From positions 1,769,977-1,833,976 of the forward strand of contig NC_018068.1 of assembly GCF_000255115.2 (NCBI RefSeq): 64,000 bases of DNA, given 5' to 3'. The notes beneath the pieces are model-generated. The model saw nothing but the letters and a program-made list of their open reading frames with translations. It had not been told where the DNA came from and did no database searches. How positions within the stretch are numbered: position 1 is the first letter of the stretch; every line of letters starts with the position of its first letter. Positions 1 to 64,000 of the stretch are shown in pieces. A program made the translations under genes and the position numbers. Origin of the DNA: Desulfosporosinus acidiphilus SJ4 (GTDB lineage: Bacteria; Bacillota; Desulfitobacteriia; Desulfitobacteriales; Desulfitobacteriaceae).

Positions 1-1317
1 TGAAGCACCACTTGTATAGGTGGTGAAAAACACTAAATCTCCTGGACGAAGGTCATTTTTACTGACCGGATTTCCCGAAGCAAACTGAGCATAGGAGGTA
101 CGGGGCAGGGATATTCCGGAATTTGCGTATACATATTTCGTAAATCCCGAGCAGTCAAAGCCGCTGCGAGATGATCCGCCGAACACATAGGGAGTTCCTT
201 CCAGACTGAGTGCGCGACCTACTAAAGAGGAATCGCCATTGCTGCTTCCGCGTGAAACTGCATAAGCAACAGTCACATTACCTGGCCCTTTAGCGATAAC
301 TTGATCAACAGGTTCTTTAGTGACATTTTCGGCTAATACTTTCTTTGTTACATCAATGCCATTTTTTCGAACATAGGAATAGGTCACTAATTTGGAGCCG
401 TTGCTTCCTTGGGTAATAACCTTTGTACTGCCGTATCCCAGATTGGGATCAAGTTTAGCGACAACATCGTAAGGAATAGCTTCAGATCCCGAATAGGTTC
501 CCTCACTGACGACTGTAAGAAAGGGTGTCGAATCCACAAGTTTTATAACTTCGCCGGGTTTCAATGTCGAATTCTTAGTTGCTCCAGGATTGCCGGCTAA
601 TACTTCATCGGTCAACATGTTATTTTTACGAGCAATTAGCCACCAGGAATCATTGGGTTGAACGGTGTAACTTTTTGTCGTTATTTTGCCATCCAACAAT
701 ACTTTATAAGCTTGATCTACCGGTTTTATTTGATCCGGAGAGACTTCAGCTTTTTCAACATTAACTTTCTCGGCAAAACTTATGGAAGTGACTTTGTTTT
801 CCGAACTCGGTTTAGAATAATGATCTTGATATTCTTTGAGAACTTTATCTGCATCTTCTTTTGTGGGTAACACTGCGATAACTGACCCATCTGCTTCTAA
901 TTTATAACCATCAACATAACAGGTGATGTCATTCGCCAGGCTTGTTTCATCTAAAGCAGATTCAAGATAGACCGCCGGCCTAACTCTAAGGTTCTCATAA
1001 GTAATAACATCATGAGTTTTGGCAACGATTCCATAGGGCTGCCCTTTTTCTTCTAAAATCGAATTAACGAGGCTTTGAGCTGTAGCTGCATCTCTTACCA
1101 GGCCAACTTGATGGCCGTTAATGAGTACAGCAGCCGCTGCCGTCGTAGTCGTAAGATTATAGGTGACCCCGCCTAATAAAATGAGGGAAACAGATAAGGT
1201 TCCGATAACTTTTGGTGACTTCCAGGATATTCTTTTCAAGGTATGAGACCAATCGAAATCTTTGATTCGGTTAAGTACTTCGCCTTGAATCTGAGACAGT
1301 TTACGAGACCATTGCAT
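1..1317 (-). CDS. Cell-wall endopeptidase, LysM-G5-NlpC/P60 (3' end cut by window edge)
   Basis: Read on the minus strand, an open frame starts at ATG 1317 behind an AAGGTGA site and runs off position 1 after 439 codons. It shows a membrane/signal segment near residues 38-60, a LysM-like repeat (YTVQPNDSWWLIARKNN), a G5-like domain beginning TPFLTVVSEG, and an NlpC/P60 catalytic start (GFDCSGFTKYVY, with the nucleophile Cys). The catalytic His and third residue lie outside the window. The family hydrolyses peptide bonds in peptidoglycan stems after export. The long leader carries a c-di-AMP riboswitch, the classic regulator of such hydrolases, so expression should follow wall or osmotic state. 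Family call is firm; exact bond specificity is unknown. Confidence 0.9.
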   Translation of the reverse strand, partial: MQWSRKLSQIQGEVLNRIKDFDWSHTLKRISWKSPKVIGTLSVSLILLGGVTYNLTTTTAAAAVLINGHQVGLVRDAATAQSLVNSILEEKGQPYGIVAKTHDVITYENLRVRPAVYLESALDETSLANDITCYVDGYKLEADGSVIAVLPTKEDADKVLKEYQDHYSKPSSENKVTSISFAEKVNVEKAEVSPDQIKPVDQAYKVLLDGKITTKSYTVQPNDSWWLIARKNNMLTDEVLAGNPGATKNSTLKPGEVIKLVDSTPFLTVVSEGTYSGSEAIPYDVVAKLDPNLGYGSTKVITQGSNGSKLVTYSYVRKNGIDVTKKVLAENVTKEPVDQVIAKGPGNVTVAYAVSRGSSNGDSSLVGRALSLEGTPYVFGGSSRSGFDCSGFTKYVYANSGISLPRTSYAQFASGNPVSKNDLRPGDLVFFTTYTSGAS

Positions 1318-1334
1318 ATTTTCTTCACCTTTTT

Positions 1335-1446
1335 CAGCCTACGAGGTTAGTTGACGGATTCGGGCAAGAAGGTGTAAGCCCTTCGCAATATTTGCGATTA
1401 ACCCCATAAAAAAATCCCCCGCTCTAGACGACACTAGATTCGGCTT
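1335..1446 (-). promoter_or_regulatory. c-di-AMP riboswitch (ydaO/yuaA type)
   Basis: In the minus-strand leader of the cell-wall endopeptidase, the hallmark 3' core CCCGAATCCGTCAACTAACC followed by TCGTAGGC lies at 1336-1364. Upstream in the same strand are GAGCGGGGGA and GGGGTTAATC blocks, in the order expected for the ydaO family. The element ends only about 6 bases before the ribosome site of the hydrolase gene. No clear terminator lies between it and the start codon, so control may be at translation or by an unseen hairpin. The rest of the 1447-1667 gap is AT-rich with no other clear feature. Confidence 0.85.
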
Positions 1447-1667
1447 TCCTTCTCCTTTCATTGACATATCATTAATTATTCGACACTATATGCAAATGTC
1501 CTCTAATTTTATTCTTGAAAAACTTGTTAATGTTTTAACAAGTTCTAAAAAAGGAAGTTTTTTTAAATGGATTCCGCGTAATCTCTCTTAGTTAATGGGT
1601 AGACTAAGCATACTGAGCAAGGTAAAAGTATAGTTCAAGCATTGAATTATCTAAGGGAGGTGCTATT

Positions 1668-1973
1668 TTGTATAAACTCAATTCAATTCAACGGGAAGAA
1701 ATAGTTGATTCTTTTTGTAAGGTTGTGGATACTGGAAATTCAGAATTAATCAGTGAGGACTTGTATAATCACTTGAACTTAAATTGTAATTTCCCTTCTC
1801 ATTTTAGTTTGGCAGGTTTTCGAGACTCGTATAGCGGGGAACATTTCCAGGAGTTTGTAGATTCTTTTAATCATCATTCCCCGCAAAGTCAATGGCTTGA
1901 TGCGCCGGAAATCAGCTGCGAATTTAGGGACTTAAATCAAACTCTGGCCGATTATGCAAGTTCTCATATCTAG
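1668..1973 (+). CDS. Hypothetical protein, 101 aa
   Basis: Start is TTG at 1668, supported by a strong AAGGGAGGTG site seven bases upstream. The product is acidic, soluble-looking and without a signal peptide or membrane segment; it has three Cys but no recognisable metal motif. I do not recognise a family. The gene stands alone, convergent with the NtrC-type regulator gene, and a 12-bp palindrome (TTAACCGGTTAA, 1982-1993) sits between them. The good ribosome site and full-length frame argue for a real gene, but function is unknown. Confidence 0.6.
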   Translation: MYKLNSIQREEIVDSFCKVVDTGNSELISEDLYNHLNLNCNFPSHFSLAGFRDSYSGEHFQEFVDSFNHHSPQSQWLDAPEISCEFRDLNQTLADYASSHI

Positions 1974-1995
1974 TAAAAGTATTAACCGGTTAAAT

Positions 1996-3342
1996 TTAGA
2001 TTTTTATGCCATATTTCTGCAGACGATAAAGCAGAGTGGGGCGGGTAATTCCCAAATATTTAGCGACTTTGGTTTGATTATAGTTATGTTTTTCCAAAGC
2101 CTTGATGATGAGGTGCTTCTCCAATTCTCCTAAGGAGAAGCCATCTTCTGAAAGATTTATCTCAGGGGTTGTTGATACTTCTAGATGGGTTAGTAATTCT
2201 CTGGGAAAATGTATTGATTGAATCTCTGAACCCTGACAAACAATAAGTGCTCTTTCAATGACATTCTGCAACTCTCTGATGTTTCCGGGCCAGTTATATT
2301 GCGTCAGGGTTTTCATTGCCTCAGAAGAAATTTTCTTGCTTTTCGTAGGATCAAATTTCTCCAGGAAATGATTGACCAGGAGGGGGATGTCTTCTTTCCT
2401 TGAACGCAGCGGCGGCATAACGATACGCATAACATTTAAACGATAGTAAAGATCTTCACGGAAGGTTCCATTAGCAATTGCCGTGGTAAGATCTCGATTA
2501 GTGGTGGCAATAACTCTCACATCTACATGAATTGTTTCAGTCCCGCCTACTCTTTGGAAACACCTTTCTTGTAATACTCTAAGTAATTTAACCTGCATGC
2601 TTATGGGCATTTCGCCAATTTCGTCGAGGAGAATGGTTCCCTTATCAGCTACCTCGAAGCGCCCCTTCTTTTTGCCGGTGGCGCCGGTAAAGGCCCCTTT
2701 TTCATGCCCGAACAATTCACTTTCCAACAGGTGTTCAGGAAGGGCGGCACAGTTTACGGCCACAAAGGGTTTGTCAAAACGATTACTGGCTTTATGAATT
2801 TCCACTGCGGCGACCTCTTTACCTGTTCCACTTTCACCGGTGATCAGGACGGTGGTACCGGTTTTCGCAACCTGTCGGATTAAGAGAGTAACTTCTTTCA
2901 TAGGTTCGCTCTGCCCAATGAGTTTACCATATTGTTTCCCTAATTCCTGTTGCAGAAAATTGACTTGGCTTTCTAAGTTGGAAAGGTGTAAGGCCTGTTG
3001 AACTTGAACTTTAATTTTTTCAAGTTTAAATGGTTTGGTAATGTAATCGGTAGCCCCAAGTTTCATGGCTTCGATGGCAGTGTCAATGGTTCCGTGGGCC
3101 GTTATCATTATAACAGGGATCTTTGAGTTTAATGCTTTTAGCTCTTTTAAAACCTCAATGCCGTCAATATCGGGCATTTTTAAATCCAAAATCACCAGTG
3201 AGGGTTCATTTGTCTGGGCCAAACGAATTCCGTCTAAGCCTCTTGTGGCAGTCATCACCTGATAGCCCTCGTGGCTTAGTGCTCTTTCGAGGGCCCAGCA
3301 CATTCTTTCTTCGTCGTCAACGACCAGAATTTTCGGTGTCAT
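1996..3342 (-). CDS. Sigma54-dependent NtrC-family response regulator
   Basis: Three domains in order. A receiver domain comes first (KILVVDDEE; acceptor Asp in VILDLKMPD). An AAA+ domain follows, with Walker A GESGTGKE, the sigma54-contacting GAFTGA loop and Walker B GTILLDEIGEM. A Fis-type helix-turn-helix ends the protein (TKVAKYLGITRPTLLYRLQ). Start ATG 3342 fits the AAAGGAGTG site; the GTG at 3351 would overlap that site. The gene overlaps the kinase gene by 26 bases, so they form one two-component operon. Such proteins open sigma54 promoters from upstream sites. A -24/-12 promoter with two upstream palindromes lies just beyond the kinase gene and is the obvious target. Confidence 0.95.
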   Translation of the reverse strand: MTPKILVVDDEERMCWALERALSHEGYQVMTATRGLDGIRLAQTNEPSLVILDLKMPDIDGIEVLKELKALNSKIPVIMITAHGTIDTAIEAMKLGATDYITKPFKLEKIKVQVQQALHLSNLESQVNFLQQELGKQYGKLIGQSEPMKEVTLLIRQVAKTGTTVLITGESGTGKEVAAVEIHKASNRFDKPFVAVNCAALPEHLLESELFGHEKGAFTGATGKKKGRFEVADKGTILLDEIGEMPISMQVKLLRVLQERCFQRVGGTETIHVDVRVIATTNRDLTTAIANGTFREDLYYRLNVMRIVMPPLRSRKEDIPLLVNHFLEKFDPTKSKKISSEAMKTLTQYNWPGNIRELQNVIERALIVCQGSEIQSIHFPRELLTHLEVSTTPEINLSEDGFSLGELEKHLIIKALEKHNYNQTKVAKYLGITRPTLLYRLQKYGIKI

Positions 3343-4879
3343 CAAAATCACTCCTTTCGCCGAAGTTGGGCATTACAGGAAGATTAACTTTAAAGGTTGT
3401 TCCTTTTCCCGGTTCGCTGTCCACCTCAATAGTTCCGCCATGTAGTTTAATACTTTGATAGGAAATTGACAGGCCAAGACCGGTACCTGTCTTTTTTGTC
3501 GTATAAAAGGGGTCAAATATTCTTGATTTATCGCTGGTTTGGATACCCTCACCGGTATCGGAAAAACTTACGGCAATTGCGTTTTTTCCTTCTTCAGTTG
3601 TTATTGTCAACTCGCCGCCTTCAGGCATAGCTTCGGCGGCATTGACGATGATATTGACAAAAACTTGTTTCAGCTTTTCTGTATCGGCCAATATTCCGGA
3701 TAATTTTTTGCTTAGATGCAATTTAACGTTGATCTTTTGCTTACGTAACATTGCGGCAGAGAAAGAGAGGACTCCTTTAATTAGATCATTGACCGAGCAC
3801 TCTTTCGTAGCAACTTTTGTAGGTCGTCCAAAATCCAAAAGCTCTTGGATCTCAAAATCCTGACGGTCGATTTGTTCTTCAATTGCCCGTGTGAATTCTT
3901 CAATACCGCTCACTTGAGAGTATTCTTCTTTCATGAGCTCCACTAAAGTTTTAATGATAGCAATTGGATTGCGTAACTCATGAGCTACTCCGGTTGCCAA
4001 ACGGCCAAGGGCAATTAAATGTTCGGATTGCCTCAATTGATCTTCCAAGCGTTCCTTTTCACTCAGGCCCACCGCCAGGCGATTCACGGCCATTGCCACC
4101 TGCCCGAGTTCCCCAGGCATCTCGGGCAATAAATGATGGATATCCTTTTCCATGCTGTTTAATCCCTGCTTTAGACGGTTTACTCCGGTAGTTAAGTTTC
4201 TGATTACGATAAGGGCGCCTATCATAACAATGGCTAGAACACCAAGGATAAAATATCTGAGCAGATTTCGAAACAAACTACTTTGGTAAAAGAAGGGATT
4301 AAGACGTTCCTCAACCCACATTACCGCAACCACTTTTTGGTTAAGGGCAACGGGAGATATATATTCCACAACTTGATCATTCCACACACCACTAATACGA
4401 AAGAGTTGTGTATTGCTCATCTCAGTGGCAATTAATCCAGGTTTCGTATTATCAAAGATATCCTTTTCTCGCTGAGCCTCTTCAGCGGGTGAGAGGTTAC
4501 GATAATTATGTAGGAAACCAAGTACAGTTATCTTATCTTGTTTAGGTAAATATAATCCGAAGCGAATTCCTAAATTAGCTTGTATCTGAGGGTTGACAAC
4601 CTTGGTAAATTCGTCCTGGAGAAGGGTTGAAGAGATATCTTGCGCTGACGGCGATATAGACTGAAGATGTTGAGTGAAATCCTTATTGATGCTGTTGACC
4701 AAAGCCTCCAGTCGCTGCTCTTTGTCTAAAAATACTACTTCATCAGTCTTTGAAGCAAAGAAAATATCATACATCAGGGCTACAGATGGAACAAGCATGA
4801 TGACCGCTATAATAATCACAATTTGGTTTGTCAAACTGCTGCTTTTAAATGTAGTGAACAGTTTATTTTCCTTCAGCAC
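3317..4879 (-). CDS. Membrane sensor histidine kinase (NtrB/ZraS type)
   Basis: Two membrane segments (about residues 20-45 and 205-230) bracket an extracytoplasmic sensing domain of roughly 160 residues. Then come HAMP, a HisKA H-box (GVAHELRNPIAIIKT) and HATPase boxes (NIIVNAAEAMP, DTGEGI, GTGLGLSIS). All catalytic boxes look intact. Start GTG 4879 follows an AGGAAG site at good distance; an in-frame GTG at 4888 overlaps that site. It should phosphorylate the adjoining NtrC-type regulator. The signal is not evident from the sequence. The divergent upstream region holds palindromes that could serve both directions. Confidence 0.92.
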   Translation of the reverse strand: MLKENKLFTTFKSSSLTNQIVIIIAVIMLVPSVALMYDIFFASKTDEVVFLDKEQRLEALVNSINKDFTQHLQSISPSAQDISSTLLQDEFTKVVNPQIQANLGIRFGLYLPKQDKITVLGFLHNYRNLSPAEEAQREKDIFDNTKPGLIATEMSNTQLFRISGVWNDQVVEYISPVALNQKVVAVMWVEERLNPFFYQSSLFRNLLRYFILGVLAIVMIGALIVIRNLTTGVNRLKQGLNSMEKDIHHLLPEMPGELGQVAMAVNRLAVGLSEKERLEDQLRQSEHLIALGRLATGVAHELRNPIAIIKTLVELMKEEYSQVSGIEEFTRAIEEQIDRQDFEIQELLDFGRPTKVATKECSVNDLIKGVLSFSAAMLRKQKINVKLHLSKKLSGILADTEKLKQVFVNIIVNAAEAMPEGGELTITTEEGKNAIAVSFSDTGEGIQTSDKSRIFDPFYTTKKTGTGLGLSISYQSIKLHGGTIEVDSEPGKGTTFKVNLPVMPNFGERSDFDDTENSGR

Positions 4880-4900
4880 TAAATTCACTTCCTTTATTTA

Positions 4901-4920
4901 ATTGTAGCATATGCTACAAT
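4901..4920. promoter_or_regulatory. Perfect 20-bp palindrome, distal candidate activator site
   Basis: ATTGTAGCATATGCTACAAT is a perfect palindrome. The same core (TGTAGCATATGCTACA) occurs again at 5027-5042, centre to centre 124 bp. It lies close to the kinase start and about 200 bp upstream of the sigma54 promoter at 5095, so it could bind the NtrC-type regulator for activation and for autoregulation. Confidence 0.7.
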
Positions 4921-5023
4921 TATTATTGAATATAATATATTTTTTAGCAAATGATTTAAACTAATGAAAACAAGAGATTTCACGATGTACATAGATGAAA
5001 TGATAGAAAAACGGCCATTTTCG

Positions 5024-5045
5024 AAGTGTAGCATATGCTACACTT
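5024..5045. promoter_or_regulatory. Perfect 22-bp palindrome, proximal candidate activator site
   Basis: A perfect palindrome with core TGTAGCATATGCTACA, identical to the core at 4903-4918. Its centre is about 85 bp upstream of the start predicted from the -24/-12 promoter at 5095-5110, the usual place for an NtrC-family upstream activating sequence. Confidence 0.72.
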
Positions 5046-5094
5046 TCATTGCCGTTAAGAGCTGGAGGAATGGTATATTGCGGGTTTTGGAGTC

Positions 5095-5110
5095 TGGCAT
5101 GGAGTTTGCA
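5095..5110 (+). promoter_or_regulatory. Sigma54 (-24/-12) promoter
   Basis: TGGCATGGAGTTTGCA matches the RpoN consensus (TGGCAC-N5-TTGCA), with the invariant GG and GC dinucleotides separated by exactly 10 bases. Transcription would begin near 5121 and read into the unknown gene at 5200. Together with the neighbouring NtrC/kinase pair and two palindromes, this makes a complete enhancer-dependent unit. Confidence 0.8.
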
Positions 5111-5199
5111 ATAACAAAACTACATCGTAATTAAACTGCAAATCAATAAGCTTTTTCTGCATAAGGCTTATTACCATGAATCGAAAGGTGGAATTCATC

Positions 5200-5829
5200 T
5201 TGTCCAGCTTATTACTTAATAAGTATTCACCTTTAATTGAAGAGATAAAAACAGAGTCTGGGGATAAATCATCTCATATTTGGCTCTTAGTCAATCCTAA
5301 ATATCCTTCTGTCAATAATGATATTTGGATACCCATTTTAGAAGTGATTCAAGACAAAGTATATCGAACATTAAAAAATAGAATCAACACTCGGAATATT
5401 TATATAAAAAATACAATCAGCGACATTGGATTAGTCTCAAACGGTTCATTACTTGGGTCGGCTGAAATTGCTGAAGATATAGGGTCATTGAGGGAAAGTA
5501 TTTTCGAATATCGACCCAAAATGATAGTTACATTTGGCAATCTAACCTATGAACTAGTGAACCGTATCTGTGAAATACGATCTGAAGAAGGGCCGAAGTA
5601 TTGGAATAGTTCGAATTTAGAATATGAATTCGTGCAATCCATAGCCAACTTTGATATCAACAAGATCAATCGGATTCCCCTGCCTCGCCAAATTACGGCT
5701 AAAAGTACGTCGATGGAAAAATATGATTCCTATTGGGAAGAGCGTGACAATTATTTCAGGGATGTTGGAACCATGATTGCCGATAGAATTATTGAAAATA
5801 AGGATCATCTTAATATTTGGATTGATTAG
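5200..5829 (+). CDS. Unknown protein, sole visible target of the sigma54 promoter
   Basis: The best ribosome site (AAAGGTGG, 5184-5191) points to TTG 5200; an in-frame ATG at 5176 lacks one. The product is about 209 aa, soluble, without signal peptide. A segment YRPKMIVTFGNLTYELV followed later by IPLPRQ recalls the hydrophobic strand and distal motif of uracil-DNA-glycosylase-like folds, but this is weak and I do not assign a function. The gene is monocistronic, closed by an 18-bp inverted repeat right after its stop codon. It is expected to be silent unless the neighbouring two-component system is active. Confidence 0.7.
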   Translation: MSSLLLNKYSPLIEEIKTESGDKSSHIWLLVNPKYPSVNNDIWIPILEVIQDKVYRTLKNRINTRNIYIKNTISDIGLVSNGSLLGSAEIAEDIGSLRESIFEYRPKMIVTFGNLTYELVNRICEIRSEEGPKYWNSSNLEYEFVQSIANFDINKINRIPLPRQITAKSTSMEKYDSYWEERDNYFRDVGTMIADRIIENKDHLNIWID

Positions 5830-5869
5830 TTCAAGTCCCCACTTATCCATAAAGTGGGGACTTGAACTA
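5827..5869 (+). terminator. Long hairpin terminator after the unknown gene
   Basis: The arms 5827-5844 and 5852-5869 pair perfectly (18 bp, core AAGTCCCCACTT) around a 7-base loop. The stop codon of the unknown gene lies within the first arm. The following T tract is weak (ATTTAGTCTTTT), so termination or 3'-end protection are both possible. Confidence 0.65.
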
Positions 5870-5878
5870 TTTAGTCTT

Positions 5879-6032
5879 TTAGTCAAGAGATTTATTTAAA
5901 AGGACCATATGTATAGGATCTTCCCACTAACCGTTAATTATGAGATATTTTTCAGCTAAGCCTTCGTCATAAAATCCAAGTTTTTCTACCACTCTTAATG
6001 AACAGAGATTTCGGGGCAGGAGGTTGGCTTAT
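5879..6032 (-). pseudogene. Decayed GNAT (RimJ/RimL-type) acetyltransferase fragment
   Basis: The minus strand encodes the C-terminal signature of a RimJ-type N-acetyltransferase: ANLLPRNLCSLRVVEKLGF, then YDEGLAEKYLIING, a TAG stop at 5927-5929, then WEDPIHMVLLNK. Upstream, LHRI can be read in another frame, implying a small deletion. No start or N-terminal half is visible. This is a relic, not a working gene. The rest of the 5830-6210 gap holds the upstream hairpin and nothing else I can name. Confidence 0.7.
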
Positions 6033-6210
6033 GCGATGCAGCCCCAGGGATGAAAATAAAAGTCCATAAAAAGAGCCTCCGGGTTATGACATTGGGTATA
6101 TCGTAACAGAGAGGCTAAACTTTATACTCATATTATTTGTGTCCTACATAAAACTCTATACCTTGAAGGATTTAGCTTGGTAAAGTAGTGACTCTGTAAG
6201 GTCTGAATAA

Positions 6211-6888
6211 TTATAAAACTCTTCTGGCTCCCAAATATACAGACGTCCAATAAGGGCCAATGGTATAAATCGTAACCCCTTTAGAACTGGAAGCATTAAT
6301 GAATTGATCGTTTCCAATATAGATACCATCGTGGTCTTCTACACCGTTCTTGGCAATTGAGAAGAAGATCAGATCGCCAGGCTGTAAATCACTAAAACTT
6401 ACGGGTGTTCCCACCGTGTATTGATCCTGTGATACCCGTGGTAAAGTAATTCCGTTTTGAGAAAAGACATACTGGACGAAGCCTGAACAATCAAAGCCTG
6501 TCGTGGGAGACTCTCCGCCCCATTGATAGGGGACCCCGAGATATTTTTCGGCCGTAGCAATAATAGCAGTTGTTTTGCTTGACTGTTGTTTTTCCGTATA
6601 AGCTTTGTTCAAGGAACTTGCTGTTATTGGGCCAACGATACCGTCGACACTTAAAGATTCAGCAGTCTGAAAAGCCATGACTCCCGCTTTTGTTTTCGAA
6701 CCGAAAATACCATCTGCAGTGCCAACATTATATCCTAGATAGTTAAGTTCAGTCTGTAACTGAACAACGTCGGAACCTGTTGAACCATACTTAAGCAGAG
6801 GGTCTCCTAATGAGGCTTGGGCTGTTTGTGCCAGGCCAAAAACTAAAAGAAACGCTAACAAAAAGAGACCAGTCAGTTTCTTTAACAT
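6211..6888 (-). CDS. Secreted NlpC/P60 endopeptidase with peptidoglycan-binding domain
   Basis: The N-terminus (LTGLFLLAFLLVFGLAQTAQA) is a signal peptide. It is followed by a PG_binding_1 domain (LLKYGSTGSDVVQLQTELNY ... DGIFGSKTKAGV) and an NlpC/P60 domain with nucleophile Cys in GFDCSGFVQYVF and the His in the DHDGIYIG region. At 225 aa it is a typical short exported cell-wall hydrolase. ATG 6888 follows a GAGGAGAT site. The gene is single and oriented opposite to hsp20. It likely acts outside the membrane on stem peptides during growth or sporulation; specificity is not shown by sequence. Confidence 0.93.
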   Translation of the reverse strand: MLKKLTGLFLLAFLLVFGLAQTAQASLGDPLLKYGSTGSDVVQLQTELNYLGYNVGTADGIFGSKTKAGVMAFQTAESLSVDGIVGPITASSLNKAYTEKQQSSKTTAIIATAEKYLGVPYQWGGESPTTGFDCSGFVQYVFSQNGITLPRVSQDQYTVGTPVSFSDLQPGDLIFFSIAKNGVEDHDGIYIGNDQFINASSSKGVTIYTIGPYWTSVYLGARRVL

Positions 6889-7060
6889 ATAACATCTCCT
6901 CTCAATAAAATGAATGCAACAAGAATCTTGTGTACAGTTTCATTATATTTTAAAGTTTTGGGACAAGTCTATGTATAAAATATTCCAAAAATATACCTAA
7001 GATAAAGTATATATTTCAGAGCATTTAGATAATTTTGTTATAATTTTGCAGTTTAATCTT

Positions 7061-7084
7061 AAATAGATAAATAGATAAATAGAT
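7061..7084. repeat. Three tandem copies of an 8-bp unit
   Basis: AAATAGAT is repeated three times without interruption in the AT-rich leader before hsp20, 65 bp upstream of its start codon. It may be a slippage-prone tract or a binding site; nothing in the sequence decides this. Confidence 0.8.
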
Positions 7085-7148
7085 CATAAATAATCTAATG
7101 TTTAATCAGCCATACTAGTTTTTGACAAAACTAGCGAGGTGATAGAAT

Positions 7149-7577
7149 ATGGCCTTGATTCCTTATGAACCTTTCCGGCTGTTTGATCCATTATGGCACG
7201 ATATGGATAGGATGCTCATGCGAAGAGGAAAAGAAGATGTCTCAGAATGGTTATATCGAGTTGATGTTGATGAAACCCCAACTAAGGTCATCGTCACAGC
7301 AGAAATACCGGGTATCGAAAATAAAGATGACCTGAATATTCAAGTAGACGAGAACGTTTTAACGATTCTTGGCGAGGTTAAACGATTGCAAGTGGATGAT
7401 GACCGTTCGTCAAGACATTCAGAGAGATACTATGGTACTTTTTCTCGGAGGATTACCCTTCCTGCTCTGGTTAAGACCGATGGGGCCCACGCCAGCTATC
7501 GAAATGGGGTTTTAGAGTTAACCTTCTTAAAGGATCAACACCCTGCAGCACGAAGAATCGATGTTGAATTTAGTTGA
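7149..7577 (+). CDS. Hsp20/alpha-crystallin family small heat-shock protein
   Basis: The 142-aa product has the alpha-crystallin domain from about residue 45. Typical signs are AEIPGIENKDDLNIQVDEN, the GxFxRxxxLP signature as YGTFSRRITLP, and YRNGVLELTF near the end. It is an ATP-independent holdase that binds unfolding proteins in the cytoplasm. ATG 7149 follows GAGGTGATAGAAT. A TATAAT occurs at 7039-7044, but no good -35 or CIRCE-type operator was seen. It is monocistronic, with a bidirectional terminator between it and plsC. Confidence 0.93.
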   Translation: MALIPYEPFRLFDPLWHDMDRMLMRRGKEDVSEWLYRVDVDETPTKVIVTAEIPGIENKDDLNIQVDENVLTILGEVKRLQVDDDRSSRHSERYYGTFSRRITLPALVKTDGAHASYRNGVLELTFLKDQHPAARRIDVEFS

Positions 7578-7753
7578 AGACAGCCATCCGTGGCCAAAAT
7601 GTATTCCGTATAAAGAAAACTTAGCTGGCGCTGAGCCTCCGGCGAAAGCGGCAGGTTAGTTGCACTTATGTTAGAAGATGAAGACACTGTCTTCACACGT
7701 ATTAAGTCTTCTTGCAGTATGCAACCGCAGGCTATACTTTCCAAGAGTACTAA

Positions 7754-7777
7754 AAAAACCGCCATTGAGCGGTTTTT
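7754..7777. terminator. Bidirectional terminator between hsp20 and plsC
   Basis: AAAAACCGC, a CATTGA loop, and GCGGTTTTT form a 9-bp stem with an A tract on one side and a T tract on the other. It serves the converging hsp20 (+) and acyltransferase (-) genes. Confidence 0.85.
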
Positions 7778-7797
7778 AGTGTTTGGAAAAGGTATTT

Positions 7798-8532
7798 CTA
7801 GGCCACGGTGGAACTAACTTGAGTTAAACTATGGTCAATTATAGCATAAACTCTGTCCGGCAATTCATTAGCCTGATCCTTCGTGAGGTTGCTGGTTGGG
7901 ATAGGGTCGGAGATAATAATTTCAACATGCGCTGGTTTGATCAGGAAACCGTTTTCTTCCATAATCTTATAAGAACCACGAATGGTAAGGGGGACAATGG
8001 GAACTCCGGCCTTTAATGCTAATTTGAGGCTTCCTGGTTTAAAGTCACCTAAGGTCTCGCACTTGCTTCGCGTTCCTTCCGGGAAGATAACCATGGAATA
8101 ACCTTCTTTTAAATTGATAGCGGCTTGATTAATGACTTTGAGTGATTGCCTAATGTCAGAACGGTCCATAAAAACACATTGCATATGAGTCATCCAAGTG
8201 CGAATCAGCGGTATTTTAAGCAGTTCGATTTTAGCGATAAAGGCTTTAGGCTTATTTATGTAACCTAAGAGCAGGGGGATGTCGAAGTTTCCTTGGTGAT
8301 TACTAACAAATAAGACCGGGCCGGAAGGGATCTTTTCTTCACCGGAGATTGTAACCGTCACGCCGGCACACTTTAACAAGGACCGAGCCCATTTTTTAGC
8401 AATTTCCGAGGTGAGCTTGTCCCGCTCAGAGATTCGCCCCATTTTGGACAAGTGATTTATCCTCATGAGTACGGGCTCAATAGCGATAAGATAAAGCCAA
8501 AAGTAAGCAAACCAGATAATTGTACGGATCAT
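7798..8532 (-). CDS. plsC: 1-acyl-sn-glycerol-3-phosphate acyltransferase
   Basis: The 244-aa protein has an N-terminal membrane anchor and the four acyltransferase blocks: NHQGNFDIP (the H-X4-D catalytic pair), a central KIPLIRTW region, FPEGTRS, and the later VPLTIRGSY. It transfers an acyl chain to the 2-position of lysophosphatidic acid to make phosphatidic acid at the cytoplasmic membrane face. It is a single gene, convergent with hsp20 and sharing its terminator. The family call is secure; acyl donor (ACP or CoA) cannot be read from the sequence. Confidence 0.93.
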   Translation of the reverse strand: MIRTIIWFAYFWLYLIAIEPVLMRINHLSKMGRISERDKLTSEIAKKWARSLLKCAGVTVTISGEEKIPSGPVLFVSNHQGNFDIPLLLGYINKPKAFIAKIELLKIPLIRTWMTHMQCVFMDRSDIRQSLKVINQAAINLKEGYSMVIFPEGTRSKCETLGDFKPGSLKLALKAGVPIVPLTIRGSYKIMEENGFLIKPAHVEIIISDPIPTSNLTKDQANELPDRVYAIIDHSLTQVSSTVA

Positions 8533-8730
8533 TATTATTTTCTCCTCGTTGTTTGTTTTAAAGATATTATAGCTTAGGAAACAGATTGTTGAAACAGTTT
8601 ATTATGAAAGGTTACCCCTTGCCATTCTTTTTATAAAATGCAAGGAGATTTCACAAGGAGATTTATGGTTCGCCTGACGCATAGGCATCATTACAGCCTC
8701 AAGTGTCCATCATGAATTAAGATGTAGAAA

Positions 8731-8753
8731 ATATGACCCTATTGTCATATAAT
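8731..8753 (+). promoter_or_regulatory. Inverted repeat overlapping a -10 box
   Basis: ATATGAC and GTCATAT (8731-8737, 8744-8750) form a perfect inverted repeat with a 6-base gap, running into TATAAT at 8748-8753. The placement, 30 bp before the c-di-GMP enzyme gene, suggests a repressor site over the promoter. No convincing -35 was found. Confidence 0.45.
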
Positions 8754-8782
8754 AGGTTCTGTCATACGAAAGAGGGGTCTAT

Positions 8783-11050
8783 ATGCAGAATTTATATCTC
8801 GCAATAGTTGCCATAATGATAATAACCATATCCTCGCTGATATTCTTATACTTATATAAAGAAAAAAAGAAAGAAACTAGTTTTTTAAATTCTCAATTGA
8901 AATTCAAACAAGAGATTTTTATTGAAATATTTAATAACTCTCAAAATGGAATTTTGATTGTGGATCAGAAAGGAACAATCCTTAATTTCAATAAACCCTT
9001 TGAAAGAATTTTTGAGTTCAAGGAATCAGAAATTGTGGGTTTGAATGTTGGCGATGTGATTTTTGGTTCGGAAAGAAATGAATTTCTTGACATAAGGAAT
9101 AAAGTTATCCAGGGGAAGGCAATAATGTCCAATACATTGTGTCTTGAAAGAAATGGCTTATCTACCGAAGTTCGCTTATTGGCTTTTCCGGTTAAACTCG
9201 AAATGGGTGAAATGAGAATTTGTTTAGTATTTAATGCCCTTGCTTATACGAATAGTTCCTTGAAAGATTTAGAGTTACAAAAAGTATATTTTCGTCAACT
9301 CTTTGAAAATTCACCAGAAGCTATTTGTATCTTAGATACTGAGGATCGGTTTGTCGATGTCAATCATGCTTTTGAACAAGTGTTTGGCTATACAAAAGAG
9401 GAGCTTATCAACAGTTCGATTAATGATGCGATCGTTTCTGCAAGGTTAAAAGCAGAAGCAACCGAGCTTTCAGAAAATGTCATTAAGGGAAATATTGTTG
9501 ATTATGAAACTCTCAGGTCACGTAAGGACGGGAGTTATGTCAATGTACATATTCTTGGTTATCCCTTGATTTTTGAAGATAAAAAAATTGGCGTTTTTGG
9601 AATTTACAAAGACATTACGGAACAGAAAAGAGCTGAAGAAGCTCTTAAAGAGAGTGAGCATACATTCAGAACTCTATTCGAAGGCTCTTCAGATGCTATT
9701 CTAATCTTAGATGACAATAAATTTGTAGATTGTAACCCGGCTACCATGGAATTATTGGGCTATGATTCTAAAGAAAATATTATTGACAGATATATATGGG
9801 AGTTATCTCCCGAATTCCAAGCAAAAGGACTGTCTTCCAAAGAAAATGCCTTGGAAATTATTAGAACCACTGATCGAAATAAAAAATTTGAGTGGCTGTT
9901 GGAAAAGAAGGATGGGACGATCGTTCCGGTCGAGGCAATGCTAACTTCTATACTGCTCAACGAAAAAAAAGTATTTCACGTACTCTTGCGGGATATCAGT
10001 GAGCGGAAAAAAATGGAGCAGCGATTTGAATACTTGAGCTATCATGACTTTCTTACAGGATTATATAACCGCAGATTTTTTGAAGAAGAACTTAGGCGCT
10101 TGGATGTTAAGAGAAATTACCCTCTGACGGTTGTTTATGTTGATGTGAATGGACTTAAACTTATCAACGATTCCTTCGGACATAGTATGGGAGATGATCT
10201 TCTTAAAACGGTGGCCGAAGTGATTAAAGGCGCTTGCCGATCCGATGACATCATTGCCCGGCTCGGCGGAGATGAATTCGTTCTGCTCCTGCCCAATACT
10301 AAAGCTTGTGATGCTGAGCTAATTCTTAAGCGTATTAAAGCGTTGGCTTCCCAGGAAAAAGTGGGTAACATTGCCTTATCCGTTTCCTTTGGCTACGAAA
10401 CTAAAAATTATGAAGGTGAAAATATACATGAAATCCTTAAAAAGGCAGAGGATTACATGTATAAGAAAAAGCTATATGAACGTCCTAGTATGAGGGGAAA
10501 AACCATAAGTGCGATCATTAATACTCTGCATGAAAAAAATAGAAGAGAGGATCAGCATTCTCATCGGGTATCAGCGCTTTGTGAACGGATCGGGATGGCT
10601 CTGGATCTTCCGGAAGGGCAGCTTGAAGAATTAAAAACCGTCGGATTGCTTCATGATATCGGTAAAATTGCCATCGAAGAAACGATCTTAAATAAGCCGG
10701 GAAAATTGACAGAAGGAGAATGGGAAAAAATCAAAAGGCATCCGGAAATCGGCTATAGAATTCTTAACTCGGTGCATGAAATGTCAGAGATGGCGGATTA
10801 TGTCTTATCTCACCATGAACGTTGGGATGGAGGGGGGTATCCCAAAGGATTAAAAGGGATAGCAATTCCCTTGCAGTCCAGAATTATCGCCATTGCAGAT
10901 ACCTATGATGCCATGACCAGTGAACGAAGTTATCGCAAGGCTCTGTCTGAAAAGATTGCCTTAGAAGAATTGCAGGGCAATGCCGGGATACAGTTTGATC
11001 CTGAACTGGTTGAGGTATTTATTAAAAAGGTAGAACGCAACTTAGCTTAG
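8783..11050 (+). CDS. PAS-GGDEF-HD-GYP cyclic-di-GMP signalling protein
   Basis: The 755-aa protein has one N-terminal membrane helix, three PAS domains (roughly residues 45-400), a GGDEF domain with intact RLGGDEF and an RxxD inhibitory site (RSDD) five residues before it. A C-terminal HD-GYP domain has LLHDIGKIA, HHERWDGGGYPKGL and ADTYDAMTSE. Both synthesis and hydrolysis motifs for c-di-GMP are preserved, so it may be bifunctional or switch by PAS input. ATG 8783 follows AGAGGGGTC. It is monocistronic. The sensed ligand is unknown. Confidence 0.93.
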   Translation: MQNLYLAIVAIMIITISSLIFLYLYKEKKKETSFLNSQLKFKQEIFIEIFNNSQNGILIVDQKGTILNFNKPFERIFEFKESEIVGLNVGDVIFGSERNEFLDIRNKVIQGKAIMSNTLCLERNGLSTEVRLLAFPVKLEMGEMRICLVFNALAYTNSSLKDLELQKVYFRQLFENSPEAICILDTEDRFVDVNHAFEQVFGYTKEELINSSINDAIVSARLKAEATELSENVIKGNIVDYETLRSRKDGSYVNVHILGYPLIFEDKKIGVFGIYKDITEQKRAEEALKESEHTFRTLFEGSSDAILILDDNKFVDCNPATMELLGYDSKENIIDRYIWELSPEFQAKGLSSKENALEIIRTTDRNKKFEWLLEKKDGTIVPVEAMLTSILLNEKKVFHVLLRDISERKKMEQRFEYLSYHDFLTGLYNRRFFEEELRRLDVKRNYPLTVVYVDVNGLKLINDSFGHSMGDDLLKTVAEVIKGACRSDDIIARLGGDEFVLLLPNTKACDAELILKRIKALASQEKVGNIALSVSFGYETKNYEGENIHEILKKAEDYMYKKKLYERPSMRGKTISAIINTLHEKNRREDQHSHRVSALCERIGMALDLPEGQLEELKTVGLLHDIGKIAIEETILNKPGKLTEGEWEKIKRHPEIGYRILNSVHEMSEMADYVLSHHERWDGGGYPKGLKGIAIPLQSRIIAIADTYDAMTSERSYRKALSEKIALEELQGNAGIQFDPELVEVFIKKVERNLA

Positions 11051-11159
11051 CTTAAGTAAAGCTAATTATCTCCTATCTTCGAAGTGAAAGAAGTTAGCTG
11101 ATATAGGGAAGCGAGCAGACCCCATTGACAAGCCGGTTTTTTTCATTTATACTGAAGTC

Positions 11160-11250
11160 GTTAAAAGGGAGTAGTTTCAAATTACAAAGTCAACAAACCC
11201 GGCAAGATTCTTGCCTGGCTTTGTAAACCGAGAGGTAACAAGACTTTTGA
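11160..11250 (+). promoter_or_regulatory. yybP-ykoY (Mn2+) riboswitch
   Basis: The region has the family landmarks in order: AAAAGGGAGTAG at 11163-11174, a stem ACAAAG/CTTTGT enclosing GGCAAG-ATTC-TTGCC, an ACC-GAGA-GGT hairpin, and the closing strand AAGACTTTT at 11240-11248. This RNA class senses Mn2+ and often precedes P-type ATPases. The closing strand is shared with the following terminator, so Mn2+ binding should block termination (an ON switch). The gap 11051-11437 holds this element, the terminator and an A-rich leader. Confidence 0.83.
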
Positions 11251-11287
11251 CATGGCCTATATGGCTATGTCGAAAGTCTTTTTTTAT
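11240..11287 (+). terminator. Riboswitch expression-platform terminator
   Basis: AGACTTT-TGACATGGCC pairs with GGCTATGTCGAAAGTCT around TATAT, followed by seven T. Its left arm is the 3' closing strand of the Mn2+ riboswitch, so the two structures are mutually exclusive. Confidence 0.88.
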
Positions 11288-11437
11288 TACCACCTACAGT
11301 TTTATTAAAGTAAGGAGTGGTTATATTCATTAGGTAAATCGAAATAAGGGGAGATTACGAGAAAGGGTAAAAGGTAGAAAGGCATAAAAGTAAAAAAGTA
11401 AAAAGGTATTAGTATTATTATAAGGAGGATCAACGTC

Positions 11438-14110
11438 GTGGACTTTTATCAAAAAGAAGCCCAAGAGGTTATTGCTGAATTAATGACCGACGAAGACAGA
11501 GGGTTATCTTCCTCGGAACATATTAAAAGAACTCAGAGCTATGGAAAGAACGTCTTTACTCCCAAACCCAAAGAACGTCTTTTCATCAAAGTTTTGGAGA
11601 ATTTAAAAGAACCATTAATTATTATCCTCTTGATCTCCGGGGTCATATCTTTAATGATGGGTCATTTGCCGGATGGGTTGGGAATCTTTGCCGCTGTTCT
11701 CATTGCCACGTCGATATCAGTTATTCAAGAAGGTAAATCTGATAAAGCTTTTGAAGCCCTGGCAAAATTAAGTGAGGATGTTCGGGTGAAGGTGGTCCGA
11801 GACCATCAAATCATTCATGTTCCTCAGAGTGAGCTTACAATTGGTGATATCATCCATTTAGAGACGGGGGAAAAGGTACCGGCAGATTCCAGGATTGTCC
11901 ATTGTTCAAATCTTGGAATCAATGAATCGATGTTAACCGGGGAAGCCGAATCTGTTACTAAGAAATCAAATCGTATTGACAGAGAGAATTGTCCGCTGGC
12001 CGAACGCACGAATATGCTTTTTTCAGGGACTATGGTTATTGAAGGAAGAGCCATCGCTGTTGTAACTGCCATCGGCGATCAAACAGAAATGGGCAAAATT
12101 GCTGAAGAATTAAAGGAGGAGTTAACGTCCCAAACTCCGCTGCAACAAAAGTTGGCGGATCTGGGTAAGAAAATCTCTATTATCGGATCGATTGTAGCTG
12201 CAGGTATCTTTGTCTTCGAACTGTATCTTATGTATCGGCAGGGATTACTTGTTCTGAACAATCTTGGCTCGGCCCTTCCGGGAATCAAAGATGCCTTTGT
12301 TACTTCAGTGGCTCTGATTGTTGCAGCGGTTCCCGAAGGTTTACCGACGATGGTGGCCATAACTCTGGCCTTCAACATGCAAAAAATGGCCAATAACAAT
12401 GCTCTTGTACGTAAACTGATTGCATGTGAAACAATAGGTTCAGTGAATGTTATATGTTCCGATAAAACCGGAACCTTAACCGAGAACAAGATGACAGTGG
12501 TTGAAGCTTGGTGTACAGGCAGTGAAACCTCCGTTAATCAGCTTAATTGTCCCGAACTGCTGGAGAACTTCTGCCTCAACACCACGGCAGATATTGCCCA
12601 TAAGGATCATCAATTGATCTTTTTAGGCAATCCGACAGAATGTTCACTGCTTGTCTGCAGCGAAACGAACGACATTAATTATCGAGAGTATCGCAAAAAG
12701 TACGGTGAGCCGGTTGCCGAGTATAATTTTACGTCAGCAAGGAAAATGATGTCCACAGCCTATGAAATGGGAGACGGGTATCGATTCTATACAAAAGGTT
12801 CACCTGAAAAGGTCCTTGATATTTGCGATAGGATTTTACTGAATCATGGGGTTGTGCCGATGACCCAGGATGACAAAGATAAAATTGAAGCCGCAATAAA
12901 AGAGCTTCAGGATAAGGCCTTGAGAGTCTTAGCTTTTGCTTATACAGATTTCACAAACGAGCCTCAATGGGAAGATATCTACAAAGTAGAAAAGAATCTT
13001 ATTTTTACCGGCTTTGTTGGAATCGAAGACCCTCTGCGCGGGGATGTAAAAGAAGCCATCGATCAATGTCGTCGAGCGGGTATTAAAGTTAAAATCCTAA
13101 CCGGGGACAATCTCAATACAGCTAAAGCAATCGCCGATCAACTGGGGATCATTGAAAGCGATTCCTTGGTTTTTGAAGTTACAGAAATTGAAGCGATGAG
13201 TGATCAAGAGTTAAGGAGTAAACTCGACAAAATTGTTGTCATTGCTCGCTCAAATCCCACTGCCAAAATGAGAGTTGTTAAGCTTTTACGGGAAAATAAT
13301 GCATCTGTGGTCGTTACTGGCGATGGCATTAATGATGCACCGGCTCTTAAAGCCGCTGATGTCGGGGTTGCGATGGGAATTACAGGAACAGAAGTTTCTA
13401 AGGAAGCATCAGATATTGTCTTATTGGATGATTCGTTTTCTACCATCGTTAAGGCCATTAAATGGGGTAGGGGTATTTATGAGAACTTCCAGCGATTTAT
13501 TCAATTTCAGCTTACTGTAAATGTTGTAGCCTTCATTACGGTTATTCTGGCAGAAATCATTGGCTATAAAATGCCTTTTACAACACTGCAGTTGCTTTGG
13601 GTGAATATTATTATGGACGGCCCCCCTGCTTTATCCTTGGGTTTAGAGCCTCCCAGAGAGCACTTGCTCGAGAAACAGCCAATTAAACGGAATGCGTCCA
13701 TTGTTACCAAGGATATGCTTTTTAAAATAGTTTCCAATGGCTTGTTTATTGTAGGGGCCTTGATTTTACTCATGAAAACTCAAATTCTTGGAGGAAGGGA
13801 TGCACAGCAAACAACTATCGTGTTTACTGCCTTTGTTCTCTTTCAATTATGGAATGCTTTTAACTGCAGGGAATTTGGCACGAAAAGTATCTTCCCTAAT
13901 ATTCACAGAAATATGGTGATGGTCGGTATCGTATTTTTGACATTTTTGGTCCAAATTATCGTAACCCAGTTTGGTGGTCAGGTATTTAAAACTGTCCCGC
14001 TTGAGTGGTATTTATGGCTGAGAATTATTGGTTTTACGTTGAGTATTATTGTTTTTGGTGAAATAGTGAAACTGTTTATGAGAATTTATAAGAGGTTTAG
14101 CTTTAACTAG
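11438..14110 (+). CDS. P-type Ca2+/Mn2+-transporting ATPase
   Basis: An 890-aa P2-type ATPase. It shows the actuator loop (LTGEAES, with Ala where TGES is usual), M4 motif AAVPEGLPTMV, phosphorylation site CSDKTGTLTENKMT, ILTGDN, and the hinge TGDGINDAPALKAADVG. The M6 segment NIIMDGPPALSLG resembles the Golgi PMR1/SPCA Ca2+/Mn2+ pumps. GTG 11438 sits behind AAGGAGGATC. It expels divalent cations from the cytoplasm. The upstream Mn2+ riboswitch makes Mn2+ efflux the likeliest physiological role, with Ca2+ as an alternative. A terminator closes the unit. Confidence 0.93.
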   Translation: MDFYQKEAQEVIAELMTDEDRGLSSSEHIKRTQSYGKNVFTPKPKERLFIKVLENLKEPLIIILLISGVISLMMGHLPDGLGIFAAVLIATSISVIQEGKSDKAFEALAKLSEDVRVKVVRDHQIIHVPQSELTIGDIIHLETGEKVPADSRIVHCSNLGINESMLTGEAESVTKKSNRIDRENCPLAERTNMLFSGTMVIEGRAIAVVTAIGDQTEMGKIAEELKEELTSQTPLQQKLADLGKKISIIGSIVAAGIFVFELYLMYRQGLLVLNNLGSALPGIKDAFVTSVALIVAAVPEGLPTMVAITLAFNMQKMANNNALVRKLIACETIGSVNVICSDKTGTLTENKMTVVEAWCTGSETSVNQLNCPELLENFCLNTTADIAHKDHQLIFLGNPTECSLLVCSETNDINYREYRKKYGEPVAEYNFTSARKMMSTAYEMGDGYRFYTKGSPEKVLDICDRILLNHGVVPMTQDDKDKIEAAIKELQDKALRVLAFAYTDFTNEPQWEDIYKVEKNLIFTGFVGIEDPLRGDVKEAIDQCRRAGIKVKILTGDNLNTAKAIADQLGIIESDSLVFEVTEIEAMSDQELRSKLDKIVVIARSNPTAKMRVVKLLRENNASVVVTGDGINDAPALKAADVGVAMGITGTEVSKEASDIVLLDDSFSTIVKAIKWGRGIYENFQRFIQFQLTVNVVAFITVILAEIIGYKMPFTTLQLLWVNIIMDGPPALSLGLEPPREHLLEKQPIKRNASIVTKDMLFKIVSNGLFIVGALILLMKTQILGGRDAQQTTIVFTAFVLFQLWNAFNCREFGTKSIFPNIHRNMVMVGIVFLTFLVQIIVTQFGGQVFKTVPLEWYLWLRIIGFTLSIIVFGEIVKLFMRIYKRFSFN

Positions 14111-14160
14111 GAACTCTTCCCAGTAGAACGTACAACTCTTAAAAGGCTACTGTATATTTA

Positions 14161-14203
14161 AACAGGAAATATCGCTGTTTTGAGCGCTATTTCCTGTTTT
14201 TTT
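14161..14203 (+). terminator. Terminator after the cation ATPase
   Basis: AACAGGAAATA pairs with TATTTCCTGTT (14161-14171 and 14188-14198), with a further CGC/GCG pair inside and a run of T at 14197-14203. Confidence 0.88.
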
Positions 14204-14378
14204 ACGTTTTTGCCTTACCTCGTGAACTGAAGAAGTTCATGCTGTTTATCCGGTTTTTAAGACCTCCACTTCTATCTGTTTTCAGGAGCAGAAAGTTGCT
14301 CTTAAAGAATAATTTACATACTCATAACTTTGCCGGGCAGTTCTTTTAGTATAATAATCTTAAAAGTGAGGTGTAAAA

Positions 14379-15083
14379 ATGTCCCAGGAAATGGAGATAG
14401 TGAATAAGTTAATGTCTTCCATCGGTTCAGGGAAATACAACGCTCATGACAGGCTGCCCTCGGAAAATGAAATTGCCGATCAATACAATGTTCCCCGGAT
14501 CACGGCACGGAAAGCCTATGAAAGACTTGAAGAGTTAGGATATATCTATAAAAAACACGGAAAAGGGAGCTATGTTAAAGACAGATATCAGCAAATTGAG
14601 CTTGTTCTTACTGGAGATGTAAGCTTTAGCCAAAAAATGACCGAGAAAGGGTATAACTTTCAATCGAAGACTATCTTTTGCAAAGAAATCAAGTACAACG
14701 AAAAAATTTACAATTACTTAGAAACGGCTAAAGAAGATAAGATTTTCAAAGTAGGGAGACTGAGGTATATTGACCACCAACCCATTGCTCTTCATATCTC
14801 CTATGTTGCAAAATCAGTCTTCCATGATATTGATGAAGTAGGAAAAGATATTACTTCGATGTTCCAATATTATCACAGTAAAGGGTATACCGAATTCATC
14901 TCAAAGCCCAGCATTTTAAGTGTTTCTTTTCCTACTGAGTCCCAACGAAAACTGTTCAATTGCCCATTTCTAATTCCTCTCTTAGTCTTGGAATCGGGAT
15001 GTATGGATAAGGAAACAGGTAAAGTTTTGGAATATCTAAAGATTTATTATCGAAGCGATTGCTTTTCCTATGTCATTCAATAA
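14379..15083 (+). CDS. phnF: GntR/UTRA-family regulator of the phosphonate locus (PhnF-like)
   Basis: The N-terminal winged helix is of GntR type (DRLPSENEIADQYNVPRITA, then LEELGYIYKKHGKGSYV), followed by a UTRA ligand-binding domain ending near YYRSDCFSYVI. At 234 aa it has family length. ATG 14379 follows GTGAGGTG. It sits at the head of the C-P lyase locus in the same direction, as PhnF does in many bacteria, and is expected to repress it and respond to a phosphonate-related ligand. The name rests on family plus position; the ligand is not known. Confidence 0.8.
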   Translation: MSQEMEIVNKLMSSIGSGKYNAHDRLPSENEIADQYNVPRITARKAYERLEELGYIYKKHGKGSYVKDRYQQIELVLTGDVSFSQKMTEKGYNFQSKTIFCKEIKYNEKIYNYLETAKEDKIFKVGRLRYIDHQPIALHISYVAKSVFHDIDEVGKDITSMFQYYHSKGYTEFISKPSILSVSFPTESQRKLFNCPFLIPLLVLESGCMDKETGKVLEYLKIYYRSDCFSYVIQ

Positions 15084-15101
15084 CAGGTTGGAGGGGACTT
15101 A

Positions 15102-15293
15102 ATGAGAACAAAAGAAGAATATTATCAGCTAGTATTAAATAACCGAAAGATTGCCGGCGATCCTGAAAACCTTAAATGCACATGTACCGAGGTGCTTTGT
15201 GAATGGCATGGACGATGCAGGGAATGTGTTGCCTTACATAGATATCATCAAGATCATGTTCCGGCCTGTTTTCAGTCCTTTGTCCTTTATTAA
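15102..15293 (+). CDS. Cys-rich small protein, frameshifted relative to its likely full form
   Basis: MRTKEEYYQLVLNNRKIAGD starts at 15102 behind GGTTGGAGGGG. The product carries CTCTEVLCEWHGRCRECVALH and HVPAC, a Cys/His set suggestive of a metal site, and stops at 15293. The +1 frame continues from about 15285 with KLKEIVKIGEMTAIKNEKTP and YRNYVKEQD to a stop at 15421-15423. From memory of similar small proteins this looks like the natural C-terminus (about 105 aa in total). The junction lies in TCCTTTGTCCTTTATT, a near-duplicated tract. It could be a true mutation, a programmed shift or a sequencing error. Function unknown; it is placed between phnF and phnG. Confidence 0.65.
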   Translation: MRTKEEYYQLVLNNRKIAGDPENLKCTCTEVLCEWHGRCRECVALHRYHQDHVPACFQSFVLY

Positions 15294-15423
15294 CGGAAAG
15301 TTAAAGGAGATCGTTAAAATCGGAGAAATGACGGCTATAAAAAATGAAAAGACTCCAACAGCGTATAGAAACTATGTTAAGGAGCAAGATCGAATCGTAA
15401 TCTCTCGGCAGCAGTCAGATTAA
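15285..15423 (+). pseudogene. Out-of-frame C-terminal part of the Cys-rich protein
   Basis: In the +1 frame this stretch encodes INGKLKEIVKIGEM and later KTPTAYRNYVKEQDR, with no ribosome site or plausible start of its own. It reads as the displaced tail of the preceding small gene. Confidence 0.5.
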
Positions 15424-15474
15424 TTTACCTGTTAGTATTTGAGTTGTATCTGCTAATGTTTATCTTAATCTAAG

Positions 15475-15560
15475 CCCACTTCTATAAGTGGGGTAACTAC
15501 TTCGATTTTTTGGTGGAGTAGAACCCCCACCGGAGTCCTAGGTCGGCTTTTAACTAGACT
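15475..15560. repeat. Structured intergenic element (two hairpins and a palindrome)
   Basis: CCCACTT-CTAT-AAGTGGG (15475-15492) is followed by GGTGG-AGTAGAACCC-CCACC (15512-15531) and AACTAG-A-CTAGTT just downstream. A related CCCGCTTCTATAGGTG block occurs at 34039-34054. It may be a dispersed element of this genome; no known RNA family is recognised. The gap 15424-15782 also holds the hairpin and Pho-box-like repeats listed next. Confidence 0.4.
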
Positions 15561-15589
15561 AGTTCACCCTGACTACAATTTATAAAATG

Positions 15590-15645
15590 AATGGCAATTT
15601 CCATAGTTATTTGCTTGGTGCAAATGAATATTGGAAATTGCCATT
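15590..15645. repeat. Long nested hairpin upstream of phnG
   Basis: AATGGCAATTTCCA pairs perfectly with TGGAAATTGCCATT (14 bp), and inside the loop ATTTGC pairs with GCAAAT. There is no T run beyond TTTTCATTT. It could terminate the phnF transcript or form a stable RNA end. Confidence 0.6.
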
Positions 15646-15678
15646 TTCATTTCTGAGAAAGTTTCCCCGGCAATTTTG

Positions 15679-15717
15679 TTTACAAAGAATTAACGGATTC
15701 CCAACCGAGCTTTAACG
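15679..15717 (+). promoter_or_regulatory. Pho-box-like direct repeats before phnG
   Basis: TTTACA (15679), TTAACG (15690) and TTAACG (15712) lie on an exact 11-bp register, with a degenerate CCAACC at 15701. This is the layout of Firmicute PhoP sites (TT-A-A-CA hexamers every 11 bp). It would tie C-P lyase expression to phosphate starvation. No clear -10 box follows, so the call is tentative. Confidence 0.45.
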
Positions 15718-15782
15718 CACCGAACTTGGCAACAAGTTATGCTGATGACGTAAAGATAACTATCAAAAAGGAAGGCTGCTTT

Positions 15783-16205
15783 ATGATTAGAAAACGGAGA
15801 ACTAAGACCTTAATTGAAGGCTCGGCTAAGGTTTCTGCGAAATTAGCCCAAGAAATTGTCAAGGCCTATGATGTCAAGACCATTGAAGAAAGCAACAATA
15901 GCTTAGTCATGGTTAAGGTTCGGGAAAGTGCCCAAAAAAGCCTGTTTTATTTGGGTGAAGTACTTATTACCGAATGTAAGGTAATGGTCGCGGAATCCTT
16001 AGGAATTGGCATTGTCAAAGGATATGAACCAACCTTAGCCTATAACTTGGCAATCATTGATGCTGCCTATAATGCCGGGCTGCCTGAGACCAAAGAATGG
16101 ACAGATGTCTTATTGCTTGAGGAAGTTCTCATCAAAGAAAAATATGAAGCCTTAAAGAAGAAAGTTTTAAAGACAAAAGTCAATTTTGACACCATGGATG
16201 TTTAA
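15783..16205 (+). CDS. phnG: C-P lyase subunit PhnG
   Basis: ATG 15783 follows AAAAAGGAAGG; an earlier in-frame ATG at 15726 would add a non-homologous, poorly initiated stretch. The 140-aa product has the PhnG pattern: RRTKTLIEGSAKVSAKLA near the N-terminus, then LFYLGEVLITECKVM and GIGIVKGYEPTLAYNLAIID. PhnG is part of the PhnGHIJ core that, with PhnI, joins phosphonate to the ribose C1 of ATP in place of adenine. It is the first gene of an unbroken phnGHIJK run (18-bp gap to phnH). Confidence 0.93.
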   Translation: MIRKRRTKTLIEGSAKVSAKLAQEIVKAYDVKTIEESNNSLVMVKVRESAQKSLFYLGEVLITECKVMVAESLGIGIVKGYEPTLAYNLAIIDAAYNAGLPETKEWTDVLLLEEVLIKEKYEALKKKVLKTKVNFDTMDV

Positions 16206-16223
16206 TAAGAGGGGTATAAGCAA

Positions 16224-16820
16224 ATGAAACTTGATTTGGTTCATGATATACAGGCAGCTTACCGTAAAACGTTGGATTCGATGTCTCGGCCGGGTTTAAT
16301 TAACAATATTCGTGAACAGGCAAGTACCATCGATATGGATATCTGGTGTTTTAATTCTACCTTAGTATTAACGTTGATGCTCTTAGATACGGAAGTTAAG
16401 TTCAAGATCTGTTCAGAGCATGAAGCGGAAATGGCGAAACTTATTAATCAGCTGACCTATGCCAAAGCCACAGAACTGGAGAGCGCGGATTATATTCTCG
16501 TTTTGCATGACTGCAAACCGGCTGACTTGGAGAAAGCATTACATATGGCTTATCCGGGAGATTTACTGGATCCTCATAAAGCGGCAACCTTGATCATCGA
16601 AACAGACCTATTAAGCAATGATCGAAATCTCACCTTAACGGGTCCGGGAATCTATAAGGAAAACTATATTGACGTAAAGCTAAGTAATCAATGGGTTGAA
16701 ATACGAGAGGAAAAAAACTCTGAGTATCCTATGGGAATTGATTTGATCTTTACAGATCGTCAGGACAATGTTTTATGTTTGCCGCGAACAACTCAAATAA
16801 GGAAACAGGTGGTTGGCTAA
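16224..16820 (+). CDS. phnH: C-P lyase subunit PhnH
   Basis: The 198-aa product begins near-canonically with LVHDIQAAYRKTLDSMSRPG, the PhnH signature, and later has PGDLLDPHKAATLI and TGPGIY. PhnH is a PLP-transferase-like fold without catalytic function, forming part of the PhnGHIJ core. It lies between phnG and phnI, whose start codon immediately follows the phnH stop, so translation is probably coupled. The sequence looks complete and unremarkable in length. Confidence 0.93.
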   Translation: MKLDLVHDIQAAYRKTLDSMSRPGLINNIREQASTIDMDIWCFNSTLVLTLMLLDTEVKFKICSEHEAEMAKLINQLTYAKATELESADYILVLHDCKPADLEKALHMAYPGDLLDPHKAATLIIETDLLSNDRNLTLTGPGIYKENYIDVKLSNQWVEIREEKNSEYPMGIDLIFTDRQDNVLCLPRTTQIRKQVVG

Positions 16821-17975
16821 ATGGGGTATGTAGCAGTAAAAGGCGGGACTCGTGCCATTGAAGAATCTATTAAACGACTGAAATATGAACGGTTAAAAAA
16901 GGGAGTCGTCTTGGATTGTCACAGAATTGAAAGCGGCATGCGCTGCTTAATTGACCAAGTGATGTCGGAAAGCAGCCTCTATAACGAAAATCTGGCAGCT
17001 ATAGCAATTAAGCAAGCAGAAGGAAGTCCTGAAGAAGCGGTGTTTTTAATGCGAGCCTACCGTTCAACCTTGCCGCGCAGACATTATTCTCGGACCGTTG
17101 AGCCTACGGATATGATGGTGGAACGAAGAATATCGGCAAGCTTTAAAGATATTCCCGGCGGGCAGATTTTAGGGGCCGCCAATGATTATACTCATCGTCT
17201 CATTGATTTCAATTTGTGTGAGGAAACGGATGAAGATGCTGGCAATTGGGTACGCGATTACGCCCTGGAAAATGGAGCTGATAGCGACCTGACGGACTTA
17301 ACTAATCTTCCTAAAGTTCTGGACTATTTACGGGAGGGCGGATTGATTCCAACTTGTAACAATGATGACAATGAGCCGGAGGATGTAACTAAAGAGAGTC
17401 TTCAGTTTCCCGCCAGCAGAAGTGAACGGCTGCAGATTTTAACCAGAGGACAGACGGGAGCTGTCAGTTCTCTTGGCTATGTTGCCTTGCGAAGTTTTGG
17501 CGCCCTCCATCCTACAGTGGGTGAACTTCGCATCGGAAATCTGCCCCTCTTTGTGGATAATCCCTTTAATGAAGAAAATGCGGAAGATGATGCCTATTAT
17601 ATTGGCGAAATAAAAGTCACGGAAGTCGAGACACTCTTTCCGGAAGATATTCAGAAACCCAATGGAGAAAAAGAAATTGAATTCAAACTGGGTTATGGAC
17701 TTTGCTATGGACAAAACGAAACGAAAGCCATTGCTATGAGCATTTTAGACCGATGTCTAGAAGAGGGTAAACCGGAGCATCCCATCTATAACGAAGAGTT
17801 TGTTCTTCTCCATATTGACGCCGTGGAATCTTCAGGTTTTATGTCACATCTTAAGCTGCCTCATTACGTGACATTTCAGTCCAAGTTAGACAGTGTGCGA
17901 AGTTCAAAAAAGAAGAGAACGAAGCAGAAAGAGGAAAACAACGAGAAAAACAACGAGGAAAACAATGAGGAGTAA
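16821..17975 (+). CDS. phnI: C-P lyase subunit PhnI (nucleosidase-type core subunit)
   Basis: The 384-aa product starts MGYVAVKGGTRAIEESIKRL, typical of PhnI, and contains LPRRHYSRTVEPTDMMVERR and LGYGLCYGQNETKAIAMSIL. PhnI catalyses displacement of adenine from ATP by phosphonate together with PhnG, H and L. The C-terminus is unusual: after LPHYVTFQSKLDSVR the protein ends in a Lys-rich stretch and an E-(E/K)-N-N repeat coded by a 12-bp tandem repeat (17931-17975). That tail is unlikely to be catalytic. It ends five bases before phnJ. Confidence 0.93.
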   Translation: MGYVAVKGGTRAIEESIKRLKYERLKKGVVLDCHRIESGMRCLIDQVMSESSLYNENLAAIAIKQAEGSPEEAVFLMRAYRSTLPRRHYSRTVEPTDMMVERRISASFKDIPGGQILGAANDYTHRLIDFNLCEETDEDAGNWVRDYALENGADSDLTDLTNLPKVLDYLREGGLIPTCNNDDNEPEDVTKESLQFPASRSERLQILTRGQTGAVSSLGYVALRSFGALHPTVGELRIGNLPLFVDNPFNEENAEDDAYYIGEIKVTEVETLFPEDIQKPNGEKEIEFKLGYGLCYGQNETKAIAMSILDRCLEEGKPEHPIYNEEFVLLHIDAVESSGFMSHLKLPHYVTFQSKLDSVRSSKKKRTKQKEENNEKNNEENNEE

Positions 17976-17980
17976 AATTC

Positions 17981-18826
17981 ATGAGAATCGACTATAATTT
18001 TGCCTTTTTTGATGAAGGCTCTAAACGAGAAATCAGAAGAGCAACGTTAAAGGCGGTAGCCATCCCGGGATACCAGGTGCCTTTTGCTTCCAGGGAGATG
18101 CCCATCGCCAGAGGATGGGGAACAGGAGGACTGCAGTTGACACTTTCCCTGGTGGGAAAAGAGGACATTCTGAAGGTCATTGACCAAGGCTCCGACGAAT
18201 CGGTAAACGCAGTCAACATAAAAAAGCTTATCGCAATGACCACGGGTATTACCGTTACGGAGGAAACCGCGAAAGCCATTATTATCCAATCGAGACATAG
18301 GATTCCAGAAGTTCCCCTGCAAGAGGGCCAGATCTTGGTTCTTCAAGTGCCTTTGCCGGAACCTTTGAGATATTATGAGCCCAGTGAATATGAGACGAAA
18401 AAACTCCACGCCGAAGTTGAATACAGCGGTGCCTGGCTCATGCTGTTTGAACAGATTATGAACTATCGAACTATGTCGACGGGGGCCGATCATCCTGTGA
18501 TGGTTCACGGCAGGTATGTCATGGCACCCAGTCCCATTCCGCGATTCGACAATCCCAAACTGAATAATTCCAGAGCCTTGATCCTTCTGGGGGCAGGCCG
18601 CGAAAAAAAGGTTTACGCAGTGCCTCCCTATACAAAGGTTGTGTCTCTCGATTTTGATGACTACCCCTTTAGGGTTGAATCGTTTGCCAATAAATGCTGC
18701 AGATTGTGTGGGGCTGAAGGCGTATTTTTAGACGAAATACTCAATGATATAACAGGGGAAGCCTCTTATCAATGCAATGATACCAGCTATTGTTTGCAAA
18801 GGTTGAATGAAAAATCAAGAGGATGA
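17981..18826 (+). CDS. phnJ: C-P lyase catalytic subunit PhnJ (radical SAM)
   Basis: A 281-aa PhnJ. The four conserved cysteines are present at 240, 243, 265 and 271 in the C-X2-C-X21-C-X5-C pattern (start CRLCGAEGVF, end CNDTSYC), which matches the Fe-S cluster and thiyl-radical Cys of known PhnJ. The N-terminal region includes the conserved AIPGYQVPFASREMPIARG. It cleaves the C-P bond of ribose-1-phosphonate-5-phosphate, releasing the hydrocarbon and the 1,2-cyclic phosphate. All key residues are intact, so the pathway should be functional. Confidence 0.96.
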   Translation: MRIDYNFAFFDEGSKREIRRATLKAVAIPGYQVPFASREMPIARGWGTGGLQLTLSLVGKEDILKVIDQGSDESVNAVNIKKLIAMTTGITVTEETAKAIIIQSRHRIPEVPLQEGQILVLQVPLPEPLRYYEPSEYETKKLHAEVEYSGAWLMLFEQIMNYRTMSTGADHPVMVHGRYVMAPSPIPRFDNPKLNNSRALILLGAGREKKVYAVPPYTKVVSLDFDDYPFRVESFANKCCRLCGAEGVFLDEILNDITGEASYQCNDTSYCLQRLNEKSRG

Positions 18827-18839
18827 GAGGGATTGCGAT

Positions 18840-19685
18840 ATGGAAGATTTTGAACAGCCTGTTTTATCGGTCAGGCATCTCAATAAACAATATGGTCAGG
18901 GATGTGCAAATTGCTCTGGGATGAGTGCAGAGCGTCTGCTGAAAAATTACTGCCCCATTTGCGGTACGGTGTATGCCTGCAGGGACATTACCTTTGATGT
19001 CTATGCGGGAGAGATATTAGGAGTTGTGGGTGAAAGCGGCAGCGGCAAGTCCACGATGATGGAATGTCTGTATTTTGACCGGGAGGTCAGCAGCGGCGAG
19101 GCTTTTATCCATTTCTACAAAAGCGGGAAAGAGAACTTATTTACGGAATCATCCCAGCAGAAACGATACATTCGGAATCACCTGATGGGGAAGGTCTATC
19201 AGAATCCACTGTTAAGTTTGAAAATGAATTTCTCTTCCATTGGTAATATTGCAGAGAAGTTGATTTCCGCCGGGAATAGGAATGTAGGGGCCATGGAAGC
19301 CAGAGGAAGAGAACTTTTGGAGCATGTAAACATACCCGTTTATCGCATGAAAGAAGCTCCTAAAAACTTTTCCGGCGGCATGCAGCAGAGGGTGCAAATT
19401 GCTAAGGCTCTCTCGAACAATCCCCCGCTTCTTCTCCTCGATGAAGTCACCACAGGGTTGGATTTATCCGTTCAAGCCAGTGTCCTCGATTTAATTAAGA
19501 CAATCCAGCGGGAACTGCAAATTTCTATGATTATCGTATCTCATGATTTGGGTGTTATAAGAATGCTGGCTGACAGAACCCTCGTTATGTTGGATGGCCA
19601 GGTGATCGAGCAGGGCTTAACAGATCAGATTCTTGAAGATCCGCAGCATGGCTATACACAGACGTTAGTGCAATCCTTGTTATAA
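18840..19685 (+). CDS. phnK: C-P lyase ATP-binding subunit PhnK
   Basis: An ABC-type ATPase with Walker A GESGSGKST, signature FSGGMQQRVQ, Walker B LLLLDEVTTGLD and switch His in IVSHDLG. Between the first strand and Walker A lies an insertion with CANC and CPIC pairs, which looks like a zinc knuckle. I believe this is seen in other clostridial PhnK proteins. ATG 18840 follows GAGAGGG; an in-frame ATG at 18807 overlaps the end of phnJ. PhnK docks on PhnJ in the C-P lyase complex rather than acting as a transporter. Confidence 0.92.
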   Translation: MEDFEQPVLSVRHLNKQYGQGCANCSGMSAERLLKNYCPICGTVYACRDITFDVYAGEILGVVGESGSGKSTMMECLYFDREVSSGEAFIHFYKSGKENLFTESSQQKRYIRNHLMGKVYQNPLLSLKMNFSSIGNIAEKLISAGNRNVGAMEARGRELLEHVNIPVYRMKEAPKNFSGGMQQRVQIAKALSNNPPLLLLDEVTTGLDLSVQASVLDLIKTIQRELQISMIIVSHDLGVIRMLADRTLVMLDGQVIEQGLTDQILEDPQHGYTQTLVQSLL

Positions 19686-19698
19686 TCACCTTCGCTAT

Positions 19699-19755
19699 CC
19701 ATGGTTGCAGAGATACTTGGTCAATATACACAACAGTAGTATTTGTAATGAGCTG
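19699..19755 (+). promoter_or_regulatory. Leader A, related to the leader of the second phnM
   Basis: CCATGGTTGCAGAGATACTT begins a stretch that aligns with 26273-26325 upstream of the second phnM. Shared blocks are CCATGG-T, CAGAGA-ACTTGG, TAT and GTAATGAG-TG. The bases just before the start codons (AACAAAGGAG / GAGCAAAGGGAG) are also similar. It may be a duplicated leader or a conserved cis element; function unknown. Confidence 0.5.
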
Positions 19756-19873
19756 TAGTGCCGCGAAAGGCTCGTCCTTTATCGTCATGTCTGGGATATT
19801 AGCTGTACTTATGCAGAGGAAAGTATAGAACCGAAGGTTAAACTTTCTGATAGTGAACAAAGGAGAAAAGTAC

Positions 19874-21091
19874 ATGTATTTGATCACAAACGTTCAAATT
19901 ATTACCGAAGAAGCAGTCTTAGCAGGGCATGACTTGCTTATCAAAGATGATAGGATTTTCAGGATAGTGCCCCGGGGTGAGACAGAAATAACCGGTGATA
20001 TAGACGTCATTGACGGGGCAGGAGGTTATGTTTCACCCGGATTTATCGATATTCACTCGGATTACATTGAAACGATGGCAGCTCCAAGACCGACTTGTTT
20101 AATGGACTTTCAAATGAGTATTCGCGAAACGGAAAGGCAATTAGTCTCACACGGAATCACCACAATGTTCCACTCGCTGTCACTCTTTAAAGATACAGAA
20201 TATAAAAGCAAGCCAATCCGTAACCCTGATAATGTCAGGAAATTTATAGATTTGGTTGATAAGACCAAAACCGGCCGATACTTGATAAGGCATAAATTCC
20301 ACGCTCGCTTCGAAATCGATAACTTTAAGGAAGTTGAAACGTTAAAAGGTTATATGGCAGAGAAAAAAGTTCATCTTGTCTCCTTCATGGACCATTCACC
20401 GGGACAGGGGCAATATCGGGATTTACAGGTTTATAGAAAAATGGTCAAAAGCTATAACGATTTGAATGACGAGCTGATTGATCAAATTATCACCAAGCAT
20501 CAAAGCAAAGAAAAGCTAACTATTGAGGGGATTAAGGAAATAGCAGAATTGGCTCTGAGCAATGGCATTGCTGTTGCCTCTCATGATGATGATGCTGTGG
20601 AAAAGCTGGACTTGGTACAAAGTTTCGGTGTGACCATCAGTGAATTTCCCATCACTATGGAAATAGCCCGGAAAGCTAGGGAGAAGGGATTATTCACTAT
20701 GGCGGGTGCCCCGAACATTCTCTTAGGAGGCTCTCACAGTGGGAATTTGTCCGCGGCAGAAGCAATCATGTCTAATAACATCGATATTTTATGCAGTGAC
20801 TATTATCCGCCGGCGCTGCTGCAAGCTGTATTTATGCTCCATGAGAAGTATGAGTTAAATCTCGTTGATGTCATTAAGCTAGTAACTCTTAATCCTGCCA
20901 AAGCGGTGGCCCTTGATCAAGAAATTGGCTCAATCAGGGAAGGTAAGAAAGCAGATCTATTGATTATTGAAAAGATTGAGGAAAACTATCCTGTTATTAC
21001 CTTGGTAATGATTGATGGGAGATTAAAGCAAAAGACATATTATCAAACCGCGGACTCTGCTTATGTCTTACATGATTCTGCAGATAAATAA
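19874..21091 (+). CDS. phnM: PhnM triphosphate hydrolase, copy 1
   Basis: An amidohydrolase-superfamily protein of about 405 aa. The first metal motif is PGFIDIHSDYIE, then LVSFMDHSPGQGQYRD (diagnostic of PhnM), SHDDDAVEKL and ILCSDYYPPALLQA. ATG 19874 follows AAAGGAG; an upstream in-frame GTG at 19853 lies ahead of that site. PhnM removes pyrophosphate from ribose-1-phosphonate 5-triphosphate before C-P cleavage. A second PhnM gene lies at 26401, and both keep all motifs, so neither is a visible relic. Confidence 0.92.
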   Translation: MYLITNVQIITEEAVLAGHDLLIKDDRIFRIVPRGETEITGDIDVIDGAGGYVSPGFIDIHSDYIETMAAPRPTCLMDFQMSIRETERQLVSHGITTMFHSLSLFKDTEYKSKPIRNPDNVRKFIDLVDKTKTGRYLIRHKFHARFEIDNFKEVETLKGYMAEKKVHLVSFMDHSPGQGQYRDLQVYRKMVKSYNDLNDELIDQIITKHQSKEKLTIEGIKEIAELALSNGIAVASHDDDAVEKLDLVQSFGVTISEFPITMEIARKAREKGLFTMAGAPNILLGGSHSGNLSAAEAIMSNNIDILCSDYYPPALLQAVFMLHEKYELNLVDVIKLVTLNPAKAVALDQEIGSIREGKKADLLIIEKIEENYPVITLVMIDGRLKQKTYYQTADSAYVLHDSADK

Positions 21092-21240
21092 GTTTCCGAA
21101 TTATAAGAATTTTAGTATGGCTAATACGTAAAAAAAATCTCCATTGGGTATTCATTACCTAAGAAAACTCTTGTTCTTCTCTAGGCTTTCAATGATGGAC
21201 TGAAGAGATAGCAAATTGCGAAAGGTCGGTTGAGTAAATC

Positions 21241-21864
21241 ATGATCACAAGGCTGGGTAATGAACCGTGTATTCATGAGAATTGTCAGTTGAATAATGTC
21301 GACTTAGGCCAATATACAGAGATTGGGATTCATAACGTTCTTGAGAATTCTAAACTTGACGATTTTTCTTATACAGGACAATTTTGTATTGTCCAAAATG
21401 CCCAGATCGGCAAGTTCGTCAACATTGCAGCTATGGTGAGAATCGGGCCTACGGACCATCCTATGGGCAGGCCAACTTTGCATCACTTTACCTACCGCCG
21501 GAGGAAGTATGGTTTTGCGGAAACTGATGATGAAATGTTTTTTCAATGGCGGCAGGAGCAAAAAGTCTATATTGGTCATGATACTTGGATCGGACATGGA
21601 GCTATCGTCATGCCCGGTGTGACTATAGGCAATGGGGCTGTGGTAGGCAGCGGTGCCGTGGTAACAAAAGATGTGGAGCCTTACGCTGTTGTAGTTGGGG
21701 TCACCGCCAAACCGATTAAGAAACGATTTAAGGACGATATCATTGAAAAACTGGAGACGATTAAGTGGTGGGACTGGCCCTATGAAGTTATTAAAGAAAG
21801 GCTTAATGACTTTTGCCTTCCGATTAACGAATTTATCGAGAAGTATGATAAAGCAGGTGTGTAA
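21241..21864 (+). CDS. Hexapeptide-repeat transferase of phosphonate clusters
   Basis: The 207-aa protein has left-handed beta-helix repeats (GQFCIVQNAQIGKFVNIAAM; WIGHGAIVMPGVTIGNGAVV; VGSGAVVTKDV) typical of acyltransferases of the LbH fold. It matches the type known from C-P lyase clusters as a phosphonate-metabolism hexapeptide transferase. The acyl donor and acceptor are not known; it may modify aminophosphonates or intermediates. It stops one base before the phnL start, so the two are coupled. A 150-bp gap after phnM shows nothing distinctive. Confidence 0.85.
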   Translation: MITRLGNEPCIHENCQLNNVDLGQYTEIGIHNVLENSKLDDFSYTGQFCIVQNAQIGKFVNIAAMVRIGPTDHPMGRPTLHHFTYRRRKYGFAETDDEMFFQWRQEQKVYIGHDTWIGHGAIVMPGVTIGNGAVVGSGAVVTKDVEPYAVVVGVTAKPIKKRFKDDIIEKLETIKWWDWPYEVIKERLNDFCLPINEFIEKYDKAGV

Positions 21865-22572
21865 ATGGAAGAGATGCTGGCTATTGAGCATTTAACAAAA
21901 TCATTCGTTATTCACAATTTAGATAAGCATATTGAAGCACTCCATGATATCTGTCTTGATTTAAAAGGAGGTGAGTTTGTCGGCATAACTGGCAAAAGCG
22001 GCAGTGGCAAATCAACAGTCTTTAAGTGCATCTATCGTACCTATGTACCTCAGAAAGGACGCATCTTGTATAACTCAAGAAAGTATGGCTTAGTCAATTT
22101 GGCCGAGCTTTCGGAACGACAAATGGTTTATCTCAGAAAACATGAGATCGGCTATGTCTCGCAGTTTTTAAACACCATGCCTCGGACAACCGCTCGGGAA
22201 TTGGTAAAACAAGCTGTTTGGGAAATGGGACATGGAGAGGGCTATGCCGATCAGGAAGCCAAGCGAATGCTGGAGCATTTCGAATTGGACAGAGAATTAT
22301 GGGATTGCTATCCGGGAACCTTTTCCGGCGGTGAAAAGCTGCGCTTGAATATTGCCAGAGCCATGGTAAAGCGTCCTAGGCTATTGTTATTGGATGAACC
22401 TACCGCCAGTTTGGACCAGGCCTCAAAATTAAAAGTACGGGAACTGATCGAACAATTAAAACGAGAAGGCACCACCATGATGGGAATTTTTCATGATCTT
22501 GAGTTTATGGAAAACCTCTGCAGCCGAGTTTACACAATGAGTCAAGGTAAGTTGAAAGATATTGAATTTTAA
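21865..22572 (+). CDS. phnL: C-P lyase ATP-binding subunit PhnL
   Basis: A 235-aa ABC-type ATPase with Walker A GKSGSGKSTVFK, the PhnL-like Q-loop region EIGYVSQFLNTMPRTTA, signature FSGGEKLRLN, Walker B LLLLDEPTASLD and H-loop IFHDLE. Unlike PhnC it has no partner permease of its own. PhnL joins the C-P lyase complex and is needed for the PhnI-dependent step. It directly abuts the hexapeptide-transferase gene. Confidence 0.9.
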   Translation: MEEMLAIEHLTKSFVIHNLDKHIEALHDICLDLKGGEFVGITGKSGSGKSTVFKCIYRTYVPQKGRILYNSRKYGLVNLAELSERQMVYLRKHEIGYVSQFLNTMPRTTARELVKQAVWEMGHGEGYADQEAKRMLEHFELDRELWDCYPGTFSGGEKLRLNIARAMVKRPRLLLLDEPTASLDQASKLKVRELIEQLKREGTTMMGIFHDLEFMENLCSRVYTMSQGKLKDIEF

Positions 22573-22680
22573 CCTAAATATTACAGTAGTTTAATAGGAG
22601 CATAACTATTCTTAGGTACAATACGGATATGGGTTATTCAACGCCAAATAATACTTCAGATATTGAGAGGAGAATACAAC

Positions 22681-23748
22681 GTGAAAAAAACCACATTATC
22701 GGTTATGGCAGTCATTATGATGTCCTCCTTACTTGCCGGATGCGGTACGACCACTACGGCAGATTCTGCAAATTCAAATTCAGGATCGAGTGTTAAAGAA
22801 CCGTCAACCATCACTATTGCTTGGCTGCCCAATAATTCAGGAGATAATGAGAAAGCCTTCCGTGACGAATTCGACAAGGTTATCGAAAAAGCCACTGGTA
22901 AAAAGGTTGAGAACAAATTGACCACAGATTATGCGATTGCTATTTCAGCTCTGGAAAGCGGCGATGCTCAGTTGGGATATTTCGGACCTAATGAGTACAT
23001 TGTTTCACATGCTAAAGACCCCAAGGTTATACCTCTGGTGGTGGAAAGCGGAGATTCAGGGACTTTGAACGATGCTCTTTATCACAGCCGTTTTCTGGTT
23101 AAAAAAGGCAATGAAGATCAATATAAATCCGGTGACAGTTTTGACATTGATAACATAACAGGAAAAAGAATGTCCTTCGTTTCCACCAGCTCAACATCAG
23201 GTTTTAATATGCCTGCCGCTGCGATTTTGGGAAAATTCACCAGTCAGGATAAATGGAAAAACCTAACTAAAGACAACTTAGCTCAAGGCGGGAGCGGAAA
23301 ATTCTTCAGTCAAGTTCTCTTTGCCGGGTCCCACCAGTTGTCTTTAGTCAATGTACTTACGGGCAAATCCGATGTCTCAGCCGTGGATGATCTTGATGTT
23401 GCTCAGTATGTAACCCTTAGTCAAGGAAAAGACAACGAGGCAGGAGCAGTCTATACGGTGAAGCAGGGGGCCGATGCTCCATTCAACACTCTTGCAGGTT
23501 CTCAATTTGAAATTATTAAGTCTATACCGGTTTTCAACACTCCTCTTGAGGCCAACAGTTCCGTCTTAAGTCAAAAGACCCTTGATGCCATAACGAACGC
23601 CCTGACTGCTGACGAAACTACAAAAGACACCAAGATTTTTGCTCCGAAAGGCGCACAAGGCTCTGTCTTTGTTCAGCCCCACCGCTTTTTGAAAGTTGAT
23701 GATTCCTGGTATGATCCCATGAGAAAAGTCCTGGGTTATTCAAAGTAA
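22681..23748 (+). CDS. phnD: Phosphonate ABC transporter substrate-binding lipoprotein PhnD
   Basis: GTG 22681 follows GAGAGGAGA. The N-terminus is a lipoprotein signal with lipobox LLAGC (Cys about residue 21), then a Ser/Thr/Asn-rich linker. The core is of PhnD/periplasmic phosphonate-binding type (ITIAWLPNNSGDN; AISALESGDAQLGYFGPNEY; FVSTSSTSGFNMPAAAIL; LVNVLTGKSDVSAVDD). It captures phosphonates outside the cell and delivers them to PhnC-PhnE-PhnE. It is followed by an intercistronic hairpin that may raise its level over the transporter subunits. Confidence 0.93.
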   Translation: MKKTTLSVMAVIMMSSLLAGCGTTTTADSANSNSGSSVKEPSTITIAWLPNNSGDNEKAFRDEFDKVIEKATGKKVENKLTTDYAIAISALESGDAQLGYFGPNEYIVSHAKDPKVIPLVVESGDSGTLNDALYHSRFLVKKGNEDQYKSGDSFDIDNITGKRMSFVSTSSTSGFNMPAAAILGKFTSQDKWKNLTKDNLAQGGSGKFFSQVLFAGSHQLSLVNVLTGKSDVSAVDDLDVAQYVTLSQGKDNEAGAVYTVKQGADAPFNTLAGSQFEIIKSIPVFNTPLEANSSVLSQKTLDAITNALTADETTKDTKIFAPKGAQGSVFVQPHRFLKVDDSWYDPMRKVLGYSK

Positions 23749-23795
23749 GCTCACGAAACCCAGTGCAGCGAATGCGGAAACCTTAAGGATTGTGT

Positions 23796-23821
23796 GAGAG
23801 GCGTTGCCTTTGACGCCTCTC
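23796..23821 (+). terminator. Intercistronic hairpin between phnD and phnC
   Basis: GAGAGGCGT pairs with ACGCCTCTC around an 8-base loop, without a T run. Hairpins after binding-protein genes commonly act as mRNA stabilisers or partial terminators that keep the binding protein in excess. Confidence 0.6.
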
Positions 23822-23853
23822 TCTCAGTGTATCAATGGAGAGGGGGATTATGA

Positions 23854-24675
23854 GTGAAACGTGAATTAGGTGTAAAACGGGAATTGAGTATGCCTTTGTT
23901 GGAACTGAGGAACGTTACCAAGTATTATCACGGTACCACGCCTGCCTTGGAAGACATCAGCTTTTCTGTTGCAGAAGGAGAGTTTATCTCGGTGATAGGT
24001 CCATCCGGCGCTGGGAAATCAACGCTCCTCCGCTGCATAAACCGAATGATTGAAGCAACCAGCGGAGAAATAACCTTTGATGGGGTTCTTGTCTCCAAAC
24101 TGAGGAAAAGAGAGCTGAGAAAGCTTAGAACAAAGATCGGCATGATCTTCCAACATTACAATCTGGTAGATAGGTTATCGGTCATCGAGAATGTTCTTCA
24201 TGGCAGGCTGGGTTATAAGTCCACCCTTGCCGGGGTGATGGGGCGGTATAACCGAGAAGAAAAACAACAAGCCATCAAGATAATTGACTTATTAGGTCTG
24301 CGTGAGCAGGTTTACAAACGCTGTGACCAACTTAGCGGCGGTCAGAAGCAGCGGGTGGGAATTGCCAGGGCGTTAATTCAAGATCCTAAACTGATTTTAT
24401 GTGATGAACCCATTGCTTCCTTAGATCCTAATGCCGCCAAGATTATTATGGATTACCTGAGAGATGTTTCCGCCACGATGGGCATAACGGTCATTGTCAA
24501 TTTGCACCAAGTCAGTATGGCCTTGAAATATTCGGACCGAATTATCGGTGTCAATCAAGGAAAAATAGTCTTCGACGGCTCCCCTAACGCCCTAACCGGC
24601 GAAATCATCGCGGAAATATATGGTTCGGAGTCCAATGATCTTATGGTTGAATTAGGAGAAAAATATGCAATCTGA
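23854..24675 (+). CDS. phnC: Phosphonate ABC transporter ATPase PhnC
   Basis: The 273-aa ATPase has Walker A GPSGAGKSTLLR, the PhnC-like Q-loop MIFQHYNLVDRLSVIENVL, signature LSGGQKQRVG, Walker B LILCDEPIASLD and H-loop NLHQVSMA. GTG 23854 follows GAGAGGGGG; a shorter start at the internal ATG (MPLLELRNV) is possible. It powers phosphonate import with two PhnE permeases. The start of the first phnE overlaps its 3' end by 11 bases. Confidence 0.93.
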   Translation: MKRELGVKRELSMPLLELRNVTKYYHGTTPALEDISFSVAEGEFISVIGPSGAGKSTLLRCINRMIEATSGEITFDGVLVSKLRKRELRKLRTKIGMIFQHYNLVDRLSVIENVLHGRLGYKSTLAGVMGRYNREEKQQAIKIIDLLGLREQVYKRCDQLSGGQKQRVGIARALIQDPKLILCDEPIASLDPNAAKIIMDYLRDVSATMGITVIVNLHQVSMALKYSDRIIGVNQGKIVFDGSPNALTGEIIAEIYGSESNDLMVELGEKYAI

Positions 24676-25450
24676 TATTTTTGCCAAACGCAGAAGAGAC
24701 AGTCTGATATTTTTCGCCTTATTGACGCTGCTTACCGCCGGTTCCATCGTCATTACCCAGTATGATGTGACGAAGGGTTTTACCAGTCTCCTCAAAGCCT
24801 TCATCTGGGGAGGCTCCAATTTTTATCCCGATGCCAAGTCCCTGGCTATATTGCCGGATGTTTTAGGGAAATTATGGGATACGATTCTGATTTCCATCGC
24901 AGCGACTACGGCAGCCACGGTTTTTGCTGTTCTCTTGGCTTTAGTGGGCTCTCGAACCACCAGAATGAACAGTTTTTTTAGTCTTGCAGCAAGGGGCATC
25001 GCTTCACTATTCCGCAACATACCTCTCGTCGCTTGGGCCATGGTTTTAATGCTGGCTTTTAGTCAGAGTGCAATCACAGGCTACTTGGCACTGTTTTTGG
25101 GGTCCTTCGGCTTCCTGACACGAGCCTTTATTGAGACGATTGATGAAGTGTCTAACGACTCCGTTGAAGCTTTGTCAGCCACGGGTGCCGGTTATTTTCA
25201 TATTATCTTTCAATCCGTCCTGCCTTCCAGTCTCCCGCAAATGATCAGTTGGGTATTATTTATGATCGACACGAATATTCGCGATGCCACTTTGGTTGGG
25301 CTTCTGACGGGGACTGGGATCGGTTTTTCCTTTGATTTGTACTATAAGAGTTTTAATTTTCATGCCGCAAGTCTTGTGGTAATTCTCATAGTAATTACTG
25401 TAATCCTTATCGAAATGATTTCCAATAATATCAGAAGGGTGATTATGTGA
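24665..25450 (+). CDS. phnE: Phosphonate ABC transporter permease PhnE, first copy
   Basis: A 261-aa inner-membrane permease with several hydrophobic segments. The BPD-transport coupling motif region is ALSATGAGYFHIIFQSVLPSS, and the PhnE family sign is RNIPLVAWAMV. ATG 24665 follows TTAGGAG inside the end of phnC. It forms the channel with the second PhnE. The next gene starts on the stop codon of this one (TGATG overlap). Confidence 0.92.
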   Translation: MQSDIFAKRRRDSLIFFALLTLLTAGSIVITQYDVTKGFTSLLKAFIWGGSNFYPDAKSLAILPDVLGKLWDTILISIAATTAATVFAVLLALVGSRTTRMNSFFSLAARGIASLFRNIPLVAWAMVLMLAFSQSAITGYLALFLGSFGFLTRAFIETIDEVSNDSVEALSATGAGYFHIIFQSVLPSSLPQMISWVLFMIDTNIRDATLVGLLTGTGIGFSFDLYYKSFNFHAASLVVILIVITVILIEMISNNIRRVIM

Positions 25451-26268
25451 TGAAGATGGAGGAAGCGATCCTGCCAGCAAAGCCCCTGAGTAAAGAGTCT
25501 CTGACTATGTGGATATTATTGGCCGTCTTATCGTTACTGACTGTCTATGCCTTGCTCACCATTGATTATAAAAGTGTCGATATGGCGAAGGCCATCGGCG
25601 ATACATTAAACAATTTTAAAACTATATTTCTTCATCCTGCGGCTCACCGGCTCAGTTTATGGGGAGCTTTCTATGAAGTGTTAATCACCATGGGTTTAGC
25701 ATTTTTGACCACGTTATTTGGTGGCATCATTGCTATGTTTTTAGGGCTGCTGGCTGCTCAGAATTTAGCTCCTAAACAAGTTACCAATATAATCAAAGGC
25801 TTTGTTGCCTTTATCCGGGCTGTTCCCACGATTCTTTGGGTTCTCATATTCGCCGTGGCAGCCGGTCTGGGCAGCGCGGCAGCGGTTATTGGTTTAACCT
25901 TTCACTCCGTTAGTTATTTGACTAAGGCCTATTCCGAGTCTTTTGAGGAATTGGACAGAAGCGTAATTGAAGCTTTGATGGCCAGCGGAGCAAATTGGTG
26001 GCAAATTATTTTTCAAGCGGTTATACCTTCCTCTGTTTCTTCCCTACTATCCTGGACTTTTATGCGATTTGAAATCAATTTCGCCAATGCAGTTGCCATG
26101 GGCGCCGCAGCGGGTGCGGCTGGAATTGGCTTCGATCTGTTTATGGACAGCGGTTTCTATTTTGACTTGAGAGAAATCGGTTTGGTAACCTACTTTATCA
26201 TCGCTTTTGCCATCGTGCTGGAAGCCATCTCTACAAACTTAAAAAGCAAGATATTAAAGAAAGCTTAG
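25450..26268 (+). CDS. phnE: Phosphonate ABC transporter permease PhnE, second copy
   Basis: A 272-aa permease related to the preceding gene (FIRAVPTILWVLIF; EALMASGANWWQIIFQAVIP for the coupling loop; AAGAAGIGFDLF near the end). ATG 25450 overlaps the previous stop codon and follows AGAAGGGTG; a GTG at 25447 is also in frame. Two non-identical PhnE proteins probably form a heterodimeric channel. This arrangement (D-C-E-E) is common in Firmicutes. Confidence 0.92.
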   Translation: MKMEEAILPAKPLSKESLTMWILLAVLSLLTVYALLTIDYKSVDMAKAIGDTLNNFKTIFLHPAAHRLSLWGAFYEVLITMGLAFLTTLFGGIIAMFLGLLAAQNLAPKQVTNIIKGFVAFIRAVPTILWVLIFAVAAGLGSAAAVIGLTFHSVSYLTKAYSESFEELDRSVIEALMASGANWWQIIFQAVIPSSVSSLLSWTFMRFEINFANAVAMGAAAGAAGIGFDLFMDSGFYFDLREIGLVTYFIIAFAIVLEAISTNLKSKILKKA

Positions 26269-26272
26269 CCGG

Positions 26273-26325
26273 CCATGGCTTCAGAGACACTTGGCTAATC
26301 CACCTGCAGGTATCGTAATGAGTTG
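26273..26325 (+). promoter_or_regulatory. Leader B, related to the leader of the first phnM
   Basis: CCATGGCTTCAGAGACACTT begins the segment that aligns with 19699-19755. GTAATGAGTTG at 26315-26325 matches GTAATGAGCTG at 19745. TTAGCC (26265) and GGCTAA (26292) could form a short stem here but not in leader A. The function is unknown. Confidence 0.5.
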
Positions 26326-26400
26326 CTATTATCAAACATTTGCGGAATGGAAAAGGTTTGGAGAGTTTAACGTTTGAAATAAAGAGCAAAGGGAGCAAAT

Positions 26401-27609
26401 TTGAACGTGAGAACAAATAGGATTTGCCTATACAACGCCAATATGATTTTGCCTGAGAAGGTTTGCAAGGGCCATATTATAGTTGAAGGAAATAGAATCG
26501 TTGAGGTAGTGGAAAGGGATTTCCCCAGAGTTAAATGTTATTCAGACCTTACCATGATTGATGCGGAAGGTTGTTTTATCATGCCGGGGATGATTGATTT
26601 GCACAGCGATGCTATTGAAAAGGAGATACAACCGAGGCCCAATACTTTATTTCCTACCCGCATGGCCTTTTATGAGCTGGAAAAAAAGCTCACAGTCAGC
26701 GGTATTACCACGATGTTTCACTCCCTTAGCTTGAGTGATGAGTGGGGAGTGCGAAATCAGGAGATGGTTGTGGAAATTATCAATAGCATTAATACCCTAA
26801 AAAAAGCACGTTCGATGATTAACCACAAGATCCACCTTCGCTATGAATTAACGTTTCTCGAAGGACTTAAAGCTTTGGAGGGACTCATTAAATCGAAGAG
26901 CATTGATTTGATGTCTTACATGGATCATACACCGGGCCAGGGGCAGTTTAGAGATGCCGAAGCTCTAAAAGACTTTACAGTTCAATCATATGGACCAAAG
27001 GGACAGGAATTCGAAGAGTTTCTCGATAAAACGCTGGAGAATCAGGCCCTAATCAGTTGGACTAAACTAAGAGAATTATCTAAAATGGCCAAGCAGGAAG
27101 GAATTCCTTTGGCTTTTCATGATGACGATAACCAAGAGAAAATTAACGCTCTCCTGGAATGCGAAGGGATCATCAGCGAATTCCCCATCAATTTGGAAAC
27201 AGCAGCCTATGCAGCCTCTAAAGGTATTCATGTTTGTGTGGGTGCTCCCAACATCATTCGCGGGAAGTCCCACAGCAACAATATGCGAGCCCTTGATGCC
27301 ATTCTTAATCACGCTGCAGACATCATCTGCTCCGACTATTTGCCCAGCGCCATGCTTCCGGCTGTTTTTTATTTATCGAAGGAAGGAATCAGACTGACAG
27401 ATGCCGTTAAAATGGTAACTTTCAATCCCGCTAAGGCTTTAGGAATTGAGAAGGAAGCAGGAAGCATCGAGGTTGGAAAATGTGCCGATTTAATCGTTGT
27501 GGAAATGCATCAGGACTATCCTATCCTTCGTAAATCTTTTGTAGGTGGTAATCTTGTGTTTCAGTCAGATTTTAATGTCTATAGCGAAAGAGTTGATAAC
27601 GTATGTTGA
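26401..27609 (+). CDS. phnM: PhnM triphosphate hydrolase, copy 2
   Basis: A 402-aa amidohydrolase clearly homologous to the earlier PhnM (PGMIDLHSDAIEKEIQPRP; DLMSYMDHTPGQGQFRDAE; AFHDDDNQEKI; IICSDYLPSAMLPA). TTG 26401 is favoured by AAAGGGAG five bases upstream; GTG 26407 is the alternative. The two copies are diverged in sequence, so the duplication is not recent, or one copy came from another cluster. Division of labour between them (for example different phosphonate substituents) is possible but unproven. The following gene starts inside its last codons. Confidence 0.9.
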   Translation: MNVRTNRICLYNANMILPEKVCKGHIIVEGNRIVEVVERDFPRVKCYSDLTMIDAEGCFIMPGMIDLHSDAIEKEIQPRPNTLFPTRMAFYELEKKLTVSGITTMFHSLSLSDEWGVRNQEMVVEIINSINTLKKARSMINHKIHLRYELTFLEGLKALEGLIKSKSIDLMSYMDHTPGQGQFRDAEALKDFTVQSYGPKGQEFEEFLDKTLENQALISWTKLRELSKMAKQEGIPLAFHDDDNQEKINALLECEGIISEFPINLETAAYAASKGIHVCVGAPNIIRGKSHSNNMRALDAILNHAADIICSDYLPSAMLPAVFYLSKEGIRLTDAVKMVTFNPAKALGIEKEAGSIEVGKCADLIVVEMHQDYPILRKSFVGGNLVFQSDFNVYSERVDNVC

Positions 27610-28040
27610 TTCGACAAGCGAGTGAACAAGATCTATCAGATATCACAGATCTTTTACAAGCCATGGACGGTGAGGTGACGATCGATGATGGCGAAGCCGC
27701 GAAGATATGGCGGAAGATGCAGGAATATCCTTATTATAAGGCTTTTGTGGTTGAGGAAAATTATCGAATCATCGCGGCTTGCAGTTTGATCATTATTGAT
27801 AACTTGGGCCATAGAGGTGCCAAACTTGCTATTGCTGAAAATATGATCGTCAGTCAGGAGTATAGAGGATGCGGTATCGGAACGATGCTGATGCAATTTG
27901 TTATGGACGAGGCAAAAGAGGAAAAATGTTATAAACTTATGCTTTCCAGCAATAAAAAAAGGCTGCCGGCTCATGATTTTTATCAGAAGTTAGGTTTTCA
28001 GCAGCACGGAATCAGTTTCATGGTAGAGTTTGATCCATAA
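27603..28040 (+). CDS. GNAT acetyltransferase in the phosphonate operon (PhnO-like position)
   Basis: The 145-aa protein has the GNAT acetyl-CoA signature QEYRGCGIGTMLMQFVMDEA and C-terminal AHDFYQKLGFQQHGISFMV. Length and place are like E. coli PhnO, which N-acetylates aminoalkylphosphonates before C-P lyase action. By context it may do the same, or detoxify an intermediate. The start overlaps the end of the second phnM by 7 bases. The family is certain; the substrate is inferred. Confidence 0.85.
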   Translation: MLIRQASEQDLSDITDLLQAMDGEVTIDDGEAAKIWRKMQEYPYYKAFVVEENYRIIAACSLIIIDNLGHRGAKLAIAENMIVSQEYRGCGIGTMLMQFVMDEAKEEKCYKLMLSSNKKRLPAHDFYQKLGFQQHGISFMVEFDP

Positions 28041-28045
28041 TAGTT

Positions 28046-28073
28046 TCAGCGGCTGCCATTCGGTCGCCGCTGA
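28046..28073 (+). terminator. Hairpin after the GNAT gene
   Basis: TCAGCGGC pairs with GCCGCTGA around a 12-base loop, six bases past the stop codon. There is no T run, so read-through into the next two genes is likely. Confidence 0.5.
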
Positions 28074-28175
28074 TTTGGGATGAAGCCCGCGAATATCTTT
28101 CCCTTTGCCTTAGAGATAAATTTGAAGTTTAGACTTGAGAAAGAAATGGCTTAAAGCAAGAAAAAAGGTGATTTT

Positions 28176-28406
28176 GTGACACGCTTTGAAGAACTGATAA
28201 GGGAAGAATCCGAGAGCATTTGTGATGTCTTAAACTGCTATATGGCAAAGAACGGGGAACAGATCACAGGCGAGTTATCGATCTCATCCCGGGATAGCCT
28301 GGATGGCAGGTCACATCTTAGACGGGTGATCAGCGCTGTTCGGACCGTACTGTTGATCCTCATGGCCCTGGTATTTTATTATTGCTTTATGCCGCGAATT
28401 ATTTAG
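28176..28406 (+). CDS. Small single-pass membrane protein, unknown
   Basis: GTG 28176 sits behind AAAAAAGGTGATTTT. The 76-aa product has an acidic, mixed N-terminal half and one hydrophobic helix near the C-terminus (VRTVLLILMALVFYYCFM). I do not recognise a family. It lies between the GNAT and PHP genes in the phosphonate locus, in the same direction, which suggests but does not prove a role there. Confidence 0.55.
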   Translation: MTRFEELIREESESICDVLNCYMAKNGEQITGELSISSRDSLDGRSHLRRVISAVRTVLLILMALVFYYCFMPRII

Positions 28407-28496
28407 GATTAAACTGATTTCGGGGGAGTATAGTCTAAGGTGTTTGAATTAATTAACAAGGAATTTATAAATTAAGCCGATTTGAAGGATGATAAA

Positions 28497-29351
28497 ATGA
28501 TTGACTTACATGTACATACAAATATCTCCGATAATTCCCTGAGTATAAGCGAGGTTATCCGTCAGGCTAAGGATAAGGGGATTTCCCATCTCGCCATTAC
28601 GGACCATGATACCACCAAAGGCTTACAGGATGCTTTGCATCTGGGAGCCAAGATGGGAGTTACTATTGTTCCGGGGATTGAAATATCGGCTTATGATTAC
28701 CGGAGGAATAAGAGGGCGCATATCTTGGGCTTCTATATTAAACCAGGGCATCCTTCGCTGGCTAGTCTGTGTAATCCCCTCATGGAAAGCAGAAAGCAAG
28801 CATCCTATGACATGTTTCAGAAGATCTTAGCAGCAGGGTTCGATATATCCTGGGAAGATGTCCTGAAATATGAGGGGGGCACAGGTGTTTATAAACAACA
28901 TTTAATGCATGCTTTATTGGACAAAGGGTATTGTAAGACTATTTATGGTGATCTCTATAAAAAGCTTTTCCACCGGGGCAGCGACACCCATCCCCGAGGT
29001 TTAGCCTTTATCCAGTTGAAATACGTTGATGCTCTGGACGCGATTCGGGCAGTCAGAGAAGCAGGAGGAATCCCTGTTTTGGCCCATCCCGGTCAACTCA
29101 GTAATTTTGACGCTATCGATGAATGGGCGGAATATGGTCTTGGAGGGATTGAAGTGTTTCACCCAAGTCATAATGAAGAGAATCGGTTAAAATCCCTACA
29201 ATACGCGCAAAAACACCATCTTGCCATTACGGGAGGGTCGGATTATCACGGCTTTTACGGTGAGGAACCGGTTGAATTAGGCTGCTCGGAATTAGGGCAA
29301 GAATGTATTGATGAGTTATTGTTAAGAAAACAAGAGAATTCGCGAATTTAA
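28497..29351 (+). CDS. PHP-domain phosphoesterase, candidate PhnPP-type cyclic phosphodiesterase
   Basis: The 284-aa protein starts MIDLHVHTNISDNS and shows the PHP metal motifs: LHVHT, ITDHDTTKG, PGIEISAYD, VLAHPGQ, and the C-terminal GGSDYHG. ATG 28497 follows GAAGGATGAT. PHP enzymes hydrolyse phosphate esters with two or three metals. In some C-P lyase clusters a PHP enzyme, PhnPP, opens the ribose 1,2-cyclic phosphate and releases phosphate, replacing PhnP. No phnP or phnN is visible here, so that role is the best inference; a generic 3'-5' nucleotide phosphatase is the alternative. Confidence 0.85.
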   Translation: MIDLHVHTNISDNSLSISEVIRQAKDKGISHLAITDHDTTKGLQDALHLGAKMGVTIVPGIEISAYDYRRNKRAHILGFYIKPGHPSLASLCNPLMESRKQASYDMFQKILAAGFDISWEDVLKYEGGTGVYKQHLMHALLDKGYCKTIYGDLYKKLFHRGSDTHPRGLAFIQLKYVDALDAIRAVREAGGIPVLAHPGQLSNFDAIDEWAEYGLGGIEVFHPSHNEENRLKSLQYAQKHHLAITGGSDYHGFYGEEPVELGCSELGQECIDELLLRKQENSRI

Positions 29352-29448
29352 TATCACTATATAACCATGGTGTATTAAACGAGTTTTCAAACAAGTAATC
29401 CTGTAGTTGCAATGTGTGAATAAAGTTTTAGGCTAAACGGGGTACCCG

Positions 29449-29496
29449 AAAAGGCGAAATGGTAACAAAAATTTGTAAAACCATTTCGCCTTTTTA
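29449..29496 (+). terminator. Strong terminator closing the phosphonate locus
   Basis: AAAAGGCGAAATGGT pairs perfectly with ACCATTTCGCCTTTT (15 bp, 16-base loop), followed by more T. It lies about 100 bp past the PHP gene. Confidence 0.9.
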
Positions 29497-29542
29497 TGCT
29501 AGAACGAATTAGCCTATTTCAGTCTCTGATACAGGCGGCTGC

Positions 29543-29599
29543 CTAGTTGCACTTATGCTAGAAGAAAGTATAACGCAAAAGGTTATACTCCCTTTTGCG
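29543..29599. repeat. Dispersed intergenic element with two competing hairpins
   Basis: CTAGTTGCACTTATGCTAG (29543 on) matches 7656-7677 at 20 of 22 positions. Next to it, AGTATAAC/GTTATACT (29567-29589) and CGCAAAAGG/CCTTTTGCG (29574-29599) are overlapping stems that cannot form together. The GAAAGTATAAC part recurs near 34105. The gap 29352-29745 holds this element and the terminator before it. Confidence 0.5.
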
Positions 29600-29745
29600 A
29601 AGGCAGTGTCTTCGGGAATCGGCTAAGTGTTCTTTATAAATATTAACGATAGAGTTTTCCTAATTGTGTCTTTTTTAAGATATAATTGAATACAGACACT
29701 AAACCAAGAAATTATCGAGTATTCCGGAAAGGAGAGTTAACTAAT

Positions 29746-31056
29746 ATGCTTAATAAAAAAGTATCGTTTATCATTATATTAGCGGTGATCTTATCATTTT
29801 TTATCCCTAAGAACGCACACGCAGCTACAAAAAAATTATCAGGTCTTGACAGGTATGCAACTTCGGCTGCAATTGCGGAAGATGGTTGGCAACAATCAAA
29901 TTATGGTGTACTAACCTATGGCAAAAATTATCCGGACGCTATCATTGCCGCGCCTTTGGCTGAAAAATATAAGGCACCAATACTCTTAACTGAGACCGAT
30001 ATTATCCCGGAAGATACCTTAAATACTGTTCGGCGATTGAAGATTACTAACATGATTATTATCGGTGGTACAGGTGTAATTTCCTCTTCGGTAGAAAACC
30101 AATTGTCTTTAATTGGCATTAAAACCGAAAGATTATGCGGGCGGGACAGATATGAAACCAGTGTCATAGTTGCTAATCAACTAGATGCTGTTCATGAAAT
30201 TGCTGTTGTCACAGGAGAAGACTTTACTGACGCTCTGTCCATAGCCCCTATTGCAGCTAAGAGAAACATGCCCATATTATTGGTTCCACATAATGTGATC
30301 CCAGATCTCGTTAAGGAATACATCAAACTTAATCCAATTTCCCAAATCTATGTTATCGGAGCAGGTTCTTCATTAAGCGAATCCTTAGTTAGTGAACTGC
30401 CTAATGTTGAGCAAATAAACGGGGAGGATAAATATCAGAGAAATCTAGCTGTTATTGATAAATTCAAGAATGAAATGGATCTAACGACAATTTATTTAAC
30501 GTCAGGGGAATCTTTTGATGATGGCCTATCCGGGTCTGCTTTAGCAGCTCTCAATTGTAACCCTCTTCTTTTAGTGGGTGACAATTGCAGCTCGCAAAAG
30601 AATTACCTAGAAAATAACGCCATCAATAAGTTTAATATTGTAGTCCTTGGAGGTCTGGTTAAAGAACAGGCGATCATCTTTTCGCCGAACGTTGACTTTG
30701 AGGAAAAAACCATAAGTGAAGTAACGAATGTAAAATCCACCGATATAACGAAAATAATAGTCTATGACGGGAGAGGTGGACTGAACAAGCCTATATCGGT
30801 AGAAAACAAACAAAAGATCAATCAGTTTATGGGCTATTTGGATAACTATATTATCAAGAAAGATAAAAATCCCTTACCATCTGTTGGCTGGATTCATAAA
30901 GCGGTATTTTATGACCATGATAAAGAAGTCATGGATATAGTTTTCACGAACCCCATTATTATTAATCAAACCTATTATGACATCATAAAAGGCGACCTCG
31001 ATACCCAAACCATGGATCAATTTTTAAAATCCGTTGATCCTTCTTATGAAAGTTAA
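29746..31056 (+). CDS. Exported protein with cell-wall-binding (CWB2) repeats
   Basis: ATG 29746 follows AAAGGAGAG and begins a clean signal peptide (VSFIIILAVILSFFIPKNAHA). Three CWB2-type repeats follow, each opening with a G-x-D/R-Y motif: LSGLDRYATSAAIAE, LCGRDRYETSVIVAN, INGEDKYQRNLAVID. CWB2 triplets anchor proteins to anionic wall polymers in clostridia. The C-terminal 120 residues have no recognised domain. It is a surface protein of unknown activity, monocistronic, flanked by an intergenic element and a large inverted repeat. Confidence 0.88.
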   Translation: MLNKKVSFIIILAVILSFFIPKNAHAATKKLSGLDRYATSAAIAEDGWQQSNYGVLTYGKNYPDAIIAAPLAEKYKAPILLTETDIIPEDTLNTVRRLKITNMIIIGGTGVISSSVENQLSLIGIKTERLCGRDRYETSVIVANQLDAVHEIAVVTGEDFTDALSIAPIAAKRNMPILLVPHNVIPDLVKEYIKLNPISQIYVIGAGSSLSESLVSELPNVEQINGEDKYQRNLAVIDKFKNEMDLTTIYLTSGESFDDGLSGSALAALNCNPLLLVGDNCSSQKNYLENNAINKFNIVVLGGLVKEQAIIFSPNVDFEEKTISEVTNVKSTDITKIIVYDGRGGLNKPISVENKQKINQFMGYLDNYIIKKDKNPLPSVGWIHKAVFYDHDKEVMDIVFTNPIIINQTYYDIIKGDLDTQTMDQFLKSVDPSYES

Positions 31057-31123
31057 CAGGCTACGAGCTATCCATGAAGGAGTATTTTGGGTAATCATTA
31101 AGGTATAAGTACAAGATTCTTAG

Positions 31124-31218
31124 GCAGCCTTTGTTCATGAAATTTTGTTCTGCTGTCAGAAAGGTTAACTGTCAGTTGCATACTTTCTTTAGATAAACGA
31201 AACATAAACAAAGGCTGC
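31124..31218. repeat. Large inverted repeat between convergent genes
   Basis: GCAGCCTTTGTT (31124-31135) and AACAAAGGCTGC (31207-31218) are perfect 12-base arms 71 bases apart, between the CWB2 gene and the convergent DUF2087 gene. It may end transcription in both directions or be a relic of a small mobile repeat. Confidence 0.6.
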
Positions 31219-31240
31219 TTTCCTTGAGATATAAGGCGGG

Positions 31241-32392
31241 TTATAGTTTTACATCTCGAGCGAGAGGTTTATGGCTGTTATAGCCCCGTTCTCCGTATGG
31301 CTGAAGTTTATTCAGCCATTTTTCTTTGAGCTTTTTAAGTGCGTCTTTAACATCGAAATATCCTTCTTCAGGGATTTCTAAAATCTCCAGAACCTCGATG
31401 GCGAAGGCCTTTTCCCCAAATTCTTTCCATTCCTTTTGCAGGGCCTGGTTCGGAAAAGTTCCCGTATCCAAATTAAATCGTTTGCCGTTGATGGTTTTCA
31501 GATTGAGAGTACTTTCAATATATACTTTTTGGTTTTCGAGGTTCCTAATCTGATATACACCGGCTTCGGTCTTAGTTTCTTTGTAGAGACGTTTTAGTTC
31601 CTGCTTGCGGTCCATGGTTTTATCTCCTTTTTCATCAAAATCTTGGTTAAGCCAATACCGGCTGCCGTCAGGTGTCCGCTGCAAAAAGCCATATTCAATT
31701 AAATATCGCCTGAGTGTAGCAAAATCCGGATAAACATTTTTAAGAATTTGATTAATATCCTTTTCTGTATAAACGTTATTGGCCTGGAAGCGTTTAGCGA
31801 TTTGCTGCAAAACAATTAGTTTGTATTTTTCCTTAACTGAAAAGGTTTCCAGATGCCCCTCAAGACCTTCAGGGAAAAGTTTATGCAAGATTTTATCGTT
31901 TTCGGTTTGAGTAACTTTATAGCGGTCATCGACCATCCTTGCTGTTTTAGGTGGGGTAAGAAAGGTTTCTGGTTGACTTTTTTCTTTGAGAAGCTCCATC
32001 ATGACGAGAAAGACCTTTGACTGCCGTTCTTTCTCCTTAAGAGAAAACCGGTGATTACGGATGGTGGAGGCGCTTTTAATGCCCATTTCTTTTTGAATCT
32101 CGGGATCGGTTTTCCTCGAATAAAAATATCCTAAAAGTGTTTTCTGGTGGTCAGTAAGTCCCGTAATCTTTTTATCCAGATTGCAGAGGTATTCAAAAAC
32201 CGAACCGTGGGCTTGTTCAATGTGAAGTCTCATATAGCGGGCGGCTTCATAGAAAACCCCGTCTTCCTGATAGACAATTCCTCTTTCGACTTTTTTGCCG
32301 CATAATAAACAGACATAGTCTTCAGGCTCTTGAAGATAACCCTGTTTTAAATCATCCAGAGCAGCATTCCAAAACAATTCGGAAACAATCAT
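31241..32392 (-). CDS. Zinc-finger/HTH/DUF2087/GIY-YIG-like fusion protein, putative regulator
   Basis: The 383-aa protein has four parts. First, a CLLCGKK ... MRLHIEQAHG element (C-X2-C then H-X4-H, about residues 28-62) looks like a zinc finger. Second, LTDHQKTLLGYFYSRKTDPE then KSASTIRNHRFSLKEK resembles a LuxR/sigma-type helix-turn-helix. Third, a DUF2087 segment (LQQIAKRFQANNVYTEKDIN; YGFLQRTPDGSRYWL). Fourth, a GIY-YIG-like domain (AGVYQIRNLENQKVYIE) in which the usual YIG is YIE and the catalytic Arg position is unclear, so nuclease activity is doubtful. Its promoter carries a perfect inverted repeat, suggesting autoregulation. Start ATG 32392. Confidence 0.8.
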   Translation of the reverse strand: MIVSELFWNAALDDLKQGYLQEPEDYVCLLCGKKVERGIVYQEDGVFYEAARYMRLHIEQAHGSVFEYLCNLDKKITGLTDHQKTLLGYFYSRKTDPEIQKEMGIKSASTIRNHRFSLKEKERQSKVFLVMMELLKEKSQPETFLTPPKTARMVDDRYKVTQTENDKILHKLFPEGLEGHLETFSVKEKYKLIVLQQIAKRFQANNVYTEKDINQILKNVYPDFATLRRYLIEYGFLQRTPDGSRYWLNQDFDEKGDKTMDRKQELKRLYKETKTEAGVYQIRNLENQKVYIESTLNLKTINGKRFNLDTGTFPNQALQKEWKEFGEKAFAIEVLEILEIPEEGYFDVKDALKKLKEKWLNKLQPYGERGYNSHKPLARDVKL

Positions 32393-32456
32393 TTAATAGA
32401 CACATCCTTGTAATATAGTTTAATATATAGATATTATAGCAATTTGTCTATTAAAA
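32393..32456. promoter_or_regulatory. 11-bp inverted-repeat operator pair at the DUF2087 gene
   Basis: TTTAATAGACA (32393-32403) abuts the start codon and TGTCTATTAAA (32446-32456) fills the -35/-10 spacer; the arms are perfect and 42 bases apart. One arm therefore covers the promoter and the other the ribosome-site region. This fits autorepression by a bound or looped dimer. Confidence 0.65.
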
Positions 32457-32462
32457 ATCAAA
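32434..32462 (-). promoter_or_regulatory. SigmaA-type promoter of the DUF2087 gene
   Basis: On the minus strand TTGATT (32462-32457), a 17-base spacer and TATAAT (32439-32434). Transcription would begin near 32427. The spacer contains one arm of the inverted repeat. Confidence 0.75.
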
Positions 32463-32486
32463 CTAACTTAAACATATCTGCCAAGT

Positions 32487-32515
32487 TGTTTTTCTAGGGA
32501 ATATTTGGTAGAATT
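32487..32515 (+). promoter_or_regulatory. SigmaA-type promoter of mscL
   Basis: TTGTTT, a 17-base spacer, and TAGAAT, ending 32 bp before the mscL start codon. Confidence 0.65.
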
Positions 32516-32547
32516 TTGTCGTTGAGTTTTCAAATGGAGGGATTGTC

Positions 32548-32973
32548 ATGGGATTACTTAATGAATTCAAAGAGTTTGCAACACGGGGAAATGTTGTAGA
32601 CCTAGCGGTAGGTATTATTGTCGGAGGCGCATTCGGCAAAATAGTATCATCATTGGTAGCAGATATTATCATGCCGCCTATTGGACTGCTGGTCGGCGGC
32701 GTGCGATTTACCGATCTTAAGTTTTGGTTGCGAAATGCTGTCACGGATAGCAGAGGGAACATCATAAAAGAGGCCGTGACGATTAATATCGGGAATTTTA
32801 TTCAGTCTGTTTTTGACTTCCTAATCATAGCTGGTTCGATTTTTTTATTGGTCAAATTAATGAATCGCCTAAACAGAAAAAAATCCGCAGAATCTGCTGC
32901 ACCTCCTGCCCCAAGGGAGGAAGTAGAGCTTCTTACGGAAATAAGAGATCTTTTAAAATATTCTCAACGGTAA
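32548..32973 (+). CDS. mscL: Large-conductance mechanosensitive channel
   Basis: The 141-aa protein has the MscL N-terminus and first helix ([20 protein letters not shown], then [13 protein letters not shown]), a second helix ([20 protein letters not shown]) and a charged C-terminal bundle ([14 protein letters not shown]). It forms a pentameric pore that opens on hypo-osmotic shock. ATG 32548 follows AATGGAGGG. It is a single gene with its own promoter, convergent with the pseudouridine synthase gene. Confidence 0.95.
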
Positions 32974-33005
32974 GTTAAATAATATGAAACGTTTAATCAT
33001 AGACA

Positions 33006-33911
33006 TCAAATTTTCCTTAAGACTTTCAGCAAATGTTTGAAATCCTCGGGAAAGGGGGCTCGAATCACGAGAGGGAGACCAGTCACAGGATGGAGAAAGG
33101 CGTAGACCGCAGAATGCAAGGCTTGCCGGTTAATCAGTGAGGTTTCTCCTCCATAAAGATCGTCTCCCAGCAAAGGATGACCGATACCTTCACAATGGAC
33201 TCTGATCTGGTGAGTTCTTCCCGTTTCTAAGATAAATTCGAGGAGACTGGCCTCAGAATACCGGCAAATCACTCGATAATCAGTACGGGCAGGTTCTCCT
33301 TCTGCTTGAATCTGGCGTTTGATAAAACTATGGGGAGCAAGACCAATGGGGGAATCTATGGTTCCGTTGTTCTGCTGAAGGCAGCCCTGAACAAAGCCAT
33401 AGTAACGTTTGTGAATGTGACCGCGTTCTAATTGATAAGCCAGCTGCTGGTGGGCAAACTGATTTTTGGCGATAATCACTACCCCGGAGGTATTGCGATC
33501 GATCCGGTGTATAGGGCGATAAAGTCTTTGTTCGCCTTTGCGCTGCCAATACCCAATAACCGCATTTCCCAAGGTATTGGCAGGATAACGGCGATTGGGA
33601 TGGACGACTTGCCCGACAGGTTTATTGACGGCCAAGAGGTATTCATCCTCATAAAGAATAGCTAACGGCAGATTTTCACCTTGAATCGGAGAGTCTTCTT
33701 CAGAAAACAGTTGAATGGAGAGAAGTTCCCCCTCTTTTCCTCTGGCAGTCAGGTAGGTGAAGCGGCCGTCCACCCAGACTCTTTCTCCCAGTTTCAAATG
33801 CTGTAATACTTTGAGCGAAAAATGAAATTTATGTTTTAAAATGGAAAGATATTTTTGACCGGAATCCTCGGGCTTTAAACGATATTCCCATAATGTTTTG
33901 TCTGAGCTCAT
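33006..33911 (-). CDS. RluA-family pseudouridine synthase
   Basis: The 301-aa protein carries the RluA catalytic block YRPIHRIDRNTSGVVIIAKN (Asp in HRIDRNTSG), upstream NKPVGQVVHP, and the C-terminal ETGRTHQIRVHCEGIGHPLL and GDDLYGG. The N-terminus lacks a clear complete S4 domain but has a related short region. It isomerises specific uridines in rRNA or tRNA; which ones cannot be told (RluD or YhcT-like are options). ATG 33911 follows GGAGGTCATC; an in-frame ATG at 33923 lies ahead of that site. Confidence 0.9.
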   Translation of the reverse strand: MSSDKTLWEYRLKPEDSGQKYLSILKHKFHFSLKVLQHLKLGERVWVDGRFTYLTARGKEGELLSIQLFSEEDSPIQGENLPLAILYEDEYLLAVNKPVGQVVHPNRRYPANTLGNAVIGYWQRKGEQRLYRPIHRIDRNTSGVVIIAKNQFAHQQLAYQLERGHIHKRYYGFVQGCLQQNNGTIDSPIGLAPHSFIKRQIQAEGEPARTDYRVICRYSEASLLEFILETGRTHQIRVHCEGIGHPLLGDDLYGGETSLINRQALHSAVYAFLHPVTGLPLVIRAPFPEDFKHLLKVLRKI

Positions 33912-34035
33912 GATGACCTCCATATTTTCAAATTAAATGCAGGTATATATTAACTGCATCTCGGATATCTGCTAAGAAAAAGGAATAAGCTAAGGAATGA
34001 AGAATATACGAAATACGCGGCAAGCCTCTAAACAT

Positions 34036-34125
34036 TTACCCGCTTCTATAGGTGAGAGTGGGTTCCTCGTTTGAGATTCAGCAGGATGAATATGTATTCA
34101 GCAAGAAAGTATAACAGCGTATTCT
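34036..34125. repeat. Intergenic segment with parts shared with other gaps
   Basis: CCCGCTTCTATAGGTG resembles the hairpin at 15475-15492, and AAGAAAGTATAAC resembles 29564-29574. The segment is in the 33912-34205 gap and has no open frame. It is probably a degenerate member of the same intergenic family. Confidence 0.35.
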
Positions 34126-34205
34126 TTTAAGTGCCGTATGTTTAAAGGTTATAGGTTAAGGTTTAAGGATCAAACAAATACGATAGAGTCTAAGGAGGCC
34201 CTGAA

Positions 34206-35321
34206 GTGAAGGATCAACGTATTGAAAAGCTCGCCGATTCTTTAATTAATTATTCGATTGCTTTGAAACCAGGCGAGAAAATTCTCATTGAAGTCATTGG
34301 ATCAGAAATTCCTCTTGCTCAAGCATTGGTACGTCACGCTTATCAAGCCGGAGGAATGCCTTTTGTGTCCGTTATTAATAATACCTTAATGCGGGAATTA
34401 TTAAAAGAATTCACCCTAGAACAAGCTGAGGCTATGACTCGTTGGGATCTGGCCAGAATGAAAGAAATGCAGGCGTATATCGGAATCCGCGCGGGAGAAA
34501 ATGCTTCTGAATGGTCAGATATTCCCAGCGGCTCTCTGAAACTATATTCATCGTTTTATCAAAAGAAGGTGCATAGTGAACAACGTGTTCCCCATACTCG
34601 CTGGTGTGTTTTAAGATATCCCACGGCTTCTATGGCTCAGCTGGCAGCGATGAGTGTGGAAGGCTTTGAAGACTTTTACTTCGATGTTTGTAATCTCGAT
34701 TATGCTAAGATGTCACAGGCCATGGAACCCCTGAAAAATCTGATGGAGAAAACTGACCAGGTCCGAATTTTAGGACCGGGTACTGATTTGGTATTCTCAA
34801 TCAAAGATATGCCGGCAATTAAATGTGATGGGCTGATGAACATTCCCGATGGAGAAATCTATACGGCACCTATTAAGGAGTCTGTCAATGGGCGGATCAG
34901 TTATAATACCCCTTCTTTATATCAAGGATTTACCTATGAAACTATTGTCTTAGAATTCAAAAAGGGTAAAATTATCAAAGCCACGGCTAATGATACCCAG
35001 CGGATTGAGGAAATTTTCAATACCGATGAAGGGGCACGCTATGTCGGAGAATTTGCCATTGGAATGAATCCATATATTATGAAACCCATGAAAGATACTC
35101 TCTTTGATGAGAAAATCGACGGCAGTTTTCATTTTACGCCAGGTTCCTGCTATGATGACTGCAATAATGGCAACAAATCGGCGATTCATTGGGACTTGGT
35201 ATCTATTCAAAGACCGGATTACGGCGGCGGTGAGATCTATTTTGACGGGAAATTAATTCGTAAAAATGGTCGTTTTGTTTTAGCTGAACTAGAATGCCTA
35301 AACCCGGAGAACCTAAAATAA
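34206..35321 (+). CDS. M29-family aminopeptidase (AmpS/thermophilic type)
   Basis: The 371-aa protein has family signatures: RIEKLADSLINYSIALKPGE at the N-terminus, GTDLVFSIKDMPAIKCDGLM, NIPDGEIYTAP, VLEFKKGKI, NTDEGARYVGEFAIGMNP, and IHWDLV near the end. These supply the Glu/His/Asp metal ligands of M29 metallo-aminopeptidases. It removes N-terminal residues from peptides in the cytoplasm. GTG 34206 follows TAAGGAGGCCCT, a strong site. It leads a run of co-directional genes toward 38191. Confidence 0.93.
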   Translation: MKDQRIEKLADSLINYSIALKPGEKILIEVIGSEIPLAQALVRHAYQAGGMPFVSVINNTLMRELLKEFTLEQAEAMTRWDLARMKEMQAYIGIRAGENASEWSDIPSGSLKLYSSFYQKKVHSEQRVPHTRWCVLRYPTASMAQLAAMSVEGFEDFYFDVCNLDYAKMSQAMEPLKNLMEKTDQVRILGPGTDLVFSIKDMPAIKCDGLMNIPDGEIYTAPIKESVNGRISYNTPSLYQGFTYETIVLEFKKGKIIKATANDTQRIEEIFNTDEGARYVGEFAIGMNPYIMKPMKDTLFDEKIDGSFHFTPGSCYDDCNNGNKSAIHWDLVSIQRPDYGGGEIYFDGKLIRKNGRFVLAELECLNPENLK

Positions 35322-35397
35322 TGTTACCATGGGTATAAATCTTAATCCGCATAAGGGATATTGAAAAGAAACGAGTGGATTCAACTGGAGGGGTTCT

Positions 35398-35802
35398 ATG
35401 ATTAATAAGTTGCTTTCAATTGTCTTTGGTGCGGTTTTGTGGGGACTGGGCTTAACCATTGATGTTGCGGTAGCCATCGGCAAGTATGGGTTGCCGGCTT
35501 TTTTGGCTGGAGTTCTCCTTGCTTTGGGTCTCCTGATTAGCAAGGCTTTTCTGGACAAAAAAGCGAGTTTGGATTTATGGGTTATTATTCTTCGGGGATT
35601 AGCGGTTGAAGCTCTTCTGTTTCCCGCTGCCAATCTTATCATGGTTTTTATGCTGACTAAAGGATTCCCTTTTGAGATAACTAGAGCAGTGTTAATTGAA
35701 AGCGGTTTAATTGCTGTCATTTTAGCCGGCGTATTTTTCTTTAATGCGCATCTATTAAATAAGAAAGTTCGCCGGCGCCAAATGGGTTCGGAGAAAGACT
35801 GA
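35398..35802 (+). CDS. Membrane protein, about four helices, unknown
   Basis: ATG 35398 follows CTGGAGGGG. The 134-aa product is very hydrophobic with about four predicted membrane helices and a basic C-terminal tail (NKKVRRRQ). I do not recognise the family. It sits between the aminopeptidase and the lipid kinase genes and is probably co-transcribed with them. Confidence 0.7.
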   Translation: MINKLLSIVFGAVLWGLGLTIDVAVAIGKYGLPAFLAGVLLALGLLISKAFLDKKASLDLWVIILRGLAVEALLFPAANLIMVFMLTKGFPFEITRAVLIESGLIAVILAGVFFFNAHLLNKKVRRRQMGSEKD

Positions 35803-35884
35803 ACAAGATCAACACTTAAAGATTTGCGAGAAATCTTCGCAAAAGATGTGAAACGATAACTATGGAGGAGTCGATTTTATAAGG

Positions 35885-36766
35885 ATGACGAGTAAACGCT
35901 TACGTTTGATCTATAATCCTTACGCCGGAAGGTGTAAATTTACAAATCAACTGGATGCGGTGATTCGAATTTTTCAAGAGAGCGGGCATGAAGTGTGCGT
36001 TCACCGGGCATGTTCTACTCAAGACATTGAAGAGACTGCTGGGCGGAGCAGTGATGTTGACTGTTTGGTAATTGCCGGGGGAGACGGAAGTATTCATCAA
36101 GCGGTCAACGGTTTGGCGCAAATCTCTTCATCTCAACGTCCGTCCTTGGGGATTTTGCCGGTAGGGACTGCCAATGATTTGGCCTATGCTCTTCATTTGC
36201 CTAAAAGTATCCCTGAAGCCTGTAAGGTGATCGGACGAGGAAATGTTTTCAATATGGATATAGGAATGGTTAATAACCGATATTTTGTGAACGTTGCCTG
36301 TGCCGGACTATTAACAGATGTTTCTCTAAAGGTGGATCTGCGGGTTAAGAACTCTTTAGGGCAGTTAGCTTATTTCTTGAAGGGGATTGAGACACTTCCT
36401 TCATACAGACCATTCAAGGTAGAATTTGAGCATGAAGGGCAGCATTGCACGGAGGAAGTAATCCTCTTTATGGCAGTTAACGGTCTCTCAGTAGGAGGAA
36501 TTCGAAGTCTTGTGCCAAGAGCTTCATTGTCAGACGGCAAATTAGATATCTTAATGGTTCCTCTAGTTGGCTGGCCGGAAACTCTCCGAATTTTACTGAG
36601 GGTATTACGCGGAGAGCAGGTAAGCAGCCCTAAAATGAAAGAATTTCAGGTCTCAGAACTGACAATTCATACGGATCGACCGCTTAACTCGGATTTGGAT
36701 GGGGAATTAGGTCCGGGAAGTCCTTGGCACATTCATATAGGGCCGAAAATCTCTGTGTTTTGCTGA
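35885..36766 (+). CDS. Diacylglycerol kinase-family lipid kinase (YegS/BmrU type)
   Basis: The 293-aa protein has the DAGK catalytic domain: LIYNPYAGR, CLVIAGGDGSIHQAVNGL (GGDG nucleotide loop), LGILPVGTANDLAYAL, and the C-terminal LNSDLDGELG. It phosphorylates a membrane lipid such as diacylglycerol; close relatives include sphingosine- and YegS-like kinases, so the exact substrate is open. ATG 35885 is used although the GGAGGAG site lies somewhat far upstream; no better in-frame start exists. Confidence 0.9.
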   Translation: MTSKRLRLIYNPYAGRCKFTNQLDAVIRIFQESGHEVCVHRACSTQDIEETAGRSSDVDCLVIAGGDGSIHQAVNGLAQISSSQRPSLGILPVGTANDLAYALHLPKSIPEACKVIGRGNVFNMDIGMVNNRYFVNVACAGLLTDVSLKVDLRVKNSLGQLAYFLKGIETLPSYRPFKVEFEHEGQHCTEEVILFMAVNGLSVGGIRSLVPRASLSDGKLDILMVPLVGWPETLRILLRVLRGEQVSSPKMKEFQVSELTIHTDRPLNSDLDGELGPGSPWHIHIGPKISVFC

Positions 36767-36814
36767 GTGACGTTATAGAAGTATGAAAGCTATTGTGTAA
36801 AACAGGGGGTTTTT

Positions 36815-38191
36815 ATGCTTAGTACATCGTTTCAGCAGGAAGTATTAGAACGCCTTAGCCAGATATGCCCTGTATATCGGGTGGGGGGATCTGTGAGGGA
36901 TGCACAATTGGGTATCTCCTCCAAAGATGTGGATGCTATCGCGGCTCTTTCCCAGGAACAAATTTGTGAAAACCTGCGGTGTTGGGGTTATACGCCTCAC
37001 TTACTTGGAGCAAACGTTCAAACGGTGAGCTTGTTTCGAGAAACTGATCGCTTAGATTTGGTCTCTTTTTCAGGAGAATTGGAAAGGGATGCTTCGCGGC
37101 GTGACTTTACCATCAATGCCATTTATCAAGATGTAAAGACTGGGGAAATTGTAGATCCTTTTCAGGGACTAAGAGATTTGAAAGATCATCATTTAAGGGC
37201 TTGTGGCAAGGCTTCCGAACGCTTTCAGGAAGATCCGCTGAGGGTCTTGCGCCTGGTACGATTTGCGGTTTCTTACGGATTAAGTATTGAGGCCGAGACT
37301 TGGCAGTCCGCAATCGTTTCTATGCCTAAACTTTCTATGGTTTCCAGGGAACGAGTCACTGAAGAATTAGGGAAAATCTTGGTCTTAGATAACATGGCCC
37401 GGAGTTTTTCCCTTTTGGATGAGCTGGGATTTTTTCAAAGATTTATTCCGGAATTATCAAGACTTAAGGGTTTGGCAAACCATCGTTTTAATCCAGACGA
37501 TGGGTGGAATCATACCAGGCGGGTTGTTCAGAATACCCCTAATAAGCTTATTTTGCGTTTGGCGGCCTTGTTTCATGAGCTGGGAATAGGGGAGATAAGC
37601 AGCGAAGAAAGTTTGGCGGGGAATGGTGAGGAAAGTGCTTGGCTAACGCGAGAAATATTCAGCCGTTTTCGTTGGAGTATGGTTCTTGCCGGAGGAATTA
37701 AGGGGGAGCAAGAGGTTGAATTCCTGGTAAAACATCATATGCTGGGGAATATTATCTTCGGGGAGGAATTGCAGGGCGCGAATGATTGGAGAGAAGTATC
37801 CTTAAAGGCACGTGGTTTTGCCTGGGATATGGGATGGAACGGTCAAGTTTTTGATTCGCTCCGCGTAGAGAGTTTGCTGGGCCTCTGGCAGGCGGATTTT
37901 CAAAGCGGAGATCATAGTGGGGATGATCTTATGCGCCTGGGGAACCTACAAGAAGAGATTAAAAATGCTTGCATATGGATAAGCGGGCGGCTAAAGACTC
38001 TGAATTGGCAAATGTTCTGGGACTTTGTGCAGGAAAAGGGTTTAGAGGGAAAGCCGCTTGGACGATTTAAAGAACAAGTTCGCAGAGTATTGATGCTGGA
38101 GCCAGAACAATCTTTGAATGACGTTAATTTTCTGGAAAGAGAGTACGATAAAGCAATTGGTCAGAAATTAGAGCGAACTGAGACAATATAA
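36815..38191 (+). CDS. CCA-adding/poly(A) polymerase-family nucleotidyltransferase
   Basis: The 458-aa protein has the class II head domain VYRVGGSVRDAQLG with the catalytic acidic pair in SSKDVDAIA, then RRDFTINAIYQD, FQEDPLRVLRLVRFAV and an RNA-binding neck. A central DDGWNHTRRVV ... LRLAALFHELG resembles an HD domain, but Glu replaces the usual Asp (HE), so phosphohydrolase activity is doubtful. It adds or repairs the tRNA 3' CCA, or a part of it. ATG 36815 follows ACAGGGGG. Confidence 0.88.
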   Translation: MLSTSFQQEVLERLSQICPVYRVGGSVRDAQLGISSKDVDAIAALSQEQICENLRCWGYTPHLLGANVQTVSLFRETDRLDLVSFSGELERDASRRDFTINAIYQDVKTGEIVDPFQGLRDLKDHHLRACGKASERFQEDPLRVLRLVRFAVSYGLSIEAETWQSAIVSMPKLSMVSRERVTEELGKILVLDNMARSFSLLDELGFFQRFIPELSRLKGLANHRFNPDDGWNHTRRVVQNTPNKLILRLAALFHELGIGEISSEESLAGNGEESAWLTREIFSRFRWSMVLAGGIKGEQEVEFLVKHHMLGNIIFGEELQGANDWREVSLKARGFAWDMGWNGQVFDSLRVESLLGLWQADFQSGDHSGDDLMRLGNLQEEIKNACIWISGRLKTLNWQMFWDFVQEKGLEGKPLGRFKEQVRRVLMLEPEQSLNDVNFLEREYDKAIGQKLERTETI

Positions 38192-38279
38192 ATTTGCTTT
38201 TTATAGTTAAAAAGTAATGATTAAATGAATGTAATTTAGACAAAAGCAATAAGTCATGGAGGTAAAAGGAAAAAATTCC

Positions 38280-38308
38280 TTGACCTAAATTTACTCTGTG
38301 TTTATAAT
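38280..38308 (+). promoter_or_regulatory. SigmaA-type promoter of the rubredoxin-flavin reductase gene
   Basis: TTGACC, a 17-base spacer and a perfect TATAAT, 23 bp before the start codon. Confidence 0.8.
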
Positions 38309-38330
38309 TTTTATAAAAAGAGGTGCTTTT

Positions 38331-38981
38331 ATGGAAAAACGTTGGCGCTGTGACGTCTGTGGTTATATACATACCGGCGAAAACCCGCCGGAAGTTTGTC
38401 CCATTTGTGGTGTGGATGCTAGCCATTTTCAATTAGTCACTGAAGAGTCAGGAACAAATGCGGCACAGGAGGTTAAACCTGCTTCCGTAAAGATTACAAC
38501 AGCCCAGCCTGATCGTCCTCAGGCAATTCGTCAAGCTCTCTATAAAATTTCCTATGGACTCTATATTATCACGGCTCAAGCTGAGGGAAGAGACAATGGG
38601 CAATGTGCCAACACTTGTTTTCAAGTGACTTCGGACCCGGCGAGAATAGCCATTGGAATTAATAAAGGGAACTATACCCATGAACTAATCCAAAAAAGCA
38701 GCATATTCGGTGTATCGGTATTAAGTCAGACAGGTCACGACTATGCTCGGAAATTCGGATATCGTTCAGGTCGTGAGGTTGATAAGTTTGAGGGGGTAGC
38801 AGTTCATCGCGGGGAGTTAGGTGTTCTCTTGCTTGATGATGTATTGACTACCATGGAAGCTAAGGTAATTGGTCAACTTGATGCGGGAACTCATACTCTA
38901 TTTCTTGCAGATGTGATTGCAGCCGAGCTCCTTCAGGAAGGCGAGCCTATGACCTATGCTTTTTTCAGATCCGGTAAATAA
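38331..38981 (+). CDS. Rubredoxin domain fused to flavin reductase (high-molecular-weight rubredoxin type)
   Basis: The 216-aa protein begins with a short rubredoxin-like zinc/iron site (CDVCGYIHTGENPPEVCPIC). It continues as an FMN-binding flavin-reductase-like domain (ALYKISYGLYIITAQAEGRD; QVTSDPARIAIGINKGNYTH). Such Hrb-like proteins carry electrons from NAD(P)H-linked donors to oxygen- or peroxide-reducing partners in anaerobes. A reverse rubrerythrin gene lies 2.4 kb downstream, fitting an oxidative-stress role. ATG 38331 follows AAGAGGTG; it has its own promoter. Confidence 0.9.
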   Translation: MEKRWRCDVCGYIHTGENPPEVCPICGVDASHFQLVTEESGTNAAQEVKPASVKITTAQPDRPQAIRQALYKISYGLYIITAQAEGRDNGQCANTCFQVTSDPARIAIGINKGNYTHELIQKSSIFGVSVLSQTGHDYARKFGYRSGREVDKFEGVAVHRGELGVLLLDDVLTTMEAKVIGQLDAGTHTLFLADVIAAELLQEGEPMTYAFFRSGK

Positions 38982-39010
38982 ACTGTATTCCCTTAAATTT
39001 GCAGGTAAAC

Positions 39011-39136
39011 TTCTTCGGCTTAAGCTGAACCTAGGACTTCGTTAACGAAAGTATCCTGTGGACAGTTTCGCCGAAAGCGCCTAGGCGATAACAGATGCTA
39101 TCGCGCTGAAGGATGGATTCTACCTCCGCCGAAGAA
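39011..39136. ncRNA. Structured intergenic element, possible RNA or small repeat
   Basis: Outer arms TTCTTCGGC (39011-39019) and GCCGAAGAA (39128-39136) pair perfectly. Inside are two CCTAGG boxes (39030 and 39080), TTCGTTAACGAA, and GCGATA/TATCGC around eight bases. No open frame. It resembles a folded RNA or a mini repeat, but I recognise no family. The 38982-39296 gap also has the hairpin at 39200. Confidence 0.4.
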
Positions 39137-39199
39137 ATCAAAAGAGTAACCCTCCTTATGAAAGTCAGGGTCATAGATGTGGGAAAAAGAAAAGCGCTG

Positions 39200-39229
39200 A
39201 GGCTAATTCATATTGCATAGAATTAGCCT
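39200..39229. terminator. Hairpin before the molybdopterin oxidoreductase gene
   Basis: AGGCTAATTC pairs with GAATTAGCCT around a 10-base loop, followed by TAATTCTATT. A weak terminator or attenuator. Confidence 0.5.
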
Positions 39230-39296
39230 TAATTCTATTCACGGACCAATGTGACTTAGGCTATGGTGTATTTCTAGCGACGTTAGGAGGCAATAA

Positions 39297-41300
39297 ATGA
39301 AGTCAGAGTTTAGAAGATCGGTATGCCCTTATGATTGTCCTGATACCTGTGGGCTTAAGGTCGAGCTGCAGGAAGGCAAAGTGGTAAGAGTAACCGGTGA
39401 TCCCGAACACCCATTCACAAAAGGGACCTTATGCCCTAAAATGGCTCATTATGAAAGAACGGTTTATTCAGAGGAAAGATTGACTTCCCCTCTCCTGCGT
39501 TCCGGGAAGAAAGGCACAGGACAGTTTCAAGCAATTACCTGGGATGAGGCCATTGCCCATATTACGAACCGTTGGCAAGACTTGATTAGTCAATTTGGGG
39601 CTGAGACAATTTTACCATACTCCTATGCGGGAACTATGGGAGTGGTTCAGCGTAATTGCGGGGAAAGCTTTTTTAATCGCTTGGGCGCCTCGCGTTTAGC
39701 GCGGACGATTTGCTCTTCGGCCAAAGGTTATGGCTGGACCTCGGTGATGGGTGAAACTTTAGCTCCGCATCCTAATGAGGTTATGAAGAGTGATTTGATA
39801 ATTCTCTGGGGAACTAACGCCCTGGCCACCAACATCCATTTTATCCATAATGTGCGGGAAGCAAAAAAACGAGGTGCGAAAGTCTGGTTAATAGACACTT
39901 ACGAAACACCGACAGCTAAAATTGCGGATAAGATTTTTTGTGTCAGGCCAGGCAGTGATGGTGCTCTTGCTCTCGGTATCATGCATATCCTGGTTCAAGA
40001 GGGATTGCAGGATCAAATGTTTCTTAATGAATACGTCCAGGGGTTTGAGGCCTTTCGTCAGGAGAGTCTCCATGATTTTCCTCCCGCTAAAGTCAGTCAA
40101 ATTACAGGTCTTGAAATCAATCAAATCGAAGAACTAGCACTTGGCTATGCCCGGGCTCGAGCCCCTTTCATTTCCTTAGGTTCAGGGATTTCTCGTTATG
40201 GAAACGGAGCGATGACTGTTCGTCTCATTACGTGCCTGCCCGCAGTAGTTGGCGCTTGGAACAAGCCGGGAGGCGGGTTGCTGACAAGTATCTCTTTAAA
40301 GACCATTTCCACAGCGACGGTCATCCGCGAAGATTTCCTGCGAACTCCCACGCGCCTTGTTAATATGAATCAGCTTGGTTTTGCCCTGACAGAATTAAAA
40401 GATCCCCCGATCAAGAGTTTATATGTTTATCATTCCAATCCTGCGGTGATTGCCCCGGACCAGAATCAGATACTCAAGGGGCTGCGGCGGGAGGACCTGT
40501 TTACAGTAGTCCATGAACGGTTCATGACAGATACTGCTCGCTATGCCGATATTATATTACCTGCCACAAGCTCCTTGGAGCATTCGGATCTTTATCGTTC
40601 CTATGGTTCTTATGTTGTACAGAGGGCTGCGGCAGTGATTCCGCCCCTTGGCCAAGCAAAATCAAATTGGGAAGTTTTTCAGTTGCTGGCTGAGGCTATG
40701 AAGTTTGGTGAGTCCTTCTTTAAGCAATCTGCGGATGACCTTATTGACCAATTTATTATTCCGTCATCTTCCGGGCTGTCAGAGTCCGAGAAGAAGAAAC
40801 TTTCAGAAGGCCATCCTGTGGAAGTCAATTTGCCTCTTGATTATAAGATGAGATTTCAGACTCCCTCAGGGAAAATTGAACTATATAATCCCAAAGAGCC
40901 TGCACCATTGCCCTACTATTTCGCACCTCATGGCGATAATGCCCCATTCTTTTTGATGAGCACCCCTAATTTATTCTCTTTAAACTCATCCTTTAATGAG
41001 CGAAAGGATTTGGTATCTAAGAAAAAGGCGGCCTATCTTTTGATGAATGTTGATGATGCGGCTGAAAGAAATTTGCAGGATCTTCAGCCAGTCGTCGCTT
41101 TTAACGAACGAGGCGAAGTCAATTTCATTCTTAAAACGACGCCTAAGGTTCCCCGCGGAGTCGTTGTCACAGAAGGGTTGTTTTGGAATAAGGATTCCGA
41201 CACTTCATCAGTTAATGCTTTAACTTCTCAAAGATTGACAGATCGTGCCTCGGCCAGCACCCTTTACGATGTAAAAGTCGACGTACGGTCTGGAAGCTAA
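39297..41300 (+). CDS. Molybdopterin (bis-MGD) oxidoreductase catalytic subunit
   Basis: The 667-aa protein opens with a 4Fe-4S motif (CPYDCPDTCGLKVEL, last Cys in GTLCPKM). It continues with Mo-cofactor regions (AETILPYSYAGTMG; LIILWGTNALATN; WLIDTYETPTAKIAD; VHERFMTDTARYADIILPAT) and a C-terminal dinucleotide-binding domain. No selenocysteine is evident. It belongs to the DMSO-reductase superfamily, but no electron-transfer or membrane partner and no Tat signal are encoded nearby. It is therefore a stand-alone cytoplasmic enzyme of unknown substrate. ATG 39297 follows TTAGGAGGC. Confidence 0.9.
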   Translation: MKSEFRRSVCPYDCPDTCGLKVELQEGKVVRVTGDPEHPFTKGTLCPKMAHYERTVYSEERLTSPLLRSGKKGTGQFQAITWDEAIAHITNRWQDLISQFGAETILPYSYAGTMGVVQRNCGESFFNRLGASRLARTICSSAKGYGWTSVMGETLAPHPNEVMKSDLIILWGTNALATNIHFIHNVREAKKRGAKVWLIDTYETPTAKIADKIFCVRPGSDGALALGIMHILVQEGLQDQMFLNEYVQGFEAFRQESLHDFPPAKVSQITGLEINQIEELALGYARARAPFISLGSGISRYGNGAMTVRLITCLPAVVGAWNKPGGGLLTSISLKTISTATVIREDFLRTPTRLVNMNQLGFALTELKDPPIKSLYVYHSNPAVIAPDQNQILKGLRREDLFTVVHERFMTDTARYADIILPATSSLEHSDLYRSYGSYVVQRAAAVIPPLGQAKSNWEVFQLLAEAMKFGESFFKQSADDLIDQFIIPSSSGLSESEKKKLSEGHPVEVNLPLDYKMRFQTPSGKIELYNPKEPAPLPYYFAPHGDNAPFFLMSTPNLFSLNSSFNERKDLVSKKKAAYLLMNVDDAAERNLQDLQPVVAFNERGEVNFILKTTPKVPRGVVVTEGLFWNKDSDTSSVNALTSQRLTDRASASTLYDVKVDVRSGS

Positions 41301-41345
41301 CAAATAGGAGCTTAAGGAAAATACTAAAAAAGTTTTAAAAAAGGG

Positions 41346-41374
41346 TTGATTTTTATTTAAAGTAATTGTAAAAT
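41346..41374 (+). promoter_or_regulatory. SigmaA-type promoter of the reverse rubrerythrin gene
   Basis: TTGATT, a 17-base spacer and TAAAAT. The following AT-rich stretch (AATTATTTAGTAATTATT) is loosely like a PerR box, but the match is poor. Confidence 0.6.
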
Positions 41375-41418
41375 AAGAACATAAATTATTTAGTAATTAT
41401 TGAGGAGGCAAACTTAAG

Positions 41419-41967
41419 ATGATTAAGAAATTTGTATGTTCAGTATGTGGATATGTATTTGAAGGAAATGAGGCACCAGAAAAATGTCCGCAGTGTGGAG
41501 CATCGAAAGACAAATTCTCAGAGAAAAAAGAAGGGCAGCTTGCATGGGCTGATGAGCATAAAATTGGAGTAGCCCAGGGCGTTGATCCGGAAATCCTTGA
41601 AGGATTAAGAGCTAATTTTACCGGAGAATGCACTGAAGTTGGTATGTACCTAGCTATGAGCAGGCAGGCAGATCGAGAAGGTTACCCTGAAGTTGCTGAA
41701 GCCTATAAGAGAATCGCCTTTGAAGAAGCAGAACATGCTGCTAGATTTGCAGAAATGCTGGGCGAAGTGGTGTTTCCTGATACGAAAAAGAATTTGGAAG
41801 CAAGAGTTGAAGCCGAATACGGTGCTTGCCAAGGTAAAAAGGACATCGCCACTAAGGCTAAACAACTGAACTACGATGCTATTCATGATACGGTTCACGA
41901 AATGTGCAAGGACGAAGCCCGACATGGCAAGGCTTTTAAAGGACTTTTGGAGAGATATTTTAAATAA
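41419..41967 (+). CDS. Reverse rubrerythrin (rubredoxin domain first)
   Basis: The 182-aa protein has an N-terminal rubredoxin site ([20 protein letters not shown]) followed by a ferritin-like four-helix domain with the diiron ligands ([42 protein letters not shown]). The domain order is the reverse of classical rubrerythrin and is typical of clostridial NADH-peroxidase revRbr. It reduces hydrogen peroxide in the cytoplasm of anaerobes, taking electrons via rubredoxin-type carriers such as the protein at 38331. ATG 41419 follows TGAGGAGGC. Confidence 0.93.
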
Positions 41968-41989
41968 AATTTGATACAAATAAGTCGTT

Positions 41990-42078
41990 AAAATACAATT
42001 TTCATTATCGTAAGTTCGTTGAATATCAGGGCTTCAAGCTTGTAGTTCACGAAACCGATTTTGGAAATTGTATTTTTT
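41990..42078 (+). terminator. Long-range inverted repeat with T run after reverse rubrerythrin
   Basis: AAAATACAATTT (41990-42001) pairs with AAATTGTATTTT (42065-42076), followed by TT. The 63-base loop is unusually long, so this may be a terminator enclosing extra structure or a small RNA. The gap 41968-42336 shows otherwise only the TetR control region: TGTCC/GGACA at 42281-42298 and TATAAT at 42314. Confidence 0.45.
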
Positions 42079-42336
42079 CGTATAATATAGTTACAGTCTG
42101 TGTAACTTGGAACCTAGAATTATAAGTGATATACTTGAAAAGGAAATAAGAGGAACAGACTATTAAAAGTTAAAAGATAATTTGATGTTTATGGATAAAG
42201 CTCTGAAATTTATTTCAAAAATATTCCAGCTTTAAACTGGATTCCAAATTGAATCTATTTGCTGGTGCTTCAAAAATAAATGTCCTTGGAGAGGGACACT
42301 AAAAACTACTACTGTATAATACTAGAGGTAATGAAT

Positions 42337-42918
42337 TTGGATAAGATCTCGTTAGATAAAGAAATAATCCTCAATGCAACAGAAGAAGTTATTCGCCGTT
42401 TCGGACCAGACAAAGCGAATATCACTGACGTAGCAAAGCTATTAAAGGTTAGCCATGCTGCCCTTTATAGATATTATAATGGAAAAACTGACCTTTGGAA
42501 CGCTGTTACAGATCGTTGGCTCACAAGTTTGCATGCTCCTTCAAATGATATTTTGAAAGAAGATAATCCTGCTGATATTAAACTTTTTCATTTACTCGAA
42601 GACTTTGCGGAAGCTAAACGCCGCAGTGCTATTAATGACCCGGAAATGTTTGCAAATTATATTAAACTAGCACACAGCTCAATGGAAGTAATTGAAAAAA
42701 GTATAGAAGAAGGTATTAATCGTATCAAGGAGATTATAGATCAAGGAATTTCGGAAGGTATCTTTTTTACGGAATCTCCTGATCAAGCGGCAAGATCCGT
42801 ATATCTTTCAACCGGTGTTTTTATCAACCCAAACTCATTTGAAGATCCGAATCGAAAACAGAACATAGAATCTGTTATAAATCTCCTGATAAGAGGACTT
42901 AAAAATCCTAATAACTGA
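42337..42918 (+). CDS. TetR-family transcriptional regulator
   Basis: The N-terminal helix-turn-helix is typical (ILNATEEVIRRFGPDKANIT, then VAKLLKVSHAALYRYYNGK), with a C-terminal ligand-binding part. TTG 42337 has the best ribosome site (AGAGGT, 7 bases upstream); ATG 42331 is too close to it. A TATAAT at 42314 and an inverted TGTCC-N8-GGACA at 42281 suggest an autoregulated promoter. It precedes the imported quinone oxidoreductase gene by 360 bp, and may control what formerly stood there. Confidence 0.88.
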   Translation: MDKISLDKEIILNATEEVIRRFGPDKANITDVAKLLKVSHAALYRYYNGKTDLWNAVTDRWLTSLHAPSNDILKEDNPADIKLFHLLEDFAEAKRRSAINDPEMFANYIKLAHSSMEVIEKSIEEGINRIKEIIDQGISEGIFFTESPDQAARSVYLSTGVFINPNSFEDPNRKQNIESVINLLIRGLKNPNN

Positions 42919-42966
42919 ATCAAGCAGGAGAGGGCGGCTGGGCTTCATCCTCTCGCAACACCTTGT

Positions 42967-43164
42967 TTATGAGATGGGACTGGGTTTTTCTCGAAGTTCG
43001 ATAAAGCTCCCAAAAAGATAAGATAAAATTTTTTCGCCCTTGGCTTTCCAAATAGGATTGTCGAGGGCGTTAGTTATTGGTATTTCAAGAATTTCACCAT
43101 ACTTTATAAAAACAGGGTCAAATTGAGAGCGGAAGCAATACTCTTTAATATATTTTGCGACGAG
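42967..43164 (-). pseudogene. Possible C-terminal relic of an unknown gene
   Basis: On the minus strand an open stretch of 66 codons reads VAKYIKEYCFRSQFDP, then ILEIPITNALDNPIWKAKGE and LFGSFIELREKPSPIS before a TAA. It has protein-like composition but no start codon, and a stop precedes it. It may be the tail of a lost gene; no family recognised. The rest of the 42919-43282 gap holds the AT-rich promoter region of the next gene. Confidence 0.35.
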
Positions 43165-43282
43165 TTACAAGTTAAACATGTCGTATTCTGTAGCGCGATA
43201 TGATATAATTAATTTCGTAGATTACAATATCGTAAGAATGTAATTTGTAACATTAATTTTAAAGTTTAAAGGAGGATTTATT

Positions 43283-44272
43283 ATGCGTATTTCTGTAACA
43301 GGAGCAACAGATTTGCACGAACCGAGCGTCGACACATCGGCGGCCACGAGCAGAGCGGTCTTGCTCGAGTCATTCGGCGGTCCTGAGGTCCTCAACGTCC
43401 GCGAAGTACCGGCTCCGCAGGCCGGCTCGGGGCAGATTCGCGTGCGCGTCACTGCGGCCGGACTGAACCCGATGGACTGGTTCATGACCTCCGACGCAGA
43501 CACCGCCACTCGTTTCGGCTTGAGCCTGCCGTCCGGGTTCGGAACCGATTATGCCGGGATTGTGGACCAGGTCGGTGACGGTGTGACCGAGTTCGCGGTT
43601 GGCGACCGAGTGTTCGGCGGCGCTCTCTCCCGCGCAGTAGCCGACTACGTAGTAGTAGATGTGGCTGTGACCATCGCGGCAGGCAGCGACGCGCACCACA
43701 CCCCCGACGGTGTCGACGACCGCACCGCCGCCACCCTTACTATCGCGGGCTGCACGGCCTCCGCCGCTCTCGCCGTGGTCAACCTCGGCCCAGACGACAC
43801 GGTGCTCATTGGCGGCGCGGGAGGCGGGGTCGGCGTGTTCACCGTCCAACTCGCTCGGCTCGCGGGCGCGCGAGTGATCGGAACGGGATCGGCGATCTCG
43901 GCCGATGCCCTGCGTGCCCTTGGAGCCGAGCCGGTCCCCTATGGCGAAGGCATGGTTGAACGGATCCGCGCCCTGGCTCCCGCCGGCGTCACTGCGGCGA
44001 TCGACCTGTACGGGACAGACACGATGCAGGCGGCACGAGAACTTGGCGTTCCCGACGAGCGCATCACCACCATCGCAGCACAGGTCGACGGGATCACGCC
44101 GGCAAACGGTGCTAACGCCGCCCCTGGAGCCATAGAAGAGATTGCTCGCCTGGTCGCAGCGGGCCGGCTCCGTGTGCCCATCGCAGCAAGTTTCCCGATG
44201 GAGCAGATCCGCGCGGCGGTCGAGCTTCAAGCCGGCCGGCACGTGCACGGCAAGATCGTCATCGACATCTAG
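43283..44272 (+). CDS. NADP-dependent quinone oxidoreductase/MDR dehydrogenase, GC-rich import
   Basis: A 329-aa medium-chain dehydrogenase/reductase without structural zinc Cys. It has a GroES-like part (RAVLLESFGGPEVLNVREVP; AAGLNPMDWFM; GFGTDYAGIVDQVGDGVTEF), nucleotide loop LIGGAGGGVGVFTVQLA and the ending GRHVHGKIVIDI. It would reduce quinones or enones with NADPH. From about base 43315 to 44345 the DNA is extremely GC-rich with G/C third positions, unlike every neighbour, as in actinobacteria. The first residues MRISVTGAT are low-GC and look like the start of a native SDR gene, so the reading frame is probably a chimera with a captured AAAGGAGG site. Confidence 0.88.
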   Translation: MRISVTGATDLHEPSVDTSAATSRAVLLESFGGPEVLNVREVPAPQAGSGQIRVRVTAAGLNPMDWFMTSDADTATRFGLSLPSGFGTDYAGIVDQVGDGVTEFAVGDRVFGGALSRAVADYVVVDVAVTIAAGSDAHHTPDGVDDRTAATLTIAGCTASAALAVVNLGPDDTVLIGGAGGGVGVFTVQLARLAGARVIGTGSAISADALRALGAEPVPYGEGMVERIRALAPAGVTAAIDLYGTDTMQAARELGVPDERITTIAAQVDGITPANGANAAPGAIEEIARLVAAGRLRVPIAASFPMEQIRAAVELQAGRHVHGKIVIDI

Positions 44273-44549
44273 GTGTTGTTCCACGACCTTGTCGTCGTTA
44301 GCTCGGATGGTCAGATCATCTGCCCGCGGCAGGCGAGGGTGCGTTTCGCTATTAAAGTGAGTTATGTATAGAAATTTTTAAGGGTGTTTAGTTTTTATCA
44401 ATTGAGTTAGAATGTTATTATACGAAAATGAATCAATTCAATAGTAATTGCTGCTTGATGGCGCAAATAATCAGATAGAAAAAGTTGACCTGCGGATCAT
44501 CAGCCGATACAGGGTGATATTAGTGTCTTTATTTAGGAGGACAGTTAGT

Positions 44550-45602
44550 TTGAGTGTAAACGAATGGCAGGATTGGAAAAGGAAGCTGCGGGAATGGGCT
44601 TTTGATTTAGGTTTCGCGGCTGTCGGATTTACCACTGCCGAACCGGTTGAGGGACTTGATAGTTTGTTGGAGGTTCGCCTTGATCAAGGTGTGTCCACGC
44701 CTTTTGAAAGCCGAGAAATCCGGGAGAGGGTTGATCCCAGGGTTGTTTGGCCGGACTGTCAGGGAGTCGTTGCTTTAGCTTATCCGCACCCTTCAACGGC
44801 TGTTCCGAATCAAGGGGAGGGCATCTTAGCTCGCTCGGCAATTGGTGAAGATTATCACCGTGTCATTCAGAAGAAATTGCACGAGTTGAGCGAGAGAATG
44901 ACCGGCAGCCATTGGCCGGGAGCTTTGCGGTGGCAGGTTGACACGGGGCCTTTGGTTGAGAGAGCATTTGCAGTACGAGCAGGTATTGGCTGGATTGGGC
45001 GAAACCAGCAGCTGATTATTCCCGGCTATGGTTCCTTTGCAGGGCTGGCGCTGTTATTGCTGGATCATGAGCTTCCCAGTGACGAGCTGGTTCAGAACCA
45101 TTGTGGTTCTTGTCGGAAATGTATAGAAGCTTGTCCTGCTCAAATTCTTGGTAAAGACATCTTCGCGGCTAAGAACTGTTATTCATATATTACGCAGAGT
45201 AAAGAAGTTCTCACCCCAGCAGAGAGGATCGGACTGGGAAACCGGATATTCGGTTGTGATACCTGCCAGGAAGTATGTCCTCACAATCAAAAAAGGGTTA
45301 GGGAAGAGCTGAGGGAATTATCGATACCCGGGAAGAAGCGGGGAGCGGATTTGCTGGGTATTTTGAACTTAACTAAGGGAGAGTTTCGGGAACGTTTTCT
45401 TCACACGGCAGCAGGATGGCGGGGGAAAGGAGTTCTGCAGCGGAATGCTTTTTTGGCCTTGCGCAATATGCAGGACCCGCGGCTCAACTCTTGGCTGGCC
45501 CAAAGGGAAAAATCACTGCCGCCGATATTAACTCCGTATCTGGAAGAAGCCGTGGGAGAACAAGAACATAAAGGGAGTGTAAAAGGGACGATTATAACCT
45601 AA
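44550..45602 (+). CDS. queG: Epoxyqueuosine reductase
   Basis: The 350-aa protein has a DUF1730-type N-terminal domain, VDTGPLVERAFAVRAGIGWI, and two 4Fe-4S motifs (CGSCRKCIEACPAQIL and CDTCQEVCPHN). These bind clusters that pass electrons to a cobalamin cofactor. It performs the last step of queuosine synthesis, turning epoxyqueuosine in tRNA to queuosine. TTG 44550 is favoured by AGGAGG nine bases upstream; a GTG at 44556 is close behind. The C-terminal HEAT-like part looks short. A strong hairpin overlaps its stop codon. Confidence 0.92.
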   Translation: MSVNEWQDWKRKLREWAFDLGFAAVGFTTAEPVEGLDSLLEVRLDQGVSTPFESREIRERVDPRVVWPDCQGVVALAYPHPSTAVPNQGEGILARSAIGEDYHRVIQKKLHELSERMTGSHWPGALRWQVDTGPLVERAFAVRAGIGWIGRNQQLIIPGYGSFAGLALLLLDHELPSDELVQNHCGSCRKCIEACPAQILGKDIFAAKNCYSYITQSKEVLTPAERIGLGNRIFGCDTCQEVCPHNQKRVREELRELSIPGKKRGADLLGILNLTKGEFRERFLHTAAGWRGKGVLQRNAFLALRNMQDPRLNSWLAQREKSLPPILTPYLEEAVGEQEHKGSVKGTIIT

Positions 45603-45634
45603 CTTAAAGGTCATAATCGTCCCTAATTTTTTTT
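45585..45634 (+). terminator. Terminator overlapping the end of queG
   Basis: GGGACGATTAT pairs with ATAATCGTCCC (45585-45595 and 45613-45623), with further ACCT/AGGT pairing in the loop and eight T just after. The left arm includes the last codons of queG. Confidence 0.9.
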
Positions 45635-45649
45635 CACGACGTTTAACAA

Positions 45650-45795
45650 GGTCTCCGTGCCGAACCTGGCCTGTATGCAGCAAATGCATAGAGTTGCCGG
45701 CCTTAACGAGATGATGGAATCACGCCTATCAAGTGAGGCATGCCTTTCGGGCTTGCCGGAAGCCCCTGCCTCTTAACGAAGTGTGGGTAGGGGAG
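45650..45795. ncRNA. Highly structured intergenic segment, unassigned
   Basis: TATGCA-GCAAA-TGCATA (45674-45690) and a nested hairpin GAGGCA/TGCCTC enclosing GGGCTT-GCCGG-AAGCCC (45735-45772) lie between queG and the convergent aminotransferase gene. TTAACGA occurs twice. There is no open frame. It resembles a folded RNA or a palindromic repeat; family and strand are unknown. Confidence 0.35.
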
Positions 45796-45803
45796 GTTCC
45801 ACC

Positions 45804-46967
45804 CTAAGATAATCTCTGCTTAACAAAACGAGCGATTCGTTCCAAGGCTTCTTCAAGCTGTTCAAGGGAATAGGCGTAGGAACAGCGGATAAACCCTTCG
45901 CCAGACGGACCGAAGGCGGTCCCGGGGACAACTGCGACCTTTTCCTCCTTTAAGAGTTCTTCAGCAAAGGTTTCGGAGGATAACTTCGTTCTTGATATAT
46001 CCGGGAATACGTAAAAGGCACCTAAGGGTTCGAAACACTCCAGTCCCATGGCTCGAAAACCATGGACCATAAGGCGGCGCCTGCGGTCATAAGCTGCTAC
46101 CATTTCGTCTTTTGCCTCGGAAGCGGAACGCAAGGCTTCAAGAGCGGCGACTTGACCGGTAATTGGGGCACAAAGCATGGTGTATTGATGGATTTTCGTC
46201 ATTCCGCTGATCAGGTCGGGGTGTCCGGCAACGTAACCGATTCGCCAGCCTGTCATGGCGTAAGATTTTGAGAAACCGCTGACGAAAAGAGTACGGTCAT
46301 GCATTCCGGGCAGACTGGCAAATGACGTATGAGTGCCTTCGTAGGTAAGATCGGAATAAATATCATCAGCCAGTACGAGCAGATCATGCTCTTTTACAAA
46401 TTCGGCAATGGGAAGAAGGTCTTCGTACTGCATAATAGCCCCGGTAGGATTATTGGGATAGGATAATACCAAGAGTTTTACTTCCGGCGAATAGGATTGC
46501 TCCAAATCCTTAACCCGCAGACGAAAGTTTTCCTCGGCGTGAGTTGGGACATAGCGCACACTGGCGCCGGCTAAGGTTGCGCAGGGGCCGTAAGATACAT
46601 AAGAAGGGTCGGGAACTAAGACAATATTTCCCGGTTCAAGGACAGCGCGCATAACTAAGTCTACTGCCTCACTGGCTCCCGTTGTAATCAGAATTTCCTT
46701 TAACGGGTCATAAGAAAGGCCCAAAGTTACGTTTAAATGGTGGGCGAGTTCTTCCCTCAGTTCAAAGAGTCCGGCGTTGCTGGTGTACATGGTCTGCCCC
46801 TGTTCAAGGGAGAAAATGCCGCTTTCACGCACAGTCCAAGGGGTAACAAAGTCAGGTTCGCCTACCCCCAGAGATATAACGTCCTTCATGGTTGCTACCA
46901 AATCGAAAAACTTGCGGATTCCTGAGGGCGGCAGATTTGCGACATGGCTGGCTAGGTATTGGTTCAT
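45804..46967 (-). CDS. Class I/II PLP-dependent aminotransferase
   Basis: The 387-aa protein has the fold type I motifs: ISLGVGEPDFVTPW, ITTGASEAVDLVMRAVL, SYPNNPTGAIM, the Asp/Tyr pair in LADDIYSDL, the PLP lysine in SGFSKSYAMTGWRIGY, and the carboxylate Arg in FIRCSYAYS. It is closest in style to PatA/aspartate-type aminotransferases; the amino donor is not readable. Its start overlaps the stop of the Lrp-type regulator gene by 4 bases, so both are translated together. Confidence 0.92.
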   Translation of the reverse strand: MNQYLASHVANLPPSGIRKFFDLVATMKDVISLGVGEPDFVTPWTVRESGIFSLEQGQTMYTSNAGLFELREELAHHLNVTLGLSYDPLKEILITTGASEAVDLVMRAVLEPGNIVLVPDPSYVSYGPCATLAGASVRYVPTHAEENFRLRVKDLEQSYSPEVKLLVLSYPNNPTGAIMQYEDLLPIAEFVKEHDLLVLADDIYSDLTYEGTHTSFASLPGMHDRTLFVSGFSKSYAMTGWRIGYVAGHPDLISGMTKIHQYTMLCAPITGQVAALEALRSASEAKDEMVAAYDRRRRLMVHGFRAMGLECFEPLGAFYVFPDISRTKLSSETFAEELLKEEKVAVVPGTAFGPSGEGFIRCSYAYSLEQLEEALERIARFVKQRLS

Positions 46968-47461
46968 GGCGAGATCACAAGACGTTGAAGCGTCTCTTCC
47001 TCACCTAAAAGTTCCACTCCGTCCTGCTTATAGCGGCGCAGTACGAAATGAGTAGCAGTACTCTGAATATGTTCGAGAGGCGCTAATTTTTCGGCCACAA
47101 AAAGAGCAACATCCTGCATGGTCTTGCCTTCGATGAGCAGAGCGAGGTCATATCCTCCGGACATAAGCATTAACGATTTGATTTCTGGGAACTTTTGCAG
47201 CCGTTTGGCGATTTTGTCAAAACCATAACCGCGCTGCGGCAGGACTTTAACTTCGATGAGAGCACGAACTTTTTCATCCCCGGTTCGTTCCCAATTTATA
47301 ATGGGCTGGTAGCCGGCAATGACTTTTTCTTTCTCCCAATCATTAATGCGCTGTTTGATGTATTCCGCTGACAAACCGGTTTGCAGGGAGAGTTCTTCCG
47401 GTCCTAAGCGGCAGTCTTCCGCAATAATTTTCAGCAATTTACGGTCTTCCGGCGTGAGCAT
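46964..47461 (-). CDS. Lrp/AsnC-family transcriptional regulator
   Basis: The 165-aa protein has an N-terminal winged helix (LLKIIAEDCRLGPEELSLQT; GLSAEYIKQRINDWEKE) and a C-terminal RAM/ligand-binding domain (ALIEVKVLPQRGYGFDKIAK; SGGYDLALLIEG). It is the first gene of a two-gene operon with the aminotransferase, an arrangement seen when an Lrp member senses an amino acid handled by that enzyme. A near-palindrome at 47546-47573 upstream is a candidate operator. Confidence 0.92.
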   Translation of the reverse strand: MLTPEDRKLLKIIAEDCRLGPEELSLQTGLSAEYIKQRINDWEKEKVIAGYQPIINWERTGDEKVRALIEVKVLPQRGYGFDKIAKRLQKFPEIKSLMLMSGGYDLALLIEGKTMQDVALFVAEKLAPLEHIQSTATHFVLRRYKQDGVELLGEEETLQRLVISP

Positions 47462-47545
47462 CCTGTTTCACCTCTTTAACATTCTTTCTAAGGGTATAAA
47501 CATAATCATAACTTAGAACAATGGGAATTACAAGAATGTTTTAAT

Positions 47546-47573
47546 AGAACAATGATAATTATAATGATGTTCT
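47546..47573. promoter_or_regulatory. Near-palindromic AT-rich site upstream of the Lrp gene
   Basis: AGAACA and TGTTCT frame an AT-rich, nearly symmetric centre of 16 bases. TAGAACAATG also occurs at 47514, giving two phased half-sites. It abuts the aconitase stop codon, so it is either an operator of the lrp gene or coincidence. Confidence 0.4.
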
Positions 47574-49521
47574 ATATAACAGTGGAATATTTGGCTTCGG
47601 AGTTTGCTGCCGCTTTTGTTGCGTTAAGCAGACCACCTGCTAAAAGAATATTTGCTTGTCGTTCTGAAAGATCGTGTTTAACCCAAATGGGGTTTGGGTC
47701 ATTATTCAGAGTGAGAGCAAAGGGTTCAGAGGAGCGGATAGCCTGATGAAGACCGGTAAAATTAAGAACTGTCTCAGGCTGCAGCCGGGCCAGATCTTCC
47801 TCATGGACAAACGTTAGGGGAAGGATGCCGAAATTGATTAAGTTAGCACGATGGATTCGAGCGAAACTTTGAGCCAAAACGACACGCAGACCTAAATACA
47901 TGGGAGCCAGGGCAGCGTGTTCACGACTTGAGCCTTGACCATAATTGTGTCCCGCCACGATGGCGCTTTGTTTAAAGGATTTTGCTCTGGCAGCAAACTG
48001 AGGATCAATTTTATGGAAGACGAATTCTGAAATGGCTGGGATGTTGGAACGGAGCGGGAGGATCTTTGAGCCTGCAGGCATAATGTCGTCCGTGGTAATA
48101 TTGTTTCCGAGTTTGAGAACAATCGGTAAGCTTAAGTTGTCTTCAAGCTTAGGAGCAAGGGGCAGGGGTTGAATATTGGGGCCGCGTTGAATGGGGGTTT
48201 CGGGGTCTCCCGGCGGTAGTATCATGCTGTCATCAATCCGGAATTCCCGGGGCATTTCAATGGCCGGCGGCAAGTCCAGTGTTCGCGGGTCTGTTAAAGA
48301 ACCTGTTAAGGCACAAGCTGCGGCGACTTCCGGACCTGCTAAAAAGACTGAGGCATCTTGGGTTCCGCTTCGTCCCATGAAATTCCGGTTGAAGGTGCGG
48401 ACAGAGACAGCTTTGGAAATTGGGGATTGACCCATTCCGATACAGGGTCCGCAAGTCGATTCTAGGAGACGAGCACCGCTGTCCAGTAGATCCGTAAGAG
48501 CTCCGTTGTCGGCAAGCATAGTTAAGACTTGGCGGGACCCCGGAGAAATGACCAGGCTTACTTTGGGATGCACGTGCTTCCCTTTAAGGATTTGACTTAC
48601 CCGCATTAAATCTTGATAAGAAGAGTTGGTACAACTCCCGATGGCTACCTGATCGACAGGCTTGCCGGCAATTTCACTGACAGGAACCACATTGTCAGGG
48701 CTGTGAGGTTGAGCAATCATCGGCACCAGGCGCGAAAGATCAATTTCCAGTGTTTCATCATAAGACGCGTCCTCATCTGCAGTGAGCGGGACCCAATCTT
48801 CTGCTCGTCCTTGTGCTTCCAAAAAGCGCAGGGTTTGTTCATCACTGGGGAAAATTGAAGAAGAAGCACCCAACTCAGCGCCCATATTGGTGATGGTTGC
48901 CCGCTCAGGAACCGTCAGAGTTTTAACTCCGGGTCCGGCATATTCAATGATCTTGCCCACGCCTCCTTTGACTGAGAGGCTGCGTAATACTTCTAAGATG
49001 ATGTCTTTCGCTGAAACCCAGTCGGACAGCTTTCCGGTCAGCCAGACGCACAGAACTTTGGGGTTGGGAAGATAGAAAGGTCCGCCTCCCATGGCAACAG
49101 CCACATCGAGGCCGCCGGCGCCGATGGCCAGCATTCCCATACCTCCGGCTGTCGGGGTATGACTGTCTGAACCGAGAAGAGTTTTGCCGGGCTTGGCAAA
49201 GCGTTCCAGATGTACTTGGTGGCAAATTCCGTTGCCTGGACGGGAAAAATAGGTTCCGAAACGCGCGGCGGCACTTTGGAGAAAGGCATGGTCATCTGCG
49301 TTTTCAAAGCCGGTTTGCAGCGTATTGTGATCTATATAGCTAACCGAGCATTCAGTTCGGACCCTCGCAAGATTCATGGCTTCGAATTGCAAGTAAGCCA
49401 TTGTGCCTGTGGCATCCTGGGTTAATGTCTGGTCAATCCGCAGAGCGATTTCATGACTTTCATTCAAGTCACCGGCTGCTAAATGGGATGCAATTATTTT
49501 TTGAGTTAAGTTCTGTCCCAT
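47572..49521 (-). CDS. Aconitate hydratase
   Basis: The 649-aa protein shows aconitase cluster cysteines (IGSCTNSSYQDL and STCGPCIGMG), LLGSDSHTPTAGGMGMLAIG, the swivel domain GHNYGQGSSREHAALAPMYL and RIHRANLINFGILPL. It interconverts citrate and isocitrate through a 4Fe-4S cluster. The compact length matches the clostridial/archaeal aconitase type; homoaconitase-like activity is a minor alternative. It follows an AGGAGGTATC site. It is the last gene on the minus strand, with no visible terminator before the Lrp gene. Confidence 0.93.
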   Translation of the reverse strand: MGQNLTQKIIASHLAAGDLNESHEIALRIDQTLTQDATGTMAYLQFEAMNLARVRTECSVSYIDHNTLQTGFENADDHAFLQSAAARFGTYFSRPGNGICHQVHLERFAKPGKTLLGSDSHTPTAGGMGMLAIGAGGLDVAVAMGGGPFYLPNPKVLCVWLTGKLSDWVSAKDIILEVLRSLSVKGGVGKIIEYAGPGVKTLTVPERATITNMGAELGASSSIFPSDEQTLRFLEAQGRAEDWVPLTADEDASYDETLEIDLSRLVPMIAQPHSPDNVVPVSEIAGKPVDQVAIGSCTNSSYQDLMRVSQILKGKHVHPKVSLVISPGSRQVLTMLADNGALTDLLDSGARLLESTCGPCIGMGQSPISKAVSVRTFNRNFMGRSGTQDASVFLAGPEVAAACALTGSLTDPRTLDLPPAIEMPREFRIDDSMILPPGDPETPIQRGPNIQPLPLAPKLEDNLSLPIVLKLGNNITTDDIMPAGSKILPLRSNIPAISEFVFHKIDPQFAARAKSFKQSAIVAGHNYGQGSSREHAALAPMYLGLRVVLAQSFARIHRANLINFGILPLTFVHEEDLARLQPETVLNFTGLHQAIRSSEPFALTLNNDPNPIWVKHDLSERQANILLAGGLLNATKAAANSEAKYSTVI

Positions 49522-49701
49522 GGTGATACCTCCTTTGACGTTGCTATTTACTTTATCAAAAACCGGAGGGAAGTTCTAGGGTTTCTCGAAAGGTATACAG
49601 AATATCTGAGCTGAGTCGGATATATTGACGATATATATAAGGAAAGTATAGTATGATTAATAGATAATTCCTTTTATATAGGGAAAAAAGTAGACAAAAG
49701 T

Positions 49702-49730
49702 TTGGGTTTGCAATAAATTAAGGTTATAAT
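49702..49730 (+). promoter_or_regulatory. SigmaA-type promoter before the FmdB-like gene
   Basis: TTGGGT, a 17-base spacer and a perfect TATAAT, about 70 bp ahead of the coding start. It likely drives the co-directional run that follows. Confidence 0.65.
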
Positions 49731-49798
49731 AGTAAATCATAAGCAAAACCCTTGATCTGAGCTTCAAAAGCTCTAAGAGGTTGGGAGGTAGCGTTGAA

Positions 49799-50011
49799 TT
49801 GCCTATGTATGAATTCAGGTGTCCAAGTTGTGGTTCACTGACCACAGAATTATGCAAGCTGGGTGAAAATGGAGAGTCCTTATCCTGTCCCGGATGCGGG
49901 CATAAAGGGCTTGCCAAAAAGATATCTAAGTTTTCAAGTCCCGGAGTAAAAGGAAGCAGCGGTGGGACTTGTTCTCCCGGGTGCCACGGCAACTGTTCCG
50001 GGTGTCATTGA
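49799..50011 (+). CDS. FmdB-family zinc-ribbon protein
   Basis: TTG 49799 gives MPMYEFRCPSCGSL, the usual FmdB start, behind GGGAGGT. Two Cys pairs (CPSC; CPGCGHKGL) form the zinc ribbon. The tail is Gly/Ser/Cys-rich (CSPGCHGNCSGCH), common in this family. These 60-75-aa proteins are thought to be regulatory, but their function is not settled. The next gene starts 15 bases on. Confidence 0.88.
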   Translation: MPMYEFRCPSCGSLTTELCKLGENGESLSCPGCGHKGLAKKISKFSSPGVKGSSGGTCSPGCHGNCSGCH

Positions 50012-50026
50012 AAGGGGATCCGAGTT

Positions 50027-50497
50027 TTGAACAATCGACTTAATATAGTGATGGTTGAGCCGGAAATCCCGCCTAATACGGGAAATGTGGCTCGGCTTTG
50101 TGCTGCAACGGGAGCTGCACTCCATTTAGTAAAACCCCTTGGTTTCAGTATTGATGATAAGCACTTAAAGCGTGCCGGTTTAGATTATTGGCATCTTCTG
50201 GATATTTATTATTATGAGAATTTTAACGAATTTGAAGAGAAGAATCCTCACGGACTTCGTTACTTAGCAACGACAAAAGGTGGCCGTTCCTACAGCGACA
50301 TAGTCTATGAACCGGGAGGATATTTAATTTTCGGCAAGGAAACGAAAGGACTTTCGCCCGAAATTTTGGCTCGTTATCCGGACAAGACCATCAGATTGCC
50401 CATGCGTGCTGAAGCGCGTTCCTTAAACTTGTCAAATTCAGTAGCTGTTGTTGTCTATGAAGTTTTGCGTCAATGGGGCTTCCCGAGTCTTGTTTAA
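50027..50497 (+). CDS. trmL: tRNA (cytidine/uridine-2'-O-)-methyltransferase TrmL
   Basis: The 156-aa SPOUT protein has VMVEPEIPPNTGNVARLCAA at the start, LHLVKPLGFSIDDKHLKRAG, FGKETKGLSPEIL and the knot motif RLPMRAEARSLNLSNSVAVV. It methylates the 2'-O of nucleotide 34 in tRNA-Leu isoacceptors. It uses a TTG start at 50027 after AAGGGGAT. A tRNA-Leu(CAA), a typical substrate, is encoded at 62493. Confidence 0.93.
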   Translation: MNNRLNIVMVEPEIPPNTGNVARLCAATGAALHLVKPLGFSIDDKHLKRAGLDYWHLLDIYYYENFNEFEEKNPHGLRYLATTKGGRSYSDIVYEPGGYLIFGKETKGLSPEILARYPDKTIRLPMRAEARSLNLSNSVAVVVYEVLRQWGFPSLV

Positions 50498-50513
50498 AAA
50501 AGGAGGAGAAACT

Positions 50514-51356
50514 ATGATACCCAAGGTTGACGTTGGGTTAATATGCGGGTCGAGTACGAATTCAATTTCCTTCCTTGAGGATTTAAAAATTCCCGGCACA
50601 AAAGTACTGGGTAACGCTTTGATATTTAATACCCCTTATGGACCTTCCCCGGAATTTACTCATTTTTCCTATGCAGGCAAAGAGGCTTTAACCTGCAGGA
50701 TGCATGGCTGGAGGCAGGGAGTTACGAGAGCCCAGGCTTCTCAGCAAATTTTTTGGGTGTTTCATCAAGCGGGAGTTCACGTAGTTTTAACTGAAGGCGG
50801 GGTAGGGGGAGTAAATCACCTGCTGAAACCACGCGATATTGTCATTCCTCACGATTACTTGGACTTCTCAATGCGGAAAGATGTGTCTATCGGGCTCCCC
50901 TATTTACTGACCATGCGCAATGCCGTTTGCCCTGACTTGATTAAGGTTTTGCAGGAGACCGTTATGCAAAACCAGCCTCCGCGCTATGTATTTGACCGCG
51001 GGGTTTACGTTTGTACTGACGGGCGGCATTTTGAAAGTCCTTCGGAAGTACAGATGTTTAAACAAATGGGCGGCGACGTCATCGGGCAATCCATGTGCCC
51101 TGAAGTCTATATGGCCCGGGAAATCGGAGCCCATTATGCTACGGTTCAGCTTGTTGTCAACTATGCTGAAGGAATTGTTAAGGATTGGGAGCACGAGGAA
51201 TTGGCAGATATTTTCTATAATCAGTCCGGTTTTGCAGGCAGAATTTTGTTAAGCGCTATGGCATTGCTTCCCCAAACCTTTTCCTGTTCTTGTTTGGAGC
51301 TGCGCCAACCGACAATGCTGCGGGACAAGCTCGAACCTAAGTCAACGGAGGAATAG
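50514..51356 (+). CDS. MTAP/PNP-family nucleoside phosphorylase
   Basis: ATG 50514 follows AAAGGAGGAG. The 280-aa product resembles methylthioadenosine phosphorylase: NTPYGPSPEFTHFSYAGKEA in place of the phosphate-loop region, LTEGGVGGVNHLLKPRDIVI, SMCPEVYMAREIGAHYATV, and VVNYAEGI. The MTAP-typical GTGxxxR start is altered (GLICGSSTNS), so the exact nucleoside substrate is uncertain. It would split purine nucleosides with phosphate for salvage. It is followed directly by the WecA/MraY-type gene. Confidence 0.82.
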   Translation: MIPKVDVGLICGSSTNSISFLEDLKIPGTKVLGNALIFNTPYGPSPEFTHFSYAGKEALTCRMHGWRQGVTRAQASQQIFWVFHQAGVHVVLTEGGVGGVNHLLKPRDIVIPHDYLDFSMRKDVSIGLPYLLTMRNAVCPDLIKVLQETVMQNQPPRYVFDRGVYVCTDGRHFESPSEVQMFKQMGGDVIGQSMCPEVYMAREIGAHYATVQLVVNYAEGIVKDWEHEELADIFYNQSGFAGRILLSAMALLPQTFSCSCLELRQPTMLRDKLEPKSTEE

Positions 51357-51358
51357 TC

Positions 51359-52399
51359 ATGGCCTATATATTAACCTTTGCCTTGGCCTTAGTTATTGCA
51401 GCCGTCTGTACCCCATTGACCATGAAACTGGCCCATAAATGGGGGGCTATTGCTTACCCGGGAGGCCGTCATGTCCATAAAAAACCCATTCCCCGCTTGG
51501 GCGGATTGGCTTTGTACGCTGGGTTTTGGCTGGCGGCGGCAATAACCCAACAGTGGGATCTATCATACTGGGGGCTATTTTTAGGCAGCACGTTAATTAT
51601 GTTGGTCGGTGTATGTGATGACATTTGGGAAATTCGTCCGATGGTGAAGCTTTTTTGGCAAATTGCTTCGGCGGCTTTGCTCTTTGGTTTTAATTTTTCT
51701 ATGGATAAGTTTTCCCTTCCTTTGATTCCGTCCATTAATTTGTCGGGGTCTTGGCTTGGTGTTATAGGTTTTGCTTTAATGCTCTTTTGGATTGTCGGTC
51801 TGGTAAATACAGTTAATATCTCGGATGGCTTAGACGGACTGGCTGCAGGAATATGTTTTATGGCGGCACTATTGCTGTTCTGGTCGGCAAATCGAATTAA
51901 TAGTCCTGCAGCGCATCTGACCTTGGCTTTAGCCGGTTCGCTGCTTGGTTTTTTATTGTTTAATTTCCCCCCGGCCCGGGTTTTTATGGGAGATTCCGGC
52001 AGTATGTTTCTCGGATATATTATTGGCGGCCTTTCCATTTACGGACTCCTAAAAACAGCGACAGTTTTAGGCGTAGTTTTCCCGCTTCTCGTCATGGGTA
52101 TGCCTGTGACGGACTTAACCTTTGCCATTATTCGCCGCAAACTTCGAGGGCAATCCATGGCTGCCGCCGATCGCGGACATTTACATCATCGTCTGCTAGA
52201 CGCGGGGCTTACTCAGCGTCAAGCCGTTTTGTCAATGTATGGAATCAGTGCCTGCTTTGGAATTTCTGCAGTCTTGGGAGCTGAAGGACTGTGGATATTA
52301 GCCTTAGTCCTTCTCCTCCTTGTCTTTGCTGTATTGGTGATTATTTTAATGCGAAGAACGGCAATGCTGGCAGTGTTCAGCAGACGTCACTCAAAATAG
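51359..52399 (+). CDS. WecA/TagO-family undecaprenyl-phosphate sugar-1-phosphate transferase
   Basis: The 346-aa polytopic protein (about ten helices) has the PNPT motifs: HKKPIPRLGGLALY, GVCDDIWEIRPMVKL, NTVNISDGLDGLAAG, FMGDSGSMFLGYI, and the cytosolic RGHLHHRLLDAGLTQRQA. It moves a sugar-1-phosphate (commonly GlcNAc-1-P) to undecaprenyl phosphate, starting wall teichoic acid or other surface glycan synthesis. The HHR motif separates it from MraY. The start codon lies 2 bases past the previous stop. Confidence 0.93.
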   Translation: MAYILTFALALVIAAVCTPLTMKLAHKWGAIAYPGGRHVHKKPIPRLGGLALYAGFWLAAAITQQWDLSYWGLFLGSTLIMLVGVCDDIWEIRPMVKLFWQIASAALLFGFNFSMDKFSLPLIPSINLSGSWLGVIGFALMLFWIVGLVNTVNISDGLDGLAAGICFMAALLLFWSANRINSPAAHLTLALAGSLLGFLLFNFPPARVFMGDSGSMFLGYIIGGLSIYGLLKTATVLGVVFPLLVMGMPVTDLTFAIIRRKLRGQSMAAADRGHLHHRLLDAGLTQRQAVLSMYGISACFGISAVLGAEGLWILALVLLLLVFAVLVIILMRRTAMLAVFSRRHSK

Positions 52400-52467
52400 A
52401 AGCCTTAGTTATTCTTAACACCTCTACCCCCGGTAATGCATATGATGATCGGAAAGGGGGTATAAGT

Positions 52468-53424
52468 ATGCCATTGAATATCTTTGCTTTTTATAGCGGC
52501 CTTACTGAACAAGCAAAGGGTTATCCCTATTTAGTAAGAAACGAAAACATAATCAATCAGTTAGATATCTTTCAAACACCGATCCAGAATGACGGAACTG
52601 TCCAAGGCCGGCCCAGCCGCAAGATGATTAATGAAGCTCATGCCAAAGGAATTAAGGTTTATTTAACGGTGAGCAACTTAAACCCGGGAGGACGCTTTTC
52701 TACAGGATTAATATCCCGGTTAGTACGTGATCGGCAATTTGCTAACTATGTTTGGGGGAACATAAACAATCTTCTGGCTGAGTATCAATTTGACGGAGTC
52801 AATCTGGATTTAGAAAAAGTAAGTCCGACAGATCGTCATCTCTTTACACAGCTTATTCAAGCCTGGTCAGCTCAGTTCCATCAGGCAAACTATATCGTTA
52901 CCATTGATGTACCGGCAAAGTCTTCTAGTGAACCTCTTGATCCGTGGAAAGGGGCCTTTGACTATCAAGCGATCGGTCGGGTCGTTGATGAGGTAATCCT
53001 TATGACTTATGAAGAACATTGGCCGGCAAGCCCTCCCGGGTCAGTAGCCTCTCTTCCGTGGGTCAATGAGAATTTGAACTATGCTTTGGCCAATATCCCC
53101 GCTCGTAAAATCTTAATGGGCATTCCTCTTTATGGGTATGATTGGTCGGAACGCGGGGGAGCCCAAAGCATCAGCTATCAAAGAGCCGTTGACCTTGCTC
53201 AACGTCATGGTGCTCCAATCCTTTGGGATCCGAGGCAGCACGGTTTGCATTTCCGCTATGAAGCTATGGGTATAAGACATACCGTTTATTTTGAAGATCC
53301 CCGCAGCACGAAAGACAAACTGGACCTTGCTCTAAGCAAAGGCATTCGGGGAGTCGCCCTTTGGGAAATGAACTTGAGTTATCCTGCTTTCTGGGAGGTG
53401 CTTCAAGTATATTCGGCAAGATAA
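52468..53424 (+). CDS. Glycoside hydrolase family 18 protein (spore-cortex/YaaH-like catalytic domain)
   Basis: ATG 52468 follows AAAGGGGGT. The 318-aa protein is a GH18 barrel with the catalytic strand FDGVNLDLEKV (Glu acid), ILMTYEEHWPASPPG, and KILMGIPLYGYDW. It has no signal peptide or LysM, unlike YaaH/SleL, so it is either cytoplasmic, spore-coat located, or exported by another route. It likely cleaves GlcNAc-containing glycans such as cortex peptidoglycan. It is followed 21 bp on by the MBL-fold gene. Confidence 0.88.
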   Translation: MPLNIFAFYSGLTEQAKGYPYLVRNENIINQLDIFQTPIQNDGTVQGRPSRKMINEAHAKGIKVYLTVSNLNPGGRFSTGLISRLVRDRQFANYVWGNINNLLAEYQFDGVNLDLEKVSPTDRHLFTQLIQAWSAQFHQANYIVTIDVPAKSSSEPLDPWKGAFDYQAIGRVVDEVILMTYEEHWPASPPGSVASLPWVNENLNYALANIPARKILMGIPLYGYDWSERGGAQSISYQRAVDLAQRHGAPILWDPRQHGLHFRYEAMGIRHTVYFEDPRSTKDKLDLALSKGIRGVALWEMNLSYPAFWEVLQVYSAR

Positions 53425-53445
53425 ACAGCAAACGGAGGTTAAAGC

Positions 53446-54147
53446 ATGAATATTCGTTTTCACGGACACGCTTGTTTTGAAATTGCAAGTGAAGCAGGAA
53501 GAATCTTAATTGACCCCTTTTTGCGTGGGAACCCGAGTACCACTACGAAGCCTGAAGATTTTAACCAGCTCGACGCCATTTTAGTAACTCACGGGCATCA
53601 TGATCATCTGGGTGACGCTGTGGAGTTGTCGAAAAAGACAGGTGCTCCTATTATTGCAGTTTATGAGCTGGCAGCCTATTGCCAAAGTAAAGGCGCAGCA
53701 ACTCATGCTATGCATCTTGGGGGTAAACATCAGTTTTCTTTTGGCTGGGTTAAACTCACCTTGGCGTTACATGGCTCCGGCATTGAAGAAAAAGAAGGAG
53801 GCCCTATGATTTACGGTGGCCCCCCCTGTGGATTTCTTATGCAAATAGAAGGAAAATGGATCTATCATGCCGGAGATACCGGATTGTTTGGTGACATGGA
53901 ACTGATTGGCCTGCGCCATCCCTTAGAGGTTGCTATGCTGCCTATCGGAGACAACTTTGTCATGGGTGTAGAAGAAGCAGCCCATGCGTCTCAATTGTTG
54001 CGCTCTAAAGTCGTGATCCCCATGCATTATAATACCTTCCCGCTTATAAACCAGGATGCCGGCGAGTTCCTGCGCATGCTGCAGCGCAGAGTTCCGGAAA
54101 CAAAGGGCGTTGTACTTAAAGCTGGAGAATCTTTTGAGTTAGTTTAA
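53446..54147 (+). CDS. Metal-dependent hydrolase, UPF0173/MBL fold
   Basis: The 233-aa protein has the metallo-beta-lactamase-fold ligands: FHGHACFEI, DPFLRGNPST, VTHGHHDHLGDAVEL (HxHxDH), YHAGDTGLFGDMELIG, and VIPMHYNTFPLI. This is the UPF0173 pattern. The substrate is unknown. ATG 53446 follows ACGGAGGTT. A direct-repeat block and a strong terminator come after it. Confidence 0.92.
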   Translation: MNIRFHGHACFEIASEAGRILIDPFLRGNPSTTTKPEDFNQLDAILVTHGHHDHLGDAVELSKKTGAPIIAVYELAAYCQSKGAATHAMHLGGKHQFSFGWVKLTLALHGSGIEEKEGGPMIYGGPPCGFLMQIEGKWIYHAGDTGLFGDMELIGLRHPLEVAMLPIGDNFVMGVEEAAHASQLLRSKVVIPMHYNTFPLINQDAGEFLRMLQRRVPETKGVVLKAGESFELV

Positions 54148-54175
54148 ACTTATCCGTAAATAAATACGAAATTAT

Positions 54176-54227
54176 AGTATTAATAACCCAAAATAGTATT
54201 AATAACTTAAATAAAAGTATTATTAAC
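54176..54227. repeat. Three 12-bp direct repeats at about 20-bp spacing
   Basis: AGTATTAATAAC at 54176 and 54195, and AGTATTATTAAC at 54216. The spacing of 19 and 21 bp keeps them on one helix face. Each is nearly symmetric. They precede the terminator and the Cys-rich/SASP gene pair. Confidence 0.6.
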
Positions 54228-54244
54228 TACAATGTTATCGTTAA

Positions 54245-54280
54245 ATATCCCGCCGATGTATCCGGCGGGATATTTTTTAT
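54245..54280 (+). terminator. Strong terminator before the Cys-rich/SASP pair
   Basis: ATATCCCGCCG pairs with CGGCGGGATAT around a 7-base loop, followed by TTTTTATT. Confidence 0.9.
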
Positions 54281-54317
54281 TGAAAAGGGTAAAACTTTTA
54301 GAAAGGAGTTGAGAACT

Positions 54318-54458
54318 ATGACAAGAAAATTATGTGCCTTTCGTTGTCTCTATGGAGTTGACGGACGCTGCCGCTTAGAACATCTTATAGGAGAGAGAGG
54401 GCCAAATTGTCCCCATTATGAGGAAGATGGTTTTACCATGAGCAGGGGGAGGATTTGA
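54318..54458 (+). CDS. Cys-rich mini-protein, 46 aa
   Basis: ATG 54318 follows AAAGGAGTTGAG. The product MTRKLCAFRCLYGVDGRCR continues to CPHYEEDGF and ends SRGRI at TGA 54456-54458. Four Cys are spaced C-X3-C-X7-C-X12-C, suggesting a metal or disulfide fold. It lies in front of the spore-protein gene, whose ATG begins one base after this stop, so the pair is probably co-expressed in the forespore. No family recognised. Confidence 0.65.
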   Translation: MTRKLCAFRCLYGVDGRCRLEHLIGERGPNCPHYEEDGFTMSRGRI

Positions 54459-54459
54459 G

Positions 54460-54666
54460 ATGAAATCATCGAAACCCAGAGTGAAACGAACAGACCCTTT
54501 AGAACCTCTGAAAATGGAAATAGCCGCAGAATTAGGACTTTTAGAGCAAGTTAAGACCAATGGCTGGCATTCCTTAAATGCTAAAGATGCCGGCAAAATT
54601 GGAGGATTGATGACTCAACGGCGTAAACGAGAGAATCTCCAAAATATAAATGATAAAAACGAATAA
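54460..54666 (+). CDS. Alpha/beta-type small acid-soluble spore protein
   Basis: The 68-aa product has the alpha/beta SASP core, close to the SspF-like subtype: EIAAELGLLEQVKTNGW, then LNAKDAGKIGGLMTQRRK. SASP coat spore DNA and protect it; the GxIGG region matches the conserved second helix entry. It supports a spore-forming host. ATG 54460 immediately follows the Cys-rich mini-protein stop. Confidence 0.85.
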   Translation: MKSSKPRVKRTDPLEPLKMEIAAELGLLEQVKTNGWHSLNAKDAGKIGGLMTQRRKRENLQNINDKNE

Positions 54667-54735
54667 GCTAGTTTGATCTTCAATCATATGGTATAATTAT
54701 TGATCGTATAGTAATAAGTGGGGAGCGTTATTCAC

Positions 54736-56058
54736 TTGACAAAACATCAACAAATTTTAACATTCATTGAAGATTTGGCTATTGGCAGCAAGGTTTCTGT
54801 CCGTTTTATTGCTAAAGCCCTGGATGTAAGTGAAGGGACGGCTTATCGAGCCATTAAAGAAGCTGAGGCTAAGGGATTAGTTCGCTCAATTCCCAAAGTT
54901 GGAACCATACGAATTGAGGGGGTCAAAGAACGTCAAATTGAAGACTTGACGTTGCGTGAAGTTTCACAGATCGCTGAAGGGGTTGTTATCTGTGGCTTTG
55001 AGCATCTTGATCGTTGCCCGCATAAATTTGTAATTGCTTCGATGGAAATTGATGCTATGGGCCGTTATTTGGAAGAGAATGCCTTGTGTATTGTGGGAAA
55101 TCGGCGTAATGCTCAGATTTTTGCCCTGGAACACAATGCTTCCCTATTAATCACCGGCGGACTGGAACCCGACGAAGACGTTGTTGCTTTAGCTCGGCAG
55201 CGGGAACTAGTGATCATTCAATCTCCTTATGATACATTTGCCGTGACTTCTATGATTAATCGTGCTCTCTATGATCGATTAATTCAAAAAGAACTTATCT
55301 TAGTTGAAGATATCATGGTCAAAGATGTCAAGTATCTTAAGGGAGATGCAACAGTGGAAGATTGGCGAAATCTTTCCCAAAGTACAGATCACAGCCGCTT
55401 TCCGGTGGTTGATAATGAAATGAATCTTGTTGGGATTGTCACTGCGGTGGATGTTGCCGGAGAGGATCTTAAAACTCCCATTAAAGATGTCATGAATTCT
55501 AATCCGTTCATGGTGGGACGGGATGATCCTGTCACCCATATTTCTCGAATTATGGTTTGGGAAGGATGGGAAATTGCTGTTGTAGCAGATCAGGGTAAGT
55601 TAATCGGAATCGTTAGTTTGCAGGATGTTATTGAAGCCTACCAGCAAGTTCAGAAACAGCCTCAGTTTGGAGAAACTGTTGACAATCTGGTGCTGAGCGG
55701 ATTCCGCTTCGTTGATGATTCAGAACACCTTTCAATTGAAGGGGAAATAACCAACGCCATGGTGGATGACTATGGGTCGGCCAGCTGCGGTGTTATTGTC
55801 ACAGTCATGAATATGGCTGGATATATCAGTCTTCGTAAGAAATACAGGCTAAATGCCATTACGGAAAACTTTACTTTATATCAACTGCAGCCCATACCCG
55901 TAGGGACGGAAATCACAGTAACCGCTAAACTTCTCCTTGTGGCTAAGAAACATTGCAATATTGAAGTAGAAGTAAAAGTCGAGAATGAAATAGTCGCTAA
56001 AGGTCTAATGACCGCACGAATTGGCGATAAAAAGCTCGTAAGTGATGCCGTTCTTTAA
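54736..56058 (+). CDS. ytoI: HTH-DRTGG-CBS-CBS-hotdog protein (YtoI-like)
   Basis: TTG 54736 follows GGGGAG; a GTG at 54718 lacks a site. The 440-aa product has an N-terminal winged helix (SVRFIAKALDVSEGTAYRAI), a DRTGG domain (ITGGLEPDEDVVALARQREL), two CBS domains (VEDIMVKDVKYLKGDATVED; FPVVDNEMNLVGIVTAVDV), and a hotdog thioesterase-like end (NAMVDDYGSASCGVIVTVMN). This is the architecture of B. subtilis YtoI. It probably senses an adenine nucleotide through CBS; its role is not established. Confidence 0.9.
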   Translation: MTKHQQILTFIEDLAIGSKVSVRFIAKALDVSEGTAYRAIKEAEAKGLVRSIPKVGTIRIEGVKERQIEDLTLREVSQIAEGVVICGFEHLDRCPHKFVIASMEIDAMGRYLEENALCIVGNRRNAQIFALEHNASLLITGGLEPDEDVVALARQRELVIIQSPYDTFAVTSMINRALYDRLIQKELILVEDIMVKDVKYLKGDATVEDWRNLSQSTDHSRFPVVDNEMNLVGIVTAVDVAGEDLKTPIKDVMNSNPFMVGRDDPVTHISRIMVWEGWEIAVVADQGKLIGIVSLQDVIEAYQQVQKQPQFGETVDNLVLSGFRFVDDSEHLSIEGEITNAMVDDYGSASCGVIVTVMNMAGYISLRKKYRLNAITENFTLYQLQPIPVGTEITVTAKLLLVAKKHCNIEVEVKVENEIVAKGLMTARIGDKKLVSDAVL

Positions 56059-56143
56059 TTCGAGGATTTCTTCTTATTTAGAAGGCATATATGATACAAT
56101 TGAATAGACATAATCATGAAGCAAAAGGCAATCATGAAGCTAT

Positions 56144-56169
56144 AAGGTCTTGAATTTTTCAAGACCTTT
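56144..56169 (+). terminator. Hairpin between ytoI and dnaE
   Basis: AAGGTCTTG pairs with CAAGACCTT around a 7-base loop, without a strong T run. Just upstream AATCATGAAGC occurs twice (56112 and 56130). Confidence 0.55.
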
Positions 56170-56196
56170 GCTATATATCTTGAGGAGAGATACGTG

Positions 56197-59100
56197 ATGT
56201 TTGTTCATCTCCATAACCATACAGAGTACAGTCTGCTTGACGGAGCTGCCAGAATTAATAAGTTAGTCACGCGTGCGGCAGAATTGAATATGCCTGCCTT
56301 GGCAATTACTGATCATGGGGTTATGTATGGAGTCATTGATTTTTATAAAGCATGTCATAAAGCCGGCGTTAAGCCGATTATTGGCTGCGAAGTTTATGTT
56401 GCGCCACATAGACGAACAGATAAGGTGCCGGGAAAAGATGATAAAAATTATCATTTAGTTCTTTTGGCGGAGAATGAAACGGGTTATCGCAACCTTATCC
56501 GTTTAGTGTCGATGGCTCATATTGAAGGTTTCTACTATAAGCCCCGGGTAGATAAAGAAATTCTGCACAAATACTCCGGTGGAATTATAGCCCTCAGTGC
56601 TTGTTTAGCAGGGGAAGTTGCTGATTATATCGTTAACGATCAGTTGGAAATGGCAGTTCAAAGTGCTCTGGACTATGAGAGGATTTTTGGCAAAGGCAAT
56701 TTTTATCTTGAAATTCAGGACCATGGAATCGATAAGCAGCTCAAGGTTATCCAGGGAATATGGAAGATTCATGAACGCACAGGGATTCCTATCGTAGCCA
56801 CCAATGACGTGCATTATGTGAATCGTGACGATGCTCTTGTTCAAGACGCACTATTGAGTATTCAAACCGGCAAGACGTTAAATGATACCTCGAGGATGAG
56901 CTTTTCCAGTCAGGAATTTTTTCTGAAATCCGAACAAGAAATGGCCTTGCTTTTTGGCGAACATCCTGAAGTTTTAGACAATACAGCCAAGATTGCCGAA
57001 CGATGTCAGGTGGATTTTAAGTTTGGAGAAAATTACCTGCCGGTTTTTGATGTTCCTCCCGAGTATACCTTAGACGGTTATCTTGAAGCCCAATGCCGCG
57101 AGGCATTTCCACGCTTTTATCCCCGGATGACTGAGATTGAGCGTGAACGATTAGACTATGAACTTCAAGTGATTTCCCAAACCGGTTTTTCAGGATACTT
57201 TCTGATTGTTGCAGACTTTTGCCGCTTTGCCCGAGAGAATGGAGTTGCCGTCGGCCCGGGACGGGGGTCGGCCGCCGCCAGCATGGTAGCTTACTTATTA
57301 GGAATCACCTCTGTTGAGCCTCTTAGCCATGATCTCCTTTTTGAACGTTTTTTAAATCCGGAACGGATTTCCATGCCGGATATCGATATAGATTTTGACC
57401 CGGAGGGCCGAGAGCAAGTCATACGCTATGTCACCGAAAAATATGGTTCAGACAAGGTTTGTCAAATCATTACCTTTGGAACTATGGGTGCCAAAGCGGC
57501 CATCCGCGACGGGGGAAGGGTCTTGGGGATTCCTTTGGCTCGCGTGGACAAGGTTGCCAAGGCTATTCCTTCAGATCCGGGAATGACGTTAGACAAGGCT
57601 TTGCAAGTGTCGCTGGATCTGGCCCGGATGATTGAAGAGGATGAAGAAATTAAACGTCTGTATAAGCTGGCCCAATCTCTGGAAGGGATGACGAGACACG
57701 CTTCTACCCACGCCGCAGGGGTCGTGATCTCCAAGGATCCTCTGATGAATCATCTTCCGTTGCAAAGAACTTCCGAGGATTTTGTCATGACTCAATTTCC
57801 TATGAAAATCGTTGAAGAAATTGGGTTATTGAAAATGGATTTCCTCGGTTTGAGGAATTTAACCATCCTCCAAGAGGCTGTGAAACGGATTGAGGAAACC
57901 CATGGGATCAAGCTTGCATTAAGAGATCTTCCTTTTGACGATGAAAAAACCTATCAACTTCTTGCTTCCGGGGACAGCACTGGGATTTTTCAATTTGAAA
58001 GCGGCGGAATGAGGGCCGTTCTCAAAGAAGTCAAGCCAACGTGTTTTGAAGATATTATCGCCGTTGGAGCATTGTACCGTCCGGGTCCAATGGATCAGAT
58101 TCCTGAGTTTATCCGCCGCAAGCATGGAGGACAAACCACTTACTTAGACCCCAAGTTAGAACCGATTCTCAAATCAACTTACGGAATTATCGTTTATCAG
58201 GAACAGGTTATGCAGATCGCCAGAGATCTGGCCGGATATTCCCTGGGACGAGCAGACTTACTCAGGCGGGCCATGGGAAAAAAGAAAAAAGAAATCATGG
58301 CAGAGGAACGTCAAAACTTTATCTTTGGGCTTCAGGATGAACAGGGACAGTGGGTTATCCCTGGGGCTCTTCGTCGTGGTTTAACCCAGGAAAAGGCAGA
58401 AGAAATTTTTGATTTGATGGCTAAATTTGCGGAATACGGTTTTAATAAAGGGCATGCAACAGCTTATGCCGTAATTTCGTATCAGACAGCCTATTTAAAG
58501 GCAAACTATCCTTTAGAGTTTATGGCCGCTCTCTTAAGTACCGTTATGGGTTCCTCAGATAAAATATCTTTTTACATTCAGGATGCCAAACAAAATGGAA
58601 TTGAAGTGCTTCCTCCGGATGTTCAGTACAGCCAAGTTGGATTTTCAACTGAAAAACAGGCCATTCGCTTTGGCTTAGGTGCTATACGCAATGTCGGCAT
58701 CAATGTGGTGGAGAAAATCTTGGAGGCCAGGCAAGATGGCCTTTTCCTATCTCTTTACGATTTTTGCCTGCGCGTGGACCAAAAGGTTCTAAACCGGCGT
58801 GTTCTGGAAAGCTTGATCCGTTCGGGAGCCATGAGTTCCTTTTGTACTCGTGTTCAGGCCTTGGCAGTTCTAGATCAAGTTTTAGACACCGCTCAGCGGA
58901 TACAAAGAGATCGCAATAGTGGTCAGTTTTCCCTTTTTGATCAAACGGACGATTTAGATGAGGGAATTGTCCTTCCTGATCTGCCCGAGTATAGTGAACG
59001 GGAGATTCTCGAGATGGAACGAGAGTATTTGGGACTCTATTTGAGCGGCCATCCCCTTTCCTCAGTCTTGCCTCAGCTAAAGCCTTACCTATCTTCGGAT

Positions 59101-59676
59101 ATTTTGACTTGCCTAGAGGGGGAAGAAGAAGGAAAGGTTATTCTCGGAGGATTGGTTACCGGCTTCAGGCAAACGGTTACGAAAAAGGGCGAAATGATGG
59201 CGAGCTTTATATTAGAAGATTTGACAAGCGGCATTGAGGTTTTGGTATTTCCGCGTGTTTTTGCCCAAAGTCGTGCTTTGACCAACGACCAAGTCGTTGT
59301 CATTGCGGGAAGGTATAATATTCGAGAGGATGAAAAGAAAGTATTTGCAGAGAAAATTACCAGACTGGAAGAACTTAAGCCGGCCGAAGAGCCTGTTTTT
59401 GAAGTTAAACCCCCCAAAACCTCAGTGAAGGCTTCCGGTCAGCGGCTTTTTCTGCGATTTCCCAGCGCTCAGAGTAACCTCATGCCGGAGGTCCTGAGTA
59501 TTTTAAAAGATTATCAGGGGGATCAACCTGTATACTTTTACTTTGAAGATAATCGTAAGACAATTGAAGGACACCGTGAATATTGGGTAAAAGAAGATGA
59601 AGAATTGAAGAAGACGTTATTTAGGGTGCTGGGAAATAATAATGTGGTCTGGAAACCAGGGAAAAATTTCATTTAG
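56197..59676 (+). CDS. dnaE: DNA polymerase III subunit alpha
   Basis: The 1159-aa protein has an N-terminal PHP domain (FVHLHNHTEYSLLDGAARIN), the C-family polymerase palm (GPGRGSAAASMVAYLLGI; MPDIDIDFDPEGRE with two catalytic Asp), LYRPGPMDQIPEFI, YGFNKGHATAYAVISYQTAY, and a C-terminal OB domain (VILGGLVTGFRQTVTKKGEM). ATG 56197 has the better distance from GAGGAGAG than GTG 56194. It is a replicative polymerase; in Firmicutes it works beside PolC. It leads a dnaE-coaD-acc gene run. Confidence 0.97.
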   Translation: MFVHLHNHTEYSLLDGAARINKLVTRAAELNMPALAITDHGVMYGVIDFYKACHKAGVKPIIGCEVYVAPHRRTDKVPGKDDKNYHLVLLAENETGYRNLIRLVSMAHIEGFYYKPRVDKEILHKYSGGIIALSACLAGEVADYIVNDQLEMAVQSALDYERIFGKGNFYLEIQDHGIDKQLKVIQGIWKIHERTGIPIVATNDVHYVNRDDALVQDALLSIQTGKTLNDTSRMSFSSQEFFLKSEQEMALLFGEHPEVLDNTAKIAERCQVDFKFGENYLPVFDVPPEYTLDGYLEAQCREAFPRFYPRMTEIERERLDYELQVISQTGFSGYFLIVADFCRFARENGVAVGPGRGSAAASMVAYLLGITSVEPLSHDLLFERFLNPERISMPDIDIDFDPEGREQVIRYVTEKYGSDKVCQIITFGTMGAKAAIRDGGRVLGIPLARVDKVAKAIPSDPGMTLDKALQVSLDLARMIEEDEEIKRLYKLAQSLEGMTRHASTHAAGVVISKDPLMNHLPLQRTSEDFVMTQFPMKIVEEIGLLKMDFLGLRNLTILQEAVKRIEETHGIKLALRDLPFDDEKTYQLLASGDSTGIFQFESGGMRAVLKEVKPTCFEDIIAVGALYRPGPMDQIPEFIRRKHGGQTTYLDPKLEPILKSTYGIIVYQEQVMQIARDLAGYSLGRADLLRRAMGKKKKEIMAEERQNFIFGLQDEQGQWVIPGALRRGLTQEKAEEIFDLMAKFAEYGFNKGHATAYAVISYQTAYLKANYPLEFMAALLSTVMGSSDKISFYIQDAKQNGIEVLPPDVQYSQVGFSTEKQAIRFGLGAIRNVGINVVEKILEARQDGLFLSLYDFCLRVDQKVLNRRVLESLIRSGAMSSFCTRVQALAVLDQVLDTAQRIQRDRNSGQFSLFDQTDDLDEGIVLPDLPEYSEREILEMEREYLGLYLSGHPLSSVLPQLKPYLSSDILTCLEGEEEGKVILGGLVTGFRQTVTKKGEMMASFILEDLTSGIEVLVFPRVFAQSRALTNDQVVVIAGRYNIREDEKKVFAEKITRLEELKPAEEPVFEVKPPKTSVKASGQRLFLRFPSAQSNLMPEVLSILKDYQGDQPVYFYFEDNRKTIEGHREYWVKEDEELKKTLFRVLGNNNVVWKPGKNFI

Positions 59677-59752
59677 ATGATTTTATTAGCAGGAATTCCT
59701 GGATTTCAAAGCGAAACCCATGGAAATATCCTGACTACAAAGGAGATCGACT

Positions 59753-60262
59753 GTGCGTACAGCAATTTATCCGGGAACGTTTGACCCGGTTACTAAGGGG
59801 CATCTTGACATATTAACCCGCGGGAAAGAACTTTTTGACGGAGTAACCATTGCCATAGCAGCTGATAATCAGAAGACACCTTTATTTTCTCTCGGAGAGA
59901 GAATGGAACTGCTTTTAGAAGCTACGAAAGACATGCCCAATGTAGATGTACGTGTCTTTGAAGGGCTAACTGTGGAATTTGCTCGGAAATGCGGCGCCGT
60001 AGCAATATTGAGAGGGCTGAGGGCCTTATCTGACTTTGAATATGAATTTCAACTGGCGCTTATGAATAAAAAAATTGCTCCTGATATCGAGACTGTTTTC
60101 TTGATGACCCAAAGTGAATTTTCTTTTATTAGTTCCAGTGCAATTAAATGGGCTTCCAGCCTGCATGCCGGAGTTTCGGATTTTGTGACACCCCATGTAG
60201 AAAAAGCATTAATGGCCAAGTTTTCCAATCTCCGCTCAGACGTCCGTGATGAAGATTCGTAA
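59753..60262 (+). CDS. coaD: Phosphopantetheine adenylyltransferase
   Basis: The 169-aa protein has the nucleotidyltransferase motif AIYPGTFDPVTKGHLDILTR (T/HxGH), AILRGLRALSDFEYEFQLAL, and the C-terminal FISSSAIKWASSLHAGVSDF (ISSS). It makes dephospho-CoA from phosphopantetheine and ATP. GTG 59753 follows AAAGGAGATC. It is next to the acetyl-CoA carboxylase genes, so CoA and fatty acid synthesis are grouped. Confidence 0.96.
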   Translation: MRTAIYPGTFDPVTKGHLDILTRGKELFDGVTIAIAADNQKTPLFSLGERMELLLEATKDMPNVDVRVFEGLTVEFARKCGAVAILRGLRALSDFEYEFQLALMNKKIAPDIETVFLMTQSEFSFISSSAIKWASSLHAGVSDFVTPHVEKALMAKFSNLRSDVRDEDS

Positions 60263-60331
60263 TTGGACCTTTGTTGCACAATCAATTCGGCTATGGTATC
60301 ATAATACGGATTTAATAAGGGGGCTTTTGCT

Positions 60332-60532
60332 GTGTGGACTGTCATTTATATCGCACCCAACAAGTTAATTGCCGAAAAATACAAAACAATTCTTACAGAT
60401 GAAGGAATGCTCGTTCAACTAAGACCTATTGGTTCCGCGCACTTGGGTGACCATGCTTCTGTAGAAATACTCGTACCGGAATCTGAAGCGGAAGAAGCGC
60501 ACGAAATTATTACCGGCGTAATAGGGAGCTAA
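60332..60532 (+). CDS. Small DUF2007-like protein
   Basis: The 66-aa product ([20 protein letters not shown]; ending [14 protein letters not shown]) has the ferredoxin-like pattern of DUF2007 domains. GTG 60332 follows AAGGGGGC. It ends 2 bases before accD and is surely in that operon. The role is unknown, perhaps a signalling or PII-like partner. Confidence 0.75.
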
Positions 60533-60534
60533 TC

Positions 60535-61449
60535 ATGTTCAAAGATATCTTTCGAAAAACAAAATATGTTACGATTCAATCGGCTCCCGCTCCAAAGCGT
60601 CGGGCGGTGGATAGTGATCACGAGGAATCCAAGACTATTAAAAAAGAATTACCGGATGGTCTGTGGGTGAAATGTCCAAAATGCGGCGGCGTTCTCTTTA
60701 TTAAAGATCTGGAAGAAAATGCTCGAGTTTGTACAAACTGTAAATATCATTTTCGAATTTCTGCACGAGCTCGTTTATCCTTGCTTGCAGATGAGAATAG
60801 TTTTGAAGAGTGGGATTCGGAAATTCTCTCTTTTAACCCTTTGGAATTTCCTGAGTATGAGGAAAAACTTCTTGAAGCTCAGGAAAAATCAGGCATGATC
60901 GAAGGAGTTCTTACAGGCCGAGCCTTAATTGAAGGAATTCCTGCGGTATTGGCATTTAATGAAGCTAATTTTATGATGGGCAGTATGGGTTCGGCAGTAG
61001 GGGAAAAGATTACTCGGGCTGTTGAGAGAGCGATTGATCTCCGCCTGCCTGTTATTATATTCTCCACTTCCGGCGGAGCGCGTATGCAGGAGGGTATTCT
61101 TTCTCTCTATCAAATGGCCAAGACGAGTGCTGCTCTGGGGCGCTTAGCCGCCAATCATTTGCTATATATTTCTGTATTGACAGATCCGACCTTTGGCGGT
61201 ATTACCGCCAGTTATGCTTCACTCGGCGATATTTTAGTTGCTGAGCCGAATGCTTTAATTGGATTTACCGGGCCGCGAGTTATTAAGCAGACCATGAGAC
61301 AAGAACTTCCGGCGGGTGCACAAACGTCCGAATTTAATCAAATACATGGCTTGATCGATCTTATTGTAGGACGTGCTGAAATGCGATCCACATTGGCACG
61401 TTTGTTGCGGTACCATCAGGAAGGGGTTCAGCATGGCGCAACTGTTTGA
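60535..61449 (+). CDS. accD: Acetyl-CoA carboxylase carboxyltransferase subunit beta
   Basis: The 304-aa protein has the zinc ribbon ([23 protein letters not shown]) and the carboxyltransferase core ([54 protein letters not shown]). It transfers carboxyl from biotin to acetyl-CoA with AccA. Zinc site and oxyanion-hole Gly pairs are intact. The accA start lies within its last codons (17-base overlap), ensuring equal expression. Confidence 0.97.
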
Positions 61450-62401
61450 TTTTGAAAAACCTATTTTGGAACTTGAACAGAAAATAACGGAACTACAGAA
61501 GTTTTCTGCCGAAAAGGATATTGATCTTTCCAGTGAAGTAGAGACATTAGAGAAAAAAATTGCTTTTCTTAAAAAGCAAATCTATGGTAATTTAGAACCC
61601 TGGCAAAAGGTTCAAATTGCACGACATTCGGAGAGGCCAAACTTCTATGACTATGTGCCGCTGTTGTTTGATGATTTCATCGAACTTAAAGGTGACCGGC
61701 TTTATGCCGATGATCAGGCTATTGCCGGTGGGATAGCCCTTTTTCGCGGTGTTCCTGTGACCGTGGTTGCTCATGTTAAAGGTAAAGACACTAAGGAGAA
61801 TATTAAACGTAATTTTGGGATGCCTCATCCGGAAGGCTATCGCAAAGCTTTGCGTTTAATGGACCAAGCAGACAAGTTCAATCGTCCGATTTTAACCTTT
61901 ATTGATACTCCCGGAGCTGCCTGTGATTTAGCCGCAGAAGAACGAGGACAAGGTGAGGCTATTGCGAGATGCTTATCTGCCATGTCCGGTTACCGTGTTC
62001 CGATTATCAGCACTGTTATTGGAGAGGGAGGAAGCGGGGGAGCACTAGCCTTAGGGGTTGGCAATGTGGTCTTAATGCTTGAAAACTCCTTTTACTCAGT
62101 CATTGCGCCGGAAAGCTGTGCTTCAATTCTTTGGAAAGACACATCGAAGGCTAAAGAAGCTGCTGCTGCCTTGAAATTTACGGCTCAGGATCTTTTGAAG
62201 CTGGGGGTTGCGGATGAAGTTGTAAGGGAACCTCAGGGCGGTGCCCATTATAACTTAAGGCAAACAGCTGACGAATTGTCTCAAGTCATTTCCAAATATC
62301 TTATTCGCCTGCGCCTCGAATCTCCGGAAGCCTTACTGGAAAAACGGTATCAGAAGATTAGAGCGATTGGGGTATTCCAAGAAAAAGAAAAAGGACTTTG
62401 A
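61433..62401 (+). CDS. accA: Acetyl-CoA carboxylase carboxyltransferase subunit alpha
   Basis: The 322-aa protein starts [18 protein letters not shown] at ATG 61433 behind GGAAGGGG. It has [60 protein letters not shown], and [17 protein letters not shown], all typical AccA. It completes the carboxyltransferase with AccD. The biotin carboxylase and carrier genes are not in the window. Confidence 0.97.
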
Positions 62402-62427
62402 GAAAAAACGACTTTTTAATAAAAGAC

Positions 62428-62456
62428 TTGACTTAAACCATGGAATAATGTATTAT
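62428..62456 (+). promoter_or_regulatory. SigmaA-type promoter of tRNA-Leu
   Basis: TTGACT, a 17-base spacer and TATTAT, 36 bp before the mature 5' end. Confidence 0.75.
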
Positions 62457-62492
62457 AGCTAAGTCGGACTAAGACATTAAGAATATCAGCTA

Positions 62493-62578
62493 GGGCGAGT
62501 GGCGGAATGGCAGACGCGTCGGTCTCAAAAACCGATATATGTGAGTATGTGTGGGTTCAAGTCCCACCTCGCCCACCA
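62493..62578 (+). tRNA. tRNA-Leu (anticodon CAA)
   Basis: Acceptor strands GGGCGAG and CTCGCCC pair, followed by A and an encoded CCA. The anticodon arm TCGGT-CTCAAAA-ACCGA gives anticodon CAA (codon UUG). A long variable arm and the T arm GTGGG-TTCAAGT-CCCAC mark it as a class II leucine tRNA. Confidence 0.97.
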
Positions 62579-62612
62579 CACTTAATGAAACAAAGTTATA
62601 TCAAGGGTTTAA

Positions 62613-62645
62613 CGGAGTTGGTAAGAAATTACCGGCTCCTTTTGT
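62613..62645 (+). terminator. Terminator after tRNA-Leu
   Basis: GGAG-TT-GGTAA, loop GAAA, TTACC-GG-CTCC, then TTTTGTTG. The remaining gap to 62954 is AT-rich and holds the repeats listed next. Confidence 0.75.
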
Positions 62646-62838
62646 TGTATTCAGAGGTAAGCGTGACCGATACATTATGACTAAATATCGCGTCTCTTTT
62701 CATTGTCAGTATTATTAGTTATACTTAATCTGTAAAAAGATTAAATTAAACCTAAATAAACTATAATTTTTGTAAATAAATGTGTGTATTTTACACAATT
62801 ACATAGTTAAACAATCCAAACAACTGATTTCTTATTCC

Positions 62839-62876
62839 TTCAGCAAACTTTCAGGAACTCTTCAGTACCAATTCAG
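62839..62876 (+). promoter_or_regulatory. Four TTCAG repeats in exact 11-bp phase
   Basis: TTCAG begins at 62839, 62850, 62861 and 62872. The helical phasing is that of OmpR/PhoB-family binding sites. A TATAGG follows at 62883 and TATAAT near 62933. The array lies about 80 bp before the response-regulator gene and may be its autoregulatory site. Confidence 0.65.
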
Positions 62877-62954
62877 CTGGTTATAGGAAAATAGACTCAA
62901 ATCTCTTGGATTAGGTCAAAATATTGCGTTATATAATTTATTGGAGGGCATAGT

Positions 62955-63638
62955 ATGCAGAATTTAAAGGGTATCAAAATCTTGCTTGTTGATGATGAGC
63001 CCAACATCATACAGTTTTTGGAGATGGGACTGCTTAATGAAGGGTTTGAGGTCCAAACGGCCCCGGACGGAATGACAGGGGTTAATCTCGCCCAGCAATT
63101 TCATCCTCATATCGTCATTCTCGACGTCATGATGCCTGGGATGGATGGTTTTGAAGTGTGCCGGATGCTGAAAAAAACGGAAAATGTGGCGATCATTATG
63201 CTGACTGCTAAAGATGAAGTTGACGATCGAGTGAAAGGGCTGACCTTGGGAGCAGACGACTATATGGTTAAACCTTTTAGTTTTGAGGAACTTTTAGCAC
63301 GTATTCATGCGCGCATTCGCAACCAGTTTCCCAATCTAATGGGTGAGGTAGTTCTCGGAGACTTCCGAATTGATGACCGGCGCAAAGAAATTCAATACCA
63401 GCAGCGTGTACTCGAACTTTCCACGACGGAATATGAGCTGCTCAAATTTATGGTTCTGAACCAGGGCATCGTATTAAGTAAAGCAAAAATTTTGGATAAA
63501 GTATGGGGTTATGATTTCGGGGGAGACGAAAATATTGTTGAGGTTTACATTCGGTCGCTACGAGATAAACTTAATGACAAAGAACACCGCCTAATTCGGA
63601 CCTTGCGCGGAGCGGGATACAGAGTTGACATATCATGA
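62955..63638 (+). CDS. OmpR/PhoB-family response regulator
   Basis: The 227-aa protein has a receiver domain (ILLVDDEPNIIQFLEMGLL; acceptor Asp in VILDVMMPGMDG; TAKDEVDDRVKGL; KPFSFEELLARI) and a winged-helix output (LSTTEYELLKFMVLNQG; VWGYDFGGDENIVEVYIRSL; RTLRGAGYRVD). ATG 62955 follows TTGGAGGG. The kinase gene starts on its stop codon (ATGA). The regulon is unknown; the phased TTCAG array upstream is a plausible target. Confidence 0.95.
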   Translation: MQNLKGIKILLVDDEPNIIQFLEMGLLNEGFEVQTAPDGMTGVNLAQQFHPHIVILDVMMPGMDGFEVCRMLKKTENVAIIMLTAKDEVDDRVKGLTLGADDYMVKPFSFEELLARIHARIRNQFPNLMGEVVLGDFRIDDRRKEIQYQQRVLELSTTEYELLKFMVLNQGIVLSKAKILDKVWGYDFGGDENIVEVYIRSLRDKLNDKEHRLIRTLRGAGYRVDIS

Positions 63639-64000
63639 AGTTAAAATCGCGGCTAAAAAGCTATTTAGCGCCAAATTCATTGCGGTTTCAACTCTTGTCA
63701 CGTTCTCTTTTGCTGTTGGCAGGATTATTGATTGTTATCGGAGGCTTACAGTATATTTTCATGCAGGGGTTTCTTTATCAGAATCAGGCTAAAAGTATTC
63801 AGACCCAGATTCAGTCTGTTCCGCCTGACGCTTGGGTTCTGATGGCTTCTAACGATCAAGGCAACAGCAGTGCTACCGCGAATAATTCGGCAGCTCCGCC
63901 TGATTCGGGTTTGTTTTTTCCACACCACCATGGACCCTTTTTCTTTCTTCCGGATACCAACATTGCCCTCATTGATCAGGACGGAACTTTTACGGAGCTT
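63635..64000 (+). CDS. Membrane sensor histidine kinase, N-terminal part (cut by window edge)
   Basis: The frame opens at ATG 63635, overlapping the regulator stop, and runs 122 codons to the window end. A membrane helix (SRSLLLLAGLLIVIGGLQYI) is followed by an extracytoplasmic region with a His/Pro-rich patch (FFPHHHGPFFFLP). The kinase core lies outside. Assignment rests on position after the regulator and the sensor-like N-terminus. Confidence 0.85.
   Translation, partial: MKLKSRLKSYLAPNSLRFQLLSRSLLLLAGLLIVIGGLQYIFMQGFLYQNQAKSIQTQIQSVPPDAWVLMASNDQGNSSATANNSAAPPDSGLFFPHHHGPFFFLPDTNIALIDQDGTFTEL

Follow-up and report, generated by a model that had tools for sequence, protein, structure and literature searches.

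In the window, the 64,000-nucleotide stretch of the Desulfosporosinus acidiphilus SJ4 genome analysed here, we found a chimeric gene in which a native SDR-type start runs in frame into the body of an actinobacterial MDR oxidoreductase. We consider it likely that this gene and the tetR gene ahead of it make up a portable TetR-controlled redox cassette in which the enzyme was swapped, an actinobacterial MDR having been fused behind an SDR start and the whole then having moved as a unit. Both parents and the seam between them are legible in the DNA, as are conserved synteny in three species, a contrast in divergence between the cassette and its flanks, purifying selection on the enzyme and the absence of the donor's own TetR. 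The locus appears to be a natural regulator swap, well resolved and brought about by in-frame fusion, and it stands out for the completeness with which the event can be traced. Its features are as follows.

42089-42108, forward strand: operator-like AGTTAC-N7-GTAACTT dyad ahead of tetR that shares two bases with a -35-like hexamer
42331-42918, forward strand: tetR repressor gene of the cassette (Pfam TetR_N and TetR_C_27)
42919-43282, forward strand: spacer with promoter-like sites and AGTTAC and GTAA half-sites, aligning with the spacer of tetR-SDR loci
43268-43275, forward strand: ribosome-binding site AAAGGAGG, read directly and aligned to the site of the SDR loci
43283-43313, forward strand: SDR-derived start (MRISVTGAT, NmrA-like SDR leader), identical to three SDR starts at 24-26 of 28 nt
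43314-44272, forward strand: in-frame body of a zinc-free, quinone-oxidoreductase-like MDR (ADH_N, ADH_zinc_N) with identity to actinobacterial genes from 43314 on
44273-44345, forward strand: GC-rich non-coding tail, 86-89% identical in D. acididurans and Desulfosporosinus sp. FKB

Composition and seam of the chimeric gene

The chimeric gene (43283-44272, forward strand) starts with an ATG at 43283, ends with a stop codon at 44270-44272 and encodes 329 aa. The first-pass annotation had placed an abrupt switch in composition between about 43315 and 44345, and these coordinates were right. GC content was 0.674 over 43315-44272, whereas 900-base windows across the rest of the 64 kb averaged 0.425 (sd 0.038, maximum 0.530, z 6.6). 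The 115 bases upstream of the seam had a GC content of 0.243, and downstream of the stop codon the non-coding tail stood at 0.603 before composition dropped to 0.240 in the next 75 bases. At fetched loci other than those of D. acididurans and FKB, this tail gave just 13-14-base chance matches; it evidently arrived together with the MDR gene.

Local alignment (blastn) of 42000-44400 with ten chosen loci placed the seam at 43313/43314, alignment ends being certain to within a few bases only. Among the SDR loci, those of D. acididurans (L016) and FKB (L013) matched up to 43313 and that of G021 up to 43310, while matches to Actinoallomurus (a MAG, L023) and Streptomyces samsunensis (L024) started at 43314 and ran to the stop codon with 89.5-89.6% nucleotide identity. 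Later starts were seen for Saccharibacillus (43316) and Actinomadura (L087, 43320). The terminal SDR-locus pieces that reached 43313 had E values of 4e-8 and 1e-9, and the first 28 nt of the gene were identical to the SDR starts at 25 (FKB), 24 (D. acididurans) and 26 (G021) positions. Homology to the SDR loci spanned tetR, parts of the spacer, the ribosome site and the start, which bears out the earlier reading of the promoter region, ribosome site and first codons as native; the meeting of the two sets of alignments at the seam likewise upholds the proposed in-frame fusion of a GC-rich actinobacterial oxidoreductase to an SDR-type start. At the protein level, actinobacterial sequences begin M(Q/K)EPSVNTSATTSRAV or nearly so, and the window reads MRISVTGATD-LHEPSVDTSAATSRAV. 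The donor ATG aligns with the window TTG at 43313-43315, indicating that the fusion was made in frame at about the donor's start.

Source of the start and absence of the donor regulator

In D. acididurans, tetR and SDR genes are both whole (L016) and lie away from the chimera locus, and in FKB the SDR is intact (L013) with only 44 residues of its tetR matched. The comparison proposed earlier, of the locus in sister strains for an intact SDR gene, turned up no SDR parent at the chimera locus itself, the tetR-SDR loci of the sisters being elsewhere in their genomes. Since the SDR locus of FKB has lost most of its tetR and kept its SDR, the TetR of the MDR cassette may now control both promoters in that strain. 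No close SDR was found in the window genome, where the best match was 55% identical over 47 residues and contained a stop, and two others were 40-45% identical over 73 and 51 residues. A decayed tetR-SDR remnant, comprising the 3' end of tetR and the spacer, was located at G000:C3 1691146-1691383 (L014 1491-1728) and was 77% identical to FKB over 244 columns; it sits between collagen-like G-A-T repeat genes. At two further loci, L006 (G025) and L007 (G009), the same tetR family is convergent to an SDR of 51-53% identity.

A search of the genome collection for the MDR retained 80 of 88 loci, of which four were from Bacillota (L021, L022, L025, L029) and three from Acidobacteriota (L091, L099, L100); the others, L039 aside, were Actinomycetota by title or tree label. 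A donor-type TetR, always divergent, was present at 66 of the 80 loci and missing by tblastn at 14, namely all four from Bacillota and 10 of the remaining 76. This regulator carries TetR_C_43 and is 23% identical to the window TetR, relatives of which (TetR_C_27) were not found at the non-Bacillota loci of the search. That none of the four Bacillota loci has the donor-type TetR argues that the regulator was swapped. An SDR homologue 44-45% identical to the Desulfosporosinus SDR lies within 2 kb of the MDR at L035 (4993-5892) and L039 (5853-6731), which may point to roles of the two enzymes in related responses.

Distribution of the cassette

The first-pass annotation had held that the same GC-rich gene in all relatives would speak against its reading; we detected the MDR at E 1e-60 in three of 29 genomes of the genus, some of which are incomplete. 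The two sisters with the cassette are Desulfosporosinus sp. FKB and D. acididurans M1, whose copies are 86-94% identical to that of the window at the nucleotide level, and in all three species the cassette is flanked by rubrerythrin and queG. In another relative (G009), the rubrerythrin-queG gap is about 640 bases long and holds neither tetR nor MDR. Across the class, the MDR occurred in 3 and the TetR in 6 of 82 genomes, all Desulfosporosinus. In a sample of the order of Cohnella, 2 of 392 genomes had the MDR and 3 had the TetR, the third TetR being just 46% identical; the genomes with both were Cohnella zeiphila and Saccharibacillus sp. CPCC 101409, with tetR identities to the window of 87% and 77%, respectively. 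By sequence, the tetR-chimera cassette is thus present in five Bacillota genomes. The earlier claim of a transfer that created a chimera holds for the graft itself but not for its having been made only here, as four other Bacillota genomes share the arrangement. We discarded the explanation that this genome alone had imported the gene directly from an actinobacterium, since tetR belongs to the cassette and other genomes share it.

No relative of the MDR or TetR was found among viral contigs, no MDR at E 1e-30 among phage records and no TetR at 1e-30 among plasmid records; among 72,556 plasmid records a single one, from Streptomyces, carried the MDR. For the neighbourhood of the cassette in the window, the analysis covered the ORF list and Pfam comparisons of four proteins. 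In Cohnella zeiphila, a tRNA-Leu(CAG) gene (L022 2914-3001), a common place of insertion, ends about 170 bases before tetR. The 5' edge of the FKB cassette abuts a 156-bp hairpin repeat (L004 1345-1500) that looks like a transposon end or MITE, presumably akin to IS605-type ends, and has 73 matches in FKB, 70 in D. acididurans and 48, mostly weaker, in the window genome. This repeat was set aside as a vehicle, since the window lacks it at the corresponding place.

Divergence of the cassette and its flanks

We measured dS for the cassette and the genes around it, leaving out the row for an antisense ORF (FKB, 43370-44284) and keeping that for 36815-38191, with 137 of 458 aa aligned, as support only. 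Between window and sisters, dS was 0.108-0.151 for tetR and 0.202-0.239 for the MDR, against 0.641-1.565 for the flanks. Among the latter, rubrerythrin gave 0.641-0.758, the aminotransferase 1.02-1.03 and the gene behind it 1.17-1.22; values of 1.35-1.57 were obtained for the molybdopterin oxidoreductase (FKB only), the flavoprotein (D. acididurans only) and queG. Comparing FKB with D. acididurans gave a dS of 0.159 for tetR and 0.233 for the MDR, with flanks at 0.191-0.331. The contrast indicates that the cassette has probably been inherited vertically between FKB and D. acididurans and horizontally with respect to the window lineage. It thus seems old in the FKB-D. acididurans line, and tetR and the chimera seem to have been exchanged together with the window line after the lines had separated. 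As to what was transferred, the MDR body is foreign as first proposed, but by dS the unit exchanged with the sister lineage was the whole cassette, tetR included. The window copy is evidently not a simple descendant of the sisters' copy, because it has 17 extra leader codons, some of them donor-like.

At the 5' border, no match between window and sisters was found from rubrerythrin to 42072-42083, and rubrerythrin itself showed no gradient (0.87-0.91 over six bins). The identical rubrerythrin-queG location in both lineages, with adjoining sequence that does not align, counts against an exchange. A lone 48-bp GC-rich MDR fragment lies 141 kb away from the gene, within an AT-rich spacer (L002 1501-1548; G000:C3:1671950-1671997). 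Of its 48 positions, 46 agree with the FKB allele and 45 with the resident gene, a gap too small to assign its source, and the fragment could be either the trace of another copy or a fragment captured during DNA uptake. Short-patch illegitimate recombination was considered as its origin.

Leader lengths and phylogeny

The number of residues before (S/N)RAV was 22 in the window, 14 in Saccharibacillus, 8 in Cohnella and 5 in both D. acididurans and FKB, so that the leaders of the other copies are shorter by whole codons. Cohnella and the sisters have a shorter leader and an ATT-to-AAT change in common. At tetR sites, the window and its sisters were united against Cohnella by 15 against 2-4, and MDR sites were nearly undecided (4, 3 and 2); the three sites tying the window to donors are at gene positions 64, 131 and 226. 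The short leader and the ATT-to-AAT change conflict with the tetR signal, suggesting that the 5' end of the chimera may be mosaic. In an MDR tree of 77 rows, built without L090, L092, L093 and L096 because their best match was short or contained a stop, the window grouped with FKB, D. acididurans and Cohnella at 85/93 (not starred) inside a large unresolved fork, and the nearest actinobacterial row by path was Streptomyces samsunensis (0.18).

Candidate operator sites around tetR

Pfam scores for the window TetR were 34.9 bits for TetR_N (cut-off 24) and 64.3 bits for TetR_C_27 (cut-off 26.1), and an in-frame TTG at 42337 is an alternative start. Next to the dyad upstream of this gene lies a sigma-70-like site (42107-42135). 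The pattern AGTTAC-N7-GTAACTT has its sole exact match in the 4.99-Mb genome at this place; with one mismatch allowed, 5 matches were found genome-wide versus 22 for the control. For the core TTAC-N7-GTAA we counted two occurrences in the window against 0.62 expected, a number equalled or exceeded in 17 of 100 shuffles; it is present in 7 of the 8 tetR upstream regions examined, Cohnella being the exception. With counts near or below controls, the case for an operator comes from conservation and not from number.

In the spacer ahead of the chimera, dyad arms measured 14 bases in FKB and 9-13 bases in Cohnella and Saccharibacillus (at most one mismatch). The window and D. acididurans spacers contained half-sites only and no full dyad over the threshold, and in this genome the promoter of the chimera itself offers little evidence of an operator. 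An Rfam scan of 41000-45700 gave no match at gathering score. From the conserved AGTTAC/GTAACT sites, we infer that TetR represses its own gene and, less surely, the promoter of the chimera.

Predicted fold and function of the enzyme

The chimeric protein matched the MDR profiles ADH_N (48.8 bits, cut-off 23.5), ADH_zinc_N_2 (44.4, cut-off 27) and ADH_zinc_N (40.2, cut-off 31.8), and only MDR domains were found by Pfam, with no Epimerase or NmrA match that would mark an NmrA-like or atypical SDR; the SDR contribution amounts to about the first ten codons. The protein has a glycine-rich motif, GGAGGGVG, at residues 177-184 and contains one Cys and five His, with no zinc-ligand cysteine set. Among the NCBIfam profiles listed it fell under every cut-off, the best being the PIG3 subfamily TIGR02824 (106.8 bits, cut-off 296.8). 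The enzyme kind itself is ordinary.

An AlphaFold2 model built on 24 aligned rows had a mean pLDDT of 88.9, with residues 1-18 below 50 and the first strand at 22-28. The model places the seam in a disordered N-terminal stretch that is not part of the fold, which would account for tolerance of the graft and of leaders of other lengths. The first-ranked Foldseek match was 3tqh (Coxiella; TM 0.75-0.77), and the closest solved structures, 20-27% identical among the 50 listed, were mostly called quinone oxidoreductases; that the enzyme uses NAD(P)H to reduce quinones or enones is our guess from the fold. Across 21 pairs from seven copies, MDR dN/dS was 0.10-0.24, indicating purifying selection and pointing to a working enzyme that has been kept functional.

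Alternative explanations

The abrupt change in composition would fit an artefact in which actinobacterial reads were attached to a Desulfosporosinus contig through contamination or misassembly, a possibility that the first-pass annotation had wished to see excluded. We consider this extremely unlikely, since in the assemblies of FKB and D. acididurans the cassette occupies the same position between rubrerythrin and queG at the nucleotide identities given above, Cohnella and Saccharibacillus have it too, and the contig that contains the window is 4.93 Mb long in a three-contig genome with a completeness of 99.99 and a contamination of 0.42. The involvement of only about ten codons leaves some room for MRISVTGAT to be coincidental and for the MDR to have landed behind an unrelated promoter, but homology to the SDR loci that takes in tetR, spacer parts, ribosome site and start, and ends at 43313 after 24-26 identical positions in 28, makes this highly improbable. 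Vertical inheritance from an ancestor of the three Desulfosporosinus species, with slow evolution making the cassette look young, is the simplest reading of the synteny, as all three have it in the common spacer. It is nonetheless improbable: cassette dS is about 2.7 to 14.5 times below that of both flanks for the low-GC tetR and the high-GC MDR alike, the cassette genes diverge like the flanks between FKB and D. acididurans, and 26 of the 29 genus genomes, some incomplete, gave no MDR at E 1e-60.

More weight attaches to independent grafts, whereby Saccharibacillus, and perhaps the window copy, would have captured the MDR separately behind a like tetR promoter. In the MDR tree, Saccharibacillus joins Amnibacterium (82/96) and stands away from the other four, its dS to the window is about 2.8 for tetR and 0.63 for the MDR, and its leader lacks TGAT. 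Against this, a single clade of all five Bacillota MDRs was not rejected (p-AU 0.385), dN to the window rises alike for tetR (0.123 in Saccharibacillus, 0.069 in Cohnella) and the MDR (0.085 and 0.055), and adaptation of tetR to a GC-rich host could account for its high dS (GC3 0.58). A second graft is thus possible, and we rate it as doubtful.

Proposed origin and its implications

Under the favoured explanation, that of a swapped enzyme in a mobile TetR-controlled cassette, a Bacillota module of tetR and an NmrA-like SDR would have gained an actinobacterial MDR in frame after the first ten SDR codons. The foreign gene would thereby have taken over the module's promoter region, ribosome site and start codon, with the donor's divergent TetR left behind. 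The tetR-chimera cassette would then have travelled as a unit between Desulfosporosinus lineages, and copies are also found in Cohnella and Saccharibacillus. TetR may repress its own promoter and that of the chimera through the AGTTAC/GTAACT sites until a ligand, likely a quinone or electrophile, lifts repression, and the chimera may reduce the inducing compound with NAD(P)H; selection would have favoured regulated expression of the MDR enzyme.

A broader and more speculative reading, to which we assign a low probability, is that the tetR-operator-ribosome site-ATG module is a natural 'docking site' for unrelated redox enzymes that spreads between distant Bacillota, the same start codons having accommodated an NmrA-like SDR as well as an actinobacterial MDR, the latter possibly twice. 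If true, it would be a promoter-plus-start-codon analogue of the integron cassette that works by illegitimate recombination and not by an integrase.

The route by which transferred genes gain regulated promoters in nature is, to our knowledge, mostly inferred. In the present case the route can be followed through the two parents and the seam joining them, through the donor regulator that is missing and through four relatives whose leaders differ in length; the module that would have lent its switch survives in a sister genome. The swapped enzyme and retained switch make regulator swapping on transfer directly testable, together with the disordered N-terminal tail as a place where such fusions survive. 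Judged from listings and abstract openings, the open-licence literature yielded no description of a tetR/SDR-start/MDR fusion.

Comparison with known systems

The chimera resembles zinc-free, quinone-oxidoreductase-like MDR enzymes (PF08240 with PF00107 or PF13602; E. coli 1qor, Coxiella 3tqh) in domains, fold and GGAGGGVG motif, and differs from them in its SDR-derived leader and in the different TetR in front. In the actinobacterial pair of a TetR and a divergent MDR, as in Streptomyces samsunensis (L024), the MDR has 89.5% DNA identity and likewise stands beside a TetR-type gene, but this is a divergent TetR_C_43, whereas in the window a TetR_C_27 gene lies upstream in tandem. The tetR-NmrA-like SDR locus of D. 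acididurans (L016) shares a tetR of 85% identity and homologous spacer, ribosome site and first codons, but its partner, as at L013, is an SDR (Epimerase/NmrA) unrelated to the MDR, and the FKB tetR is only a remnant. Activation of a horizontally transferred gene by rearrangement, in which an imported gene gains expression through illegitimate recombination (PMC11111574), is a related process; that system is a marker-selected tandem duplication in the laboratory, whereas the present case would be a natural in-frame fusion kept in several genomes.
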